This document shows positions 1-64,000 of a stretch of DNA of 64,000 nt, one piece after another. The position numbers and the translations under genes were made by a program. Origin of the DNA: Acidocella sp. (GTDB lineage: Bacteria > Pseudomonadota > Alphaproteobacteria > Acetobacterales > Acetobacteraceae); NCBI GenBank assembly GCA_027308685.1, contig DAIDEE010000006.1, forward strand, positions 62,001-126,000, written 5' to 3'. How positions within the stretch are numbered: position 1 is the stretch's first letter; each line of letters begins with the position of its first letter. Below the pieces are notes generated by a model. The model saw nothing but the letters and a program-made list of their open reading frames with translations. It was not told the DNA's origin and did not search any database.

Positions 1-104
1 CATTGATGGCTGAACAAGCCCTGGCGTCTGGCAGCCCTGGTAACAACCCGCGTGTTCCTACCCATACTGAGATTATGGAACTCTACGATATTGTGTACGG
101 CTGA
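1..104 (+). CDS. C-terminal end of an iron-containing alcohol dehydrogenase (partial)
   Basis: The frame is open from base 3 to a TGA at 102-104 and encodes about 33 residues. It contains a segment reading GNNPRVPTHTEIMELY. That pattern, an NPR motif followed by a short helix ending in LY near the C-terminus, is typical of group III iron-dependent alcohol dehydrogenases and related maleylacetate or propanediol dehydrogenases. The rest of the gene lies before the window, so substrate and length cannot be judged. The assignment rests on this short tail alone. Confidence 0.5.
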   Translation, partial: LMAEQALASGSPGNNPRVPTHTEIMELYDIVYG

Positions 105-116
105 TTAAACAGCCGC

Positions 117-896
117 TCACCCGCGGTATAATAACCTGACAGCGACGAGGATTAGCACGACGGCGAGAATTTGTCTGATAATGGTGTCAGGGATGAAGCG
201 GCTCGAGAAACTGCCAACGATGATACCGGGTATGGAGCCGCAGAGAAGCGAGGTGAGGAGAGTGAAGTTGATGCTGCCCAGCCACCAATGGCCGATACCC
301 GCGATGAGTGTGAGCGGTACGGCGTGTGCGATGTCTGAGCCGATGATTTTTGCAGTCGTCAGGCGTGGATAAAGAAACATCAATGCGGTGGTGCCCAGTG
401 CCCCCGCGCCAACAGATGAAATAGACACCAGAACACCGAGTACAGCACCGGTCATAATGGTGAGTGCGGCTGAAGACGTGGTACCAAAATCTGGATAACG
501 CTTGGTTGCAAATCGCAAAATTTGCCCCTTTAGGAGTAAACTTATAGCGGTAATGATAATGGCGACGCCGAGCACTAGTGAGATCAGCGTGTTCATGACT
601 TTGCCGGTAGCGCCAAAATGCGATAGCGCAATCATCGTGATGATCGTGGTCGGCACACTACCGAGTGCCAGACGTTTGACAATGTTCCAGTCGATATTGT
701 GGTTGAACCCGTGGACGCCGGTGCCTACAGTTTTTGTAACGGATGCGTAAAGTAAATCCGTGCCGACGGCCGTTGCCGGCTGAATGCCAAATACCAGCAT
801 AAGCAGTGGTGTCATAAGCGAGCCGCCACCAACGCCGGTTAAACCAACCAGAATTCCAACCAACAGGCCGGATAATATAAACGGGAATTGAATCAT
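117..896 (-). CDS. TauE/SafE family membrane permease
   Basis: The 259-residue product is hydrophobic throughout, with roughly eight membrane segments. It opens with the family hallmark of a glycine-rich first helix (GLTGVGGGSLMTPLLM, about residues 19-34). A second copy of the motif (SISSVGAGALGTTALMF) begins the second half near residue 157, as expected for the internal duplication of TauE/SafE (DUF81) proteins. Members export sulfite, sulfoacetate or other organic anions across the inner membrane. The substrate cannot be read from sequence. It converges on the alcohol dehydrogenase tail and is not obviously in an operon. Confidence 0.85.
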   Translation of the reverse strand: MIQFPFILSGLLVGILVGLTGVGGGSLMTPLLMLVFGIQPATAVGTDLLYASVTKTVGTGVHGFNHNIDWNIVKRLALGSVPTTIITMIALSHFGATGKVMNTLISLVLGVAIIITAISLLLKGQILRFATKRYPDFGTTSSAALTIMTGAVLGVLVSISSVGAGALGTTALMFLYPRLTTAKIIGSDIAHAVPLTLIAGIGHWWLGSINFTLLTSLLCGSIPGIIVGSFSSRFIPDTIIRQILAVVLILVAVRLLYRG

Positions 897-1081
897 CGGG
901 AATTCATGGCTGATAAAACGAAGGCTGACAAATGAGAGAACAAGTCTCTACAGACTGATGCCGGGTTGGTAAATATTTCTTGGCGACAGTAATAATTTTA
1001 ATATCGATACGATATTGTTTGCGTGATGTTTAACCTTCCCCGGTGAAATATGAAATGATCCGCTCCAGCGAATGCCCGATG

Positions 1082-1669
1082 TTATTCCTGCTGCCAACCG
1101 CGATTGAGCAGCACGGGGGCGTTGCGGGCGGTGCGCTGGGCTTCGCTCAATGTCAGCCAAATTTGTAACTGGTCCAGCACCGCCCGTGTCGCGGCAGCCA
1201 GCTGCAGTTGCAATATGCTTGTCAGCGGGTACCAGTCGAGGGATTCAAGTTCGCCGGAACCTGCCAAGGTGCCGCTGGCGCAGGCGGCGTCGGCAATAAA
1301 AAACCTGGCGTTGAAGCGGATGGTATGCTCCTCGGGGGTTACGGCCCGGCAGAGATAATCCAAGCCGCTTAAATCGGGCGGGACCCCAAGGCTGAGTCCG
1401 GTTTCCTCGAATAATTCGCGGGCGCAGGCTATGCCCAGGGCATCGCACATCGGCGGTGTTGCGTTGCGAAGAAGCTTTTTGTGGAGTTCAGGCCGCAGCG
1501 GGGAGCCGGGAACCATGGAAAAATCCAGGGAATCGACCGCACCGCCGGGAAATACCATGCGATTGGGTAAGAATTTATGATTGGCATGGCGCATCCCCAT
1601 GAGGATGCTGAGGCCGCTTTCACTTTGTTTCAGCAGCAGCAGGCTGGCGGCATCTCGGATGGGGGGCAT
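1082..1669 (-). CDS. NUDIX hydrolase
   Basis: This 195-residue protein has a split NUDIX box. The leading glycines (VFPGGAVD, about residues 39-46) are separated by a long insert from the catalytic RELFEETG segment (about residues 84-91). That spacing is characteristic of the NUDT8/NUDT19-like (acyl-CoA diphosphatase) subgroup rather than MutT. The enzyme should hydrolyse a nucleoside diphosphate linked to another moiety, with CoA esters plausible but unproven. It is divergent from the HAD phosphatase gene, and the two starts are 79 bp apart. Confidence 0.8.
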   Translation of the reverse strand: MPPIRDAASLLLLKQSESGLSILMGMRHANHKFLPNRMVFPGGAVDSLDFSMVPGSPLRPELHKKLLRNATPPMCDALGIACARELFEETGLSLGVPPDLSGLDYLCRAVTPEEHTIRFNARFFIADAACASGTLAGSGELESLDWYPLTSILQLQLAAATRAVLDQLQIWLTLSEAQRTARNAPVLLNRGWQQE

Positions 1670-1748
1670 CGTATAAATTCAACTCCGGCAGAGACAGCAC
1701 ACATAAAACCCGATATGGCTTTATGCCTACCTTTAATAAGGAACAATT

Positions 1749-2378
1749 ATGCGGGCGGTAGTCTTTGACCTTGATGGGACGTTAATCGATTCTTTGCCGG
1801 ATATCGCGGCTGCAGCCAACTACGTGCTTGCGGGCCGTGGTTTACCCCCCGTGGCGGCCGAGAAGGTGCGGTTTATGATTGGTGATGGTTCGAGAGTGCT
1901 GGTGGACCGTGCCTTTGCGGCGCACGACAAAACTGCCGGTGAGGCCGAATACCACCAGTTTGAGGAATGGTACACGGCCCATGCCTCTGATCTTACAGTG
2001 GCTTATCCCGGCATCACCGAGGCTTTGCAGCATTTACACGCAGTTGGCCATAAATTGGCGGTTTGCACCAACAAGCCAAAGGATGCCACGCGGGAGATTT
2101 TGTCAGCCCTGAAGCTGGAACATTATTTCAGCGCCGTCATCGGCGGCAACTCCACCCCCTACCGCAAGCCGGACCCGCGCCATTTGGCTGCCACGCTGGC
2201 CGAACTCGGGACCGACGATGCCATTATGATCGGTGATCACCACAACGACATGGCCGCCGCTGCCGGGCTTGGAATACCGACTATTTTTGCGGCCTGGGGC
2301 TATGGCGACGCTGCCAGCCCGCTGGTAGCGCAGACCGCCTATGAAATCCCTGGTTTGGTGGCCGGTTTAGCAAAATAA
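1749..2378 (+). CDS. gph: HAD-family phosphatase, phosphoglycolate phosphatase type
   Basis: The 209-residue HAD hydrolase begins with motif I (VVFDLDGTLIDS), in which the first Asp is the phosphoryl-accepting nucleophile. Motif II is in VCTNK (about residue 106), and the motif III/IV region carries a Lys in the YRKPDPRH segment and the acidic pair in MIGDHHNDM. The cap and length fit Gph, which removes phosphate from 2-phosphoglycolate formed during DNA repair or oxygenation reactions. HAD subfamily specificity is hard to assign, so other small phosphate esters remain possible. An AAGGA-type ribosome site precedes the ATG. Confidence 0.8.
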   Translation: MRAVVFDLDGTLIDSLPDIAAAANYVLAGRGLPPVAAEKVRFMIGDGSRVLVDRAFAAHDKTAGEAEYHQFEEWYTAHASDLTVAYPGITEALQHLHAVGHKLAVCTNKPKDATREILSALKLEHYFSAVIGGNSTPYRKPDPRHLAATLAELGTDDAIMIGDHHNDMAAAAGLGIPTIFAAWGYGDAASPLVAQTAYEIPGLVAGLAK

Positions 2379-2447
2379 CGGGGTTGACGGGGCGGGCAGC
2401 ATAGCCCATTTCAATCAGGACTGTTCTGGTCCACAATTGGAGCCACT

Positions 2448-2903
2448 ATGCTGAGACTGTCCCGTTTAACCGACTATGCTGTTGTGGCGCTGGTGCGCCT
2501 CGGCCGCGCGGAATCGGTTGAAACGTCGCCCGGTATCGCGGCGGCTATAGGTTTGCCCGAGCCAACCGTGGCCAAAGTACTTAAGGCGCTTACGATCAGC
2601 GGGCTGGTGATCAGCCAGCGTGGAGCGCATGGCGGCTATCGGCTTAGCCGTCCGCTTACCGCTATCTCGGTGGCCGAAGTGATTTTGGCGATTGATGGGC
2701 CGATTGCGCTGGCCTCCTGTGTGGATGGCGCGGTGGGTTGTGAGAGCCAGTCGCTTTGCCCGGTGGCTGGCCGCTGGGACCCGGTGAACGACGCCATTCG
2801 CGAGGCGCTAACCGGCATTACTTTGGCAGACATGGAGGAGGCCGCTATTCCGCGGGCCTTCCGTCTCCCGGTGGAGCTTTCCACCGCAATTGCAGGCGAA
2901 TGA
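2448..2903 (+). CDS. Rrf2/IscR-family iron-sulfur regulator of the SUF operon
   Basis: The 151-residue protein has an N-terminal winged helix ([16 protein letters not shown]) and three cysteines arranged C-x6-C-x5-C (about residues 89-102). These are the expected ligands of an Fe-S cluster in Rrf2 regulators. It is the first gene of the suf operon, and its TGA lies just before the sufB ATG, so it probably senses cluster sufficiency and controls its own operon. A GGAC-N7-GTCC inverted repeat at 2418-2432, just ahead of the GGAG ribosome site, is a candidate but weak operator. Family membership is clear; repressor or activator mode is inferred. Confidence 0.88.
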
Positions 2904-2910
2904 GGATATA

Positions 2911-4377
2911 ATGGCCGCAGTTATTGAAACTTTGGAAACCGTTGATGCGCTGGCAGCGCAGAAATATAAATATGGCTTTGAGACCAACATCGCGATGGAT
3001 GCATTCCCGAAAGGGTTGAACGAAGACATCGTACGGCTGATTTCGGCCAAAAAAGATGAGCCGGAATGGATGCTGGAGTGGCGGCTGAAGGCGTATGCGC
3101 TATGGCGCACGATGGACGAGCCGGATTGGGCGCGCATCAAGCATCCGCCAATTGATTATGAAAACCTGTATTACTATGCAGCCCCTTCCGGCCCGGCGCC
3201 GAAGTCGCTTGAGGATGTGGACCCTGAGCTGCTGAAAATGTACGACAAGCTGGGTATTCCGTTGAACGAGCGGGCGGCGCTGGCGGGTGTGGAGTCACCC
3301 AATGTGGCGGTGGATGCGGTATTCGATTCCGTCTCGGTGGCGACAACGTTCCGTGAGACACTTTCAAAGTCTGGGGTCATTTTCTGTCCGATCTCAGAGG
3401 CGGTGCGGGAGCACCCGGATTTGGTGAAACAATATCTCGGCAGTGTTGTTTCGATTGGGGATAATTTTTTCTCCGCGCTGAACTCAGCGGTGTTTTCAGA
3501 TGGCAGCTTTGTATTCATTCCCAAGGGTGTGCGCTGCCCGATGGAGCTTTCGACCTATTTCCGGATCAATGCCCGCAATACCGGGCAGTTTGAACGCACG
3601 TTGATTATAGCAGCCGAAGGTGCGAGTGTTTCATATTTGGAAGGTTGCACCGCGCCGATGCGCGATGAAAACCAGTTGCACGCAGCGGTGGTGGAATTGG
3701 TGGCGCTGGATGATGCCAAAATCAAATACAGCACCGTACAGAATTGGTATCCTGGCGATGCTGACGGCAAAGGTGGCATCTATAATTTTGTGACAAAACG
3801 TGGTGCCTGCCGGGGGAGCAGAAGTAAAATTTCCTGGACACAGGTGGAAACCGGCTCGGCGATTACCTGGAAATATCCGTCATGCATTTTGCAGGGTGAT
3901 AATTCGGTTGGCGAGTTCTATTCGGTGGCGCTGACGCATAATTACCAGCAGGCGGACACCGGCACCAAGATGATTCACATTGGCAAAAACACCACAAGCA
4001 CCATTATCTCGAAAGGGATTTCCGCCGGCCATTCCAACAACACCTATCGCGGGCTGGTAAAAATTCTGCCGGGTGCTTCGGGTGCCCGCAACTTCACGCA
4101 GTGCGATAGTTTGCTGATTGGTGACCAGTGCGGCGCCCATACTGTGCCGTATATTGAAAGCCGGAATATGTCGGCGAAGGTGGAACATGAAGCCACCACA
4201 TCGAAGATCGCCGAGGACCAGTTGTTTTATTGCCGCTCCCGCGGGCTTTCCGAGGAAGACGCGGTGGGTTTGATTGTCAATGGATTTTGTAAGGATGTGC
4301 TGAAGGAACTGCCGATGGAATTTGCTGTCGAAGCACAGAAACTTCTCGCAGTCTCTCTGGAAGGCTCAGTAGGTTAA
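2911..4377 (+). CDS. sufB: Fe-S cluster scaffold protein SufB
   Basis: This gene encodes SufB, the scaffold on which clusters are built with SufC and SufD in the SufBC2D complex. I chose the ATG at 2911 (488 residues) because GAGG at 2902-2905 precedes it and the family begins near here; an upstream TTG at 2890 would add seven residues. The protein carries the C-terminal SufBD beta-helix core, including the long conserved block from the [14 protein letters not shown] segment to the end. It is followed one base later by sufC, and the operon order is regulator-B-C-D-S-U-T-A. Confidence 0.96.
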
Positions 4378-4378
4378 T

Positions 4379-5122
4379 ATGTTAGAGATTAAAAATTTAT
4401 CGGCGAGCATCGGTGACAAGGAAATTCTGCGCGGTGTGAATCTCGTGGTGCCGGATGGAGAAATCCACGCGATTATGGGTCCGAACGGGGCCGGGAAGTC
4501 AACCTTGTCATATGTGCTCTCTGGCCGTGAGGGCTATGAAGTGACCGGCGGTTCGGCGTTTTACAATGGCCAGGATTTGCTGGCGATGGAGCCAGAGGAG
4601 CGTGCCACTGCGGGAGTGTTTTTGGCGTTTCAGTATCCGGTTGAACTGCCGGGTGTGGGCAATGCCAATTTTATTCGCACCGCGCTGAATTCTGTTCGCC
4701 GCGCCCGTGGTGAGGCAGAACTCGATGCCGTGGCCTTTTTAAAACTGGCGCGGTCGGCGATTAAAAGTCTTTCAATGCCCGATGACATGCTCAAGCGCAA
4801 CGTGAACGTTGGTTTCTCCGGTGGTGAGAAAAAGCGTAATGAGGTGCTGCAAATGGCGTTGTTGCAGCCTGGTTTTGCAATTTTGGATGAGACAGACTCT
4901 GGGTTGGATATTGACGCACTGAAAATTGTGGCTGATGGCGTGAATGCACTTCGCGGGGCGAAATTTTCGGCCCTCGTGATTACCCATTACCAGCGCCTGT
5001 TGGACCATATTGTGCCGGATTATGTGCACGTGCTGGCGGCCGGCAAAATTGTGCGCTCCGGCGGGCCGGAACTGGCGTTGGAGTTGGAAGCGCGTGGTTA
5101 TGCCGGGCTGGAAGCCGCCTGA
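4379..5122 (+). CDS. sufC: SUF system ATPase SufC
   Basis: This 247-residue ABC-type ATPase has a Walker A motif (GPNGAGKST, near residue 34). Its signature is FSGGEKKRNE, the variant usual in SufC rather than LSGGQ, and a Walker B segment (FAILDETDSGLD) includes the D-loop. It contains no membrane segments, as expected for a soluble ATPase that drives conformational change of the SufB-SufD scaffold. It starts one base after the sufB stop and is two bases from sufD, so translation is probably coupled. Confidence 0.97.
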   Translation: MLEIKNLSASIGDKEILRGVNLVVPDGEIHAIMGPNGAGKSTLSYVLSGREGYEVTGGSAFYNGQDLLAMEPEERATAGVFLAFQYPVELPGVGNANFIRTALNSVRRARGEAELDAVAFLKLARSAIKSLSMPDDMLKRNVNVGFSGGEKKRNEVLQMALLQPGFAILDETDSGLDIDALKIVADGVNALRGAKFSALVITHYQRLLDHIVPDYVHVLAAGKIVRSGGPELALELEARGYAGLEAA

Positions 5123-5124
5123 TT

Positions 5125-6225
5125 ATGACAGCCCTTCCTACGCGCAAACTTGAAGCCTGGCGCTATACAGATTTAAAAAATCTGGCGGCAATCAGCTTTA
5201 CTGAGGCAAAGCCTGCGAAAATTGTGGCTCCGTTGCCGGATCTTGGGATTCCACGCATTGTGTTTGTGAATGGCAGCTATAATGCTGCTCTTTCAACGCC
5301 ACCAGAATTCATGAGCCCCTTTGTTAAAGTGGTTGATGAATCGGTGTTACCGCTGGTGCAAATCAACGCTGCACATGCGCATGATGGAGTTACCATTGAT
5401 GTGCCAGCGAATATTGATGCCGGCGCTGTATTGCTCATCTCATATGCGAATACTGAGATGCCGATCGCGTTTCACCCGCGCCACCGCGTCGTGTTGGGCG
5501 CTGGTGCCAAGCTGACGATCATTGAAGTGGCAATGGGGCAGGGGGTTTATTGGCATAACCCGGTAACCGATATTACGTTGCATGAAGGTGCGGCGCTTGG
5601 CCACTACCGTTTGCAAGATGAGAGTACGGAAGCTTTTCATCTCGCCACCATCAGGGCGCAGATTTCTGCGACAGCTGCTTATGAGAGTTTTTCGCTCGTG
5701 ATTGGGGCAAAGCTCTCTCGCGCGGAATTTCATGCCACGCTCACCGGCCCCAATGCGAGCACACACTTAAATGCCGCCCAGCTTCTGCGTGGCCGTCAGC
5801 ACGCTGATTTCACTTCGGTGGTGGCGCATAAGGCGCCCACCTGTGCCTCGCGCCAGACGGTGAAGTCGGTGCTTTCCGACCATTCACGTGGTGTTTTCCA
5901 GGGCAGGATTGAAGTGGCGCAGATTGCCCAGAAAACTGATGGCTACCAGATGAACCAGGCTCTGCTGCTCTCGCCGCATGCCGAAATCGATATTAAACCT
6001 GAGTTAGAAATTTTTGCTGATGACGTGAAATGCAGCCACGGTGCGACCATCGGTGCGCTCGATCCGGAACAAATTTTTTATCTGCGCAGTCGTGGAATAC
6101 CCGAAGACCAGGCTCGGTCCATACTGATCCGCGCCTTCCTCACCGAAGCGCTGGAACCTGTGACGCATGAGGCTGCCAGGATATTTTTGGAAGACGCTAT
6201 TGAGACGTGGTGGGCCCGCAAATGA
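5125..6225 (+). CDS. sufD: Fe-S cluster assembly protein SufD
   Basis: The 366-residue product is homologous to the C-terminal SufBD domain of SufB but shorter and more diverged. Conserved family segments include the C-terminal stretch with DDVKCSHGATIG and the YLRSRGI segment. It pairs with SufB to form the scaffold heterodimer and is linked to iron delivery in E. coli. Its last bases overlap the sufS start in an ATGA junction at 6222-6225. Confidence 0.95.
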   Translation: MTALPTRKLEAWRYTDLKNLAAISFTEAKPAKIVAPLPDLGIPRIVFVNGSYNAALSTPPEFMSPFVKVVDESVLPLVQINAAHAHDGVTIDVPANIDAGAVLLISYANTEMPIAFHPRHRVVLGAGAKLTIIEVAMGQGVYWHNPVTDITLHEGAALGHYRLQDESTEAFHLATIRAQISATAAYESFSLVIGAKLSRAEFHATLTGPNASTHLNAAQLLRGRQHADFTSVVAHKAPTCASRQTVKSVLSDHSRGVFQGRIEVAQIAQKTDGYQMNQALLLSPHAEIDIKPELEIFADDVKCSHGATIGALDPEQIFYLRSRGIPEDQARSILIRAFLTEALEPVTHEAARIFLEDAIETWWARK

Positions 6226-7466
6226 GTGCTGCATTGAAAATTGCAAATTTTGATATTGCTGCCATTCGCAACGACTTCCCCATCCTGTCGCAAACGGTGC
6301 ACGGCAAAAAATTCGTATATCTTGATAGCGGTGCTTCGGCTCAAAAGCCGCGTGCCGTGATTGATGCGATGGTGCATGTGATGGAAGCACAATATGCCAA
6401 TGTACATCGCGGTTTACATTGGATGTCTGAGCGTACTTCCGATGCTTTTGAAGCGGTTCGTGATAAAACCGCGAAGTTTTTAAATGCGGCGGCACGGGAA
6501 GAAATTGTTTTCACCCGCAACGCTACCGAATCCATCAACTTAATCGCTTACACCTATGGCCGCGCCAGTCTCAACCCAGGCGATGCAATTGTTATTTCCG
6601 AGATGGAGCATCATGCCAATATTGTTCCATGGCAGATGTTGCGGGATTCCCACGGTGTTGAATTGCGCGTTGCAAAAATCACCGATGCGGGTGAGATTGA
6701 TTTTGCCTCGCTCGAAGATAAGTTTACCGATGGCAAGGTGAAGCTGCTTGCTATCACGCATATGTCGAACGTACTTGGCACCTACACGCCCGTTGAGCGC
6801 CTGGCCAAATTCGCGCATGAGCGCGGCGCTAAAATCCTGCTTGATGGCAGTCAAGCCGTGGTGCATCGGCAAGTCAACGTGCAAGCAATTGACGCAGATT
6901 TCTATGTATTTTCTGGCCATAAACTTTATGGTCCTTCTGGCATTGGCGTGCTGTATGCTAAGCGTGAAATTCTTGAAGCAATGCCGCCGTTTCTTGGTGG
7001 TGGCGACATGATCGCTTCGGTGTCATATGAGCGCTCAACCTGGGCCAAACCGCCGTACCGTTTTGAAGCGGGCACACCGGCGATTATTGAAACCATCGGC
7101 CTGGGTGCTGCGATTGATTATGTCGAAGCGATTGGTTTCCCTGCCATTGCCGCTCATGAACGCGCCTTGACCGACCATGCGCTTGCCGTGCTCTCCAAGA
7201 TTGAGGGTTTACATATTTTGGGCAGTGCGCAGGATCGTGGTGGCGTGATTGCCTTCACGATGGACGATGTGCACGCCCATGATATTGCAACGTTACTGGA
7301 CCGGCAGGGTATTGCTGTGCGGGCGGGACACCATTGCGCAGAGCCGTTGATGGGGCGTCTGGGCGTCACCAGCACCGCCCGCGCTACCTTTGGCCTTTAC
7401 ACGACTATGGAAGAAATCGACGCGCTGGCCGCTGGCCTGCTTCGCGTCAAGCAGGTGTTCGCGTAA
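6222..7466 (+). CDS. sufS: Cysteine desulfurase SufS
   Basis: This group II cysteine desulfurase of about 414 residues is a PLP enzyme that takes sulfur from cysteine as a persulfide. The PLP lysine lies in FSGHKLYGP and the catalytic cysteine in RAGHHCAEP near the C-terminus. I prefer the ATG at 6222, which overlaps the sufD stop, to a GTG at 6207. No sufE gene is present. The next gene is sufU, so sulfur is probably passed to SufU, as in systems where SufU is the partner of SufS. Confidence 0.96.
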   Translation: MSAALKIANFDIAAIRNDFPILSQTVHGKKFVYLDSGASAQKPRAVIDAMVHVMEAQYANVHRGLHWMSERTSDAFEAVRDKTAKFLNAAAREEIVFTRNATESINLIAYTYGRASLNPGDAIVISEMEHHANIVPWQMLRDSHGVELRVAKITDAGEIDFASLEDKFTDGKVKLLAITHMSNVLGTYTPVERLAKFAHERGAKILLDGSQAVVHRQVNVQAIDADFYVFSGHKLYGPSGIGVLYAKREILEAMPPFLGGGDMIASVSYERSTWAKPPYRFEAGTPAIIETIGLGAAIDYVEAIGFPAIAAHERALTDHALAVLSKIEGLHILGSAQDRGGVIAFTMDDVHAHDIATLLDRQGIAVRAGHHCAEPLMGRLGVTSTARATFGLYTTMEEIDALAAGLLRVKQVFA

Positions 7467-7879
7467 TGTCAGAAACTGCTGAACTTTATCAAACCCTCAT
7501 CATGGACCGGACCAAAAATCCACGCCACGCCGGCAAGCCTGCTAAGTTTGATTTTGAAGGCCATGGTGAAAACCCGATGTGTGGTGATCGTGTTCATGTA
7601 TATGTGGCGGATAACGGCACGCGGGTGAACCACGAATCGCGCGGCTGTGCCATCATGGTTGCCAGTGCTGAATTGATGGCAGATGCGGTGGCAGGTCTGA
7701 CGCTTGATGAAGTTACCGAGCGCCGCATGGCGTTTGAGGCGATGCTAAATTCTGGTACGCCGAACCCGATGCTGGGTGATCTCAATGCTCTATCTGGTGT
7801 TTCAGAATATCGCTCGCGCATACGCTGCGCCACGTTACCTTGGTCGGCTCTGGCTGAAGCTTTAGGAGGTGCAAAATAA
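7466..7879 (+). CDS. sufU: SufU-type sulfur transfer protein
   Basis: The 137-residue protein belongs to the IscU/SufU fold. It has the three conserved cysteines in MCGD, RGCAIM and RCATLPW and the Asp of the MCGD motif, which together form the zinc or cluster site. The start is the ATG in a TAATG overlap with sufS; a longer frame to 7334 is only a read-back into sufS. In SUF operons with this arrangement it acts as a zinc-dependent sulfurtransferase partner of SufS rather than a scaffold. The context supports that role here. Confidence 0.93.
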   Translation: MSETAELYQTLIMDRTKNPRHAGKPAKFDFEGHGENPMCGDRVHVYVADNGTRVNHESRGCAIMVASAELMADAVAGLTLDEVTERRMAFEAMLNSGTPNPMLGDLNALSGVSEYRSRIRCATLPWSALAEALGGAK

Positions 7880-8241
7880 TGGATGAGCAAAAAATGGTGC
7901 CGCTCACCACCTGGACACCCGATGGTGAAACCACACCGGCGCTAACAGAGGATGCCATTATCGGCGCCATTTGCACGGTGTACGACCCGGAAATTCCGGT
8001 GAATATTTACGAGCTTGGCTTGATCTACGCGATCGAAATCGCGCCCTCCGGTGATGTGAAAGTGGAAATGACACTTACCGCGCCTGCTTGTCCCTCAGCG
8101 CAAGAACTGCCTATCATGGTGCGCGATGCGATTGCGAAACTTGATGGCGTGGGCGAGGTAGATGTTGAAACCGTGTGGGAGCCAGCCTGGGACCCGAGCC
8201 GAATGAGCGATGAGGCCCGCTTATCGCTGAACATGTTCTGA
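7879..8241 (+). CDS. DUF59/MIP18-family SUF accessory protein (SufT-like)
   Basis: The 120-residue protein carries the DUF59 domain with the signature DPEIPVNIYELGLIY and the reactive cysteine in LTAPACPSAQELP. Proteins of this family sit in suf operons of many bacteria and are implicated in maturation or delivery of Fe-S clusters, like eukaryotic MIP18/CIA2. It overlaps the sufU stop (TAATG), so the two are probably translationally coupled. An AGGAGG-like site at the end of sufU (7864-7869) serves as its ribosome site. Confidence 0.9.
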   Translation: MDEQKMVPLTTWTPDGETTPALTEDAIIGAICTVYDPEIPVNIYELGLIYAIEIAPSGDVKVEMTLTAPACPSAQELPIMVRDAIAKLDGVGEVDVETVWEPAWDPSRMSDEARLSLNMF

Positions 8242-8252
8242 GGAGCCAATTC

Positions 8253-8621
8253 ATGAGCACCACCACAACCCCTGCCAAGCCGCGCCGTGAATTGCCACCA
8301 TTGATGCAACTCACCGATGCCGCTGCCGAGCGTCTGCGCACTTTGTACGCCGACGGTGAAGCCGGTAAATTGCTTCGCATCGCGGTTTCCACCAAAGGCT
8401 GCTCTGGTATGTCATACGACATGAACTGGGTGGATGCTGCCACGCCGCAGGATGAGGTGGTGACCAGCCAAGGCCTCACCGTGCTGGTGGACCGCAAGGC
8501 TTCGTTATTCCTCATTGGTACGACGATGGATTATAAGGTGGATAAGCTCACTGCGGGATTCACTTTCGAAAACCCCAATGAGAAGGGCCGCTGCGGATGC
8601 GGCGAAAGTTTCCACGTCTGA
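8253..8621 (+). CDS. sufA: A-type Fe-S carrier protein (SufA/IscA)
   Basis: The 122-residue HesB/IscA-family protein has the three invariant cysteines: one in KGCSGMSY and two in the C-terminal GRCGCGESF motif. A-type carriers accept clusters from the SUF scaffold and transfer them to target apoproteins. It is the last gene of the operon, eleven bases after the SufT-like stop. The first twenty residues are a variable, proline- and threonine-rich tail not typical of the minimal domain. SufA is favoured over IscA or ErpA only because of the operon. Confidence 0.93.
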   Translation: MSTTTTPAKPRRELPPLMQLTDAAAERLRTLYADGEAGKLLRIAVSTKGCSGMSYDMNWVDAATPQDEVVTSQGLTVLVDRKASLFLIGTTMDYKVDKLTAGFTFENPNEKGRCGCGESFHV

Positions 8622-8855
8622 AACGGTTCTGGTGGCGATTTGACGCGCTTTTTTTAAGCTTCGGGTGCTCGCGTTCGCAGCGAATGCGCGCTATAAGCAC
8701 GACACGTACGCTCCGCTCCAGTTCTCGAAAGCCACGCCAACTGACTCATCATAACCGTTTTCGGATGAGTGGTTGTTTTTAGGACACATCCGATCGACGA
8801 GCAGTCTAAATGACCAGCGAGCGTTCGCTTCACGCACCCGACCAAGGACACCACT

Positions 8856-9344
8856 TTGAGAATTGCCTTCGCCGCCATGCTTGCTGCTCTGTTTTTTGCT
8901 CGCCCAGTCCACGCCCAAGTAAGCTCTGAGGGTATCGCCGAACTTATCGCTGCCCACAATACTTATCGCACCAGCCTTGGTCTTCCCCCATTGCGGTGGT
9001 CGGGCGTGTTAGCGGATGAAGCGCAAAACTGGGCTGAGCATCTGGCTCAGATCGGCACACTCCAGCATAGCGGCCCCGGGCAAAATTTGGCCTGGGCCAC
9101 CGCGGGCAGTGTGTCGCTCCCGCAGTTGGTTAATTTGTGGGGTAGCGAGCGGCGTTATTTCCAAAACGGCAATTTCCCCGATATCTCCAGCACCGGCAAT
9201 TGGGCGGATGTGGGCCATTATAGCCAAATCGTCTGGGCTACCACGAACATGGTTGGATGCGGGTTTGCTGAGGGTTATGGGCGCGACTATTTGGTGTGCA
9301 ATTATGACCCACCAGGGAATGTTATGGGTCAGCGCCCTTATTAA
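8856..9344 (+). CDS. Secreted CAP-domain (SCP/PR-1-like) protein
   Basis: The start is a TTG preceded by AAGGA at 8844-8848. The 162-residue product begins with a signal peptide ending near PVHAQ. The CAP domain follows, with HNTYRTSLGLPPL at its start, the HSGPGQNLA loop, the CAP signature GHYSQIVWATTNMVGCG and the C-terminal LVCNYDPPGN. The bacterial CAP proteins are exported and their biochemical role is mostly unknown. The 230 bases between sufA and this gene hold no gene I can support. Confidence 0.85.
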   Translation: MRIAFAAMLAALFFARPVHAQVSSEGIAELIAAHNTYRTSLGLPPLRWSGVLADEAQNWAEHLAQIGTLQHSGPGQNLAWATAGSVSLPQLVNLWGSERRYFQNGNFPDISSTGNWADVGHYSQIVWATTNMVGCGFAEGYGRDYLVCNYDPPGNVMGQRPY

Positions 9345-9373
9345 GTGGCTTTGTTAACCGGCCTGAAAAAATC

Positions 9374-9401
9374 CTTGAAGCCAGAAAAAAATTTCATATA
9401 A
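9374..9401 (+). promoter_or_regulatory. Probable RpoH (heat-shock sigma) promoter
   Basis: CTTGAAG at 9374-9380 and CATATAA from 9395 are separated by 17 bases counted from CTTG. This matches the alphaproteobacterial RpoH layout of CTTG followed 17-18 bases later by a CYTATNT-like box. A transcript starting about 9407 would include the whole thermometer hairpin region ahead of the hsp20 gene. It was assigned by eye and no other promoter evidence is available. Confidence 0.55.
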
Positions 9402-9411
9402 TAGAGATTGT

Positions 9412-9502
9412 CCAAAATGCCTCAGAGAGGGTTTTGGGCATTGCCTGCCGGGCCAGCCTTATGGTGGTCCGTACCTTAACCAACCTTGCTTTTTTCAGGA
9501 GG
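9412..9502 (+). promoter_or_regulatory. ROSE-type RNA thermometer in the hsp20 leader
   Basis: The leader has a first hairpin (CCAAAA at 9412-9417 pairing with TTTTGG at 9432-9437, plus an inner CCTC/GAGG pair). Just before the start codon, CCTTGCT (9484-9490) can pair with the Shine-Dalgarno AGGAGG (9497-9502) across a short T-rich loop. The TTGCT opposite the ribosome site, with a G facing a G, is the defining feature of ROSE elements in alphaproteobacterial small heat-shock genes. The ribosome site would be masked in the cold and freed by heating. Middle stems were not folded in detail. Confidence 0.75.
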
Positions 9503-9509
9503 TTTATCA

Positions 9510-9977
9510 ATGACTTACGACCTGTCTCCCCTGTTCCGTACCGCCATCGGGTTTGACCGTTTGGCTCGTTTGGTGGACACTTTGCCGCAGGATGCGGTGG
9601 CATATCCGCCTTACAACATCGAAAAACTTGCCGAAGACGCATACCGGCTGCAGCTTGCGGTCGCTGGTTTTTCAGCTGACGATATTGAGCTGACGGTAAA
9701 GGATAATGCCCTTATCGTGGCTGGCCGCGTGGCTGAGGAACCCGCCAAGGGTGAGTTCCTGCACCGTGGCATCGCGGCCCGGGCGTTTACCCGCCGGTTT
9801 GCGCTGGCGGACCATATGGTTGTGGAAAGCGCTGATATTTCAAACGGTTTATTGAATATCAGCATCCGCCGCGTGGTGCCGGAGGCTTTGAAGCCGCGGA
9901 AGATCAGCATTAACACCACGCCCGCAAAAACCATTGTGGGTTCGGCTGAAACCTCGCAGCTTTCACAAGCCGCGTAA
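9510..9977 (+). CDS. Hsp20-family small heat-shock protein
   Basis: This 155-residue IbpA-like small heat-shock protein has the alpha-crystallin domain from about residue 30 (YNIEKLAEDAYRLQLAVAGF) to residue 135. It contains the LLNISI segment and a short C-terminal tail. I start it at the ATG at 9510, seven bases after AGGAGG; an in-frame TTG at 9486 lies inside the thermometer and is not credible. It should hold unfolding proteins until Hsp70/ClpB act. Heat control is predicted from its leader. Confidence 0.93.
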   Translation: MTYDLSPLFRTAIGFDRLARLVDTLPQDAVAYPPYNIEKLAEDAYRLQLAVAGFSADDIELTVKDNALIVAGRVAEEPAKGEFLHRGIAARAFTRRFALADHMVVESADISNGLLNISIRRVVPEALKPRKISINTTPAKTIVGSAETSQLSQAA

Positions 9978-9987
9978 CGTCTGAATG

Positions 9988-10013
9988 GGGGCGGGGTTAC
10001 ACCCGCCCCTTTC
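9988..10013. terminator. Bidirectional terminator between hsp20 and the SDR gene
   Basis: GGGGCGGG at 9988-9995 pairs with CCCGCCCC at 10002-10009 across a six-base loop. It is followed by a short T run. It lies between two convergent genes and could stop both, although the T tract is short. Confidence 0.6.
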
Positions 10014-10782
10014 ACGGCTTCATAATTTTATAGGCTAATTCAGCGTTCATGCTGCGCGGGGAGAGCCGCGTGCTGAACGCCATCAGCGCGTTTGCCAGCC
10101 CGGCGACCACGCTGGTTTTGTTATGGGCCATGGCATCAACGCCGATTTTGGCAACGGCGGCGCTCGCCATCATGGATTTTTCAACCATGTATGATTTTTT
10201 ATGATGCGCGACATCAAAAAATTCGCTGGCGGTGGTGCCGGGGCATAAAGCTGTAAAACGCACGTCGCGCGCTTTGAATTCAACGTTCAGCGCCTCGCTG
10301 AGCGAGAGCACATAGGCCTTGGTGGCAGCATAAGCGGCATACAGCGGTACCGGCTGGAAGGCGGCGGTGGAGGCCACCATCATCACCCGCCCGTAACCGC
10401 GGTCTGCCATCGGTTTGGCGAACAAATGCGTCAGGTGCGTCAAGGCGGTAATGTTGACGTTCAGCATATTGTTCAGATCATCCCAGGAAGCATCAGCGAA
10501 CATGCCGAACACGCCAAGCCCGGCGTTATTGATCAGAATATCCACCTGTGGGCGCGCAGCCGCTAGGGCACTCCGTGCTGCCGGGTCTGAGAGGTCGCAC
10601 GGCACGGCACTTGCGGTGACGCCGGTTTGGCTAAGCTCGGTGGCCAGCGCCTCTAGCCGCTCGGTACGCCTGGCAACCAGCAGAACATTGGCGCCGCGTT
10701 TGGCCAGCTCTCGCGCGATGTCAACGCCGATGCCGCTGGAGGCGCCGGTGATGAGGGCAGTGCGTCCGGTAAATTCAGCCAA
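10012..10782 (-). CDS. Short-chain dehydrogenase/reductase
   Basis: This 256-residue classical SDR has the NAD(P) motif TGASSGIG (about residues 13-20), NNAG (about residue 89), and the catalytic Ser and YxxxK in the segment around YAAYAATKAY. An Arg at the end of beta-2 (ARRTERL) favours NADP(H). It starts with TTG, seven bases from a GGAGG ribosome site. The C-terminal tail resembles SDRs of the DltE/YqjQ group, but the substrate is unknown. The upstream glycosyltransferase gene ends 16 bases before it, so the two may be co-transcribed. Confidence 0.88.
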   Translation of the reverse strand: MAEFTGRTALITGASSGIGVDIARELAKRGANVLLVARRTERLEALATELSQTGVTASAVPCDLSDPAARSALAAARPQVDILINNAGLGVFGMFADASWDDLNNMLNVNITALTHLTHLFAKPMADRGYGRVMMVASTAAFQPVPLYAAYAATKAYVLSLSEALNVEFKARDVRFTALCPGTTASEFFDVAHHKKSYMVEKSMMASAAVAKIGVDAMAHNKTSVVAGLANALMAFSTRLSPRSMNAELAYKIMKP

Positions 10783-10798
10783 GGAAACCTCCAGTAGA

Positions 10799-12298
10799 TT
10801 ATTGCGGCGGGACTGCCAGCATATCCTTACCTAGTAACGCCGGAATCACCAGCAAGACCGCGCCATGAAATGTCACGTTAAGCGACGGCGCAGGGGAGAG
10901 GCTTTTGAAGTACGGCGCGTATTGCCGTGTTATGGCGCTGACGTCGCCCGGCATTGCCAACAGTAACACGTTCTTGCCCAGCAGCGAAGATGGTGGCGTA
11001 GAGTCGCCGAATTCGTGCGGCTCTGGCCCGAATACCGTGACCGGCACGGCGCCGCGCAACGCGTAGGAGATTTTTCCAGCGTCATACCATCGTAACGCCG
11101 CAACCGCCTGTACGCCGCGGTGCAGAATATCGGGCCGCACTGAATTCCAGTTCACCGCCTGCAACAACGGTGATTTTCCGGGGGCAAAAACGCGGTCGAG
11201 GCCGGGTATAAACCCAAAACTGGTCTCAGCCGCGATCAGGCAGGCGGCACTTGCCAGCAATGTGGCGCTGGCAATGGCAATGCGATCGCGCCACGCCGGC
11301 CGCCAGCCGGCCGCCCAGTTCCCCAGCATCGGCAGGAGTAATAAATAGCCAGGCGTTGCCCAATGGTAGAGAATCCGGGTGGCGGACCAGATGCCGACCA
11401 CCGAGAACAGTACGATGGGGATAATGCCCAGCATAGCCAGCAGCCAGCCTCGCCGCTCGGCCGGCCCGCGCCGCAATGCGCCGATCAGCAGGGCCACCAG
11501 CGGCAGCCATAGCCAGGGCAGCAAAAACAGTGCCTCACCAGCCCAGATGGTAAGCGGTGCCAGCGGATGCAGCCGAAGCCCCACCGCCCGGCCTGATTGG
11601 TAGTTGAACGATTGCCAGTGATGGGTGGCGTTCCAGACAACAACAGGCGAGAACATCGCCACCGCCAGCAGCCCTGCCGCCCAGGGCCACCAGCGGCGTA
11701 ATTGCGGACGCGATGCGGGGTCGGTGATGAGGAACAGCACTGCGCCCGCCAGGACCAAGGCGGCGCTGTATTTTGAGAGCAGGGCCAATCCCGCAAAGGC
11801 GCCAGCCGCCGCCCACCAGCCAGGCTCGGGCTTGGCTGGTTGCGCAGCGATGCCGAGTGCGCGGCTTAACGCATAGGCACCGGCCAGCAGGGCGGCATCG
11901 AGCGGGCCGTCGGGGAGGACCCAGGTGCCGAAGGCCAGCGAGAACACCGGCGAGATGGAATAGGCCACCACCGCCCAAAATGCCGCGTTGCGGCCATACA
12001 GCCGGTTGGTGATGGCATAAAGCAGACATGATGACACTGCCGAGAGCGCCACAAACGGCAGCCGTACCACCAGCGGGCTTTGGTTGCCAAATAACCATTG
12101 GCTGGCCAGTTCCAGCCACCAGGAGGCCAGAGGGTGATCGAAATATGAGGCGTGAAACTGGCTAGAAGCCCCCACCATGTAGCTCTCGTCGATGCCAAGC
12201 CCGGTGAAAGCCGCGAACAGCAGCCGTGCCGCCACCGCTATTAACACTACATAAATCGCCGGATTCTCCATATGGGGTGCATGGCGCGGCTGCGCCAA
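10799..12298 (-). CDS. GT39/ArnT-like membrane glycosyltransferase
   Basis: The protein of about 499 residues has many membrane helices. An acidic motif follows the first helix (GIDESYMVGAS) and the next loop carries HASYFDHPLASWW, features of the PMT/ArnT family that uses polyprenyl-phosphate sugars at the periplasmic face. It probably modifies a cell-envelope glycolipid, but the acceptor is unknown. The start is uncertain: the longest frame begins at a TTG inside a 25-bp tandem repeat, while an ATG at 12271 gives a protein nine residues shorter. It follows a DUF1223 gene on the same strand. Confidence 0.8.
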   Translation of the reverse strand: MAQPRHAPHMENPAIYVVLIAVAARLLFAAFTGLGIDESYMVGASSQFHASYFDHPLASWWLELASQWLFGNQSPLVVRLPFVALSAVSSCLLYAITNRLYGRNAAFWAVVAYSISPVFSLAFGTWVLPDGPLDAALLAGAYALSRALGIAAQPAKPEPGWWAAAGAFAGLALLSKYSAALVLAGAVLFLITDPASRPQLRRWWPWAAGLLAVAMFSPVVVWNATHHWQSFNYQSGRAVGLRLHPLAPLTIWAGEALFLLPWLWLPLVALLIGALRRGPAERRGWLLAMLGIIPIVLFSVVGIWSATRILYHWATPGYLLLLPMLGNWAAGWRPAWRDRIAIASATLLASAACLIAAETSFGFIPGLDRVFAPGKSPLLQAVNWNSVRPDILHRGVQAVAALRWYDAGKISYALRGAVPVTVFGPEPHEFGDSTPPSSLLGKNVLLLAMPGDVSAITRQYAPYFKSLSPAPSLNVTFHGAVLLVIPALLGKDMLAVPPQ

Positions 12299-12359
12299 TT
12301 AATCAAATTCGCGGCTGCGCCAATTAATCAATTCCGCGGCTGCGCTAAATAATCAATCG
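12285..12359. repeat. Three tandem copies of a 25-bp repeat
   Basis: Units at 12285-12309, 12310-12334 and 12335-12359 each begin CGCGGCTGCGC and continue with an AT-rich AATTAATCAA-like half. The first two copies are nearly identical and the third is slightly diverged. The array fills the junction between the DUF1223 stop codon (inside copy 3) and the GT39 start region (inside copy 1). Since 25 is not a multiple of three, copy-number change would alter the reading frame of any TTG start within it. Confidence 0.9.
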
Positions 12360-13045
12360 GCGGCAGCGCCTAGTATTTGGCCGTTACTGGCTTGCAGCAG
12401 CACGGCGACATGCTCACCAGCCGGGTGTGGCATGGTGTAGTCCATCATCGCGCCGCTCCAGGTGCCAAGCGGCGTAATGCTGCGCACCACATTTACTTCA
12501 TGCAGGGTTGCGCCGCCGTTCTCACCGCCGCCAATTTTTGTAGTATGGTCAGGGTCAAACCCGAACAGCCAGATTTTAGCACCAGCTCCGGCCCCTTGTG
12601 AAACATGAATGGTGACCATAGCAGTGCCGGTGATCGTCACCGATACCTCAGTGGCCGCCGCTTTGGCCGCTGCAATCGCCGCGGTTACCTCGTTGCGGTG
12701 CGAGCCCACCATTTGCGCGGTGCCGTCCACCACCGCTTCGGGCGTGTAAACCTCATCGCTATGCTGCAAGCCTGCGTACCAGTTTTGCCGTTTGGTGGCG
12801 CCAGAGAGTGAGTATGGGTCGGTCCAGGCCGGGCCATTCCAATAGGTGACATGAAAGCTAAGCGGCAAAATATCGGCATCGGATTTTTTAAGATCGCCCA
12901 ACAGCGCTTCCGCCGGCGGGCAGGACGAACACGCCTCCGACGTAAACAACTCCACCACCACTGGCCGCGCCTGTGCAGGTGCGCTTAGCCCAAACATAAG
13001 AAGCGCTGCACCTGTACTGAATGGCCGCCACAATTGTATTTTCAT
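12353..13045 (-). CDS. DUF1223 secreted protein
   Basis: The product of about 230 residues starts at the ATG at 13045, which overlaps the stop of the upstream molybdoenzyme gene (ATGA). It begins with a signal peptide ending near PAQARP. It then has VVELFTSEACSSCPPAEALL, a thioredoxin-like CxxC segment (CSSC) that defines the DUF1223 family. The family is exported and of unknown function; the CxxC suggests thiol redox chemistry in the periplasm. Its position beside a methionine sulfoxide reductase-like pair fits an envelope redox role, by inference. Confidence 0.85.
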   Translation of the reverse strand: MKIQLWRPFSTGAALLMFGLSAPAQARPVVVELFTSEACSSCPPAEALLGDLKKSDADILPLSFHVTYWNGPAWTDPYSLSGATKRQNWYAGLQHSDEVYTPEAVVDGTAQMVGSHRNEVTAAIAAAKAAATEVSVTITGTAMVTIHVSQGAGAGAKIWLFGFDPDHTTKIGGGENGGATLHEVNVVRSITPLGTWSGAMMDYTMPHPAGEHVAVLLQASNGQILGAAAD

Positions 13046-13764
13046 GAGCCGCTGAACCAGTCGTATCCCTGGTCCTCCCAATATCCGCCGGGGTAGGTGT
13101 TGGTGACGGCGAGTTGCATAATCGATTTTGGATTTTTGAAGCCCAGCTTTACCGGAATCCGCAACCGCACTGGAGCGCCGAACGGCGCGGTCAGCGGCGC
13201 GTTTAGGAAATCCAGTGCCAGAATGGTTTGTGGGTGCAGCGCTGATGCCATGTCAATGCTGGAGTAATACCCATCGGCGCATTTGAACGAGACATATTTG
13301 CAGGTGGTGTCAGCCCCGATCCGGTGCAGAAAATACCCCAGCGGCACACCGCTCCATTGGCCGATGACGCGCCAGCCCTCCACGCAGACGAACCGTGTGA
13401 TCTGGCCTTCCTGCGGTAACGCCCGCAAGGCCGCCAGGGTCCAAGACTGTTTATCCTGGATCTGTCCGCTGAGTTCGAGTTGATAAGTCGCAGGGTCCAC
13501 CACCGGGGCCATCGAGATATCGTAATAGGCATTGAATCGCGGCGGGTTGGTGACCATACTGGCTGGAAATGTTGGCGCCAGCGTGTGCGGGTTGAACAGC
13601 AATGCCTGCATCTCATCATTGAAGTCCAGCATAGTGCGCAAGAACCGATCCGCCAGATCAGGATGCGCCATATCCTCAAAGTCGCAGCCGGGCAGGGTGG
13701 TGATAGCGCCCAGCGCCAACGCCCGGCTGAGCAATTTGCGGCGGCCAAGATCGAGTTTATTCAT
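13042..13764 (-). CDS. MsrP/YedY-like molybdopterin oxidoreductase, periplasmic
   Basis: This 240-residue protein of the sulfite-oxidase/YedY fold starts at the ATG at 13764. It has a twin-arginine-like leader (GRRKLLSRALALGA) and a lipobox-like cysteine (PGCDF). The molybdenum-ligating cysteine is in FVCVEGWRVIG. The next upstream gene encodes a cytochrome b and overlaps it by four bases, as in msrPQ-type pairs. It could reduce methionine sulfoxide in periplasmic proteins, but it is shorter than E. coli MsrP, so the substrate is uncertain. Confidence 0.8.
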   Translation of the reverse strand: MNKLDLGRRKLLSRALALGAITTLPGCDFEDMAHPDLADRFLRTMLDFNDEMQALLFNPHTLAPTFPASMVTNPPRFNAYYDISMAPVVDPATYQLELSGQIQDKQSWTLAALRALPQEGQITRFVCVEGWRVIGQWSGVPLGYFLHRIGADTTCKYVSFKCADGYYSSIDMASALHPQTILALDFLNAPLTAPFGAPVRLRIPVKLGFKNPKSIMQLAVTNTYPGGYWEDQGYDWFSGS

Positions 13765-14387
13765 GATTGAACCTCGGGCATTTTGCCGCCGGTGATCATC
13801 GGCGGCAGGACGCGTGGCACCGTCAGCACCAGCGCGACATGGATGAAAAGGAACGCCACGATGCAGGCCATGGCGGTAAAATGCACGTAACGAGCCACAT
13901 AATATCCGCCACATAAATCGGTGAAAATCCAAAGTTGCACTGGCTTCCAAATTGCCAGCCCGGAAACGACCATCGTGAGACCGGCAAAAATCACCCCGAG
14001 ATACAGCACACGTTGAACGGCGTTATAAACGCCGCTTTGGTGCGGTAGTTTGAAGCGCAGGGCCGCGCCGATATCATTCAGCACGGCCCTTGGGGTGATT
14101 GGCCAGAGTTTTTGTTTGAAATGGCCGCTGAAAAATCCCCAGAGCAGGTAGCTCAGCCCGTTCAGCATCAGCAGCCAGATGAACGCCAGATGCCAGGCGA
14201 TCCCGGCTCCTAGCCAGGCACCAATGGTAAAGGTTTCCGGGAAGGTGAAGTTGAACAGCGGGGAGGCGTTATAAATTTGCCAGCCGCTGCCAATTAGCAT
14301 CACGATGGTCAAAGCGTTCACCCAATGCATCAGCCGCAGCGGCCACGGGTGGATTGGCTTGGTTTTCTGATCGGTTATTCGACCCAT
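13761..14387 (-). CDS. Cytochrome b561-type membrane partner of the molybdoenzyme
   Basis: The 208-residue membrane protein starts at the ATG at 14387, behind an AAGGA site. It has about four to five helices and conserved heme-ligand histidines, including HPWPLRLMHW near the N-terminus and HFTAMACIVAFLFIHVAL near the C-terminus. This is the cytochrome b561/Ni-hydrogenase cytochrome b fold, not the MsrQ ferric-reductase-like fold. It should pass quinol electrons to the molybdoenzyme encoded directly downstream. The two genes overlap by four bases (ATGA). Confidence 0.85.
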   Translation of the reverse strand: MGRITDQKTKPIHPWPLRLMHWVNALTIVMLIGSGWQIYNASPLFNFTFPETFTIGAWLGAGIAWHLAFIWLLMLNGLSYLLWGFFSGHFKQKLWPITPRAVLNDIGAALRFKLPHQSGVYNAVQRVLYLGVIFAGLTMVVSGLAIWKPVQLWIFTDLCGGYYVARYVHFTAMACIVAFLFIHVALVLTVPRVLPPMITGGKMPEVQS

Positions 14388-14496
14388 GGGTATCGTCCTT
14401 ATCTCGATGCCGCTCAAGTTGCCTTCCGCCGCCATAATCGTCCAGGAATGGAAATCATGCCTAAACGGCATTGGCGAACGATGTATAACTACCTGA

Positions 14497-15333
14497 GTGT
14501 ACACCGGCCGGATTTTAACTGGTCATCAAATTATGGAGTGTTATGCTTGGCGCACAAGTTTCGGCCTCACCCTGTCATGGGTCGCTAACGGGCTTCAAGC
14601 CGGCGGTTTGGTCGGCTGGCCTTATGTCCGACTTGAGTTTTACCCCACACGTCTGATACATTATCAGTTAAACGAGGAATCTGCCGCTATCGAAACACTG
14701 CGATCCAAACTCGATGCAGTCCGTGCCAGCCGCAGCGAGGGGGCAGCCTGGACTGAGTCATACGAGGAAATTCTCACGCAGCTTGGCCAGAGCGGGTTTT
14801 TGGAACAGGTCATTAAGCCCGGTGAAAATTTCCCCGACTTCATGTTGCCGAGCGCCGAGGGGCGTTTGCTCTCACTGGCGGAATTTTTAGCGCGTGGCCC
14901 GGTGATTGTGTCGTTTTTTCGGGGTGAATGGTGCCCGTTTTGCCGTTTGATGCTGGCGGCTCTCACCCAAGCCTTGCCGCAAATTTCGGCGGCCGGCGCC
15001 ACATTGCTGGCACTCACACCTGAAACTGGCGGGCTCGCGCTGAAAATGAAAACCTATCATGACGCACCGTTTGAAATCCTGGCGGATGTGGATTCTGGTA
15101 TCGGCCTCGCGACCGGCGTGGTGTTTCGCATTCCGCCGAAATACCGGGCGCTGCTTGGCCCGGATTTTCCGGCACGCTATGGCAATTCCGGCTGGTATTT
15201 GCCAATTCCCGCCACCTTCATTCTGGCCCAGAACGGCCGCATTGCCTGGCGATTTGCTGATGTTGATTATACACATCGGCCAGAACCTTCTGATATCATT
15301 GGCGCAGTCACAAATATGAAAGGGCTGCCCTGA
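14497..15333 (+). CDS. AhpC/TSA-type peroxiredoxin-like protein
   Basis: The C-terminal 190 residues form an AhpC/TSA thioredoxin fold with SFFRGEWCPFCRLML. This carries a CPFC motif as in the peroxiredoxin-like group rather than the usual TxxC. The frame is open from a GTG at 14497, but no ribosome site precedes it and the first 55 residues look non-conserved. A GAGGA at 14674-14678 suggests the true start may lie close behind it at a non-standard codon, so the 5' end is uncertain. It overlaps the LysR gene (TGATG) and is divergent from the methionine-sulfoxide-reductase-like pair. Confidence 0.75.
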   Translation: MYTGRILTGHQIMECYAWRTSFGLTLSWVANGLQAGGLVGWPYVRLEFYPTRLIHYQLNEESAAIETLRSKLDAVRASRSEGAAWTESYEEILTQLGQSGFLEQVIKPGENFPDFMLPSAEGRLLSLAEFLARGPVIVSFFRGEWCPFCRLMLAALTQALPQISAAGATLLALTPETGGLALKMKTYHDAPFEILADVDSGIGLATGVVFRIPPKYRALLGPDFPARYGNSGWYLPIPATFILAQNGRIAWRFADVDYTHRPEPSDIIGAVTNMKGLP

Positions 15334-16202
15334 TGGAACTCTCGCAGGTCCGGTACTTTATCTCGCTCTGTAAAACCCTGAATTTCACCAGGGCCGCTGA
15401 GTGCTGCAACGTCACGCAACCGGCATTCACCCGGGCGATTCAAAAACTTGAGATGGAATTTGGCGGCGCGTTGCTCTTCCGCGAACGTAATCTGACCCAG
15501 TTGACGGAGCTTGGCCGGGCCGTGCGTCCGCACCTGGAAGCGATGATCGAGGCCGCTGAAGCCGCGACGGCACTGGCCAACGCCAAAATGGGCCGTGCGG
15601 GCACTAGCCTGAAAATCGGCCTGGGGCCCGGCATCGGGGCTGCCAGCATTGCCAGCGCCGTGCGTGAAGTGACAATGAAGTTGCCCGACGTGTCCATCCA
15701 TTTTGAAGAATCCGGCGCGGCCACGCTAATTGAGGCCATGCTGATGGATATGCTTGATTGTGCGCTCTTGCCGGAATTTGTTGAATTGCCGGAGCGTCTG
15801 AATCGGTGGCCCTTATACACCGACCGCGCGTTGGCTGTGCTGCCGCCTGACCATGATCTCAATCAAAAAAATGCGGTTACAGCGGTGGATGTTTTAGACG
15901 AGCCAATTTTAATGGGTGAAAATTGTGGTGGCTTTGCCAAGCAATTGGCCGAAACCACCGGCTTTTCTCTGCAATTGCAACGCTGCAATGGTGCCGCCAC
16001 CCAACTATTAGATTTGGTGGCTGCCGGACTTGGTATGGCCCTCATGTCCGACCGTTTACGCTTTGCCGCACCGCTTACCACCAGGCCGTTCCATGAACCT
16101 GAGCTGCAGCGAAAAATCTTACTCACCTCTGTCGCGGGGCGTCCCCTCAATTTAGCAGCTGCCAGCTTCGTGAAGCTCTGCCGGGCAAAGGCTTTTTCCT
16201 AA
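15333..16202 (+). CDS. LysR-family transcriptional regulator
   Basis: The 289-residue protein has a standard N-terminal LysR helix-turn-helix (FTRAAECCNVTQPAFTRAIQ, about residues 19-38) and a C-terminal periplasmic-binding-protein-like sensor domain. It overlaps the peroxiredoxin-like gene by one base and so is likely made with it. Cysteines are present in the DNA-binding domain and in ENCGGF of the sensor domain, but there is no clear OxyR cysteine pair. Control of the neighbouring peroxide or methionine-oxide genes is an inference from location. Confidence 0.87.
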   Translation: MELSQVRYFISLCKTLNFTRAAECCNVTQPAFTRAIQKLEMEFGGALLFRERNLTQLTELGRAVRPHLEAMIEAAEAATALANAKMGRAGTSLKIGLGPGIGAASIASAVREVTMKLPDVSIHFEESGAATLIEAMLMDMLDCALLPEFVELPERLNRWPLYTDRALAVLPPDHDLNQKNAVTAVDVLDEPILMGENCGGFAKQLAETTGFSLQLQRCNGAATQLLDLVAAGLGMALMSDRLRFAAPLTTRPFHEPELQRKILLTSVAGRPLNLAAASFVKLCRAKAFS

Positions 16203-16302
16203 ATTTAAAGCTACCATAATTTCATCTGATGCCCGCTCGTATCGGAATGCAAATTGATTACCTCTATGGGGCATGTTGCGTTCTGTTTCAGGAGGCTATC
16301 CG

Positions 16303-16629
16303 ATGTTCAGCCGTTTCGCCGCTTTGGCTTTTTATCTTGCTCTGGCTCTGGGCGGTACCGCCCTGGCGCAAACAGGCAATGATGTTCACGCCGGTGTTGG
16401 TTCCAACGCAGGCTCAATGACGGGTCCGAATATCGATGTTGTTAACGGCACAAATGCCAACGGTACGCCGCGTCAGCAATCGCCGGGAAGTTCGATGACG
16501 GTGGGCGCGGGTAATAGTACCATGCTGCCGGGCATCACCGGCGGTACTTCGGCCAAGGCCACGTTGCCAAAACCAACCGTCACCACTGGCACTACGTCCG
16601 GTACGGTTCAAACAAAACCTGGGCAGTAG
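16303..16629 (+). CDS. Small secreted protein, glycine/asparagine/threonine rich
   Basis: The 108-residue product starts at an ATG seven bases after AGGAGG. It has a signal peptide ending near GTALAQ and then a low-complexity tail rich in Gly, Asn, Thr and Ser with no cysteines or recognisable domain. It ends one base before the stop of the convergent transketolase-like gene. I do not recognise a family. The strong ribosome site and clear signal peptide argue that it is real. Confidence 0.65.
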   Translation: MFSRFAALAFYLALALGGTALAQTGNDVHAGVGSNAGSMTGPNIDVVNGTNANGTPRQQSPGSSMTVGAGNSTMLPGITGGTSAKATLPKPTVTTGTTSGTVQTKPGQ

Positions 16630-16630
16630 T

Positions 16631-18997
16631 TCAGCTACGCAACAATGCGTCGGCGCAGGCATCGAGAATGGCGGCGGCATCGATTTCGTATTCGGCATAT
16701 AAATCCGCCACATCGCCGGACTGGCCAAAATGGTCTGGCCCCAGGGCCATGATGATTTGCCCCCGCACGCCGCCCAGCCAGGCATGGGCGGCGGGGTGGC
16801 CGTCCAGGACGCTGACGATGGCGGCGTTACGCGCCAAAGGTGCCAGTATTTGCTCAATGTGTGATGTCGCACCGCCATCGCCCAACCGCCGCGCCCGTTG
16901 CGCCTCACGCCAACCTGCATAGAGCCGGTCTGGACTGGTGATCGCCAATAATCCAGCGCCAGGTTCCTCCTCCTGTAATTGCGCAAAAGCCAGCTCGGCC
17001 TCTCCCGCAACCGCCCCTTGGTAGGCGATTACGATCTTGGCCCCAGGTGCGGGTGGCACAACCCAATGGGCACCCGCGATCACATGCGCTTTATCCACAC
17101 TGCGCGTCGGCTGGGTTAAAATCTGGGTGGACAGCCGCAGCCACACTGCCGAGCCTTCTGGTCTTTGCATCCAGTCAAACGCATGGCGCAGTAATATTGC
17201 TAATTCGTCGCAGTAGGCTGGCTCGTAGCTCGCCAGCCGGTCCTGCACGATGGCCAGCAGCGGCGTGTTGGTCGATTGATGCTGCCCGCCCTCTGGCGCC
17301 AGCGTGATGCCTGAAGGTGTGCCCACCAGCAAAAACCGCGCATCCTGGTAGCAGGCGTAAAACAGCGCATCGTGGCCGCGGTTCACAAACGGGTCGTACA
17401 CAGTGCCTACTGGCAGCAGCCGTGCGCCGTTCAGGTCATGGCTCATGCCCGCAGCACCGAGCAGCAGGAACAAGTTTTGTTCCGCGATTCCTAGTTCAAT
17501 ATGCTGGCCCCTCGGGTTGGTGCCCCAACGCTGGGCGCTGGCCAGTTTGCCGTCGCGGAACACGTCATCACGGGTGTGCCGGTCAAATACCCCACGCCGG
17601 TTGATCCATGGGCCAAGGTTGGTGGACACCGCCACATCCGGGCTCATGGTGACGATGTGCTTGGACATCACAGCACTCTCGCCCTGGCCACGGCCGATTT
17701 CGGATAAAATTTCACCAAACCCAGCCTGCGTGCTCATTCGCCGGCCAGTGAATTTCGGCTGCGGCAAAATTTCGGGCACAGGAATCATCGCGGCGTCCAT
17801 CCGCCGGCCATGCGGGGTCAGGGGGGAGGCAAAAGCCACGCCTGACACAAACCGCGCAACAGCGTTCGGCTGCGCCACCCCTTCCCAAGGCTCCCACTCA
17901 TGGCCTGGGCGCACATTCATATGGGTGCGGAACTCATTCATCTGGTCAACCGTCATCATCCCGGCATGGTTATCCTTATGCCCGGCGAACGGCAGGCCCA
18001 TGCCTTTAATGGTATAGGCCAAAAAGCAGGTTGGCTGGTCGCTTTTGGTGGCGGCCCGGAACGCCTCGGTTAGTGCTTCCAGGTCATGTCCGGCCAGATT
18101 GGTCATTAAGCTGCCCAGTTCAGCATCGCTCAGCGGGTCGATAATCGCCCGCACGCCGCGCGATTTTGCCATGTCCGCCAAAATCGCCTGGCGCCAGGCC
18201 GCGCCACCTTGGAAGGTAAGCGCCGAGTAGGTGGAGTTAGGGCATTCATCAATCCAGCCCCGCAGCGATGACCCTCCCGGCCGCGCAAACGCCGCTTCCA
18301 GCTGTTTGCCGTATTTCAATTGGACCACCCGCCAGCCCATGTCCTTGAACAGCCCCTCAAATCGGCCGAACAGCCGGTCCGGCATCACGCTGTCCAGGCT
18401 TTGGCGGTTGTAATCGACCACCCACCAAACATCGCGCACATCGTGCTTCCAGCCCTCCAACAGGGCCTCGTATATATTGCCTTCATCGAGTTCGGCATCA
18501 CCGGCGATGGCGATATGCCGGGCGCGAGGGCTGACTGGGTCCACCATGCTGTGCGCCCGCACGAAGTCCTGCATCATCGAGGCAAAGCTGGTGAGCGCTA
18601 CACCCAACCCAACCGAGCCAGTAGAAAAATCGATCTCGGTGCCATCCTTGGCGCGGGACGGGTAAGCCTGTGCGCCGCCGAATTGCCGTAACCCGGCCAT
18701 TTTTTCGACGGTCTGGCGTCCCAGCAGATAATTGATGGCGTGCAGCACCGGTCCAGCGTGGGGTTTCACCGCCACCCGGTCCTGCGGCCGAAGCGTGTCA
18801 AAATACAATGCCGTCATGATCGAGGTCACCGACGCGCAGGATGCCTGATGCCCGCCTACCTTCATGCCATCCCGGTTGGGGCGTAAATGGTTGGCGTTAT
18901 GGATCATCCAGGCTGACAGCCAGAGTAGTTTACGCTCAATGGCGGCCATCGCCGCCAGTGCGTCGAGTTCAGATTTTATCGGACGTATCTCGTTCAT
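16631..18997 (-). CDS. AceE-like / transketolase-family ThDP enzyme
   Basis: This 788-residue thiamine-diphosphate enzyme is arranged like the homodimeric pyruvate dehydrogenase E1 (AceE). GGHQASCASV (about residues 48-57) corresponds to the AceE GGHMASF region. The ThDP motif reads GDAELDEGN (166-174) with the closing Asn at 198, and a transketolase-type pyrimidine domain follows (GIAEQNLFLLLGAAG). No E2 or E3 gene is nearby, and it is shorter than the roughly 890-residue AceE. It could be a 2-oxo acid dehydrogenase E1, a transketolase or another ketol-transfer enzyme; the family is clear, the reaction is not. Confidence 0.75.
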   Translation of the reverse strand: MNEIRPIKSELDALAAMAAIERKLLWLSAWMIHNANHLRPNRDGMKVGGHQASCASVTSIMTALYFDTLRPQDRVAVKPHAGPVLHAINYLLGRQTVEKMAGLRQFGGAQAYPSRAKDGTEIDFSTGSVGLGVALTSFASMMQDFVRAHSMVDPVSPRARHIAIAGDAELDEGNIYEALLEGWKHDVRDVWWVVDYNRQSLDSVMPDRLFGRFEGLFKDMGWRVVQLKYGKQLEAAFARPGGSSLRGWIDECPNSTYSALTFQGGAAWRQAILADMAKSRGVRAIIDPLSDAELGSLMTNLAGHDLEALTEAFRAATKSDQPTCFLAYTIKGMGLPFAGHKDNHAGMMTVDQMNEFRTHMNVRPGHEWEPWEGVAQPNAVARFVSGVAFASPLTPHGRRMDAAMIPVPEILPQPKFTGRRMSTQAGFGEILSEIGRGQGESAVMSKHIVTMSPDVAVSTNLGPWINRRGVFDRHTRDDVFRDGKLASAQRWGTNPRGQHIELGIAEQNLFLLLGAAGMSHDLNGARLLPVGTVYDPFVNRGHDALFYACYQDARFLLVGTPSGITLAPEGGQHQSTNTPLLAIVQDRLASYEPAYCDELAILLRHAFDWMQRPEGSAVWLRLSTQILTQPTRSVDKAHVIAGAHWVVPPAPGAKIVIAYQGAVAGEAELAFAQLQEEEPGAGLLAITSPDRLYAGWREAQRARRLGDGGATSHIEQILAPLARNAAIVSVLDGHPAAHAWLGGVRGQIIMALGPDHFGQSGDVADLYAEYEIDAAAILDACADALLRS

Positions 18998-19085
18998 ACG
19001 CCAAACCTAGCAAGGTTCTGCTCCGAAGGGCAGAGGTAACAATCACGGCCTGCACCAGAAACAAGCCCTGGCGCAGGTAACGATT

Positions 19086-19364
19086 TTACCAGCTCATTGA
19101 GTTCAAAAAAACTTTGGCGATGATTCCGCCGATGATGGCGATCAGCACAAACAGATTGCCGTCCTGAACCCATTCATAGCCGTGCGGGGCTGACGCAGGT
19201 GGCAGCGGTCCCATCGCATGGTCCTCGGTCATAGTAGGCTGCTGTGGGGCAGGGCGCTGGGAGGGTTGTGCGTGTTGCTGATCCTGCTGTGCCATCGCGA
19301 CGGGGGCAGCCAGCTTCAAAAGTGCAATGCCAGAGGCAATAGATGTTTTTCGTTAATTTTTCAT
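19086..19364 (-). pseudogene. RcnB-like small protein with a disrupted start
   Basis: The C-terminal part (HGYEWVQDGNLFVLIAIIGG) closely matches the neighbouring RcnB-like protein (GYEWVQDGRSFVLLNIGNGY), so the two are paralogues. The only usable in-frame start is a TTG at 19319 that gives a poor signal peptide. An ATG at 19364, with an AGGAC-like site before it, is out of frame by an indel in the following A run; with two fewer As it would give a normal signal peptide running through TSIASGIALLKLAAPVAMA. This is most likely a frameshifted gene, although translation from a weak start is possible. Confidence 0.5.
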
Positions 19365-19435
19365 GTCGGGGTCCTGTGGTTCTGGTTTTTTATCGGCGCG
19401 ACTGAAATTTGCCGTAACGGCTTGGGGGAGGCGTG

Positions 19436-19774
19436 TTAGTAAACCACCACATTGGCGATATAGCCGTTACCGATATTCAACAGTACGAAACTACGGCCGT
19501 CTTGGACCCACTCATAGCCGTAGGGCGGTTCATGTAGGTGATGATAACGCCAGTTAACGACGTGGCGCTCTCCATAAAACCTATCCCCATGATGCCAGTG
19601 ATGGTCATGGTTTTGCGGTCCGCCATGGTTATCCCCGTGGTCGTCATGATGCTCGTAAGGCTGCTGATACGGTTGTTGGTAGGACTGTTGGTAGGGCTGC
19701 GCCAGCGCGGCGGTCGACCCAACCGAGACCACTAGAAACCCAGCCCCTAGTGTTGTTGCGATAAAATGTTTCAT
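19436..19774 (-). CDS. RcnB-family periplasmic protein, histidine rich
   Basis: The 112-residue product starts at the ATG at 19774 (MKHFIATTLG). It has a signal peptide to about ALAQ, then a repetitive PYQQ stretch and a very His/Asp-rich segment (HHDDHGDNHGG), and ends with the RcnB-type module GYEWVQDGRSFVLLNI. RcnB proteins are small periplasmic factors linked to nickel/cobalt homeostasis in E. coli. The His-rich part could bind metal. The downstream paralogue appears inactivated. Confidence 0.7.
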   Translation of the reverse strand: MKHFIATTLGAGFLVVSVGSTAALAQPYQQSYQQPYQQPYEHHDDHGDNHGGPQNHDHHWHHGDRFYGERHVVNWRYHHLHEPPYGYEWVQDGRSFVLLNIGNGYIANVVVY

Positions 19775-20021
19775 CAAGATCTTCCTTGTCGATACCCCTG
19801 TATAGGCACCCAAAAAGGGCAGGATCATGGGCCTATTGTGGTTGCATTACACGGAATTGTAATAATCCGTTGCGAATGCCTGTTTGCTGCGGGGTCGGCG
19901 ACGGATTTGCTCGGAATTCGCAGATTTTCATCCAGCAACCTGACTGCTCCTTAATATATATCCCATGTTCAAGTGGCTGCATTACTGCCAAGGTCCGGCA
20001 AACGCCCTTAGAAAGACCAGC

Positions 20022-21134
20022 ATGGACACGATTTTTTTCAATACCGACGACACTGCCGCGGTTCCCCCGCCGATCTCAGAAATGGACATTGACACCCGCA
20101 AGGTCAAAATCCATCCGGATCATTGGTATCCCGTGGCCTGGTCTCGGGAGGTCAAGGCTGGCAAAACCCATGCGGTTAAATTCGCCGGTAGCCCTATTGT
20201 GCTGGTGCGGCCAAAGGAAGGTAAGGTTTTTGCTTTGGCCAACCGCTGCGCCCACCGGCAGGTGCCGCTCGACGCTGGGGTGGTCTCAGGTTGTGCGGTG
20301 CGGTGCGGTTATCATGGCTGGACCTATAACAGCTCGGGCAAATGTGTCGACGTGCCCTACCTGGGCAAAGGCAAAATGCCGAATGGAGTCCGCGCTTACC
20401 CGTGCCGCGAAGAAGCAGGGTTGATTTTCATCTTTCCAGGCAACCCTGAAAAAGCCGAAGGCCGTTTCCCTAATCTCGGCGGCGCGGCCAATCCGGACTA
20501 TAAAACGCGCCGTTTTGGCCGCGAGGTCGCGTGCCATTACAGCTTCATGCACGAAAATTTGATGGATATGAATCATCAGTTCCTGCATCGCAAACAAATG
20601 GGGCAGATCCGTCCGCGCTACTTGGGGCGGACCCTGGGCGAAGATTGGCTGGAAGTGCAATATACATTCGCCCGTACCGGCGGAAAGCAGCCACTGGGTG
20701 AAGCGGCAGTGTTCGGGGGGCGTCGCGGTGATGCCAATGATAAAGATGTTATGACCATTCGCACCGAATACCCCTATCAAACCCTCAGTATTCTGCCCGC
20801 AGGCGATGAGGCGCCTGTGATGGACCTTTGGATTGTTTACGTGCCGCTGGATACGGAGCAGCGCACCATTCGTACGTTCGGGCTGCTATCAATCCATAAG
20901 CCTAAGGGTATTTTGGGTAAAACCCTTCTTAATGTCGGCTGGCCTTTCCTGATCCGTTTCACCGAAAATATTTTCCGGGAAGACCGTGCGATCGTGGAGG
21001 CCGAGCAGGCGGCCCACGATGCGCAGGGGGCTAATCTTAACCAGGAAGTATTCCCGGTCATCCGCGAGCTCACGGGTCTGCTCGGGCGTTGCGGCGACGG
21101 CGAGTATCTCAGAGAATCACCGAAGATCTGTTAA
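20022..21134 (+). CDS. Rieske-type aromatic-ring-hydroxylating oxygenase, alpha subunit
   Basis: The product of about 370 residues uses the ATG at 20022; an upstream ATG at 19965 adds 19 doubtful residues. It has a Rieske [2Fe-2S] site with C76, H78, C95 and H98 (CAHRQ and CGYHGW) and a mononuclear iron site in the ENLMDMNHQFLH segment. The size and layout match three- or two-component oxygenases such as vanillate demethylase oxygenase. No reductase or ferredoxin gene is adjacent, so the substrate and electron donor are unknown. Confidence 0.85.
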   Translation: MDTIFFNTDDTAAVPPPISEMDIDTRKVKIHPDHWYPVAWSREVKAGKTHAVKFAGSPIVLVRPKEGKVFALANRCAHRQVPLDAGVVSGCAVRCGYHGWTYNSSGKCVDVPYLGKGKMPNGVRAYPCREEAGLIFIFPGNPEKAEGRFPNLGGAANPDYKTRRFGREVACHYSFMHENLMDMNHQFLHRKQMGQIRPRYLGRTLGEDWLEVQYTFARTGGKQPLGEAAVFGGRRGDANDKDVMTIRTEYPYQTLSILPAGDEAPVMDLWIVYVPLDTEQRTIRTFGLLSIHKPKGILGKTLLNVGWPFLIRFTENIFREDRAIVEAEQAAHDAQGANLNQEVFPVIRELTGLLGRCGDGEYLRESPKIC

Positions 21135-21157
21135 GTCGTGCGATTGACCTGGAAGTG

Positions 21158-23143
21158 TCATTTTGCCGGTGCGGGAGGTTCGTGATTTAGCGCCGTCACA
21201 GCATCGGCGCAGGCATTTTTGTCGCCAAGCCCTAATCTGATGGTTGGCAATAATGCCAGCGGCGGGAACAAAAGCCCTAGCCCCACTGCACTGCCGGCGC
21301 GCAATACCAATGGTCCCGCCGCCGGCAGCATACTGGGGTGCTTGAGCGTACCGCTGATATTGATTGGCGAAGACAGTGAGCCGATGGAAAAATGCGTGGC
21401 CTGTGTGCGAAGCTCCATATCCAACGTCTCATTGGTTAAATTCGCTGACCCGGAGCCGAGAATATTCGCATCCGGCGTTGCGATCAGTAGCGCGTCAGTT
21501 TTCAACTGTCCGTTGGTCAAGGTGAACCCAGAGACCAGGCATTTTATTTTTGTTTTGTTGGGAATCCCCAGGGCAGACAGCACTGCATCCCCCATCTGGA
21601 GCCCGGCCAAGTCGACCATCAATGCACTTATATCGCCGCCTTGGTTCATAAATAAACTCATGTGGCCATAACCATGCCCCAGTATCTGTGCCATGGAGTT
21701 TCCGGTTGCTGTCAGGTGTGCCGTGCCACCCACCACACCGTCACCCGCAAAGCTGTGGGTTGCCGCCATAACACGAGCTAGCGGAATTTTTCGGAAATCT
21801 ACATCCGCCTGGGTATGTAACACCCCGCCTACCGGATTAAGGTCGATATTGCTGGCAATTGTTCCAGAGCCCACGGCGAAATTCAATGGGTGCATCGTAA
21901 TCCTGCCATTTTCAATGGAAAGATTCACAATGACATTATCCATAGGAACGTCTTTGTTAATGATTTTGGCACCTTTGTACGTCAGCTCGATATTTGCAGC
22001 GTTGATCTCTGGTAAATTGATCGGCGTATTTGGCAGTAATTTAGGATTGGCATTGGCGCGCATTTCTTCGGCTCGTGTTGCAGCATTCTCACCTAGTGTT
22101 TGGGTGGTACCTGGCTCGGCACCAAGGAACCCAGCTAAATCAGTGAGATCAACGCGCCGTGACGCGAGTGTCGCGGTAATCAGCCTGCGGCTGCCATCGC
22201 GCGGTGTGGTCTCTGAGATGCTTCCTTCAAGATCGCTGGACCCTACTCGTCCTTCAAAATTCTCGAATTGAAAGGCGTTTTTGCTATAATTGAGCCGGCC
22301 TGTGATGGCGTAGGGCGGCGTCGCCGGAATTGGTATGCCCGTCAACTGGTATAAATTAGACATACTCTGACCGGAAAACGATAGTTTCAAGTTGGCGCCG
22401 CTGAAGTTTAGCGGATTGGTGGTTGTGCCGACGAGGCTGGCGACAGTCGTACCATTTTGGATGTGGAGATTGATGGGGTATGGGTTTGACGGGTCACGAA
22501 GCGACAACAAACTGCCACCGATAAACTTGGCGGTGATCGGTTGACCACTATAAGTGCCATGCGCCGTGACCATAATTTCATTTTTGATAGAACTGGTTTG
22601 CGAATTTTGCGTTGCAATCGTCATCGTAAAATTCGTCTTGAGCTTCGGTATATCCACTGTGGCGCTACCATTCACAATGATCAAATCGCCAATTTGTACA
22701 GGCTGTGCCGTTGAATTGCCGCTGTTTGCAATGTCCAGCGCGTAGTTGGTGTCGCCATTTGGTAACTGGCGGACGGCGGCGAAAGGTTGGTCAACTTCAA
22801 TGAATGGCAAAACAACCATTCCCTGCGAGATGTAGGCCATGATATCGGCATCGACGAGCAGCCTGTCAGCGGTGCCTAACGGTTTTATTGCCCCGAAGCC
22901 TTTGGGATTAGCGATGGTCACTCCCTCGGCGGTAATCTCGGTGATGCCGCCGAGACGCACCTTTAAGTGCTGGATTGTCACCTGTCGCCCGATCGTTGCA
23001 GATGCTTGGGATTCGACAAACGGGATGAACCAATCCCAGCGCCAAGTTAAAATCAATGTCATCAGCAAAAACAGCACGTACGCAATAGTCTGCGCCTCAA
23101 CGCTATCTCGTGGTCTGGGTGCCGGTTCGGAGTTGTTCGACAT
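21158..23143 (-). CDS. AsmA-family envelope protein
   Basis: This 661-residue protein has one N-terminal membrane segment (about residues 24-44). A long beta-rich periplasmic part follows, ending in an AsmA C-terminal-like domain with the repeated LxxxGxxxGTAHLTATGNS pattern, then a hydrophobic glycine-rich tail (VGLGLLFPPLALLP). The family of AsmA/TamB-like bridge proteins is associated with lipid transport and outer membrane homeostasis. It converges on the Rieske gene. The IS4 element begins 128 bases upstream of its start. Confidence 0.85.
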   Translation of the reverse strand: MSNNSEPAPRPRDSVEAQTIAYVLFLLMTLILTWRWDWFIPFVESQASATIGRQVTIQHLKVRLGGITEITAEGVTIANPKGFGAIKPLGTADRLLVDADIMAYISQGMVVLPFIEVDQPFAAVRQLPNGDTNYALDIANSGNSTAQPVQIGDLIIVNGSATVDIPKLKTNFTMTIATQNSQTSSIKNEIMVTAHGTYSGQPITAKFIGGSLLSLRDPSNPYPINLHIQNGTTVASLVGTTTNPLNFSGANLKLSFSGQSMSNLYQLTGIPIPATPPYAITGRLNYSKNAFQFENFEGRVGSSDLEGSISETTPRDGSRRLITATLASRRVDLTDLAGFLGAEPGTTQTLGENAATRAEEMRANANPKLLPNTPINLPEINAANIELTYKGAKIINKDVPMDNVIVNLSIENGRITMHPLNFAVGSGTIASNIDLNPVGGVLHTQADVDFRKIPLARVMAATHSFAGDGVVGGTAHLTATGNSMAQILGHGYGHMSLFMNQGGDISALMVDLAGLQMGDAVLSALGIPNKTKIKCLVSGFTLTNGQLKTDALLIATPDANILGSGSANLTNETLDMELRTQATHFSIGSLSSPINISGTLKHPSMLPAAGPLVLRAGSAVGLGLLFPPLALLPTIRLGLGDKNACADAVTALNHEPPAPAK

Positions 23144-23271
23144 ACTAAGCCTTCACGTCGTTATCGACCCTATCGAATTGGGTAGCGGCACCGGCATAAC
23201 AATCAAAACTACCGTAATCTGTCCGCGTTTTAACGCGCCCGGAATATATGGGGCATACCCCTCCGGTATGA

Positions 23272-24679
23272 CTTTCAATTACCCACAAGTTGCATACCGA
23301 TCGTCACGCCGAGTTTGATATCCGTCATGCGTGAGAGCCCGCGCCACATGACGGTATTGCCAGGAGGAGGATCAGTGGCGCGTGCGAGATAGCCTCCGAG
23401 CTGAGCAATTTTGGTCAGATACTGCCCGAGCGTCTTTCGGCGATGTCGGATTTTGTCTTTCACGAGCCGATCCAGCAAACCGATCCCGGTTTCATCCAAT
23501 GCGAGTGTCGGCCGTGCCTCCGGGGCAGAGCGGTTTAGCATTGTGATCCAGAAGATCCGCCAACTGATGATGCAAAAGACAGCGATCAAATTTGTCAGCC
23601 GCTGCGCTGTCCGGAGTTTTGACTCCTCCGCTTTGCACCCGGATTTGAGGATTTTATGGAACACCGCAATTTTCTAGCGCATTGCATACCATTGGAGTTT
23701 TTCGATGGCATCCTTGCGGGACCGCACAGGTAAATACGTGATCAACTTCCAATGAATTTTCTTCCGATGCTTCGGGCTCCCGCGTTCCTCCGCGTGGATC
23801 ACCGTTAACGATAATGCCGGGTATCGCTTTTGTTTGCCAATTGGTGGCAGGACTTGGATTTTGCGATACCTGATCTCCAGCACGGCTTAGTCCGGATCAC
23901 CCTTGCTGTCACGGACCTCAATGCGATGCAGCCCTTTCACTGTCACTTCATCCATCTCATCTGCGATCGTGTGATTGCCTTTTCCTGCCAGGCGATTGAC
24001 ACAAGTTCTGATCAGGAAAAGCGTGCCGATTACATGGGCCGTGCAAAAGAGTTCGTAGATGTCGCTTTCGCGATCACCAATATGGACGCACCGTCCAGGA
24101 TCACCGAAAAATGCTGTGGATTGCTTCAGGTTCTCCAGCCACCGGAGGCAGCCCATCACTCGTGATTGCAAGGCTCGAATGCATCAGAATGCCGCAAACC
24201 GTGTGCGACCGCAGGCGCCCGGCCTTGTCGCGGCCGCTATTTACGCTCTTCTTGATGCCGATGGCCTCAGAAGACTCTCGTTGATAAACAAATTCTGTTG
24301 TATCGTGGAGCATGAAAACCAAGTCGTCGGTCGCCCCTACGCGCTCACAGGTCGACTGAAAATGTCCGGCCAGAATATCTGCCTCGCTGACACGGTCATT
24401 GGAGAAAAAGCGATAGGCGGCCTTCGTGTTGGCCCAATCCTGGCAGACTAGCGGAATGCTTTGCCCCACAGAACCTCCCATCCGCGCGATCAGCTTGCGG
24501 AACCGCCCTTTCAGACGCTCGTCAGCAAAATGACACCCCGCAATCTCGCGGTCAAACCAGCCAACCTCATTCTCGTCCATCGCACCGCTCCCGTTTCGGT
24601 GCCCGACAAAGAATCACACGCAATTCGCGCCGGGCAATAGCCTCGATTCAAAAAGCCGAGATTTGTGGGTAATTGAAAG
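23272..24679 (-). mobile_element. Degenerate IS4-family insertion sequence with terminal inverted repeats
   Basis: The ends are 19-bp inverted repeats: 23272-23290 reads CTTTCAATTACCCACAAGT and the complement of 24661-24679 differs at one position. They resemble the Tn5/IS50 end, with the shared ACAAGT tail. The element is about 1.4 kb. The nine bases on each flank (23263-23271 and 24680-24688) do not match, so no target duplication remains. The single transposase gene within is broken. Confidence 0.85.
23275..24580 (-). pseudogene. IS4-family transposase, multiply disrupted
   Basis: The N-terminal fragment (from 24580) has the Tn5-type DNA-binding region (WFDREIAGCHFADERL, then KAAYRFFSND). 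The next fragment has the DDE segment GDRESDIYELF, and the last has FHKILKSGCKAEESKL from the YREK region. Damage visible by translation: a deletion or frameshift near 24165, a TAA after DSKGDPD, and a TAG where a Trp should follow WYAMR. Just after that, KIAVFHK stands where KIEVFHK is expected, so the catalytic Glu seems lost. It cannot encode an active transposase. Confidence 0.88.
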
Positions 24680-24689
24680 ATTCACCAGA

Positions 24690-24866
24690 TGAATACCTCG
24701 AACACGATCTCCGCTGAAAATAATCACGCTTAATCCAAATACGGCACAGGCCTACCCCAAAATATTGCGTCAGGTGACAACCAAACATGCTGGACTGGCC
24801 AGCCTTTACTCGGTTGCGCTGGTTGAGGGTTTGGTGAAGCCTGACGATCTGATCATGCTTGACTAA
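24690..24866 (+). pseudogene. 3' stub of an unidentified truncated gene
   Basis: Right of the IS end an open frame runs to a TAA at 24864-24866 and encodes about 58 residues, including KHAGLASLYSVALVEGLVKP near the end. The composition and regular hydrophobic pattern look like a real C-terminus, and the frame has no start codon of its own. The likely explanation is the surviving end of a gene cut away when the IS arrived or decayed. I cannot name the family. Confidence 0.35.
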
Positions 24867-24915
24867 CGTTAAACCCCAAGTCGCCTGAAACATTGCGATG
24901 TTAAAGCTGATTTAT

Positions 24916-26580
24916 CTATGCCATGCTTGGCAAGTCGAGACCAAATTTACGAGCACAATTTTTGGCTATATCGTAACCAGCATCGGCGTGACGCATAACG
25001 CCGGTGCCAGGATCGTTCCAGAGTACGTTGGCGAGACGCTGTGCGGCTTCTGGTGTGCCGTCAGCGCATATTACCATACCTGAGTGTTGCGAGAACCCCA
25101 TGCCCACACCACCCCCATGATGCAGAGAGACCCATGTAGCACCGGAAGCGCAGTTAAGCAGTGCGTTCAGCAATGGCCAATCTGAAACGGCATCAGAGCC
25201 ATCAAGCATGGCTTCAGTTTCGCGATTGGGCGAGGCAACAGAACCAGAATCCAAATGGTCACGGCCAATCACCACCGGGGCTGTCAGTTCACCGCTAGCC
25301 ACCATCTCGTTGAAGGCGAGGCCAAGCCGATGGCGGTCGCCAAGCCCCACCCAGCAGATGCGCGCCGGCAGACCCTGAAAGCTAATTTTAGCGCGTGCCA
25401 TGTCCAGCCAATGGTGCAAATGCTTGTCGTGCGGCAAGAGTTCTTTTACTTTAGCATCTGTTTTGTAAATATCGTCGGGATTGCCTGAAAGTGCAGCCCA
25501 CCGGAACGGGCCGATACCGCGGCAAAATAGCGGACGGATGTAGGTCGGCACGAAGCCCGGAAAATCGAAGGCATTCTCCACCCCCTGTTCCTTGGCAACT
25601 TGTCGAATGTTATTGCCGTAATCAAATGTTGGAACACCCATTTTTGCGAACGTCAGCATGTCGCGCACATGCTCGGCCATGCTAGCCCGCGCCGCAGCTT
25701 CAACGGCTTTTGGCTCGCTGGCGCGCCGCTCAATCCACGCCGCGACACTCCAGCCCTTCGGCAAATAGCCGTTTATTGGGTCGTGGGCTGAGGTTTGATC
25801 GGTGAGGGCGTCAGGGCGGATACCACGGCGTAGTAACTCCGGAAGGATTTCCGCGATATTTCCGAGCAGAGCAACAGATATGGGCTTTTTCTCGGCCACC
25901 GCGCGATTGATAATGGCTAGGGATTCATCAAGCGTGTCGGCTCTTACATCAACATATCGGGTTTTAAGCCGCATCTCGATCCGGCTGTCCTGACACTCAA
26001 CAGCGAGGCAACTAGCACCTGCCATGGTGGCGGCCAGAGTTTGCGCACCGCCCATACCACCCAACCCCGCGGTTAATATCCAGCGGCCAGAGAGGTCGTT
26101 GTTGTAATGCTGACGGCCCATTTCCACGAAAGTCTCGTATGTGCCTTGAACGATTCCTTGCGTACCAATATAGATCCATGAACCCGCTGTCATTTGGCCG
26201 TACATCATCAAACCCTTACGGTCGAGTTCATTGAAATGCTGCCAGGTTGCCCAATGTGGCACTAGGTTGGAGTTTGCAAGCAATACACGCGGCGCGTTTT
26301 CATGGGTGCGGAACACGCCGACCGGTTTGCCGGATTGAATCAGCAAGGTCTGATCTGCTTCCAAGCGGCGTAATGTTTCAACAATGCGGTCAAACGAATT
26401 CCAGTCGCGGGCTGCGCGTCCAATACCGCCATAAACCACCAGTTCTTCAGGGCGTTCAGCCACCATTGGGTCGAGGTTGTTCATTAGCATTCGCAAGGGC
26501 GCTTCCGTCTGCCAAGATTTTGCTGAAAGTTGATTACCATGCGGTGCGCGAATTATGCGGGCGTTATCCAGACGGTTCAT
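24916..26580 (-). CDS. hutU: Urocanate hydratase
   Basis: The 554-residue enzyme of the urocanase family has the NAD-binding glycine cluster (GLGGMGGAQ, near residue 170) and the C-terminal [15 protein letters not shown] segment. It hydrates urocanate to imidazolone propionate, the second step of histidine degradation. It is the last gene of the hutI-H-G-U operon, and its ATG overlaps the hutG stop (ATGA at 26577-26580). The length is normal. Confidence 0.97.
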
Positions 26581-27371
26581 GGGAGAAGGCTTTCAAGGAT
26601 GGATCGCAAAGTTGGTAGTATGGCTGGGCTGGTATCAAGAGGCGTCGGCCAATTTGCGGGTGAGGGGGTAGAGGGTTCGGCCATATATCCACGACATGCA
26701 AGTTCCATTTGAATCGCATTTACGCCGTTCGCTGGGTTGCCATAATGGCGGGTGATGTAGCCGCCTTTAAAACGACCGTTGGCGACATATGAAAAGTTCT
26801 TTTCGGTTTCACAAATGGCCGCGATTTTCTCAGTGATAACAGGATCGCATGATCTGTCGTCGTTACTGCCTATATTAAAATTCGGTAGCAATCCTTCAAA
26901 TAAATGTGGAATTTCACTGCGAATGGAATGGCAATCATAAATGGTGATGGCATGATGACGGCCACGCAAGCGGCTGATCTCGGCGCGTAAGGTCTCATGG
27001 TAGGGGTCAAAATATTTTGCGCGACGCAACAGAATCTCGGTATCGTCGGGCTCATGGCCAGCGAGATATAAAGGCTCGTCATCAAATGTTGTGGTAGGAC
27101 AGAGGCCGGTCGTGGCTTGACCCGGATAAAGCGATACACCGGAGGGGTCACGGTTGAGGTCGATGACGGTACGCGATATTTCAGTGCATAGGATCGTGGC
27201 GTCATAGGCTTCGGCAAATTGGTAGAGTTCCGGGAGCCACCAATCAGCATCCTTACGGGCCAGCCAAAGCGACCTGAGGGCATGCTGAAACTCTTCGGGG
27301 ATATGCGTGCCGGCATGTGGGATGCTGAGTATCAGCGGTGCTGAGCCCCGATGGAGCTTTAGAAAATTCAT
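26577..27371 (-). CDS. hutG: N-formylglutamate deformylase
   Basis: This 264-residue member of the N-formylglutamate amidohydrolase family carries the conserved [13 protein letters not shown] near the N-terminus and the [18 protein letters not shown] segment near the C-terminus. It releases glutamate and formate from N-formylglutamate, the last step of the two-step formimino route. The presence of hutF on the opposite strand fits that route. It overlaps hutH and hutU by four bases each. Confidence 0.93.
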
Positions 27372-28876
27372 AGCACGCTTGGCAATGTTGCAAGCGGTAA
27401 TGTACCGGATCGTAAAATCATGATGGCAGCCTCGATGTCGGGAGCAAAATAACGATCGTCGTCCAGATATGCCGCTTTACCTCGCACCAGGGTACGAATA
27501 TCTTCCAGTATTGTGCTCGAGGGCAACGTGTGGAAGTCGCACCCTTGCACGGCGGCCAGCAATTCGATGGCGATGATGGCTCGCAGGTTATCTGTCATGG
27601 GCAACAACCGGCGGGCACCGTGGGCGGCCATGGAGACATGGTCTTCCTGGTTGGCTGAGGTTGGGATAGAATCGACGGAGGCGGGAAACGCCCGGCCTTT
27701 ATTCTCTGAGACCAAGGCGGCTGCAGTAACTTGCGGTATCATGAAGCCTGAATTCAATCCTGGTTTTGGCGTGAGAAAGGCTGGTAGGCCGGAGAGTGTG
27801 GGGTCAACAAGCATCGCGAGACGGCGTTCAGCAAGAGAGCCGATTTCACAGACAGCCATAGCGATCATATCAGCGGCAAAGGCCACTGGTTCGGCGTGAA
27901 AGTTTCCGCCAGAGAGGGCCTCTGCAGGGTCTGTGAATATGAGAGGGTTGTCGGTGACGCCATTCGCTTCGGTTCTCAGTGTGTCAGCGGCCTGGCGCAG
28001 AAGGTCAAGGACGGCACCCATAACTTGCGGTTGGCAGCGTAGGCAGTAGGGGTCTTGTACGCGGGTGTCATTGAGCATGTGCGAGGCACGAATGGCACTG
28101 CCGGTCATCAGGGTCCGCAGGGTCGCGGCCACCTCTGCCTGGCCTTTGTGGCGGCGTAGCGCATGGATGCGTGGGTCGAACGGCGCGTCGGACCCACGGG
28201 CCGCGTCGGTTGAGAGTGCGCCAGTGAGCAGAGCAGACTGGAACAGCGTTTCGGCTTCAAATAGTCCAGCTAAAGCATAGGCGGTGGAAAATTGTGTGCC
28301 ATTTAAGAGAGCAAGTCCTTCTTTTGGGCCTAGTACGATAGGAGCAAGCCCAGCTTTGGCTAGGCCAGCAATGGCTGAAAGCCGTTCTCCGTTAAGAAAA
28401 ACGTCTCCCGTGCCCAGCATTGCTGCGGCCATGTGGGCGAGCGGCGCTAGATCACCGGAAGCACCTACGGAGCCTTGTGCGGGGATAACCGGAATAAGAT
28501 TGTGGACGAGCATCTGCTCAAGGAATTCCACTGTGGCAACGCGCACGCCGGAAGCACCTTGAGCTAATGAAGCAAGTTTTAGTGCCATCATCAACCGCGC
28601 CACGGGGATCGGCATTGGGTCGCCCACGCCGGCGGCGTGAGAGAGGACCAAATTTTGTTGAAGCCTGGCCAGGTCAGTGTCGGCAATGCGAACGGCGGCA
28701 AGTTTTCCAAAGCCAGTGTTGACGCCGTAAACAGGTTCACCGCGCGCTAAAATTTCGCTGACAGCTTTGGCAGCGCGGGCGATGGCGGGCATGGCTACAG
28801 CCTCAAGTGTGCAGCCGGAGCCTCGATAAATGCTGCGCCATTCCTGTAGTGACACATTTCCAGGGTTGAGTTTCAT
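27368..28876 (-). CDS. hutH: Histidine ammonia-lyase
   Basis: The 502-residue protein starts at the ATG at 28876, which overlaps the hutI stop (ATGA); a longer frame to 28969 is spurious. The MIO-forming Ala-Ser-Gly triad is at residues 139-141 within [15 protein letters not shown]. The conserved GVNTGFGKL and the NPLIF segment are also present. It removes ammonia from histidine to give urocanate, the first step of the pathway. Confidence 0.97.
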
Positions 28877-30066
28877 GAGGCACTCCAGATGCGTTGGTGC
28901 AGAGGGTTGAAGCCGATTTGATAGACCAGTTCGGCTGGGGTTTCGACATTCCAGATGGCGAGGTGACATTTATAGCCGGCAACCAACGCTCCTACATCCG
29001 CACGTCCTAGCGCGGCAGCGGCGTTGCGGGTCACCCCTAGCAGGCATTCATTTATGGTAAGTCTAAATTGCGTGGCGGCCATGTTCATCGCCAGCAGCAA
29101 CGACCTTAGTGGTGACGTACCGGGGTTGAGGTCGGTAGCGACAGCGATGCGCACGCCATGCGAACGTAAAGCAGCGATGGGAGGATGCTGTGTTTCACGC
29201 AATGTATAAAAAGCACCAGGCAATAAAACGGCCACTGTGCCTGATCGCGCCATGGCGGCGACGCCATCGGTGTCGGTGTATTCGAGATGATCTGCCGAAA
29301 GTGCGCCGAAGCTTGCAGCGAGAGCGGCGCCATGTAGGTTCGAGAGTTGGTCAGCATGCAATTTTACCGGCAACCCGTGCGCACGCGCAGACCTGAAAAC
29401 TTCGGCTATTTCATCGGGCGTAAATGCAATATGCTCACAAAAACCATCGACGGCGTGCGCGAGATTAAGTTTAGCAATTTTTGGTATGAGCGTCTTTGTT
29501 AAAAGATGAATATAGGCTTGACGATCGACTGCGGTCTCGGGGGGCAGGCTATGGGCACCGAGAAAAGTTGTGGCTACATCAACCGCTGCCGTAGCGCTAA
29601 TCTGACGAATGACCTGCAGTAGTTTCAGTTCAGAGGCTTCGTTCAGGCCGTATCCTGATTTTATTTCAACCGTGGTTACGCCCTCATCGATAAGGGCCTG
29701 TAAGCGTGGTATGCTGGCTGCTATGAGTGCTTCCGGACCCGCATCACGGGTCGCAGAGACGGTTGCGGTGATCCCCCCGCCAGCGCCGGCAATTTCTTCA
29801 TAGGAAGCGCCGTTTAACCGCGCTTCAAATTCTGCGGCCCGGTGGCCAGCATAAACCAGATGCGTATGGCAATCGATCAATCCAGGGGTGATCAGGCGGC
29901 CGGCACAATCAGTGATCTCATCAGCGGTCATCGTCCTGACCGGACCAGCGTAGATAATTCGGCCTGCGGTGGTGGCCACCATGCCGTGGTCTATGAGGCC
30001 AATACCATTATGGCTTGGCGCCATGGTTGCTAAGCGGGCATTCGTGAAAATACGGTCGGCATGCAT
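28873..30066 (-). CDS. hutI: Imidazolonepropionase
   Basis: The 397-residue amidohydrolase starts at the ATG at 30066, behind an AAGGG site; upstream extension to 30282 would run through the operator. It has the metal-binding [12 protein letters not shown] motif near residue 77, a later His in KLHADQLS, and the [10 protein letters not shown] segment. It opens the imidazolone ring to N-formiminoglutamate. It is the first gene of the minus-strand hut operon and faces hutF across a 67-base gap. Confidence 0.96.
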
Positions 30067-30096
30067 TAAAATTAGCCCTTGGCGGCGTTCGCTGTG

Positions 30097-30108
30097 TTGT
30101 ATATACAA
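30097..30108. promoter_or_regulatory. HutC operator
   Basis: TTGTATATACAA is a perfect 12-bp palindrome in the gap between hutI and hutF. It matches the TGTATATACA-type core recognised by HutC repressors of the GntR family. One site here could block both divergent promoters, with urocanate as the usual inducer. Its position and perfect symmetry make the assignment strong, though it was not tested. Confidence 0.85.
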
Positions 30109-30133
30109 TAGGGAAAAATAGAAGGGCTGCATA

Positions 30134-31447
30134 GTGGCAAACAAGCTGTTTTTTAGATATGCGTTGCTGCCGGGGGGCTGGGCGCAAAACGTCGCGTTGA
30201 GCATAAACTCCGGGCTTATAAGTGGGATATCGTTTGATACTCCGCCAGATGGGCTGACGTATGATATCGCCCTGCCAGGCATGGTAAACTTACATAGCCA
30301 TAGTTTTCAACGCGCCATGGCAGGATTGGCGGAGGTCAGAAGCACGGTGTCTGACAGTTTCTGGACCTGGCGTGATCTGATGTATCGCTTTGCACTGCAA
30401 ATGAGTCCTGATGATGTTGCGGTAGTGGCAACTCAAGCCTTTATTGAGATGCTTGAGGGCGGATTTTGTCATGTTGCGGAATTTCACTATCTGCATCATG
30501 CGCTGAATGGTCAGGAATATGATGATATCGGCGAGATGGCAGTACGGATTTCTGAGGCTGCAGCGATTACAGGGATCGACCTCACCTTACTACCTGTATT
30601 TTACGCTCATGCCGGATGGGGTGGACAAGCCCCCGCATCTGAGCAGCGTCGTTTCATTAATTCATTCGATAGATATGTCCGGCTTTATGAACGTTGTGCT
30701 GCGGTGGCCGCCACTGGCGTTGCACCGCATTCTCTACGGGCGGTAACGCTCGACGAACTCTTGCTACTGAATGAGATGGCGGGAACAAGACCAGTACATA
30801 TTCATATTTCAGAACAAACAGCCGAGGTTGAGGCGTGTGTGGCGTGGCATGGACAACGGCCTGTTGAATACCTGCTGAACCATGCTCCAGTCGATAGAAA
30901 TTGGTGTCTGGTTCATGCAACCCATGCGAACGCTCAAGAGCGGGCGAGCATTGCCTTGGCGGGCGCGGTAGTAGGATTATGCGCAGTCACGGAGGCTAAT
31001 CTCGGAGACGGAATTTTCGCCGCCCGCGATTTTGCTGGCGCTTGGGGCATTGGGTCAGACTCAAACGTCTGTATTGGTGTGGCTGATGAACTACGAACAC
31101 TTGAGTATTCACAGCGCCTTCTATACCGCGAACGCAATGTTATGGCTAATAATATAACGCGCTCCACCGCCACCGCGTTGTTTCAAAAAGCTATTGAAGG
31201 TGGTGGTCAGGCCTTGGGTGAGAACGCTGGTATAATCATTGGCCAACCAGCAAATATAATTGGACTAACGGGTGACGAACCAGAGTCTGCACTGGCTCAT
31301 TGGGTATTTGCAAGCCGTAAGTCCCAGGTGTCACATGTTTGGGTACGGGGTAAAAGGGTTATAACAGATGGTCAGCATGTTCTGGGTGCGACGAGCCAAA
31401 GACGATTTGACGCGGTTGTGGCACGCTTGAGAGGAGGAGCCCTATGA
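30134..31447 (+). CDS. hutF: Formimidoylglutamate deiminase
   Basis: The 437-residue amidohydrolase starts at a GTG at 30134, seven bases after GAAGGG. It carries the metal motif [13 protein letters not shown] near residue 52, a further [14 protein letters not shown] segment and GIGSDSNV near residue 300. It deaminates N-formiminoglutamate to N-formylglutamate, which HutG then cleaves. The gene overlaps hutC by four bases. By eye it is less GC-rich than the core genes of the window. Confidence 0.95.
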
Positions 31448-32190
31448 GTGCGGGCAAGCCACCGCATTTATATGAGCAGGTGAAACAGCATTTGCTTGAT
31501 CGTATAGCCGCAGGTATTTTTAAAGATGGTGAAAAGATTCCCTCGGAATATGAACTGATGGAAACCTTGGGTGCCTCGCGGATGACAGTGCATCGGGCGC
31601 TGCGCGAAATGTCTGCTGATGGATTATTACATCGCGTACAGGGTGTCGGCACATTTGTACGTAAGTCACCATCACGTTCAGATTTGCTGGAGATTTTCGA
31701 TATATCGGATGACATCGCAAGACGTGGCCATATTCATAAGGCGCGTGTGTTGCATTTGGAGGAGACTCGCGCTGATGAACTGTTAGCGCGTGAACTTTCG
31801 GTCAGGCGGGGATCTAAAATTTTTCTATCTGAAGTGTTGCATTTAGAAAACGATACTTCGGTCCAATTGGAGTTGCGATATGTTTCACCATATTTTGCAC
31901 CATTCTATTTAGAGCAAGATTTCACTGTGTTGACGACCAATCGATATCTGCAGAGCATAGCGCCCGCCACCGAAGTTGAACATATTGTCCATGCCGTTAC
32001 TGCCGACACACGAGCGCAAGCGCTATTAGGTGTTGACCGACACGAACCTTGTCTGCTTGTGGAACGCCGTACCTGGACTGCCTCGGGCCCTGCCACCTCG
32101 TCTCGCTTGTTGCATCCGGGCAGTCGTTATAGTTTGGGTAGTCGCTACCAGCCCCGTCAAACAAACACGACACAGACGTCATTCGGATAA
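31444..32190 (+). CDS. hutC: Histidine utilisation repressor, GntR family
   Basis: This 248-residue GntR/HutC regulator has an N-terminal winged helix (IPSEYELMETLGASRMTVHRA, about residues 35-55) and a C-terminal UTRA effector domain ending in SRYQPRQT. HutC proteins repress hut genes and release on binding urocanate. It overlaps hutF (ATGA at 31444-31447) and probably represses its own operon through the palindrome at 30097-30108. Confidence 0.95.
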   Translation: MSAGKPPHLYEQVKQHLLDRIAAGIFKDGEKIPSEYELMETLGASRMTVHRALREMSADGLLHRVQGVGTFVRKSPSRSDLLEIFDISDDIARRGHIHKARVLHLEETRADELLARELSVRRGSKIFLSEVLHLENDTSVQLELRYVSPYFAPFYLEQDFTVLTTNRYLQSIAPATEVEHIVHAVTADTRAQALLGVDRHEPCLLVERRTWTASGPATSSRLLHPGSRYSLGSRYQPRQTNTTQTSFG

Positions 32191-32241
32191 TTAAGTGCGA
32201 CATTAACCGTTCGACAATAATGCCCACGTCAGAGTGAAATT

Positions 32242-32679
32242 CTATTGCTGAGCCCGTACAAATGCGATCAATGGACCACCTTCCAATGATTGCATGATAA
32301 AGCGGTCCGGCGAGGTTAAATGGTAATGGTCATATTGATCAGTTGGCACGGCGGTTTTGCTAGAACTTTCGTGTTTCTCAATATGCAGTGAGAGAACACC
32401 TTGGTTGGGGTCTGCCTGATAGGTCCCTTGTTCCTGCAACGTACCAATCATACTGCCCGCTGTTGGGCCGTTGGCGTAACGGCTTTCGGTGATTGAATTG
32501 AAATGGCCGTCGGGTCGAAAGATTTGCCTCATGGAAACTATAACTTCGAGGCCGCCAGTACCTGGCACCATGGCCTCGCCACGCCAGATGCCAAAGAGCG
32601 CGCTGTCCTGTGCATAGGCTGGAAGCGCTGCAAGGCTCAGAATGACGGTGCATATCAATTTGTTGCGAATAGTTTTCAT
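32242..32679 (-). CDS. Secreted protein of unknown function
   Basis: The 145-residue product has a good signal peptide (MKTIRNKLICTVILSLAALPAYAQ) followed by a compact domain rich in beta-strand-like segments (FGIWRGEAMVPG, QGTYQADPNQGVLSLHIEK). The pattern of a GxW start with alternating strands suggests a small lipocalin-like barrel, but this is a guess. It converges on hutC. I do not recognise a named family. Confidence 0.65.
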   Translation of the reverse strand: MKTIRNKLICTVILSLAALPAYAQDSALFGIWRGEAMVPGTGGLEVIVSMRQIFRPDGHFNSITESRYANGPTAGSMIGTLQEQGTYQADPNQGVLSLHIEKHESSSKTAVPTDQYDHYHLTSPDRFIMQSLEGGPLIAFVRAQQ

Positions 32680-32973
32680 AGGTCTGACCTTTGGGTTAGC
32701 TGCGCTTCTGGTAACTGTATATTTATTCGATTCCGAACTTGACGGTAAAGTCTATTATTCCATCTGCGGCTCCATTATGTGGCCGTTGATGGCTAAAAAC
32801 GTATCATGCCTCTGGTTGAAACACGGCTAAGCGGTGACCAATGCCCGGTTGGTTTACGATCATCGCGGCCATTTTGGTTCCATGTTTTGCGAAATTGCCA
32901 TATATAAACCCGAAGATACCTGACATCTTCAGTGTTGGCAGCGCCCCATAGGCCGTTAAAATCTGCGTATGGG

Positions 32974-33315
32974 TTAAAAAGCGGCCTCAGCAAAGGTGGC
33001 GAACAAAACAGCGTGCCACAGCCAGAGCGCAATCATGGTCGCGAAGGCGGCAGGTTCGCTGGTAAACAAATCCTCCACACCCACCGCGCTGGTTATCATC
33101 GCCACCATTTCGGTGACGAACATGACCGGATTGCGAGCCAACGTGTCGGCGGGCAGATATTGCGGGCCGCCCAGGATGATGATCACGCCGATCAACTGCC
33201 CGATGAACAGCGGCCCCGTGGTTGGGAACGTATCAGCGCTGGCGAGCAGTTTTTGGCTTGGCGGCCAGTGAACTGGATATGGCGGGGATGGGGACCAGAA
33301 AGGCGAAGCGGCCAC
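32974..33315 (-). pseudogene. Remnant: KdpA C-terminus fused to KdpB N-terminus
   Basis: The frame reads [19 protein letters not shown], the last helix of KdpA. Soon after the end of KdpA it continues directly as [14 protein letters not shown] and [15 protein letters not shown], the first two helices of KdpB. About thirty residues of KdpB's start and the intergenic gap have been deleted, and the frame stops right after FAEAAF. Both genes are therefore only fragments of a potassium-transporting ATPase. Confidence 0.85.
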
Positions 33316-33400
33316 CCGGCCAAGATGAACGCGGTCAAGACCAGCACGCCCAGCATGGCGCGCTAAATCTCCTTCGCCTGGCCTTCCCTGTTGCCACCGG

Positions 33401-33616
33401 TCACGGAAACACCAGCGGCAATGTGCAGCGGATTGCCTCCTGGAATGCCGCTTGTCCTATGGCAACGCTCTGTGACCCGGCACTCAGTGTGTGGGCGGTG
33501 ACGAACGTGCTGAAGGTCTGAGGTGATCCCGCCATGACGAGCGAGCCGGCGGCTACAATCGAAACCGGCAGAAGCAAATAAAGCGTGATGCGTGTCAGAT
33601 CGACATAAAAATTCCC
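33401..33616 (-). pseudogene. Remnant: internal fragment of KdpA
   Basis: The minus strand encodes GNFYVDLTRITLYLLLPVSI and later GQAAFQEAI before a stop. These match the middle of KdpA (the segment before the QEAI motif of the selectivity-filter region). It is not open through to the KdpA C-terminal fragment downstream. The intervening part of the gene has been deleted or frameshifted. Confidence 0.8.
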
Positions 33617-33719
33617 GGTCGTTTGTCATCAGCCACCCGTGAACGCCTGCATCACTGCAACGGCTAGCGATATATCAGCGTTATATAAAGCATCCCTTGT
33701 ATTGTCATCGTATCAAATT

Positions 33720-33806
33720 TCAGAAATCTTCAGCGCGCCGCATCGCCCACACGAGATAAACCAGCAGGGCAGCGCAAATGCCGCCTGGAAAAATAAGGTC
33801 AAACAT
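33720..33806 (-). CDS. kdpF: KdpF, intact remnant of the kdp operon
   Basis: A 28-residue membrane peptide runs from the ATG at 33806 and ends in WAMRRAEDF. It has the single helix and C-terminal acidic tail of KdpF, the small stabilising subunit of the Kdp ATPase. Just upstream (33810-33887) a frame without a normal start ends in FVFVSLMAYAVGCQKV, like the short membrane peptide that often precedes kdpF. With kdpA and kdpB destroyed it probably has no function. Confidence 0.7.
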   Translation of the reverse strand: MFDLIFPGGICAALLVYLVWAMRRAEDF

Positions 33807-33994
33807 GTCTCACACCTTCTGGCAGCCGACGGCGTAGGCCATCAGTGATACAAACACGAAAATTCCGTAATCAACGGCAGTCAGATCGTTGATTGCGCAC
33901 CGCCTTGCAGGAGGCCGGCTTGCGCTTGACGGCATAAGGCCGCGAGACGAATTTGCGGTGCAAAAATTAAAAAGGATGTGTAGAGCGCCGGGGC

Positions 33995-34081
33995 TGGTGC
34001 GGGTGGGGGGAGTTGAACCCCCACGGGCCTAGGGCCCAACGGATTTTAAGTCCGGTGCGTCTACCATTCCGCCACACCCGC
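33995..34081 (-). tRNA. tRNA-Leu (anticodon UAA)
   Basis: The minus strand folds as a class II tRNA. The acceptor GCGGGTG pairs with CACCCGC, and the D arm is TGGCGGAATGGTAGACGCA. The anticodon stem-loop is CCGGACTTAAAATCCG with anticodon TAA. A long variable arm and GGTTCAACTCC in the T arm follow. The CCA end is encoded (33995-33997). It reads about 87 nt including CCA. Confidence 0.96.
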
Positions 34082-34193
34082 TAGCGGGGCCGTCTATAAC
34101 GGCTCACCTCAGCCAAGCCAAGTTGGCGGTAAACCCCGCCGTTTAACAATCATTTGACCCGGCGCGGCGGATTTTTCTAAGCCTCGGGTTTCA

Positions 34194-36008
34194 ATGGCAC
34201 GCCTAAAACCCTCTCCCACCAAAGCGGCACCACGCAAGCTGGTGCTGCCGAAGCCCGTGTTGCCGCGCAAAACGGTGCGCCGGGCGGGGTTTGCGCTGCG
34301 TTACGCCACCATTGCCACCATCTGGACCGCAGCACTCGGGTCGCTGGTGCTGCTGTGGTTTACCTGGGACCTCCCCAATCCAGTCAGCGCCATCACCCAG
34401 CCGCGCCGACCCGCGATTGTGCTGCTGGACCCCGCCGGGCAATTAGTGGCACGATTCGGCGATATTGCCGGCAAGGTCGAACTCCCTGCCCAGTTGCCGC
34501 CTTGCGTGGCCGCGGCCTTCATCGCCATCGAGGATAAGCGCTTTGAATCCCATGGTGCGTTTGACGCGTTTGGCTTGCTGCGGGCAGGTATCTTGGACAT
34601 CGCGCACCGCCATGTTGTGCAGGGTGGCTCCACGCTTACTCAGCAAACCGCCAAAACATTATTCCTCACCAACCAGCGTAGCCTGCGCCGGAAAGTTCAG
34701 GAGGCTATTCTGAGCCTGTGGTTATGGAGGCATTATTCACGGGCCGATATTTTGGGAATTTACCTGAACCGTGTGTATCTGGGGGCAGGGGCTTATGGTG
34801 TGGATGCCGCCGCCAAGCTGTATTTCGGCATCCCCGCCACCAAACTTTCCATCGCACAAGCCGCCATTCTGGCCGGGTTGCCGAAGGCGCCGTCGTCGTT
34901 GAATCCGTTAGCCAACCCGCAGGCCGCGCAGGAGCGCGCATTGCAGGTTCTAGGTGCCATGCTGGCCAACGGCGCCATCACCCAAGAACAGGAAACTGCC
35001 GCCGAGGCGGAATTGGCTGATGCTGCCTCGCCCAGCTCTCAATCCTCATGGTTTGCCCTCTGGACGATGCAACAGGCCGGCGCGCTGATCCCCGAAGGCG
35101 TTGATGCCACGCTGGCCACCACCATGAACGCCCGCCTGCAAACTGCGGCGGAGTCGGCACTGAACACTGCCATCTCGGCAGAGGGTGTCGCACTGAACAT
35201 GCACCAGGGCGCGGTGGTGGTGCTGGATGCCAAAACCGGTGCGGTGCGTGCCTTGGTGGGCGGCGTTGGTGACCGCGAGGGCTACGACCGTGCCGTGCTG
35301 GCCCGCCGCCAGACCGGCTCGGCCATCAAGCCGGTTGTCTGGCTGGCCGGCCTCCAAGCGGGCATGACGCCTGATGACATGGTGCTCGACGCCCCGTTGT
35401 CGCTCGCCGGTTACCACCCGAAGGATTACGAGCGCACCTACCGCGGCGAGGTTTCCATGCGTGAAGCCCTGGCAGATTCGATGAACACCGCTGCCATCCG
35501 TATTTTACTGCGCGCCGGTGGGGCGCGCCGTGTCATCGCTGTGGCCCGCAGCCTGGGGCTGGATGATCATTTGCCCGATAACGCCTCTCTGGCCTTGGGC
35601 ACCGGCTCGGTGGGCGTGATGCAGCTGGCCGGCGCCTACGCCACCTTCTTCAACGGCGGCAACCGCGTCACACCCTACGGCTTTACCGCGATCAACCGGG
35701 TGCCCGTGACCAATCACGACCCCATCGCCGTGGTTTCGCCAGCCCTTGCGAGTGAGATGCGCGACATGCTGCGCGGCGTTGTCACCGGGGGCACCGGCAC
35801 CGCTGCCTTCCTGCCGGACGAGTTTACGGCGGGCAAAACCGGCACCACCCAAAACTACCGCGACGCTTGGTTTGTCGGCTATGCGGGCGGCAACATCATC
35901 GCCGTTTGGGTAGGAAATGACGATAATTCCCCAATGAATAACGTCACGGGCGGTACCGTGCCCGCACAAATTTTCAAGCAAGTGGCGGCAGCGGTAGGCG
36001 GCGGCTGA
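34194..36008 (+). CDS. Bifunctional penicillin-binding protein 1A
   Basis: This 604-residue class A PBP has a basic N-terminus and one membrane helix (about residues 38-58). The glycosyltransferase domain has EDKRFESHGAFD and QGGSTLTQQTAKTLF. The transpeptidase domain has SAIK within RQTGSAIKPV as the catalytic Ser-Lys motif, then SMN and KTGTT. It polymerises and cross-links peptidoglycan in the periplasm. The roughly 600-residue size and motif order fit the PBP1A family rather than PBP1C. It overlaps no neighbour. Confidence 0.93.
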   Translation: MARLKPSPTKAAPRKLVLPKPVLPRKTVRRAGFALRYATIATIWTAALGSLVLLWFTWDLPNPVSAITQPRRPAIVLLDPAGQLVARFGDIAGKVELPAQLPPCVAAAFIAIEDKRFESHGAFDAFGLLRAGILDIAHRHVVQGGSTLTQQTAKTLFLTNQRSLRRKVQEAILSLWLWRHYSRADILGIYLNRVYLGAGAYGVDAAAKLYFGIPATKLSIAQAAILAGLPKAPSSLNPLANPQAAQERALQVLGAMLANGAITQEQETAAEAELADAASPSSQSSWFALWTMQQAGALIPEGVDATLATTMNARLQTAAESALNTAISAEGVALNMHQGAVVVLDAKTGAVRALVGGVGDREGYDRAVLARRQTGSAIKPVVWLAGLQAGMTPDDMVLDAPLSLAGYHPKDYERTYRGEVSMREALADSMNTAAIRILLRAGGARRVIAVARSLGLDDHLPDNASLALGTGSVGVMQLAGAYATFFNGGNRVTPYGFTAINRVPVTNHDPIAVVSPALASEMRDMLRGVVTGGTGTAAFLPDEFTAGKTGTTQNYRDAWFVGYAGGNIIAVWVGNDDNSPMNNVTGGTVPAQIFKQVAAAVGGG

Positions 36009-36056
36009 TCCACATCCTATATCGACTGTAACCTTCACCAAATTTGAAAGTCATTC

Positions 36057-37172
36057 ATGAGCAAACTTTTTGAGCCGCTGAACATCGGCCCGCTGCCCTT
36101 GCCCAACCGCATCATCATCGCGCCGATGTGTCAGTATTCGGCAGTGGATGGCTCAGCCAGCGCCTGGCACGGCATTCATCTGGGCGGCCTTGCTCTGTCC
36201 GGGGCAGGGCTGTTGATTATCGAGGCTACGGGTGTTTCCGCTGAGGGCCGTATTTCTCCGGGTGATCTCGGGCTGTATTCCGATGCCAATGAAACTGCCT
36301 TAGCAAATGTTATGGCCGCCATCCGCCTTTACAGCGATATGCCGATCGCCATCCAGCTCGGCCATGCAGGCCGCAAAGCCTCATCGCAAACGCCCTGGGA
36401 CGGCGGCCAGCAAATTGCACCGGAGGCTCCCACAGGCTGGCATGCCCTGGCACCTTCGGCGGTTCCGCATAACCCGCACGAGCACCCGCCAGTGGCGCTG
36501 GATGCGGCGGGGTTGGCGAAAGTCAGGGATGATTTTGTGGCCAGCGCCAAGCGGGCCGAGCGGCTGGGGCTGGCGGGCATCGAGCTGCACGCGGCGCACG
36601 GGTATTTGCTGCACCAATTTCTCTCGCCGCTCGCCAACCAGCGCAACGACGAATATGGCGGCAGCCTGGAAAACCGCATGCGCTTTCCGCTCGAGGTTTT
36701 TGCGGCCGTCCGCGCCGCTGTTTCCACCTCGATGCCGGTATGGGTGCGGGTTTCGGCGTCCGATTGGGTGGAAGGTGGCTGGGATATTGCTGGCACCATC
36801 GCATTTGCCAAGGCGCTGGAGGCTGCAGGTTGTGCCGCCATTCATGTCAGTTCGGGCGGGGTGTCGCCATTACAAAAAATCCCGCTTGCCGATGGCTACC
36901 AGGTGGCGTTTGCCGAACAGGTGAAGGCCCATGTAGGTATCCCGGTGATCGCGGTCGGCTTGATTACCGACCCTGTACATGCCGAATCCATCATCGCGGA
37001 GGGCAAGGCCGATGCCGTGGCCTTAGCCCGCGGCATTTTATACAACCCGCATTGGCCCTGGCACGCCGCCGCCAAACTGGGCGCTAAAGTAGTGGCCCCC
37101 AAACAATATTGGCGTAGCCAGCCGCGCGAACATAAGGACTTATTCGAGGCCGCCAGCTTCGGCCAGCGCTAA
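36057..37172 (+). CDS. NADH:flavin oxidoreductase, old-yellow-enzyme family
   Basis: The 371-residue TIM-barrel flavoenzyme begins LFEPLNIGPLPLPNRIIIAPM. It has the MCQYSA segment with the active-site cysteine of the YqjM/NamA subgroup, the QLGHAGRKAS substrate-binding histidine region, and HAAHGYLLHQFLSPL. YqjM-like enzymes reduce activated alkenes using NAD(P)H and FMN. The physiological substrate is unknown. It starts 49 bases after the PBP gene and converges on the enoyl-CoA hydratase. Confidence 0.92.
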   Translation: MSKLFEPLNIGPLPLPNRIIIAPMCQYSAVDGSASAWHGIHLGGLALSGAGLLIIEATGVSAEGRISPGDLGLYSDANETALANVMAAIRLYSDMPIAIQLGHAGRKASSQTPWDGGQQIAPEAPTGWHALAPSAVPHNPHEHPPVALDAAGLAKVRDDFVASAKRAERLGLAGIELHAAHGYLLHQFLSPLANQRNDEYGGSLENRMRFPLEVFAAVRAAVSTSMPVWVRVSASDWVEGGWDIAGTIAFAKALEAAGCAAIHVSSGGVSPLQKIPLADGYQVAFAEQVKAHVGIPVIAVGLITDPVHAESIIAEGKADAVALARGILYNPHWPWHAAAKLGAKVVAPKQYWRSQPREHKDLFEAASFGQR

Positions 37173-37174
37173 AA

Positions 37175-37948
37175 TTATTGGTTTTTAAAGTTAGCCGGGC
37201 GTTTTTGCAGGGCGGCTGAAAGGCCCTCCTGTAAATCGGTGCTTGCCAGTGCAGCCTGGGCACGGGCGATGAAAACCGCCTCATCCCAGGCGCCGCGGGC
37301 CAGTTCATTCAGGGCCAGCTTTACGCCCTGCACCGCCAGCGGCGCGTTGGCAGCTAGCGTGGCGGCCAGCGCCTCCACCGTTTCGTCAAAATACTGAGAT
37401 TCCGCGACTTTCGTCAGGAAGCCGATGCGCAACAGTTCATCAGCAAAAATTCGCTCGGCGGTCAGGAACATTCGTTTTGCATTATCCAGCCCCAACCGGC
37501 TGGCGTAACGCAAAATGCCGCTTTTATAATAATGTAGCCCGATTTTGGCCGCCGGCATCGAGGCCGCCATGCCCGCGATGCCGATTCGAAAATCGCAGGC
37601 CAGCGCCATGTCGGTGGCACCACCATAAACGCCGCCGTTTAGCCGGGCGATGGTGGCTTGCGGCAGCCGTTCCAAGGCATCCACCATGGCTCCAAACCCG
37701 CCGGGGCCATCCTGGGCATTCCCCACATTGCCACCGGCCAATGCGTTCAGGTCAAACCCGGCGCTGAAATGATCACCGGCTCCAGTGATAATTACCACCC
37801 GCACGGCCTGATTTCCCGCCAATTGCCTGAACATGGCCCCTAAAGCCGCCAAATCCTCGGGTTGCAGGCGGTTTTTATGGGCGGGGCGGTTCAAGGTGAT
37901 GGTGGCGATGGCCTCTGATATGGCCAAAATCGGTGTGCCGGGTGCCAT
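37175..37948 (-). CDS. Enoyl-CoA hydratase/isomerase family protein
   Basis: This 257-residue crotonase-fold protein has the CoA-binding segment AGDHFSAGFDLNALAGG (oxyanion-hole residues, about 55-71) and VYGGATDMALACDFRIG. The residues that set hydratase versus isomerase activity are not the usual Glu pair, because GGATDMAL replaces the first catalytic Glu. The reaction is therefore unassigned. The 334 bases upstream to pnp hold no supported gene. Confidence 0.85.
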   Translation of the reverse strand: MAPGTPILAISEAIATITLNRPAHKNRLQPEDLAALGAMFRQLAGNQAVRVVIITGAGDHFSAGFDLNALAGGNVGNAQDGPGGFGAMVDALERLPQATIARLNGGVYGGATDMALACDFRIGIAGMAASMPAAKIGLHYYKSGILRYASRLGLDNAKRMFLTAERIFADELLRIGFLTKVAESQYFDETVEALAATLAANAPLAVQGVKLALNELARGAWDEAVFIARAQAALASTDLQEGLSAALQKRPANFKNQ

Positions 37949-38282
37949 GCAAACTCTCCCTGTGGTGTTATCGGCCAGTTTCTTGTACTCTCACCCCACG
38001 CGCCAGGGTGGTGCGTTCATATTTCGGAAATGGGTTCGGGGTATGGTGATTTAAGTTAAGCGGCAATCTCGGGGCGCAGGAACGCTCGGTGGTCGCGCCA
38101 ACCAACCGCCGGGCAAGGTCTTTGCACTGCGGCGTTTCCGGCCACATGGTCCGTGGCTGTGCTGAGTTTCCCCTCCCACAGCCAGACCCATGCAGCCCGA
38201 GGCGCCGCTACCGCCACGGTTTGAACCGCGCCATCATTGAACATTCCGGTCCCCGTCCGCCGTTACATGAAGGACTGAACAG
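37949..38282. other. Intergenic stretch before pnp without a supported gene
   Basis: Bases 37949-38282 contain only short frames on either strand and no tRNA-like fold. In many bacteria rpsO lies directly before pnp, but no S15 frame is present here. Promoters for the divergent enoyl-CoA hydratase and pnp probably reside in this gap, and none could be picked out with confidence. Confidence 0.5.
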
Positions 38283-40427
38283 ATGTTTGATAAATATTTC
38301 CGCAAAGAAATCGCCTGGGGCGGCAGCACGCTGATCCTGGAAACTGGCAAGGTTGCACGTCAGGCTGACGGCGCCGTGGTTGCCTCCTATGGCGACACCG
38401 TGGTGCTCGCCACCGTCGTGGGCGCCAAATCCGCCAAACCCGGCCAGGATTTCTTCCCGCTGACCGTGAACTACCAGGAGAAATTCTTCGCCGCCGGCCG
38501 GATCCCCGGTGGCTTCTTCAAGCGCGAAGGCCGCCCGACCGAGAAGGAAACGCTGGTTTCCCGCCTCATCGACCGCCCGATCCGCCCGCTGTTCCCGCAT
38601 GGCTTCCGCAACGAAGTGCAGGTTGTTGTCACCGTGCTGAGCCACGACCTTGAAAACGACCCGGATATTCTGGCGCTGGTTGCTGCCTCGGCAGCCCTCA
38701 CCATCTCCGGCATTCCGTTTTTTGGCCCGGTCGGTGCTGCCCGCGTTGGCATGATCAACGGCGAATATGTGCTGAACCCGACCGTGACCGAGCGCGCTGA
38801 CAGCAAGCTCGACCTCGTGCTCGCCGGCACCACTGAAGGCGTGCTGATGGTGGAATCCGAAGCCTCCGAGCTTTCCGAAGACGTGATGCTGGGTGCGGTG
38901 ACCTTTGGTCATGCCGCTTTCCAGCCGATCATCCAGGCGATCATCGAATTGGCGGAAGTTGCCGCCAAGGACCCCTGGCCGCTGACGGAAATCACCGAGG
39001 AAGAAAAAATCCTCACCGCCCGTGTTGATGAACTGGCCCGCGAAGGCTTCCGCGCTGCTTACACCGAAACCGTCAAGCAGGTTCGTTACGAGAAACTCGG
39101 CGCTGTGAAGAAGCACGCCGCGGCTGAGCTGGTTGCCGAAGGTCTCGACGCTGCCAAGGCCAAGGAGCTTTTCAAGGAGCTTGAAGCCGACATCGTGCGT
39201 AACAACATTCTCGACACCGGCCTGCGCATCGATGGCCGCGACACCAAGACTGTCCGCCCAATTCTGGCAGAAGTCGGCGTGCTGCCGCGCACTCATGGTT
39301 CGGCTTTGTTCACGCGTGGTGAAACCCAGGCGCTGGTGGTTGCCACGCTCGGCACCGCGCAGGACGAACAGCTCATCGATGCTGTCGAAGGCGAGTTCAA
39401 GGAGCATTTCATGCTCCATTACAACTTCCCTCCGTATTCGGTGGGCGAAACCGGCCGCATGGGCTCGCCCGGCCGCCGCGAAATTGGCCATGGCAAGCTC
39501 GCCTGGCGCGCTGTCCACCCGCTGCTGCCGGCCAAAGACAAATTCCCGTACACGCTGCGGGTTGTCTCGGAAATCACCGAATCCAACGGCTCCTCCTCGA
39601 TGGCAACCGTCTGCGGCACCTCGCTCGCCTTGATGGATGCCGGCGTTCCGCTCACCCGTCCGGTGGCGGGTATCGCCATGGGCCTGATTAAGGAAGATCG
39701 TGGTTTCGCTGTTCTCTCTGATATTCTTGGCGACGAGGATCACCTTGGCGACATGGATTTCAAGGTGGCCGGCACTGAGGAAGGTGTGACGTCCTTGCAG
39801 ATGGACATCAAGATCACCTCGATCACGCCGGAGATCATGAAGATCGCGCTGGAGCAGGCCAAGCATGGCCGCTTGCACATCCTGGGCGAAATGGCGAAGG
39901 CGCTGACCGCTGGCCGTGAGGATGTGTCCAACAACGCACCAAAGATCACCATGATCCAGGTACCAAAGGACAAGATCCGCGACATCATCGGCACTGGCGG
40001 CAAGGTCATTCGTGACATCGTCGAAAAGACTGGCTGCAAGATCGACATCGACGATAACGGCACCGTTAAAATTGCCGCCACCGACGACAAGAAGGCGCAG
40101 GGCGCCATCGACATGATCCGCGGCATCATCGCCGAGCCGGAAATTGGCGTGATCTATAATGGCAAGGTTGTGAAGACCGCCGATTTCGGCGCCTTCGTAA
40201 ACTTCCTCGGCGCCAAAGACGGCCTGGTTCACATCTCCGAACTGGCCGCGACCCGCGTGAACAAAACCAACGACATCGTCAAAATCGGCGACAGCGTAAA
40301 GGTAAAAGTCATCGGCTTCGACGACCGCGGCAAGGTGAAACTCTCGATGCGGATGGTTGACCAGGCCACCGGCGAGGACATCTCCGAGCAGGTTGGTGCG
40401 AAGGGCAAGCGCGAAACCGCTGAGTAA
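38283..40427 (+). CDS. pnp: Polynucleotide phosphorylase
   Basis: The 714-residue exoribonuclease has two RNase PH domains (about residues 10-220 and 310-540) with the connecting helical domain between. A KH domain ([18 protein letters not shown], about 560-577) and a C-terminal S1 domain ([20 protein letters not shown], from about 622) follow. It degrades RNA phosphorolytically in the degradosome-type machinery. The strand opposite also carries a very long open frame, judged to be a codon-bias shadow. A strong terminator follows the gene. Confidence 0.98.
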
Positions 40428-40447
40428 GGTTTGCGTTTCATAAACAG

Positions 40448-40476
40448 AAAAGGAGGCTTTAAGCCTCCTTTTTTTT
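40448..40476 (+). terminator. Rho-independent terminator after pnp
   Basis: AGGAGGCTT at 40451-40459 pairs with AAGCCTCCT at 40461-40469 and is followed by an uninterrupted run of T. It lies about 20 bases after the pnp stop and is the clearest terminator in the window. Confidence 0.93.
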
Positions 40477-40598
40477 CGGTTTAAGCGGGGAGCAAGCAAA
40501 TTTGTTCTGCACTAAGGGCTTCGCGAGTCGTTCGTTTCGAACCAAGTTCATGACGACTGAGCGTTGAAATCGCTAATTTTTTGTTTCGACTCCGACAC

Positions 40599-40838
40599 TC
40601 ATCCCTTCTTTAAAAACTCCGTCCGCAGTACCAGCCCCTTAACCTTCTCGACATTGCACTCAATCAAATCCGGGTCTCCCGTCAGCCGGATGTTCTTTGC
40701 CACCGTGCCACGCTTGAGCGTCACGGAAGTGCCCTTTACCTTCAAATCCTTAATCAGCGTCACGCTGTCGCCATTCTGCAGCACCGCTCCGTTACTGTCC
40801 TTGGTGATGATTTCGGCGTCTTCAGGCTCATCAGTCAT
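40599..40838 (-). CDS. PhnA/YjdM C-terminal domain protein
   Basis: The 79-residue acidic-to-neutral protein matches the PhnA domain of YjdM (VTLIKDLKVKG, then KRGTVAKNIRLT). It lacks the N-terminal zinc ribbon with its cysteine pairs, so it is a short stand-alone version. The family was once linked to phosphonate use, but its function is unclear. It is divergent from the DJ-1/PfpI gene. Confidence 0.78.
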   Translation of the reverse strand: MTDEPEDAEIITKDSNGAVLQNGDSVTLIKDLKVKGTSVTLKRGTVAKNIRLTGDPDLIECNVEKVKGLVLRTEFLKKG

Positions 40839-40974
40839 GTGTCTTGCTTTCAGTTTGTTCTGGAACCGGTTTAACCGATGCGGCGGAACTTCTCAAATTT
40901 GCAATCACGGTTTCATTGCAGCGGTCTGTGTTCGTCACCATCTGTAAAAAAGTAAAATATTTAAGGAACCACTG

Positions 40975-41661
40975 ATGGTTAAAATTCTCATTGTCACCAC
41001 GTCGCATAGCCAGATGGGTGATACAGGCCATACCACCGGCTCATGGGTGGAGGAGGTCGCAGCACCATACTACATCCTCTCGGACGCTGGTGTTGAGGTC
41101 ACAATCGCGTCGATTGCTGGTGGCCCGGTGCCGTTTGACCCGAATTCGCTCAAGCCCGAGGCGGTGAAATCTGAATACGCCCAACGTTTCCTGCACGACA
41201 ATATGGTGCAGGATGCCCTGCAAATTACGCCGTCCCTTGAGTCCATGGACCCGGACAATTTTGACGGCATTTTCCTGCCGGGTGGCCACGGTGTGGTGTG
41301 GGACCTGCCAACCAGCACCATGCTGGGGGCCTGGCTGAAGCAATATGATGCCGAAGGCAAAATCATCGCTGCTGTCTGTCATGGTCCCGCCGGGTTAACG
41401 GGCGCCACTCGTGCTGATGGCAAGCCGCTGGTGGCTGGGCGCAAGGTGACAGGCTTCACCGACCATGAAGAAGAGGCGGTTGGGCTGACCAAAGTGGTGC
41501 CATTCCTGCTTGAGACCAAATTGCGCGCGTTAGGCGGTGCGTTTTCCTCCGGCCCTGACTGGCAACCCTACGCTGTGCGCGATGGTCAGTTAATCACCGG
41601 ACAAAACCCGGCGTCATCGGAACTGGTTGGCGAATATATCCTGGTGGCGCTGGACGAGTAA
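40975..41661 (+). CDS. DJ-1/PfpI-family type 1 glutamine amidotransferase-like protein
   Basis: The 228-residue protein has the nucleophilic cysteine at 135 in AAVCHGPAGL and the Glu of the nearby GSWVEEVAAPYY segment (about residue 26). It has the layout of the Hsp31/HchA-like subgroup. Such proteins act as glyoxalases or deglycases and stress-response chaperones, and the exact role is disputed. It follows an AAGGAA ribosome site. It ends near a palindromic repeat and is separated from hpnG by about 70 bases. Confidence 0.88.
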   Translation: MVKILIVTTSHSQMGDTGHTTGSWVEEVAAPYYILSDAGVEVTIASIAGGPVPFDPNSLKPEAVKSEYAQRFLHDNMVQDALQITPSLESMDPDNFDGIFLPGGHGVVWDLPTSTMLGAWLKQYDAEGKIIAAVCHGPAGLTGATRADGKPLVAGRKVTGFTDHEEEAVGLTKVVPFLLETKLRALGGAFSSGPDWQPYAVRDGQLITGQNPASSELVGEYILVALDE

Positions 41662-41676
41662 TTTTTTACCGCCGTC

Positions 41677-41696
41677 ATACTCGCGCAGGCGAGTAT
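41677..41696. repeat. REP-like palindrome
   Basis: ATACTCGC at 41677-41684 pairs with GCGAGTAT at 41689-41696 across a GCAG loop and is preceded by CCGTC. This shape resembles the short interspersed palindromes of the GTCATNCTCGCGCAGGCGAG type found in many bacteria. With one copy in the window, family status is a guess. It could also act as a weak terminator. Confidence 0.5.
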
Positions 41697-41732
41697 CTTC
41701 TTAACTAATGCTCCAGGTGATAAACCCGCATC

Positions 41733-42359
41733 ATGAACCATTCAAAAATAGGTTTCGTGGTCGGGCTGACCGCTGAAGCTGCCCTGCTGAAAAACACCGG
41801 CTTCATGGTCGGCGTGGGTGGCGGTACGCCTACTGGTGCGGCGCGTGCGGCGGAAGATTTAATCGCAAATGGGGCCGCCGCACTGGTCAGCTTTGGTCTG
41901 GCGGGCGGGCTGAACCCTGAATTGGCAGCGGGCACAATCATCATTCCCGCGACGGTAAATGATTACGCCTGCGATCTGGATTTATTGGCATGGTTGGGTG
42001 GTGCTACGCATCAAAAAATCTATGCGGGCGATGAGATCGCCGTCACCAGCGAGCAAAAATCAGCGATTTTCAACGCGACGTGGGCTGACGCCATTGATTT
42101 AGAATCAGGCGCGATGGCCGCTGTCGCCGCACGAGGCAATATTCCCTTCGCCGTCCTGCGTGCCATCGCCGACCCGGCCACGCGAGCATTGCCTCCAGCC
42201 GCGTTGATCGCGCTCAACGCTGGTGGGCAGATTAAACTATTACCGATCCTGCTTTCGGTGCTGCAAAACCCATCGCAGACTGCGGTGCTGATGGCGCTGG
42301 CAGGGGATGCCGCAAAAGCCCGCAAAGCGCTGGTTCAAAAAATTAAATCTCTACCGTAA
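41733..42359 (+). CDS. hpnG: Adenosylhopane nucleosidase-type phosphorylase HpnG
   Basis: The 208-residue protein of the nucleoside phosphorylase/MTA-SAH nucleosidase fold has VSFGLAGGLNPELAAGTIIIP and the conserved DLESGAMAAVAARGNIPF region. HpnG cleaves adenine from adenosylhopane to give ribosylhopane during bacteriohopanepolyol synthesis. The assignment is favoured by hpnH being directly next to it, convergent. It is near the usual size for this family. Confidence 0.88.
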   Translation: MNHSKIGFVVGLTAEAALLKNTGFMVGVGGGTPTGAARAAEDLIANGAAALVSFGLAGGLNPELAAGTIIIPATVNDYACDLDLLAWLGGATHQKIYAGDEIAVTSEQKSAIFNATWADAIDLESGAMAAVAARGNIPFAVLRAIADPATRALPPAALIALNAGGQIKLLPILLSVLQNPSQTAVLMALAGDAAKARKALVQKIKSLP

Positions 42360-42383
42360 TGGCCGCGCCTTGCCATTACGGTA
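42352..42383. terminator. Bidirectional terminator between hpnG and hpnH
   Basis: A perfect 12-bp stem pairs 42352-42363 (TACCGTAATGGC) with 42372-42383. The hairpin overlaps the hpnG stop codon. The stem can extend further with AATCTC on one side and GAGAGATT on the other across a small bulge. Its place between two convergent genes supports a shared terminator, although the T runs are short. Confidence 0.75.
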
Positions 42384-42392
42384 TTTGAGAGA

Positions 42393-43547
42393 TTACTCCG
42401 CCGCCACCCGCGCCGCCTTCTCCGCATGAATTTCAGCCATCTTTTTCTCAACATGGGTTGAGAACACATAGTCCGCCTTGCGGGCCTTATCGAGCGGAAT
42501 ATCCTTGGCCATCGCGCCGTCGGTTTTAATCCCCTTCAACGCCAATGCGGCTATTTTCCAGGGCTTCTTGACGGAGTCCATCACGGCGGTGGCTTCAAAG
42601 CCGGAATGCACCATGCAGTCCGAACATTTTTCGTAATTGCCGACGCCGTATTTATCCCAGTCGGTTGTTTCCATCAATTCCTTGTAAGTCTTGGCGTAGC
42701 CTTCGCCGAGCAGGTAGCACGGGCGCTGCCAGCCGAACACGTTGCGCGTCGGGTTGCCCCAGGGCGTGCAGGCATAAGTCTGGTTACCGGCCAAAAAGTC
42801 CAGGAACAGCGGGCTCTGGGTAAACTTCCAGTGCTTGCCGCGCTTTTTGCTTTCCTGGCCGCGCTTGAAAATGGCGCGGAACAATTCCTTGGTGCGGGTG
42901 CGGTTGAGGAAATGCTCCTGGTCAGGTGCGCGCTCATAGGCGTAGCCGGGCGAGGTCATCACGCCTTCAACATCGAGGTCGGCGATCATGTCAAAGAAAG
43001 CCGCCACCCGGTCAGGGTCAGCCCCTTCAAATAATGTGCAGTTGATGCTGGTGCGGAAGCCCTTGGATTTGCAAAGCTTGATCGCATCGATGGCACGTTC
43101 ATAAACGCCGTCCTGGTCCACCGACTTATCGTGCATCTGCTTGTCGCCATCCAGATGAATGTCCCAGCAGAAATTTTTGTGCGGCTTATACTGGTCGATC
43201 TTCTTTTCCAGCAGCAGTGCGTTGGTGCACAAAATCACGTACTTGCCCATTTTTAGATAGGCTTCAACGATCTGCGGAAGCTCCTTGTGCAACAATGGCT
43301 CGCCACCGGCGATGGCGATGATCGGCGCCGGGCACTCACGGGCAGCCTCAATGGCATCCGCCACCGAAATGCGTTGGTTCAAAATCTCAGAAGGGTAATC
43401 GATTTTGCCGCAGCCCGTGCAGGCCAGGTTGCAGCGGAACAACGGTTCCAGCATCAGCACCATCGCGTAGCGCTTCACACCTGTGATGTGCTGCTTCACC
43501 ACATAGGCCCCTACTTTTAACGCCTGGGTCAACGGAACCATACTCAA
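42393..43547 (-). CDS. hpnH: Radical SAM adenosylhopane synthase HpnH
   Basis: This 384-residue radical SAM enzyme has its cluster cysteines at 39, 43 and 46 (C-x3-C-x2-C in FRCNLACTGC), an IAGGEPLLH motif and a C-terminal SPASM-like region with further cysteines (KCSDCMVHSG). HpnH adds the adenosyl radical to diploptene to form adenosylhopane, the first step of the hopanoid side chain. It is read away from ispH and starts 28 bases after it. The size and motif order match the family. Confidence 0.95.
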   Translation of the reverse strand: MSMVPLTQALKVGAYVVKQHITGVKRYAMVLMLEPLFRCNLACTGCGKIDYPSEILNQRISVADAIEAARECPAPIIAIAGGEPLLHKELPQIVEAYLKMGKYVILCTNALLLEKKIDQYKPHKNFCWDIHLDGDKQMHDKSVDQDGVYERAIDAIKLCKSKGFRTSINCTLFEGADPDRVAAFFDMIADLDVEGVMTSPGYAYERAPDQEHFLNRTRTKELFRAIFKRGQESKKRGKHWKFTQSPLFLDFLAGNQTYACTPWGNPTRNVFGWQRPCYLLGEGYAKTYKELMETTDWDKYGVGNYEKCSDCMVHSGFEATAVMDSVKKPWKIAALALKGIKTDGAMAKDIPLDKARKADYVFSTHVEKKMAEIHAEKAARVAAE

Positions 43548-43574
43548 TTATCCTTTTGTACTTGCCAAAACGTC

Positions 43575-44531
43575 TTACGCGACGTCGGCCACTTCGGCCG
43601 GCAGTTTAAACTTCACATCTTCTGGCGTTCCCGCCAAAAACTCGATCTCGATCCGGCCAAATTGCTTCAGCCCCTCAATCACGCCCTGCACCAACACTTC
43701 CGGTGCCGAGGCGCCGGCGGTCAGCCCGACCGAGCGAATGCCCTCGAACCAGGCGGCTTGTAAATGCGCGGCGTCATCGATCAAGTAGCTTGGGCGGCCC
43801 AACTCAGCGCCGATCTCCCGAAGCCGGTTTGAGTTCGATGAATTTTTGCTTCCCACCACTAAAATCAAGTCCACCAGCTCGGCTAAATGATGCACGGCTT
43901 CCTGGCGGTTCTGGGTGGCGTAGCAAATGTCCCGCACATCAGGGCCAACAATCGAGGGAAATCGCTCCTTCAAGGCCGCAATAATACCGCGCGTGTCATC
44001 CACTGAAAGGGTGGTCTGCGTGATGTAAGAGAGTTTCTCCGGGTTCTTGACCTCCAGCACTCCGGCATCCTCGACGGTTTGCACCAGATACACCGTGCCA
44101 TCGATCTGCCCGATGGTACCTTCAACCTCGGCGTGGCCAGCATGGCCGATCAGCACAATTTCCCGGCCTTGACCAGCGTAGCGGCGGCCTTCCGCATGCA
44201 CCTTGGCCACCAGAGGGCAGGTGGCATCAATCACCGGCAGAGCCCGGCTGGCAGCTGCGGCTTCCACCTTGCGGGCCACGCCGTGCGCTGAAAACACCGT
44301 CATTGCACCCTCGGGCACTTCGTCAAGTTCATCGACGAACACGGCGCCACGGGCCCGCAAATCCTCAACAACATGGCGATTATGCACAATTTCATGGCGC
44401 ACGTAGATGGGCGGGCCAAATTTAACCAACGCCCGCTCGACAATATCAATCGCCCGCTCAACCCCCGCGCAAAAGCCACGGGGCTGGGCCAGGATCACAC
44501 GCATCGTTTTTTGGGGCTGGGAGCCGTCCAT
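43575..44531 (-). CDS. ispH: 4-hydroxy-3-methylbut-2-enyl diphosphate reductase
   Basis: The 318-residue enzyme has the three cluster cysteines in PRGFCAGV (residue 21), IDATCPLV and ICYATQNRQ, and the conserved [12 protein letters not shown] segment. IspH makes IPP and DMAPP in the last step of the MEP pathway and needs a [4Fe-4S] cluster, probably supplied by the SUF operon. Its presence beside dxs and hpn genes supplies isoprenoid precursors for hopanoids. It is divergent from dxs. Confidence 0.96.
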
Positions 44532-44861
44532 GTTCTATCTTTCTGTTGCCAGTCGGTCACGCTGTCAGTCTTTCTATGCAAAGCAATAGGTCATTGGCTC
44601 CACAATCCGCAAGCATGGTAGTAAACAAACCATTCGATTGTGAACGGCATATGTCATATGCGCTGACTAATTTGATTGCATCGCGATGTTGGCAAATGGG
44701 CGTATGTCGGACTATGTGAGGTTTTAACGGGTACGATTCTGGCTTGTGTTGCTTGTGCATCACATATTTAAGGAATCTCTACCGAAGCTGATCGAATGAA
44801 GGGTAGTCTTGCTCATGGGCATTTTTATGCCGATTAACCAGGTTTTTGGGGATCATTTCTA
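44532..44861. other. Divergent ispH-dxs intergenic region, 330 bp
   Basis: No gene, tRNA or recognisable riboswitch was seen. The stretch is AT-richer than the flanks and contains the short palindrome CATATGTCATATG near 44650. It should hold the promoters of both operons. A possible promoter-like TTGCTTGTGCATCACATATTT near 44751-44771 was noted but not convincing. Confidence 0.55.
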
Positions 44862-46793
44862 ATGCCACCGCGCACCCCACTCTTAGACCGCGTTAAAATT
44901 CCCTCAGATATGCGCAACCTGTCTGGTGAACAGCTCAAGCAATTAGCAGATGAGTTGCGAGCCGAGACCATCGACACCGTGTCTGTAACCGGCGGCCATC
45001 TGGGCGCTTCGCTTGGTGTGGTTGAACTTACTGTGGCGATTCACGCCGTGTTCGATACCCCATCTGACCGTCTGATCTGGGATGTTGGCCACCAAACCTA
45101 CCCGCATAAAATCCTTACCGGCCGGCGTGACCGGATTCGTACCCTGCGTCAGCCAGGCGGTTTGTCGGGCTTTACCCGCCGTTCCGAGAGCGAATACGAC
45201 CCGTTCGGCGCTGCCCATTCCTCCACGTCGATCTCGGCGGGCCTCGGCATGGCCGTTGCTCGAGATTTACTCAACGTTAATTCACACAAAAACGTGATCG
45301 CCGTGATCGGCGACGGCGCGATGAGCGCCGGCATGGCCTATGAGGCGATGAACAATGCCGGGGCGATGAAGTCCCGTCTGATCGTCATTTTGAACGACAA
45401 TGACATGTCGATCGCCCCGCCGGTCGGTGCCATGAGCGCCTATCTCTCCCGACTGATCAGCTCACGCAGTTTCATGTCTCTGCGCGATTTTGCCGCCCGC
45501 ATGGCCAAGCGCTTTCCGCGCACCCTGGAGCGCACGGCGCGCCGTGCCGAGGAGTATGCCCGTGGTATTCTTACCGGCGGCACCTTGTTTGAGGAGCTTG
45601 GTTTTTACTATGTGGGCCCGATCGATGGTCACAACCTCGACCATCTGCTGCCGGTGCTACGCAATTTGCGTGATTCCGATGGCATGGAGCCGATCCTCCT
45701 CCACGTTGTTACGCAAAAAGGCAAAGGCTACGCCCCCGCCGAAGCCGCAGCTGACAAATATCACGGCGTCTCTAAGTTCAACGTAGTTACGGGCGAGCAA
45801 GCCAAGGCACCCCCGGGACCACCGTCATACACCAATGTTTTTGCCAAGGCGCTGATCGCCGAGGCGGAGGCGAACCCGAACGTGGTAGCCGTTACGGCGG
45901 CGATGCCGGGCGGTACGGGGCTGGACAAGTTTGCCCAAAAATTTCCAACCCGTATCTTTGACGTGGGTATCGCCGAACAGCACGCCGTCACCTTCGCGGC
46001 CGGCATGGCCACTGAAGGCATGGCACCCTTCTGCGCGATTTATTCCACCTTCCTGCAACGCGGCTACGACCAAGTGGTGCATGATGTGGTGCTGCAATCG
46101 CTGCCGGTCCGCTTCGCCATGGATCGTGCGGGCCTGGTTGGTGCTGATGGTGCCACTCATGCGGGTGCCTACGACATGGCGTTCCTGGGCTGTCTGCCAG
46201 GTATGGTCATTATGGCGCCGTCGGATGAAGCCGAATTAATGCACGCCGTTGCCACCTCGGCGGCCATCGATGACCGCCCAAGTGCGTTCCGTTATCCGCG
46301 TGGTGAGGGGCTTGGCGTTGAACTGCCGGCGCGCGGTTCAGTTTGGGAAATCGGCAAGGGCAGGATTATGCGGCAAGGCTCCAAAGTGGCAATATTGGCC
46401 CTCGGACCGCGTTTGGTCGATGCGTTGAAAGCCGCTGATGAGTTGAATGCCCGTGGTTTTTCCACAACGGTCGCCGATGCCCGCTTCATGAAACCGCTTG
46501 ATGAAGCGATGATCCGGCAGTTGGCTGCCCATCATGAAGTTTTGATTACAATTGAAGACGGTGTCGCTGGCGGGTTTGGCTCGGCTGTGGGGCATTTTCT
46601 CGCCTGGGTTGGCGCTTTTGACCGTGGTTTGAAATTCCGCCCCATGACGCTGCCTGACCGTTTAGTTGACCACAACAGCCCGGCGGCACAGTTGATCGAT
46701 GCCGGGCTTACCGCCAAGGATATCGTCAACCATGCGCTCACGGCATTGGGTTCGGAGGCGATCGAAACGTTTGTCGCAATTCCGGCACAGTGA
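44862..46793 (+). CDS. dxs: 1-deoxy-D-xylulose-5-phosphate synthase
   Basis: The 643-residue ThDP enzyme has the family's [15 protein letters not shown] near residue 76 and the ThDP motif [18 protein letters not shown] (from about 150). The transketolase-type second domain carries [15 protein letters not shown]. It condenses pyruvate and glyceraldehyde-3-phosphate in the first step of the MEP pathway. It heads the plus-strand run dxs-hpnM-hpnI-hpnJ and likely sets the isoprenoid supply. Confidence 0.97.
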
Positions 46794-46810
46794 TTGTATA
46801 AAGAGTTGGT

Positions 46811-47431
46811 ATGAAACATTTTCTTTTGGCGTTACCGCTCGCGGCGATCCTAGCTGCCCCCCTCATGGCCCAGGCGGCAACGCCTGAGGCCACCCCGATT
46901 GAAGCGCTGGATACGGCGCTGATAGCCACCATGAAGGCTGGCAGCGCCAATGCCAGCTTCATGTCGCGCTATAATGACCTTGACCCCATCGTGAAATCAT
47001 CGCTGAATTTGCCGGTTATTTTGCAAAATTCGGTAGGATTCCTGTGGACCACGATCCCTGCAGCACAGCAGGAGCAACTCGCGACCTTATTTGAGCAATT
47101 CACAGTTGCTAGCTACGTCAATGGTTTTGCGGGTTACAGCGGCCAGCAGATACAAATTTTGCCGGACGAGCGTGATGTCGGCACCAATAAAATTGTTGAA
47201 ACTCAAATTGTTTCACCCGGTGATGCTGCACCTACCCGGCTCGATTACGTGATGACCAACGGCGACGCCGGCTGGCAGGTTACCGACGTGTTGTTGAACG
47301 GCACCATCAGTAAAGTGGCCGTGCAATCCTCCGACTTCAGTGCGCTGGTTGTGTCCGGCAACGCTTCGCAATTGATTACGGCCTTGGAGGCAAAAATTGC
47401 GGCGCTCTCGGGCGGCGCCCTTAAGTCGTAA
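46811..47431 (+). CDS. hpnM: Hopanoid-associated MlaC-like protein HpnM
   Basis: The 206-residue exported protein has a signal peptide (MKHFLLALPLAAILAAPLMAQA) followed by an MlaC/Ttg2-like domain. Typical segments are FLWTTIPAAQQEQLATLFEQ and the YVMTNGDAGWQVTDVLLNG end region. HpnM is the hopanoid-cluster member of the MlaC phospholipid-binding family and is thought to help move lipids between membranes. It lies 17 bases after dxs and one base before hpnI. Confidence 0.88.
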   Translation: MKHFLLALPLAAILAAPLMAQAATPEATPIEALDTALIATMKAGSANASFMSRYNDLDPIVKSSLNLPVILQNSVGFLWTTIPAAQQEQLATLFEQFTVASYVNGFAGYSGQQIQILPDERDVGTNKIVETQIVSPGDAAPTRLDYVMTNGDAGWQVTDVLLNGTISKVAVQSSDFSALVVSGNASQLITALEAKIAALSGGALKS

Positions 47432-47432
47432 A

Positions 47433-48599
47433 ATGTCGATCATTATCCCGGCCATTTGGCTGTTCGCGCTCATCGGCGTGCTGCAGCAGTATTTTGGTGT
47501 GCGTTTAGTTGAACAGTTTGTTCTTCAAAGACACCCCACGTTGCCAAATCCGCCGGCTGTTTCTGTGTTGAAGCCGCTTTGTGGCGTTGAACCGCTGACC
47601 GAGGTGGCGCTGGAATCATTTTTTCTCGTTGAGTATCCGCAGTTTCAGTTGGTGTTTGGCGTGCAAAATCCGGCGGACCCGGTTTTGCAGGTTATCGCTA
47701 AGCTGCAAGCCCGCTACCCGACCCGCGATGTGGCGGTGGTGATTGATAGCAGTGTGCATGGGAGCAACCGAAAGGTCTCCAACCTTATCAACATGTTACC
47801 GGAAGCAAAGTACGAAACGTTGGTGATGTCGGATGCCGATATTCATGTCCCGCCGTATTTTCTGAACGCTGTGACCTCGGCGTTGGCGGCGCCTGGGGTA
47901 GGGTTGGTAACGACGCTTTATACCGCCTTGCCGGGTACGCCGCATTTGGCCACCACGTTGGGGGCGAACCAGATTAACTATATGTTCCTGCCCGGCGCTC
48001 TCCTGGCGCGTAAATTAGGCCGCCAGGATTGCTTGGGCGTGACAATGGCGCTGAAACGTTCGGTGTTAGCCAAAATTGGCGGATTGCAGGCGCTAGTCAA
48101 CCATTTGGCTGATGACCAGGTGCTCGGCCGATTGGTGCGTACCTACGGCTACACGTTAACGCTGGCACCCGTGATACCCGCCACCACAGTGCCGGAGGAT
48201 GATTTCCGTGCGTTATGGAAGCACGAATTGCGTTGGGCGCGGACCATTCGAGCTTTGGTGCCGGTTCCGTATGCGGGGTCCGTTCTGCAGCTTTCCCTCA
48301 TATGGGCCATGGCAGGATTAGTTGTTTCGGGGTTTCATTTGTGGGCCTGGGGGTTGTTTCTGGCAGTTCTGCTGGTTCGCTATTATCTGGCTTGCCGGAT
48401 TGATAAAACCCTTGGGCTTGCCAAAGCGGGTGAGGCGTGGCTTTTCGTGGTGCGGGATGTTGTCTCCCTGGCGGTCTATATTGCCAGCTTCACCGGCAAT
48501 AAAGTTGATTGGCGCGGCCAGACGATGACAGCCGATGCCGGATTGGTTGCGCTCGCAACAGCCTCAAATTTCGTAAAATCGCCTTTAGTAGAAGAGTAA
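47433..48599 (+). CDS. hpnI: Hopanoid glycosyltransferase HpnI
   Basis: The product of about 388 residues is a GT2-type enzyme related to ceramide glucosyltransferase. It has an N-terminal helix, VLKPLCGVEPL, the DxD-like MSDADIHVP and a Q/RxxRW-like HELRWARTIRAL near the end of the catalytic domain, then membrane helices. I start it at the ATG at 47433. HpnI makes glycosyl hopane for bacteriohopanetetrol cyclitol ether synthesis. The gene is followed six bases later by hpnJ. Confidence 0.9.
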   Translation: MSIIIPAIWLFALIGVLQQYFGVRLVEQFVLQRHPTLPNPPAVSVLKPLCGVEPLTEVALESFFLVEYPQFQLVFGVQNPADPVLQVIAKLQARYPTRDVAVVIDSSVHGSNRKVSNLINMLPEAKYETLVMSDADIHVPPYFLNAVTSALAAPGVGLVTTLYTALPGTPHLATTLGANQINYMFLPGALLARKLGRQDCLGVTMALKRSVLAKIGGLQALVNHLADDQVLGRLVRTYGYTLTLAPVIPATTVPEDDFRALWKHELRWARTIRALVPVPYAGSVLQLSLIWAMAGLVVSGFHLWAWGLFLAVLLVRYYLACRIDKTLGLAKAGEAWLFVVRDVVSLAVYIASFTGNKVDWRGQTMTADAGLVALATASNFVKSPLVEE

Positions 48600-48605
48600 A
48601 ACACG

Positions 48606-50030
48606 ATGATGAAAACCCTTTTCTTGCAGCCCCCCTCCTTCGATGGTTTCGACGGCGGCGCCGGTTCACGCTATCAGGCTAAACGCGAGATTAAATCTTT
48701 CTGGTTTCCCACATGGCTCGCCCAACCGGCCGCTCTGGTGCCAGACTCCACCTTGATCGACGCGCCACCCGCCCGCCTCACTATGGCCGATGTGCTGCCG
48801 CACGCTAAAAAGAACGATCTTCTCATCATTCATACCTCTACCCCATCGTTTGCGAACGACGTGAAGGTTGCTGAAGCCTTCAAGGCGGAAAACCCTCATA
48901 TTCTCATCGGTTTTGTTGGTGCTAAAGTGGCAGTGCAACCGGAGGAATCTCTAGCCCGCGCCAAAGTAATCGACTTTGTGGCAGGCAATGAGTTCGACTT
49001 CACCATCAAGGAAATTGCGGAAGGTAAGCCACTCGCCGATGTTGACGGTATCATGTACCGTGATGCTTCTGGTGCGCTGATAAAAAACAAAGATCGCGCC
49101 ATTTTGCATGACATGGACCAACTACCGTTCGTCACCGAAGTGTATAAAAAGCATCTGCGGATCGAAGATTATTTCATCGGCTACCTGAAACACCCTTATA
49201 TTTCTATTTACACGGGCCGTGGTTGCAAATCGCGCTGCACCTTCTGTCTGTGGCCGCAAACCGTCGGTGGCCATACCTACCGCACCCGCTCGGTGGCAAA
49301 CGTCATCGCCGAAATCAAACAAGCCAAAGCTGATTTTCCGCAAGTGCAGGAATTTATGTTTGATGATGACACCTTCACTGACGACCTTCCCCGTGCGGAA
49401 GCTATTGCCATTGAGCTTGGTAAGCTGGGCGTTACCTGGTCATGCAACGCCAAAGCGAACGTGCCGTTTAAATCTCTGAAAATTTTCAAGGAGAACGGCT
49501 TACGATTGTTGTTGGTGGGTTATGAGAGCGGCAACCAGCAAATCCTGCATAATATCAAAAAAGGTATGCGCATCGATGTCGCCAAGCAGTTCACCAAGGA
49601 TTGCCATACGCTCGGTATCAAGATCCACGGTACCTTTATTGTCGGCCTGCCCGGTGAAAATCAGGATACTCTGAAGGAAACCATTGAGTTTGCCAAAGAG
49701 ATCAATCCACACACCATCCAGGTCTCGCTGGCGGCACCCTACCCGGGGACCTTCCTATACGATCAGGCGGTCCGCGAAGGCTGGCTGGATATCGAACATG
49801 CCGAACTGATCGATGACCATGGGGTTCAGATTGCGCCGCTGCACTACCCCCATCTCAGCCACAATGAGATTTTCAAATCGGTTGAAACCATCTACCGCAA
49901 ATTCTATTTCCGCCCGTCGAAAATCCTCTCCATCCTCAATGAGATGATCCGCAGCCCGGACATGATGAAACGCCGTTTGCGCGAGGGCGTGGAATTCTTC
50001 GCCTTCCTGAAGGAGCGTAACGCCGCTTAG
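48606..50030 (+). CDS. hpnJ: B12-binding radical SAM protein HpnJ
   Basis: The 474-residue protein has an N-terminal cobalamin-binding-like domain and then a radical SAM domain with GRGCKSRCTFCLWPQ (C-x3-C-x2-C). Further conserved segments are MFDDDTFT and VGLPGENQDTLKETIEFAK. HpnJ converts the sugar-derived head group in cyclitol ether hopanoid synthesis. The match to the family along its full length is good and it is flanked by hpnI and hpnK. Confidence 0.93.
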   Translation: MMKTLFLQPPSFDGFDGGAGSRYQAKREIKSFWFPTWLAQPAALVPDSTLIDAPPARLTMADVLPHAKKNDLLIIHTSTPSFANDVKVAEAFKAENPHILIGFVGAKVAVQPEESLARAKVIDFVAGNEFDFTIKEIAEGKPLADVDGIMYRDASGALIKNKDRAILHDMDQLPFVTEVYKKHLRIEDYFIGYLKHPYISIYTGRGCKSRCTFCLWPQTVGGHTYRTRSVANVIAEIKQAKADFPQVQEFMFDDDTFTDDLPRAEAIAIELGKLGVTWSCNAKANVPFKSLKIFKENGLRLLLVGYESGNQQILHNIKKGMRIDVAKQFTKDCHTLGIKIHGTFIVGLPGENQDTLKETIEFAKEINPHTIQVSLAAPYPGTFLYDQAVREGWLDIEHAELIDDHGVQIAPLHYPHLSHNEIFKSVETIYRKFYFRPSKILSILNEMIRSPDMMKRRLREGVEFFAFLKERNAA

Positions 50031-50210
50031 GCGGCCATACGTTCTGGTGGGCGGCAGCGTAACGGTCGCAGAATATTTCTTCCCCTCCAGCCGGATATTG
50101 GCTAACCTATTGGCAAGAAACGATGAGTGTGAACTTGGCTGTCTTCTTTGGCACACGCATCGTTCGTTAATTGTTTCTGGGTGCGGCATTGGCCGCGTAG
50201 GGGGCTCGTT

Positions 50211-50630
50211 GTGTCATTCCGATTTATGGCGACGCTTGGCATAATCCTCAGTCTCACGATCGGCACGGCTTACGCCGGCAGCACTTACGCGATTGCTCTC
50301 AATACCTCGATCGGCGACGGCGACGGCATTGCCCAGAGAATTATTAACGCCTTCCAGTCCGACATCGCCGCGTCGTCGCAATATTCGATGGTGTCCGATG
50401 AACGCAATGCCAATTACATCATTGAATTTGCCAGCATTGTTGACGATTCCAACAGCGACAATACCCAGCAGACCAGTGCCTACTCGGTGGTTTTGCTGGA
50501 TCATAATTGGGGCTATGTTTCGTCGCTGGTCGGTGTCTGCGGTGATCAGAAGGCCGCGTCCTGTGCCGAGCATCTGCTTGAGTCGGTCGATAGCGATATT
50601 TCCCACGATCAGTCGTCCTCGAGCAAATAA
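50211..50630 (+). CDS. Small secreted protein inside the hpn cluster, unrecognised
   Basis: I start this at the GTG at 50211 (139 residues) with a GGGGG-like site before it; the ATG at 50226 is an alternative. A signal peptide ends near TAYAG. The mature part has NTSIGDGDGIAQRIINAFQ, an unpaired-looking Cys pair (VCGDQKAASCAEHLLE) and a serine-rich tail. No family recognised. Its insertion between hpnJ and hpnK, without overlap of either, suggests but does not prove a hopanoid-related job. Confidence 0.7.
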   Translation: MSFRFMATLGIILSLTIGTAYAGSTYAIALNTSIGDGDGIAQRIINAFQSDIAASSQYSMVSDERNANYIIEFASIVDDSNSDNTQQTSAYSVVLLDHNWGYVSSLVGVCGDQKAASCAEHLLESVDSDISHDQSSSSK

Positions 50631-50642
50631 CCTTCTCAACCT

Positions 50643-51446
50643 TTGAGTATTATTTTTTCTGCCGATGATTTTGGCCTCACCATTCACGTCAACGAAGCGG
50701 TGGAACAGGCGCATGTCCACGGCGTTCTGGGGCAAGCCAGCTTGATGGTGGCTGCGCCGGCGACCGCTGATGCTGTAGATCGCGCCAAGCGCTTGCTTAA
50801 CCTGAATGTCGGGCTTCACCTGGTGTTGGTAGATGGTGATTCGTGTCTCGGCCATGCCCGCCTGCCGCACATCACCACGCCGGACGGAAAATTTGGTCGT
50901 AACCAGACGGCCCTGGGATTTCAGTATTTTTTCTCGCCTGCGGCCCGCCATGAGCTGGCCCTTGAAATTCGCGCCCAATTTGAAGCCTACGTGGCGACGG
51001 GTCTGCCTCTACACCATGCCGATGCCCATAAGCATATGCATTTGCACCCGACAGTGGCCGATACCATGATCAAAATTGGCCGCGAGTTTGGACTGACCCG
51101 CATCAGGGTTCCCGCAGAACCTACAAAAACACTAGAAAAATGCAACGACACTCCTGGTATCGCTGACCGCGCGTTGTTTGCTTGGAGTAACGTTTTACGC
51201 ACAAAAGTCCGTCGAGCGAACCTTGCTGCAACCGATCAGGTTTTTGGCATCAAATGGTCAGGTCACATGAGCACTAGCCGCGTCCTCCAACTTTTACAAA
51301 ATTTGCCGTCAGGTTCAACGGAAATCTATTTTCATCCGGCTACCGAACGGGATGCTGCGTTACGTGCGCTGATGCCTGATTACGAACACGTCATGGAGCT
51401 AAAAACTTTGCTGGACATTTACCGCGAGAGCCCATTTACTTCATAG
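50643..51446 (+). CDS. hpnK: Hopanoid YdjC/ChbG-family protein HpnK
   Basis: The 267-residue protein begins with a TTG start (MSIIFSADDFGLTIHVNEAVEQ when read as Met) and has the DDFG and HADAHKHMHLHPTV motifs of the YdjC carbohydrate deacetylase fold. The acidic and histidine residues of these motifs coordinate the metal. HpnK acts as a deacetylase on the glycosylated hopanoid made by HpnI, before the HpnJ step. No clear Shine-Dalgarno precedes the TTG; it lies 12 bases past the preceding small gene. Confidence 0.9.
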   Translation: MSIIFSADDFGLTIHVNEAVEQAHVHGVLGQASLMVAAPATADAVDRAKRLLNLNVGLHLVLVDGDSCLGHARLPHITTPDGKFGRNQTALGFQYFFSPAARHELALEIRAQFEAYVATGLPLHHADAHKHMHLHPTVADTMIKIGREFGLTRIRVPAEPTKTLEKCNDTPGIADRALFAWSNVLRTKVRRANLAATDQVFGIKWSGHMSTSRVLQLLQNLPSGSTEIYFHPATERDAALRALMPDYEHVMELKTLLDIYRESPFTS

Positions 51447-51467
51447 CTCGACGATGTGGAGATCGCT

Positions 51468-51662
51468 GTGCCCGCCTACACCAACGACCACTTGAGCCTG
51501 GACCATCTCGAGAAACTGGCGGAGCGCTTCTCGATGTCCACGCAGGATGCGGCCAAGTTCATGCTCTGGTCTCGGCAGATGCCGTGGCTAGCCGACAAAC
51601 CGATACAGCAACGGATTGCCAAATTCCGCGAGCTGCACCCGCTTGCCTGGCCAGAGTTTTAG
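51468..51662 (+). CDS. Small protein of unknown function after hpnK
   Basis: A 64-residue charged, helical protein (LDHLEKLAERFSMSTQDAAK, then FMLWSRQMPWLADKP) starts at a GTG at 51468 that is six bases after GGAG; a GTG at 51456 is an alternative. No signal peptide, helix-turn-helix or cysteine is present. I do not recognise a family. The ribosome site and codon pattern support coding. Confidence 0.5.
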   Translation: MPAYTNDHLSLDHLEKLAERFSMSTQDAAKFMLWSRQMPWLADKPIQQRIAKFRELHPLAWPEF

Positions 51663-51747
51663 GGCCCGACAATAGTATTTTGAATGGCGCGATCATTCAA
51701 AATACTTCGAAGGGAATGTTGTTGAACGGCCTCTATACCGGCTGAGT

Positions 51748-51954
51748 TTATTTGCCGATGATAACGTCGGAAGATTTGACAATTACCGTAACAGCATCGC
51801 CAATCTTCAATCCTAAATCATCGGCGGCCTCATTTGTGATCGACGAGGTAACGATATGGCCATTGCCGATATCTACGCGCACATGTGCTGTCGTCTGGCC
51901 CTTCATCACGGCGACGATGGTTCCTTTGAACTGATTACGGACACTAAGTTTCAT
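51748..51954 (-). CDS. Mop/TOBE-domain molybdate-binding protein
   Basis: This 68-residue stand-alone Mop domain starts at the ATG at 51954 behind GGAGA. The protein reads MKLSVRNQFKGTIV and ends with IGDAVTVIVKSSDVIIGK, the typical TOBE fold for molybdate binding. Its start is separated by only a terminator hairpin from a displaced copy of the rpsI end. In the ancestor it probably sat directly downstream of rpsI. Confidence 0.88.
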   Translation of the reverse strand: MKLSVRNQFKGTIVAVMKGQTTAHVRVDIGNGHIVTSSITNEAADDLGLKIGDAVTVIVKSSDVIIGK

Positions 51955-51965
51955 AAAAATTCTCC

Positions 51966-51995
51966 AAAAAAACCCCGGATCGCTCCGGGGTTTTT
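51966..51995. terminator. Strong terminator, probably the original rpsI terminator
   Basis: CCCCGGA at 51973-51979 pairs with TCCGGGG at 51984-51990, flanked by A runs (51966-51972) and T runs (51991-51995), so it can act on either strand. It is directly downstream (in minus direction) of the displaced 24-bp rpsI end at 52002-52025. The likely reading is that it once terminated rpsI and was cut off by the inserted element. Confidence 0.85.
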
Positions 51996-52001
51996 GGGGG
52001 A

Positions 52002-52025
52002 TTAGCGCTTGGAGAACTGGAAGCT
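52002..52025. repeat. attL: 24-bp copy of the rpsI 3' end
   Basis: The 24 bases are identical to 54142-54165 and include the stop codon and the last seven codons (SFQFSKR read on the minus strand). Beyond them the two sites diverge completely. The second half (TTGGAGAACTGGAAGCT) recurs imperfectly at 52165 onward. Confidence 0.9.
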
Positions 52026-52164
52026 TTGTAAAGCATTGTTTTTGCTTAATTATTTTTGATAAAAATAATCCGTGAACGATCTGTGAAAAAAATTGGATGG
52101 CTTGCTTGGCCATTAGGCGCACCTTCCGTATTGCCCCCCCTTATTCTTCCGGATAAGCCGATCC

Positions 52165-52250
52165 CGCTTTTGAGGACTGGAAGCTTTGCAAGGCATTGTT
52201 GTTTGCGTGATTGTTTTTGAACGAAATGACCCTGTGAATGATCTGTGAAA
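52165..52250. repeat. Second att-like copy, imperfect
   Basis: The stretch repeats 52006-52088 imperfectly: both contain GACTGGAAGCTTTG or its variant, then an AGGCATTGTT-like piece, and end with GTGAA-N4-CTGTGAAA. It lies within the element, not at its edge. It may be an older attachment site left by tandem insertion and deletion. Alignment was done by eye. Confidence 0.75.
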
Positions 52251-52421
52251 GCCGTCTGGTAGATTTCTTGCTGATCAGGCCACCTTTCGCAAGGAAAAGT
52301 CCACACGCACCGGGTCATATGGAAAGATCACGTGTCCGCCCTCAGCGTAGCAAGGTCAATGAAGCGGTATGGCCTCTCGCGTTCCCCGGCATGCTTGTGA
52401 TCGCCCCGCCGCCGGACCGCA

Positions 52422-52841
52422 TCAAGGTTCCCAGGGGTTGATGATCCTCACGTCGCAGTTCTCAAAATCCGCCACGTTGCGGGTGGCCAGTTCCGCGCCA
52501 CGGGACTGGGCGATGGCGGCGATCTGCGCATCGAACTGGGAGATCGGCTTGCCCATCTGGCGCCGCCCAGTGGAAATCTCCGCAAAGGCGCTTGCCGCAG
52601 GGCTGTCAAACGGCAGGACGCGCCCGGCGAAATCCACAGCCAGCATGGTTTCAATGGCGGTGAGCAGCTCGCTTCTCCGCCGCCCCTCGGGCAGCAGCAT
52701 AACGCCATAGCGCAACTCCGCCTCGGTGACGGTGGAGAGGAACAGACTTGTTGGGGGCCGTGCTGCCAGCCAGGACATTACCGCCAGGGCAGGGGCGGGG
52801 CGCATAAGCTCCGAGACGACATTCGTATCCAACAGGATCAT
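52422..52841 (-). CDS. vapC: VapC-type PIN-domain toxin
   Basis: The 139-residue PIN ribonuclease has MILLDTNVVSELM at the start (first acidic residue D5), an STVTEAELRYG segment (second acidic) and a C-terminal DAQIAAIAQ/ADFENC region. It is the standard VapC/FitB layout. The start overlaps the antitoxin stop in an ATGA junction. It should cleave RNA when free of its antitoxin. Confidence 0.92.
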   Translation of the reverse strand: MILLDTNVVSELMRPAPALAVMSWLAARPPTSLFLSTVTEAELRYGVMLLPEGRRRSELLTAIETMLAVDFAGRVLPFDSPAASAFAEISTGRRQMGKPISQFDAQIAAIAQSRGAELATRNVADFENCDVRIINPWEP

Positions 52842-53086
52842 CAGTCGAACGCCGGAGGCTCGGGCATCGGTTCACGCGGCGCTATGGGCAGGTCGGCCCC
52901 GCCCAGGGCAGCGAAGCGGGCATGGATGGTTTCGGCCAGGTTGGCGGCGGGCGGAGCTTGGCGGCTGAGAGCCGAGCGAATGATGTCGCGCGCCTCGTCT
53001 TCCATGGACCGGCCATGGACCGCCGCCTGCACGCGAAGACGGGATTTCAGCCCGTCTTCAAGATTGCGAATGGTGATGCTGGCCAT
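52841..53086 (-). CDS. FitA/VapB-type antitoxin, ribbon-helix-helix
   Basis: This 81-residue protein starts at the ATG at 53086 behind AGGAGC. It reads MASITIRNLEDGLKSRLRVQ, then AAVHGRSMEDEARDIIRSAL, the ribbon-helix-helix DNA-binding domain of FitA-like antitoxins. A proline-rich C-terminal tail follows and presumably wraps the toxin. It overlaps the toxin start by four bases. A longer frame to 53323 is not supported. Confidence 0.9.
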   Translation of the reverse strand: MASITIRNLEDGLKSRLRVQAAVHGRSMEDEARDIIRSALSRQAPPAANLAETIHARFAALGGADLPIAPREPMPEPPAFD

Positions 53087-53506
53087 GAGCTTGCTCCTGA
53101 CGTTCTGGCGTTGATGACATTCGCAGCAATGATTGCATAAACTAGACCTGCCCGCCAGTGCGATTACGCGATAACGGTTCTTTGTTCGGACCGGCAAAAC
53201 CCGGTTCTTCGTCCCGTCCCTGGTGGCAGGAACCTGGAAGGCGCGCAGCCAGTCAAAGGATGGCGGCACAGCCGCCACCGCCACAGGCGGCGCGCAGACA
53301 CGCACAGCCCGTAGGGCGAGCATGGCGAGCGTCCTTGCACGGGCAAGCGCATGGAGGGAGAATCGAGCCTAGAAGGCGGCGTTGGGGGCGGTTGGCAGTG
53401 TCGTTACGATAATGCAGTATGCGCTAGCATTCCTTGATCTGTAGAAATTACATAACATATTACCGCTGATAAAGCTGGGAATTATCCACGGATGTGACAG
53501 CGGAAA
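53087..53506. other. Gene-free stretch within the rpsI element, 420 bp
   Basis: Only short frames without domain matches are seen. The right part (about 53460-53570) carries repeated short pieces such as GGAATTATCCACGG and CGGAATAATCCACCG, which may be binding sites or decay products. Nothing else could be named. Confidence 0.5.
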
Positions 53507-53986
53507 CTATCTCGGAGTAATACTCTGACTATACCACTGAATAATTCTCGGAATAATCCACCGAATGATAGTTGGCAGTTGGCACACTGGAGGTGGTTCA
53601 TCTGCTACCAGGAGGTGCCTTGCGGTAGCCTGTTCTAGATAGATATCGGGCGGCAGCGGTTCCTTGTGCAGCCGCTGGCGGTGGATCGACTGGCCGGTTT
53701 CGTGAGCGCTGTAAAAGCGCTTCCATAGGTCCTTGAATTTGAGGTTCCCGGCGATTCTCACATCCACGCTGAGCTTCTGCTCGGCCCGGAGTTCGTAGAA
53801 CAGGTCCTCGGCCAAGTTGGGGGCGGTGGGAAGGTCGCGGGTCTTGAGGGACCGGATGATGTAGCCGGTGACGCCGGGGATTTTTAAGCGGGCCTGGTAG
53901 ACCTGCTGGTTGGTGTCGCCTCGCCGGTACACCATGACGGCCCCGTCCCGGAGGCGGTGGGCTTGCTGGTAGAAGCTCTCGACCAT
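53507..53986 (-). pseudogene. Truncated tyrosine integrase, N-terminal domain
   Basis: From the ATG at 53986 the frame reads through an arm-binding domain as in phage-type tyrosine recombinases: MVYRRGDTNQQVYQARLKIP, then YIIRSLKTRDLPTAPNLAED and LFYELRAEQKLSV. After about residue 120 the sequence becomes unrelated and it stops. The catalytic R-H-R-Y domain is absent, so it cannot recombine. It is the first gene beside the rpsI end, where an integrase for this att site would be expected. Confidence 0.82.
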
Positions 53987-54080
53987 GATCCAAATTCCAC
54001 AATTTCTGTGAAAGTTCTGTGCAAAACGCTAACTGGAAACAGCGTCGGAAACAAGGGTCTGTAAAGCGTCCGTGAATGTA

Positions 54081-54116
54081 AAAACAGGGACTTGATTTAC
54101 ATCAAGTCCCTGTTTT
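54081..54116. terminator. Terminator now serving rpsI
   Basis: AAAACAGGGACTTGAT (54081-54096) pairs perfectly with ATCAAGTCCCTGTTTT (54101-54116) across a TTAC loop. It is only about 26 bases from the rpsI stop. On the minus strand it ends in a T run. It belongs to the inserted element and replaces the original terminator. Confidence 0.9.
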
Positions 54117-54141
54117 AATTGAATAAATTGAAGCCTAAGAC

Positions 54142-54627
54142 TTAGCGCTTGGAGAACTGGAAGCTACGGCGGGCCTTCGCTTTGCCGTACTTTTTACGTT
54201 CAACCATCCGGCTATCACGGGTCAGGAACCCGGCAACCTTCAGGATACCGCGCAATTCCGGTTCATAGAGTTGCAACGCGCGCGAAATACCATGGCGTAC
54301 TGCGCCGGCCTGACCGGACAGACCACCACCAACGACCGTGCACATCACGTCGAACTGGTTGTAGCGGTCAGCTACCAGGAATGGCTGGGTGATCAGCATC
54401 CGCAACACCGGGCGGGCGAAATACACCGGAGCTTTTTTGCCATTGACCATGATCTCGCCCTTGCCAGGCTTGATCCAAACACGGGCAACGGCGTTTTTGC
54501 GGCGGCCCGTGGCGTACGAGCGGCCTTGCGCGTCACGCTTGGGCTCACGTTTTGGGGCAGCGGTTTCAGCGGTGACAACGCCGGCCATGTCTTTCAGGCC
54601 GGCAAAGCTGTTGGTTGATTCAGACAT
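54142..54627 (-). CDS. rpsI: 30S ribosomal protein S9
   Basis: The 161-residue product has an N-terminal alphaproteobacterial extension of about 35 residues, then the S9 core with [18 protein letters not shown] and the C-terminal [17 protein letters not shown] that reaches the P-site tRNA. The ATG at 54627 has GGAGAG before it; a TTG two codons upstream is less likely. It follows rplM by two bases. Its last 24 bases are the att core of the inserted element. Confidence 0.97.
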
Positions 54628-54629
54628 GC

Positions 54630-55094
54630 TCAATCTCTCCGGTTCTTGGCGTTAAGCGCGCCGACATCAAACGGCTTTGGCTGCTGGGCGGCATGCGGGT
54701 GCTCAGCGCCAGCATACACATATAAATTTTTCATCTGCTGGCGTTGCAGCGGGCCGCGCGTAATCATGCGCTCAATGGCTTTTTCCACGACGCGCTGCGG
54801 GTTAGCGCTGGCCAGACGATCCTTGATGGTCCGTCCCTTGATGCCGCCGGCATAGCCGGTATGGTAATAAAGCACCGACTGTTCCATTTTTTTGCCGGTC
54901 AGCTTAATTTTTTCGGCATTCACGATGATGATATTGTCACCACAATCAACATGCGGCGTGAATTGCGGCTTGTGCTTACCACGCAGACGGCTGGCGACGA
55001 TGGCAGCTAGTCGGCCCAGAATCAGGCCTTCGGCGTCGATCAACACCCAGTCCTTCTTTACATCCGCTGGTTTCAGCGAAACGGTCGTTCTCAT
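54630..55094 (-). CDS. rplM: 50S ribosomal protein L13
   Basis: The 154-residue L13 starts at the ATG at 55094; the longer frame to 55184 has no ribosome site. It contains [20 protein letters not shown] and the conserved [18 protein letters not shown] and [14 protein letters not shown] segments. It and rpsI form the usual two-gene operon. Confidence 0.97.
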
Positions 55095-55218
55095 GTTCAG
55101 GTCCCTTAAATCAGAGGCCGCTCTATCCTGATTTTCCAGCACTAAGTCAAGGGGTTGGGTGTGTGGTATTATAATACCGTACAAAGAGCGGCGGTTTTAT
55201 CCAGGCTTTCCGCCAGCT

Positions 55219-55578
55219 TCAATCCAGCCGCGGTTCGGTTCGGCGCACTGGCCGGGGCGGTAATCGCGGGTCATTGCGCGGGTCTGGCGGTTGCACAGGC
55301 TGTTGGGCGGATTTCATTCGGCCAAAATGCGGAAAATTTTCGAAATCGTCGTCGGCCGCCAGGATTTTGGTTGCTGGACTGGCTGTTTTATTGGCCAGAT
55401 ATCGAATTTCATCATGCAAGGCGTCAATCTGCGCTTCAATCGCATCCAGCCGGGCTTTCACGCCAAATACTGAGAACGGCATAATCAGGAACACCAGCGC
55501 GTAAAGCAGAACGGGCAGGGCAGCCAACAGGAACGCCCAGGCTGGCAGCCATACCGGCAGGGTAAAGGGCATATTCAT
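55219..55578 (-). CDS. Small membrane protein with coiled coil
   Basis: The 119-residue product has one or two hydrophobic segments near its N-terminus (AWAFLLAALPVLLYALVFLI). A short coiled-coil stretch (ARLDAIEAQIDALHDEIRYL) and a proline/arginine-rich tail follow. No family recognised. It is 24 bases downstream of purH's stop on the same strand and may be the last gene of that operon. Confidence 0.6.
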   Translation of the reverse strand: MNMPFTLPVWLPAWAFLLAALPVLLYALVFLIMPFSVFGVKARLDAIEAQIDALHDEIRYLANKTASPATKILAADDDFENFPHFGRMKSAQQPVQPPDPRNDPRLPPRPVRRTEPRLD

Positions 55579-55602
55579 GGTGATCGACCTACCATAAAAC
55601 CC

Positions 55603-57156
55603 TCAGTGCCGGAAATGCCGCATACCGGTAAACACCATGGCAACACCAGCCTCATCGGCAGCGGCGATCACGTCAGCATCGCGAATCGAGCCGCCTGGCT
55701 GGATCACGCATTTCGCACCGGCCGCTATGGCGGCCTGCAACCCATCGGCAAACGGGAAGAACGCATCGGAGGCCACCACGCAGTTTTTCATATCCAACCC
55801 GGCTGCCTTGCCGCGCCAGGCGGCAATGCGGGCGGAGTCCAACCGGTTCATCTGCCCGGCCCCAATGCCCAGCGTGGCTCCAGCTTTGGCATAGATGATC
55901 GCGTTAGACTTCACATGCTTACAAACCTTGAACGCAAATACCATGTCGGCGATCTCGGCAGGCGTGGGGGCACGTTGAGTAACAATTTTCCATTCGGCGG
56001 GCTGAGACTGCCCATTATCACGGCTTTGCACCAGAAAGCCGCCGGCGATGGATTTGAAGGTTGTTCCAGATTCATCAGCAGCCGGCACGCCGCCGGTGAG
56101 CAGCAACCGCAGGTTTTTCTTTTTGGCCAAAATCTCCTTGGCTTCATCGGTCGCATCTGGCGCAATGATGACCTCGGTGAAGATCGTCGCAATTTTAGCC
56201 GCCGTTACGCTGTCCAGCATCCGGTTGAGTGCCACAATGCCGCCGAACGCGGAAACTGGGTCGCAGGCTAATGCCGCGTCCCAGGCATCGGTGACATGAG
56301 CCGCCGTTGCAACGCCGCAGGGGTTGGCGTGTTTCACGATCACGATCGTGGGGTACGCGAATTCGGCCACGCACTCAAACGCCGCATCAGTGTCGTTGAG
56401 ATTGTTGTAGGAGAGTTCCTTACCTTGAACCTGGGTCGCAGTGGCCACGCCAAAGCGGGGCGCCGTGGTATAAAATGCAGCGCTCTGGTGAGGGTTTTCG
56501 CCGTAACGCAAGGTTTGCTTCAGGCTTCCACTGATGGTCATGGTGGCTGGGTAGGTCTCACCATTGTGGGCGGCGAACCAGGTGGCGATAGCACTGTCGT
56601 AAGCGCTGGTTCGGGCGTAAGCAGCCCCGGCCAGTGCTTGGCGTGTTGCTAATCTGGTGCCGCCGTGGGTGGTGATCTCGGCTAAAACAGTGGCGTAATG
56701 TCCAGCGTCCGTCAGCACCGCCACAAAATCGTGGTTCTTGGCGGCGGCGCGGATCAGGGCAGGGCCGCCGATGTCGATGTTCTCTACACAATCCTCAAAT
56801 GCCGCGCCGCGTGCCACGGTGGCCTCGAACGGATATAAATTGACTGCCACCAGATCAATCGGGGCGATGTTATGCGTTTGCATTTGTGCCAGATGCTCGG
56901 GCAAATCCCGCCGCCCCAGAATGCCGCCATGAATTTGCGGTACCAGGGTTTTCACCCGGCCATCCAGAATTTCCGGAAAGCCAGTATGGTCGGAGACATC
57001 CTTAACCGGCACCCCGGCATCACGCAGCGCCTTGGCCGAACCACCGGTTGAGAGAATTTCCACATTGTGGTCCACCAGGGCGCGAGCAAATTCCACCAAG
57101 CCGGTTTTGTCGGACACCGAAATCAACGCCCGGCGAATGGTCACAATATCAGTCAT
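55603..57156 (-). CDS. purH: Bifunctional IMP cyclohydrolase/AICAR formyltransferase
   Basis: The 517-residue enzyme starts at the ATG at 57156 ([20 protein letters not shown]). It has an N-terminal cyclohydrolase (MGS-like) domain and a C-terminal AICAR transformylase with [15 protein letters not shown] carrying the catalytic Lys-His. It performs the last two steps of IMP synthesis. It is ten bases after creA. The size is normal. Confidence 0.96.
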
Positions 57157-57166
57157 CGCAAAGTCC

Positions 57167-57637
57167 TTATGGTTTATCAGGGGCGCCGGTATTGGCCACC
57201 GGCACGGCGGAAACGGCGTTGGCGGGGAAGCCATGCAGTAGCTTGGTGCTGATCAGCACATACACCAGGGCGTGTTTATCGGCGTCGACCATGCGGGTCA
57301 GAACAAAATGTTTGAATAAAAAAGATGCGGAAATTGCCGCAACTTCTTCTTTTTGTGGTAAACTGGCTGGCAGCGTGACTGGCCCAGCGGCAATGCAGGA
57401 GAGCGCAAACTGGCTGGGGTCGGTGGCAACACCAATACCGCCGGCTACACCGCCGGTTTGCGCGAACGAGGCGTAACATTCAATATTCGGAATTTTAGGG
57501 TCTTCAAGCCGTTGCACCACCACTTTGTCGTTGGGGCCCACCAGCCGGAAATTGGTGCTCACACTGCCAATCTGCTGGTCAGCCAGCGCTGGTGTAGCAA
57601 AACAGGCAAGTAATGCGGCGGCAAACAGGCGTTTCAT
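57167..57637 (-). CDS. CreA-family protein
   Basis: The 156-residue exported protein has a signal peptide ([19 protein letters not shown]) followed by [20 protein letters not shown] and a [16 protein letters not shown] segment, which match CreA. Two cysteines (about residues 54 and 81) are conserved. The function is unknown. Its start overlaps the GT4 stop by four bases (ATGA). Confidence 0.85.
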
Positions 57638-58779
57638 CGGGCACTCCGGGGTTCGGTCAGTGCGTCATACACCAAAAGCGTTTTTTCACAGATAATTGCA
57701 TCGGCAAATTCCTGTTCGGTGCGTAACCGCCCGGCAGCGCCCATTTTGACGCGTAAGTCCGGGCTGTCGATCAGTTTTTTTAATGCCGCCGCCAGCGCCG
57801 TGGCATTGCGTGGCGGCACAATAAACCCGGTTACCCCGTCCACCACGGCCTCGCGGCAACCAGGAACATCGGTGGTCACCAATGGCTTGCCGGAAGCAGC
57901 CGCCTCCAGCGCAGACTTCGGCAGCCCCTCGCGGTAGGTGGACGGCTGGCAGGCGATATGTGCGCCGGCCAGTAATGCGGGAATATCGCGCCGTGGCCCC
58001 AGCCATGTCACCAGCCCCTCAGCCTGCCAGCCCAGCAATTCAGCATCGGTCGCACTGTTAGGGTTGCCGGGGTCCGGCGCACCAACCAGCACAAATTCAG
58101 CCTGACCGCGCAATATCCGCGCCGCCTCGATGAAGACGGGGATACCTTTTTCCTTGATCATGCGGGCGATCAAAATAATCCGCACCGGCGGTGGCGGCTC
58201 AGGCGCCGGGGCAAAATCCGAAATATCCACGCCAGCCCCCCGGATCAGCACGGCGGTCCCAGGCCGGATCATGCCAGCCGCTTCCAATGCCGCCATATCA
58301 TCAGGGTTTTCAAACACCACCCCCGAGTTCGGCGGCGACAAGGTGAGTTTCAGGGCAAAACTCACCATCGGTTTCAATATTTTTGCCAGAAGTTTGTCGG
58401 ATGAATACACAAACCCCAGCCCAACCGGCGCATTCAGAACCGCTTTTACCCCCGCCAAGCGCGCCGCCAGTCCGCCCACAATGATCGGTTTTAGTGCCAC
58501 ATGATGCACAAGATCTGGCTGCAAGCGTTTGTATATACGAGAAATATCCCACGCGAACCAAAACTCTGCAAACGGGTTTAACCGCTTGCGGTTAAACGGC
58601 ACGCCAATCACCTCAATACCTGCCGCCTCAATGACGGCGCTTGCTTCGCTGGTGCGGGCCAACAGCACCACGCGCCAGCCCGCCTTTTTGGCAGCCAAGC
58701 CGCGCTTAATAAAATGTGAGAGGAAAAACCAGTCTTCGGTGATTAAAAATGCCAGGATTTTTTGATCTGATGTGCTCAT
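57634..58779 (-). CDS. Glycosyltransferase family 4
   Basis: This 381-residue GT-B enzyme has an N-terminal acceptor half and a nucleotide-sugar half with IILIARMIKEKGIPVFIEAA and the EGLPKSALEAAASGKPLVTT motif (EX7E-like, about residue 287 on). Members transfer UDP- or GDP-sugars to lipids or polysaccharide. It sits 14 bases after galE. Use of a galactose-type sugar from GalE is only suggested. Confidence 0.88.
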   Translation of the reverse strand: MSTSDQKILAFLITEDWFFLSHFIKRGLAAKKAGWRVVLLARTSEASAVIEAAGIEVIGVPFNRKRLNPFAEFWFAWDISRIYKRLQPDLVHHVALKPIIVGGLAARLAGVKAVLNAPVGLGFVYSSDKLLAKILKPMVSFALKLTLSPPNSGVVFENPDDMAALEAAGMIRPGTAVLIRGAGVDISDFAPAPEPPPPVRIILIARMIKEKGIPVFIEAARILRGQAEFVLVGAPDPGNPNSATDAELLGWQAEGLVTWLGPRRDIPALLAGAHIACQPSTYREGLPKSALEAAASGKPLVTTDVPGCREAVVDGVTGFIVPPRNATALAAALKKLIDSPDLRVKMGAAGRLRTEQEFADAIICEKTLLVYDALTEPRSAR

Positions 58780-58793
58780 CTCAGAGCCCGATC

Positions 58794-59810
58794 TTAAACA
58801 TCATTAATTCCCGCCCGCTTGGCCTGCCATCGCCAGGCATCCCGGCACATGTCGTCAATATCAAGCTCGGCCCGCCAGCCCAATGTCGCCTCGGCCAGCG
58901 CCGGGTTGGCATAATAGCTGGCCACATCCCCCGGCCGGCGCGGTGCGATGTTAAGCGGAATTTTCCGTCCGGTGGCGCGCTCAAACGCCTGCACCAGCTC
59001 CAGTACCGATATTCCAACGCCGGTTCCCAGATTAACGGTCAGCGACACGTCGTTCGCAATAATATGTTCTACCGCCAGCGCATGGGCGCGGGCCAAGTCC
59101 ATCACATGGATATAATCACGCACCCCGGTACCGTCGGGCGTGGCATAGTCATTACCAAACACATTTAAATACGGGCGTTCGCCGGTCGCAACCTGGGTGA
59201 CGTAAGGCATCAAATTATTTGGTATCCCGCTGGGCGTTTCACCGATCATCGCCGACGGATGCGCCCCGACGGGGTTAAAATACCGCAAATTCGCCGCCGC
59301 CAGCAATTTGCCGGTGCGGGCGAGGTCACGAACCAAATCCTCCATCACCAGCTTGGTCCGGCCATAGATGTTGCTCACCCGCGTCGGCGCATCCTCTAAA
59401 ATTGGCGAGCGATCCGGCTGGCCGTACACGGTGGCCGAGGAGCTGAACACCAGCCGCCGCACGTTGGCCTGTTGCATCGCCTCAAACAGCCTGATCGTTC
59501 CTACGATGTTCATATCGTAATACAACAAGGGGTCCGCTTCACTGTCCCCCACCGCTTTCAAGGCGGCAAAATGGATGACGGCATCAACCGGAAACGCCAT
59601 AAGCGCCTCGGTGACGGCCTTTACATCCCTTATATCGGCCTCGATGACCGGAAATAATTTGCCGGTTAACTGCCGCAAACGTCCTGGTACGTCGCGTTCG
59701 GCATTACTGAAATTATCGAGCAGCACCACATGATGGCCGCGTTCCACCAGCGCCACGGCGGTATGCGAGGCAATGTAGCCAGCCCCGCCGGTGAGAAGAA
59801 TATCCGCCAT
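58794..59810 (-). CDS. galE: UDP-glucose 4-epimerase
   Basis: The 338-residue extended SDR starts at the ATG at 59810 (MADILLTGGAGYIASH) and has the NAD motif GGAGYIASH and the YGRTK active-site tetrad Tyr-Lys. NPVGAHPSAMIGE follows. It interconverts UDP-glucose and UDP-galactose. It lies between the heparinase-like gene and the glycosyltransferase. The size fits GalE and the motifs do not fit dTDP-glucose dehydratase. Confidence 0.92.
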   Translation of the reverse strand: MADILLTGGAGYIASHTAVALVERGHHVVLLDNFSNAERDVPGRLRQLTGKLFPVIEADIRDVKAVTEALMAFPVDAVIHFAALKAVGDSEADPLLYYDMNIVGTIRLFEAMQQANVRRLVFSSSATVYGQPDRSPILEDAPTRVSNIYGRTKLVMEDLVRDLARTGKLLAAANLRYFNPVGAHPSAMIGETPSGIPNNLMPYVTQVATGERPYLNVFGNDYATPDGTGVRDYIHVMDLARAHALAVEHIIANDVSLTVNLGTGVGISVLELVQAFERATGRKIPLNIAPRRPGDVASYYANPALAEATLGWRAELDIDDMCRDAWRWQAKRAGINDV

Positions 59811-59827
59811 CAAACCCCCTTCAGACG

Positions 59828-61423
59828 CTAACCGACTTTGGTGATCGCCCATTTTATCTGTTGCGGCCCATCCTGGTGTCCGGTCAACACCACCTGCTCG
59901 GCGCGGCGGGGTTCGTTGAGGCCAAAATACACGCTCTCCTCAACCGTCATTCTGGCTTGGTCAGCCCGTAACCGCCACCCCTGGCCAGAGGGTAGCCGCA
60001 ACAGCACCGCGCCATGGTCCTGTTGCAGGCTGGCGGTTACGTTGGGGTGCAAATGGAACCGCACCACAAACGGTTGCGGCTGCTCGGCTTCAACAATGTC
60101 TTCCCCGCGTAAGTCCTCGCCGCTGTCGGAGAGGTATAATTGGCGCCGGTGGACTGCCCCGAATAACTTGCCCCAGCCGTCATGGCTGGCTTCCAGCCAA
60201 TGTGCGCCCCCGGCTTCATGGCGCTGGGAATGGACATTGAGCGGCCGGCGTCCCAGCCCGTTTTCACGTAATTCCGAGGAGGCGACATCGGCGATGGTCA
60301 GTGTAGAATGGGCAGCGGTGGAGCGCAGTGCATCCCGCCATTCCGGGCCTGCCGCGGGTGCCGCGCCGCAATTCACAATCAGCCGTTCCTTGCCGATTGA
60401 AAATTCAAATGAGCAGGTCCCGGCATGGGCAAAGCGGTCCAGCCCCGGTGCGGGCGGCGCACCTGCGTCGATGATCACCAGGCTTTTGCCCGCGGCTAGC
60501 CGATAAAACCCGCTGGCACCGATGGCCGCTGGCGCCCTCCCACTCCGGCCCGCCTGGCTTAGCACTAAATCCACAAGGCTCGGTAAATCCTCCTTCGAGC
60601 CATTGAACAGAGCCAGCCCGCCGTCACCATGCCGTAACGCCCGCAAAGCCAGGGCCATGCGCTCGATAACGCCCGCCATCGCCACCGGGGCGGCGATTTT
60701 GCCTACCTGCAACAAGGCGCGGATTTCACATAAATCCTGCAAAGCCGCTAAATGTGCCGCCGGGCTGCGTTCAATATGGCAGCCATCCGATAAAATTTGC
60801 CGCTCGACCTCTGCGGTCAGAAATTTTAAGGCCCGCGTCAGATAGTTGGCATGTTCCGGCATCGCCACCGAGGCAGCGAGCAGCCCCTTCAGTGCGGTTA
60901 ATGCCCGTCCATCTTGCTCCTCGGCCGGGAGAGCGGCTGACAATGTGCGCGCTTCGGCCACCAGTCGGCTCATCAATTGCTGGCGGAAATCATCATTCGC
61001 GGACGCTGCAAAAAAATCATAATGGCCGAGCCAGGCTGTGATTCGTGCCCCCGAGACATCGGGCTGGGCGCTCAAGGGGTCAAGCTGCTCTTCGTCCAGA
61101 AACTCCGACACCAGGTGCCGGGCTCGGGAACGGGCGGCATCGGTGCCGAGCGCTCGTAAATCACGCAACCAGCTAAAGCCAAGTGTGTGCGTCCGTAACA
61201 AAGAAGCACCCGGTAAATGCGAAAATGGCCGTGTGGGCATTGGCTTGCCCGCCCCTAAATACTCCAAGTCTCCCTTGACCAACCTTGCGCCACGGCTGGG
61301 GTCCCCTGGCCACGGATCGCGGATCGGCAACGCCGGCGCGTCGGGGAAATTCGCCGCGCGCATGTTTTGCAGTCTGGCGATTAAAAATCTGGCGTTGCGG
61401 GAGAAACCGCCCGGCTGTGTCAT
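59828..61423 (-). CDS. Heparinase II/III-family protein
   Basis: The protein of about 531 residues starts at the ATG at 61423, which overlaps the rpe stop (ATGA). It has an N-terminal alpha/alpha helical part (FLIARLQNMRAAN) and a C-terminal beta-sandwich with CSFEFSIGKERLIVNCG and RSTAAHSTLTI. The family cleaves acidic polysaccharides or modifies capsule, but most members in this context are uncharacterised. Position after rsmB and rpe is usual in alphaproteobacteria. Confidence 0.85.
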   Translation of the reverse strand: MTQPGGFSRNARFLIARLQNMRAANFPDAPALPIRDPWPGDPSRGARLVKGDLEYLGAGKPMPTRPFSHLPGASLLRTHTLGFSWLRDLRALGTDAARSRARHLVSEFLDEEQLDPLSAQPDVSGARITAWLGHYDFFAASANDDFRQQLMSRLVAEARTLSAALPAEEQDGRALTALKGLLAASVAMPEHANYLTRALKFLTAEVERQILSDGCHIERSPAAHLAALQDLCEIRALLQVGKIAAPVAMAGVIERMALALRALRHGDGGLALFNGSKEDLPSLVDLVLSQAGRSGRAPAAIGASGFYRLAAGKSLVIIDAGAPPAPGLDRFAHAGTCSFEFSIGKERLIVNCGAAPAAGPEWRDALRSTAAHSTLTIADVASSELRENGLGRRPLNVHSQRHEAGGAHWLEASHDGWGKLFGAVHRRQLYLSDSGEDLRGEDIVEAEQPQPFVVRFHLHPNVTASLQQDHGAVLLRLPSGQGWRLRADQARMTVEESVYFGLNEPRRAEQVVLTGHQDGPQQIKWAITKVG

Positions 61424-62124
61424 CCCGCCGAGACCGCGAATTCCGGCATGATTTTCGGTGCCGCCGCGCGGAGATCGGCGATCGCCCCGGCGTAATCGGG
61501 CTTGCCGAATACCGCCGTGCCAGCCACCAGGCAATCCGCGCCAACATTCAGAACATCGCGCGCCGTGACAGGCGTAATGCCACCGTCGATCTGCAAATAA
61601 ATATCGCGCCCGGTGGCGTCGATCATCCTTCGCAGCGTGGCGATTTTTGCCAATTGCGACTCGATGAAGGCTTGTCCGCCAAAACCCGGGTTTACGGTCA
61701 TCACCATGATGATATCCACGAGGTCCAGCACATGCGCCACGGTATCCACCGGGGTTGCCGGGTTCAATACCACGCCGGCCTTTTTGCCCAGGCTGCGAAT
61801 AAGCTGCAGGGTACGGTGCAAATGCGGCCCGGCTTCAGGGTGCACGCTGATATGGTCTGCCCCGGCGTCGGCGAAGGCCACGATGTAGGGGTCAACCGGC
61901 GCGATCATCAAATGCACATCTAGGGGGATTTTGCTGCGTGACTTCAAAGCTTTCACCACCAGCGGGCCAAATGTGATGTTGGGCACAAAATGTCCGTCCA
62001 TCACATCAAGATGCAGCCAATCCGCCCCGGCATTTTCAACCGCCTCGGCTTCAGCGCCAAGGCGCAAAAAATCGGCTGCCAGCAGGCTGGGGGCTATAAT
62101 AAGGGGATTCGTTACAGGTTTCAT
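61420..62124 (-). CDS. rpe: Ribulose-phosphate 3-epimerase
   Basis: The 234-residue TIM-barrel enzyme has IAPSLLAADF, the metal-binding WLHLDVMDGHFVPN, DVHLMIAPVDPYI and VMTVNPGFGGQAFI. It interconverts ribulose-5-phosphate and xylulose-5-phosphate. It is downstream of rsmB by 42 bases and overlaps the heparinase-like gene. Confidence 0.96.
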   Translation of the reverse strand: MKPVTNPLIIAPSLLAADFLRLGAEAEAVENAGADWLHLDVMDGHFVPNITFGPLVVKALKSRSKIPLDVHLMIAPVDPYIVAFADAGADHISVHPEAGPHLHRTLQLIRSLGKKAGVVLNPATPVDTVAHVLDLVDIIMVMTVNPGFGGQAFIESQLAKIATLRRMIDATGRDIYLQIDGGITPVTARDVLNVGADCLVAGTAVFGKPDYAGAIADLRAAAPKIMPEFAVSAG

Positions 62125-62166
62125 GGTGCAGTTGTACCTAACCCGCTGTAGCTTTCACAAGGCTAG

Positions 62167-63390
62167 TTACGATTTGGTCAGCCTTGCGATGAAAAAACCG
62201 TCTATCCCGCCTTTTTCAGTCCATAACCCAGGATGTGTGCGGATGTTTTTTTCTGCTGTGACGGCTTCCGGCAGGCTTGCCAGCCCTAGCCGGTCATGAC
62301 GCAACCCAAGGCGTTTGCAGGCGGCATTCACCCTGGCCTCGCCTTCTTCGGGCTGTAATGAGCACACTGCGTAAACCAGCCGCCCTCCGGGACTCAGCAT
62401 CTCAAAGGCGGCGTCCAATAGTTGGTCCTGCAGCCGGTTAAGGGCGATAATGTCGCGGGCTTTGCGAATATGCAGCAAATCCGGGTGGCGGCGGATGGTG
62501 CCGGTGGCGCTGCACGGGGCGTCCAGTAAAATCGCGGGGAAGGTCTCAGCCGGTTGCCAGGTGGTGGCATCCGCCAGCACGGTTTCAACATCCAACTGCA
62601 GCCGCGCCAGATTCCCCTTCAAGGTGCCCATCCGCCCGGCGTCGCGCTCCACGGCTGTCACCTTCGCCCCCGTCGCCGCCAACTGGGCGGTTTTGCCGCC
62701 TGGGGCGGCGCATAAATCAAGCACCCGTTCGCCCGGCTGCACGTTCAAAATCAAAGCGGGCAGGGTGGCGGCCACATCCTGCACCCAAAAATCACCTTCG
62801 GCGTAGCCCGCAAGCTCGGTAACCGATGTGCCGGCCGGGAACCTGAACGAGCCTGTGGGTAATCTCTCACCATCCATCACGATACCTGGCTTAACGGTCA
62901 CATCCAGCGGCGCCTCGGTCTGGTGAGCAGTTGCGATGGCACGTGCGTTGGCCCCCCAGCTTGACCACGCCCAGACCGGCGTATCCAACCGGGGCATGTC
63001 CAGACCATCCAGAAGCTCTCTCCCACCGGTAGCGACCTTGCGGAGCACTGCGTTGATCAGCCCGGCGAAGGCTTCCAGCTTGTTGGCTTTTGCCAAATCC
63101 ACAGCCGTCCCCACGGCGGCATGGGGTGGACTGTCCAAAAATAGCGATGCCGCTGCCCCAAGCCACAAAATATACCGTACTGCCTGCGGTGGTTCACGCT
63201 GCAAAAACCCTTCCAGCACGGCGTTTAACGTGCCGGTGTGACGTAACACCGTGGCGGTCAGCCGATGTGCTGCGGCCTTGTCGCGCGAATCGATTTTCGG
63301 CAAGGAATCCAGAGCTGAGTCCAGCGACATATTGCGGGTTAAAACGGCCTTTAGCAGCTCCAGGGCCGCTTGGCGGGTTGGGTCTTTCAT
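62167..63390 (-). CDS. rsmB: 16S rRNA m5C methyltransferase, RsmB family
   Basis: The 407-residue protein has an N-terminal NusB-like RNA-binding part (RQAALELLKAVLTR) and a SAM-binding domain (VLDLCAAPGGKTAQLAATG). The two catalytic cysteines are in LDAPCSATGTIRRHPD and YAVCSLQPEEGE. It methylates a cytosine in 16S rRNA (C967 in E. coli). It is first in the minus-strand run and lies next to tRNA-Ala. Confidence 0.94.
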   Translation of the reverse strand: MKDPTRQAALELLKAVLTRNMSLDSALDSLPKIDSRDKAAAHRLTATVLRHTGTLNAVLEGFLQREPPQAVRYILWLGAAASLFLDSPPHAAVGTAVDLAKANKLEAFAGLINAVLRKVATGGRELLDGLDMPRLDTPVWAWSSWGANARAIATAHQTEAPLDVTVKPGIVMDGERLPTGSFRFPAGTSVTELAGYAEGDFWVQDVAATLPALILNVQPGERVLDLCAAPGGKTAQLAATGAKVTAVERDAGRMGTLKGNLARLQLDVETVLADATTWQPAETFPAILLDAPCSATGTIRRHPDLLHIRKARDIIALNRLQDQLLDAAFEMLSPGGRLVYAVCSLQPEEGEARVNAACKRLGLRHDRLGLASLPEAVTAEKNIRTHPGLWTEKGGIDGFFIARLTKS

Positions 63391-63403
63391 AAAAATTGAA
63401 CCC

Positions 63404-63479
<76 letters not shown>

Positions 63480-63606
63480 TGTCTGATTGTTGAAATCGAA
63501 AGGGTTCATCTGGTGCGTGGCATCGCGTATCGCTGCAACTAAGTCAAGTATTTGCCTCAAAGCCCGCCTCCCGCTACTGCTGCGCAAGGTTTTTTTGGGA
63601 TGTATC

Positions 63607-63915
63607 ATGGTCAACGCAATCTTCTGGCTCGCTGATGAGCTGATCAGCCTTTATATTTTTGCCGTGATCGCCGCCGTGGTGATCTCAATGTTGATCGCAT
63701 TCGGTGTCATCAACAGCCGCAACCAAATCGTCTATCAGGTGGCGGATTTTCTGGGTCGGCTCACCGATCCCGCGCTTAATGTGATTCGCCGCTGGCTGCC
63801 CAATTTCGGCAGCATCGATATCAGCCCGGTCATTCTCATTCTGCTGCTGGATGCGCTACGCATGGTGCTGGGCGATATTCATTTGCATTTGGCGCTCGTC
63901 GGCTTGAACTTTTGA
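63607..63915 (+). CDS. YggT-family membrane protein
   Basis: The 102-residue product starts at the ATG at 63607 (MVNAIFWLADELISLYIFAV). It has two hydrophobic blocks separated by a soluble loop with the family signature LTDPALNVIRRWLPNFGSIDISPVI (split here as LTDPALNVIRRWLP and then SIDISPV). YggT proteins are small inner membrane proteins of unknown or osmotic-shock-related role. A longer frame to 63487 runs into the tRNA flank and is not used. Confidence 0.88.
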   Translation: MVNAIFWLADELISLYIFAVIAAVVISMLIAFGVINSRNQIVYQVADFLGRLTDPALNVIRRWLPNFGSIDISPVILILLLDALRMVLGDIHLHLALVGLNF

Positions 63916-63961
63916 TCCACCGCTCCGTCTACAGGTTGGTTGTATTTAAAGGTCAATATAG

Positions 63962-64000
63962 GTGCTGAGTCTGATTGTGGGCGTTGTCGGCATCTCGCAG
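63962..64000 (+). CDS. Possible start of a gene cut by the window edge
   Basis: A GTG at 63962 opens a frame of 13 codons to the end (VLSLIVGVVGISQ as written by codons). A start like this occurs in dihydrofolate reductases, but 13 residues cannot identify it. It is listed only so the edge is not read as empty. Confidence 0.25.
   Translation, partial: MLSLIVGVVGISQ

Follow-up and report, generated by a model that had tools for sequence, protein, structure and literature searches.

Organization of the rpsI locus

The window analysed here is a 64,000-nucleotide stretch of an Acidocella draft genome (Acidocellaceae, Alphaproteobacteria in the NCBI taxonomy) that includes rpsI, the gene for ribosomal protein S9 (54142..54633; PF00380, E 1.5e-48), which lies on the minus strand, as does every other feature of the window described below. 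The last 24 bp of rpsI (54142-54165) recur as an exact copy at 52002-52025, 2.14 kb away, and these are the only two copies in the 2.86 Mb draft genome with up to three mismatches allowed. A 21-bp part of the repeat, searched with the same tolerance, was found twice in the window, and two copies were obtained in none of 100 shuffles. Repeat searches and comparison with relatives identify the two copies as an rpsI-side and a distal attachment (att) site, the first providing a reconstituted 3' end to rpsI and the second corresponding to the displaced rpsI end. The att core common to related elements is shorter than 24 bp, spanning about 19-22 bp (approximately TTCCAGTTCTCCAAGCGCT). The host flank beyond the distal site contains mop, encoding a molybdopterin-binding protein (51748..51954; TIGR00638, E 2.9e-21).

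The only whole genes recognised between the att sites are those of a toxin-antitoxin pair of the VapBC/FitAB type, which by sequence consists of a vapC/fitB-like PIN toxin gene with an open frame of 139 aa (52422..52841; PF01850, E 2.4e-13) and an adjoining gene for a vapB/fitA-like ribbon-helix-helix antitoxin of 81 aa (52841..53086; PF22513, FitA-like_RHH, E 1.8e-18). Closer to the distal site lies the 3' end of a regulator-like gene (52275..52331) that, in a by-eye sequence comparison, is longer in the relative G321. On the rpsI side, codons 1-108 of a 428-codon integrase gene (53663..53986) are fused to the 3' tail of a cargo gene, here called X (53598..53663), and the catalytic part of the integrase is missing. 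The integrase fragment alone matches no Pfam or NCBIfam family; over its first 108 residues, it has 96% identity to the integrase of A. facilis ATCC 35904 (G120) and 95% to that of A. aminolytica DSM 11237 (G190), two members of the same genus, and the whole 428-aa A. facilis protein matches PF00589 (E 2e-10). Thus a tyrosine integrase that is whole in relatives is truncated beside the att site of the window. An initial annotation, made from the letters of the window, had proposed a perfect 24-bp repeat of the rpsI end, a vapBC-type pair in the insert and a truncated tyrosine integrase beside rpsI, and all three are borne out by these comparisons.

The ends of the insert also carry pairs of arm-type repeats with an 11-bp period. 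A motif scan places them at 54059..54076, at 54006..54023 just upstream of int, and at 52232..52249 and 52070..52087; all four pairs in the window fall within the element, as compared to 0.03 expected, with a motif that was itself derived from the window. By eye, the motif reads TTCACAG in near relatives, TTCACCA in the loci L103, L104 and L106, and TTGACAA in L108, variation that would be expected if the arm sites track their integrase. The two distal pairs accompany the inner and outer copies of a 160-bp end module bounded by the outer att copy and a third, degenerate att copy at 52169..52185 (86% repeat over 35 nt). Two such modules, 160 bp apart, are found at the distal end in A. facilis, A. 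aminolytica and G303, and a single module in G321. A recent second tandem integration was considered as the source of the third att copy and rejected; the distal end is common to A. facilis, A. aminolytica and G303 at 92-94%, and the duplication therefore predates the insertion in the window.

Empty and occupied sites in Acidocella

Among the 38 genomes of the genus in the collection, the rpsI end is readable in 33, the window's included; the five left out (G284, G301, G302, G304 and G318) have an rpsI that is unmatched or cut by a contig end. The island flank is present in 7 of the 33 and absent from 26, and across all 38 genomes the rpsI-side flank was found in 7 and the distal end in 6, two of these partial. 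Each of the 26 empty sites has a single copy of the core, counted in the rpsI locus only, and in each the 65 bases that follow the stop codon contain a fold below -10 kcal/mol; the contig ends 34 bases past the stop in G310, which shortens this span, and 68 bases past it in G316. Direct repeats of the rpsI end thus border the insert where empty sites have one copy, which is the arrangement of a genomic island. The initial annotation had predicted that empty sites would join the rpsI end, its terminator and mop directly; the single core and the hairpin at the stop codon agree with this prediction, and the adjacency of mop does not hold, as the sister genome G315 has an empty site and no match to mop. 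The gene lying beyond rpsI is hpnK in 20 of the 26 empty sites, with mop between the two in G314 and G307 only, and mop is a sporadic neighbour of rpsI. At the distal att sites of A. facilis, A. aminolytica, G303 and G321, all fetched whole, a host-type hairpin comes next by eye, with hpnK farther out. In A. facilis, an Rce1-like gene separates the distal att site from hpnK.

The distal end does contain a local duplication of 160 bp, which raises the question of whether vapBC arrived alone beside rpsI and the 24-bp repeat is itself a local duplication, with no island involved. This origin is scarcely credible, being contradicted by the empty sites, by colinear relatives with longer islands and by the ends that all of these have in common. 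Nor was any relative lacking vapBC seen to possess two copies of the 24-bp sequence, among the rpsI loci of the 26 empty relatives, an observation that would have spoken against the island as originally proposed.

Longer relatives and the deletion junction

The initial annotation had also suggested that relatives might harbour elements in which this core is accompanied by an intact integrase, and such elements exist: 428-aa integrases adjoin rpsI in three species, namely A. facilis, A. aminolytica, whose 28.6 kb element has both ends on one contig, and Phenylobacterium kunshanense, with an element of 51.5 kb. The second copy of the core in P. kunshanense, at a distance of 51.5 kb, is followed by a hairpin; an arm pair is present, and the start of argC, identified by eye, lies outside. 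A scan of named genomes gave 14 loci, some of them from the same genomes as G120, G190, G303 and G313. The upstream flank was examined in 12 of these loci; rpsI lies upstream of int in 11, and the int start is 150-210 bp behind rpsI in 10. In locus L102, int is 3.7 kb farther from rpsI, and its flank starts at GCGCTAA, located at the end of another gene. Broken integrases also occur, with shifted frames in L102 and one stop in L103.

Other departures from a single, intact island were noted in passing. On A. facilis scaffold 8 (L111; L078:1195-1525), a second rpsI-side flank and int start are fused, without rpsI, to the end of vapC at GCGCTAA, a sequence that also occurs in the core; the junction in L102 is of a similar kind. 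The integrase of G313 (L084:4183-4643) lacks its middle, matching residues 1-53 and 313-428, and appears to belong to another decayed island; one copy of the core was found in this incomplete genome. G303 possesses two differing copies of the integrase C-terminus (L083 and L105; 91.8% identical over 583 columns), a sequence comparison that suggests two islands in tandem at rpsI.

The closest relative, G303, has an island in which the C-terminal part of int is followed by hsdM, hsdS, hsdR, ygjP, X, vapB, vapC and att. From position 53663 to the distal att site, the window is colinear with this island over 1699 bp (93.6% identity), and with G312 from the same junction to the end of the G312 contig, over 1427 bp (94.6%); the X tail has 94% DNA identity to A. 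facilis, G303 and G312 from the junction on. On the rpsI side, the match to relatives' integrases runs to codon 108. Homology at the junction is at most one base, and the missing stretch, gauged on the island of A. facilis scaffold 4, is 9.0 kb. As judged from these alignments, the 2.14 kb insert is a deletion remnant of an rpsI-specific Acidocella island, with about 9 kb lost in one deletion, and the ancestral island was very likely a type I restriction-modification island. The remnant is unable to move alone.

The pair that survived the deletion is present in G000, A. facilis, A. aminolytica, G303 and G312. For vapB, dN/dS is 0.08-0.10 against four relatives, and for vapC 0.23-0.35 against three; the integrase remnant gives 0.085-0.097 against other Acidocella, as low as vapB, and the ratios thus do not single out vapBC as selectively kept. 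Retention of the pair may nonetheless reflect the cost of losing it.

Cargo and the wider integrase family

The longer relatives differ in cargo. The island of A. facilis scaffold 4 encodes HsdM, HsdS, HsdR and YgjP. A dynamin-like GTPase, which falls below the Pfam cut-off and matches PADLOC LeoBC at E 1.2e-13, is encoded on scaffold 8 along with a Fic protein; vapBC is also found in this species. The A. aminolytica element has its own integrase, a MobA/MobL relaxase-helicase and a TraG-type coupling protein, together with HsdR, HsdS, HsdM, Abi_C, ArdC, HipA, a WYL protein, a patatin, a RES protein and a CBASS-type cyclase, and its vapBC is 77-79% identical to that of the window. Within this island (G190:C50:46053-74700; L043, L079), HipA, vapBC and RES-type proteins represent toxin-antitoxin systems, and the cyclase is accompanied by the patatin. 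A MobA/MobL relaxase and a resolvase are among the four P. kunshanense proteins scanned, and no relaxase was found in the G303 contig. The scanned Acidocella islands thus carry defence-type genes, including type I restriction-modification, a CBASS-type cyclase and toxin-antitoxin pairs, and judging from these relatives the island that gave rise to the remnant once carried anti-virus genes.

In a class-wide integrase search, a threshold of E 1e-60 returned none of 385 genomes and missed the window's own fragment too, and E 1e-15 returned 26 of 385. Of the 30 loci fetched, 4, the window's included, are at rpsI, indicating that the wider integrase family uses other targets. Distant integrases of G447, G606 and G521, with 27-43% identity in the portion aligned, are also situated behind rpsI. 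A phage origin was considered and set aside, as viral contigs yielded no confirmed relative of the integrase and phage records none. Plasmid matches were confined to four records at 26-30% identity, and the integrase had no match among solved structures.

A hairpin that probably replaces the rpsI terminator

Each att copy of the window is followed by a hairpin. The one past the displaced copy (51966..51995) folds at -22.8 kcal/mol (51960-52001; z -4.2 against shuffles) and resembles the hairpin that immediately follows rpsI at empty sites, for example in G180; it is probably the original rpsI terminator, now displaced, as the initial annotation had supposed. The hairpin behind the rpsI stop codon (54081..54116) lies inside the element and is stronger still, at -24.8 kcal/mol (z -8.7 against shuffles). 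A simple terminator scan called neither hairpin, we surmise because the T-run is paired within the stem. A strong hairpin after the att site is found in most related elements, and an alignment of 14 element flanks, from which L106 was left out, has 90.6% of its cells paired. Cells with both sides changed number 24, as compared to 8.7 in shuffles, and the covariation score is 0.386 against 0.210 in shuffles and at most 0.139 with the partners slid. Base pairs with a change in both partners (6 as compared to 5.0, equalled or exceeded in 157 of 500 shuffles) and further pair types (17 against 15.8, in 163 of 500) do not stand out, such that covariation is above shuffles in three of five measures. 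The hairpin is in a shifted register in L104 and L108, is weak in the second A. facilis flank (-13.1 kcal/mol), and has no strong counterpart in L106 (-4.3 kcal/mol). In three distant rpsI-side elements (L115, L131 and L136), those of G447, G606 and G521, a GC-rich stem followed by TTTTT is seen by eye after the stop codon.

From these comparisons, the hairpin is a feature that recurs within the element family, and a terminator for rpsI is probably supplied by the element itself. The claim of the initial annotation that rpsI now ends on a new terminator holds as regards a strong, partly covarying hairpin within the element, and termination at this hairpin is probable. The position of the hairpin between the att and arm sites, its absence from the calls of the terminator scan and the want of a strong hairpin in L106 would also suit a DNA or RNA control element belonging to the mobile element, such as an accessory-protein site or a brake on int. 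Such a function is unlikely to be the explanation, given stem changes that keep pairing, a position that formerly belonged to the displaced host terminator, and the stems with T-runs of the three distant elements.

Proposed integration and decay, and possible residual mobility

Integration of a tyrosine-recombinase island at the 3' end of rpsI, followed by decay through a deletion of about 9 kb, is in our judgement highly likely. The island would have entered by recombination within the core of about 20 bp, leaving the end of rpsI intact, setting the element's hairpin, arm sites and int behind the gene and pushing the host terminator, with mop and hpnK, to the far side. On arrival, the island probably contained a type I restriction-modification operon, ygjP, gene X and vapBC in addition to int. 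In a subsequent deletion, integrase codon 108 would have become fused to the tail of X; the catalytic domain and the restriction-modification genes would thereby have been lost, and both ends and vapBC left behind, with no capacity for self-excision. Such an arrangement suggests a way for an element to reside without harm in an essential ribosomal gene, the last codons and stop codon of which remain intact and which has probably gained a new terminator. It also illustrates clearly how an island can decay until a toxin-antitoxin pair is all that survives whole of its cargo.

A cognate integrase supplied in trans might nevertheless move the remnant or join it in tandem. Both cores and four arm pairs are present in the window, and relatives show signs of tandem islands (two int copies in G303, a second rpsI-side flank in A. 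facilis), such that the remnant, as a passenger, could be excised or replaced through the integrase of a newly arriving island. The genome of the window contains no cognate integrase, the sole other match having 36% identity (E 1.2e-6), and continued mobility of this kind, conceivable as it is, seems to us somewhat less probable than permanent residence.

Relationship to rpsI-specific elements of Firmicutes

The use of rpsI as an att site in Firmicutes, which the initial annotation had mentioned, is in agreement with published passages on Streptococcus and Macrococcus, in both of which rpsI islands encoding tyrosine integrases are well documented. Streptococcal integrative elements (IMESag-rpsI and ICESt3-related elements) encode tyrosine integrases that act at rpsI (PMC5704250, PMC5090054, PMC7563491), and the Acidocella islands resemble them, as described in those passages, in having a tyrosine integrase located at the rpsI 3' end, att sites on either side, cargo that includes toxin-antitoxin genes, and tandems with decayed elements. 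The streptococcal elements differ in having Firmicutes hosts, and the passages mention no element-borne terminator; the likeness described here is one of site and layout. In the Macrococcus island McRImecD-1, for which circular excision has been shown, the 3' end of rpsI is likewise displaced by the island (PMC5341023), whereas its core of 61 bp, its phylum and its cargo are different, and the word "terminator" is absent from the main text of that paper. Integrases adjoining rpsI are also reported there for Bacillus and S. aureus.

Decayed ICEs and IMEs that keep their att sites are known as CIMEs, of 1.2-13 kb, and microCIMEs, of 130-220 bp and without genes, according to passages of PMC7563491 and PMC5704250. 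The remnant in the window resembles a CIME in that both att sites are kept and the set of recombination and conjugation or mobilisation genes is lacking, and the 160-bp end module resembles a microCIME, as defined in those passages, in size and absence of genes. A deletion is indeed seen, but the G303 contig yielded no relaxase, in which case the ancestor would be classed as a mobile genomic island and not as an ICE or IME; the elements of A. aminolytica and P. kunshanense do possess MobA/MobL proteins.

Among the matches listed, the titles and abstract beginnings in the open-licence literature describe no rpsI island in Alphaproteobacteria, which falls short of proving that none has been reported. 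The portions of three alphaproteobacterial papers that name rpsI use it only as a tree marker (PMC3189940, PMC7656271, PMC9239051), and a fourth, PMC6814406, concerns a prophage promoter, with little bearing here. With the islands described above, integration at the 3' end of rpsI, established for Firmicutes, is extended to Alphaproteobacteria, where the hosts include Acidocella and Phenylobacterium, along with genome bins that bear the labels Rhizobium, Rhodospirillaceae and others.

A serine codon within the att core

Both att copies of the window read TCC-AAG-CGC-TAA, and the rpsI end of the sister genome G315 reads AGC-AAG-CGT-TGA. A single clean crossover is insufficient to explain this difference, since one of the two sides would then retain the host form. 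TCC and TAA were either already present in the ancestor or introduced by conversion during repeated visits. Across the genus, codon -3, which encodes the serine of the terminal SKR, is AGC in some genomes and TCN in others, forms that one base change cannot interconvert, and seven changes are needed on the tree. These switches might mean that the rpsI 3' end of Acidocella has been repeatedly overwritten by island visits, the serine codon of the core being a scar, a tentative and rather improbable reading. If it were true, the att-core codons of essential genes would record past integrations that are now invisible, and the codon pattern might serve to test for past island visits.

All seven occupied sites have TCC, and TCN is found in 7 of 7 occupied as compared to 13 of 26 empty sites (Fisher p 0.027 in the 33 genomes, with kinship ignored). 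A tie between occupancy and the TCC codon is unsupported once kinship is allowed for, with the same direction in 0-2 of 6 independent pairs and never the opposite. Within rpsI, the serine at codon -3 switches seven times, that at codon -7 five times and the other two not at all; codon -7 is outside the shared core and yet switches, which counts against a pure scar. In a purH control of 27 genomes, 10 of 11 conserved serine columns never switch, and one (alignment column 446) switches between AGY and TCN five times, such that these switches are not unique to att sites. Taken together, the controls back the scar reading weakly. The genomes G276 and G229 differ at codon -3 despite agreement at 487 of 500 upstream bases; they have 8 changes within the 60 columns around the stop codon, and three other pairs are alike, with 5-11.
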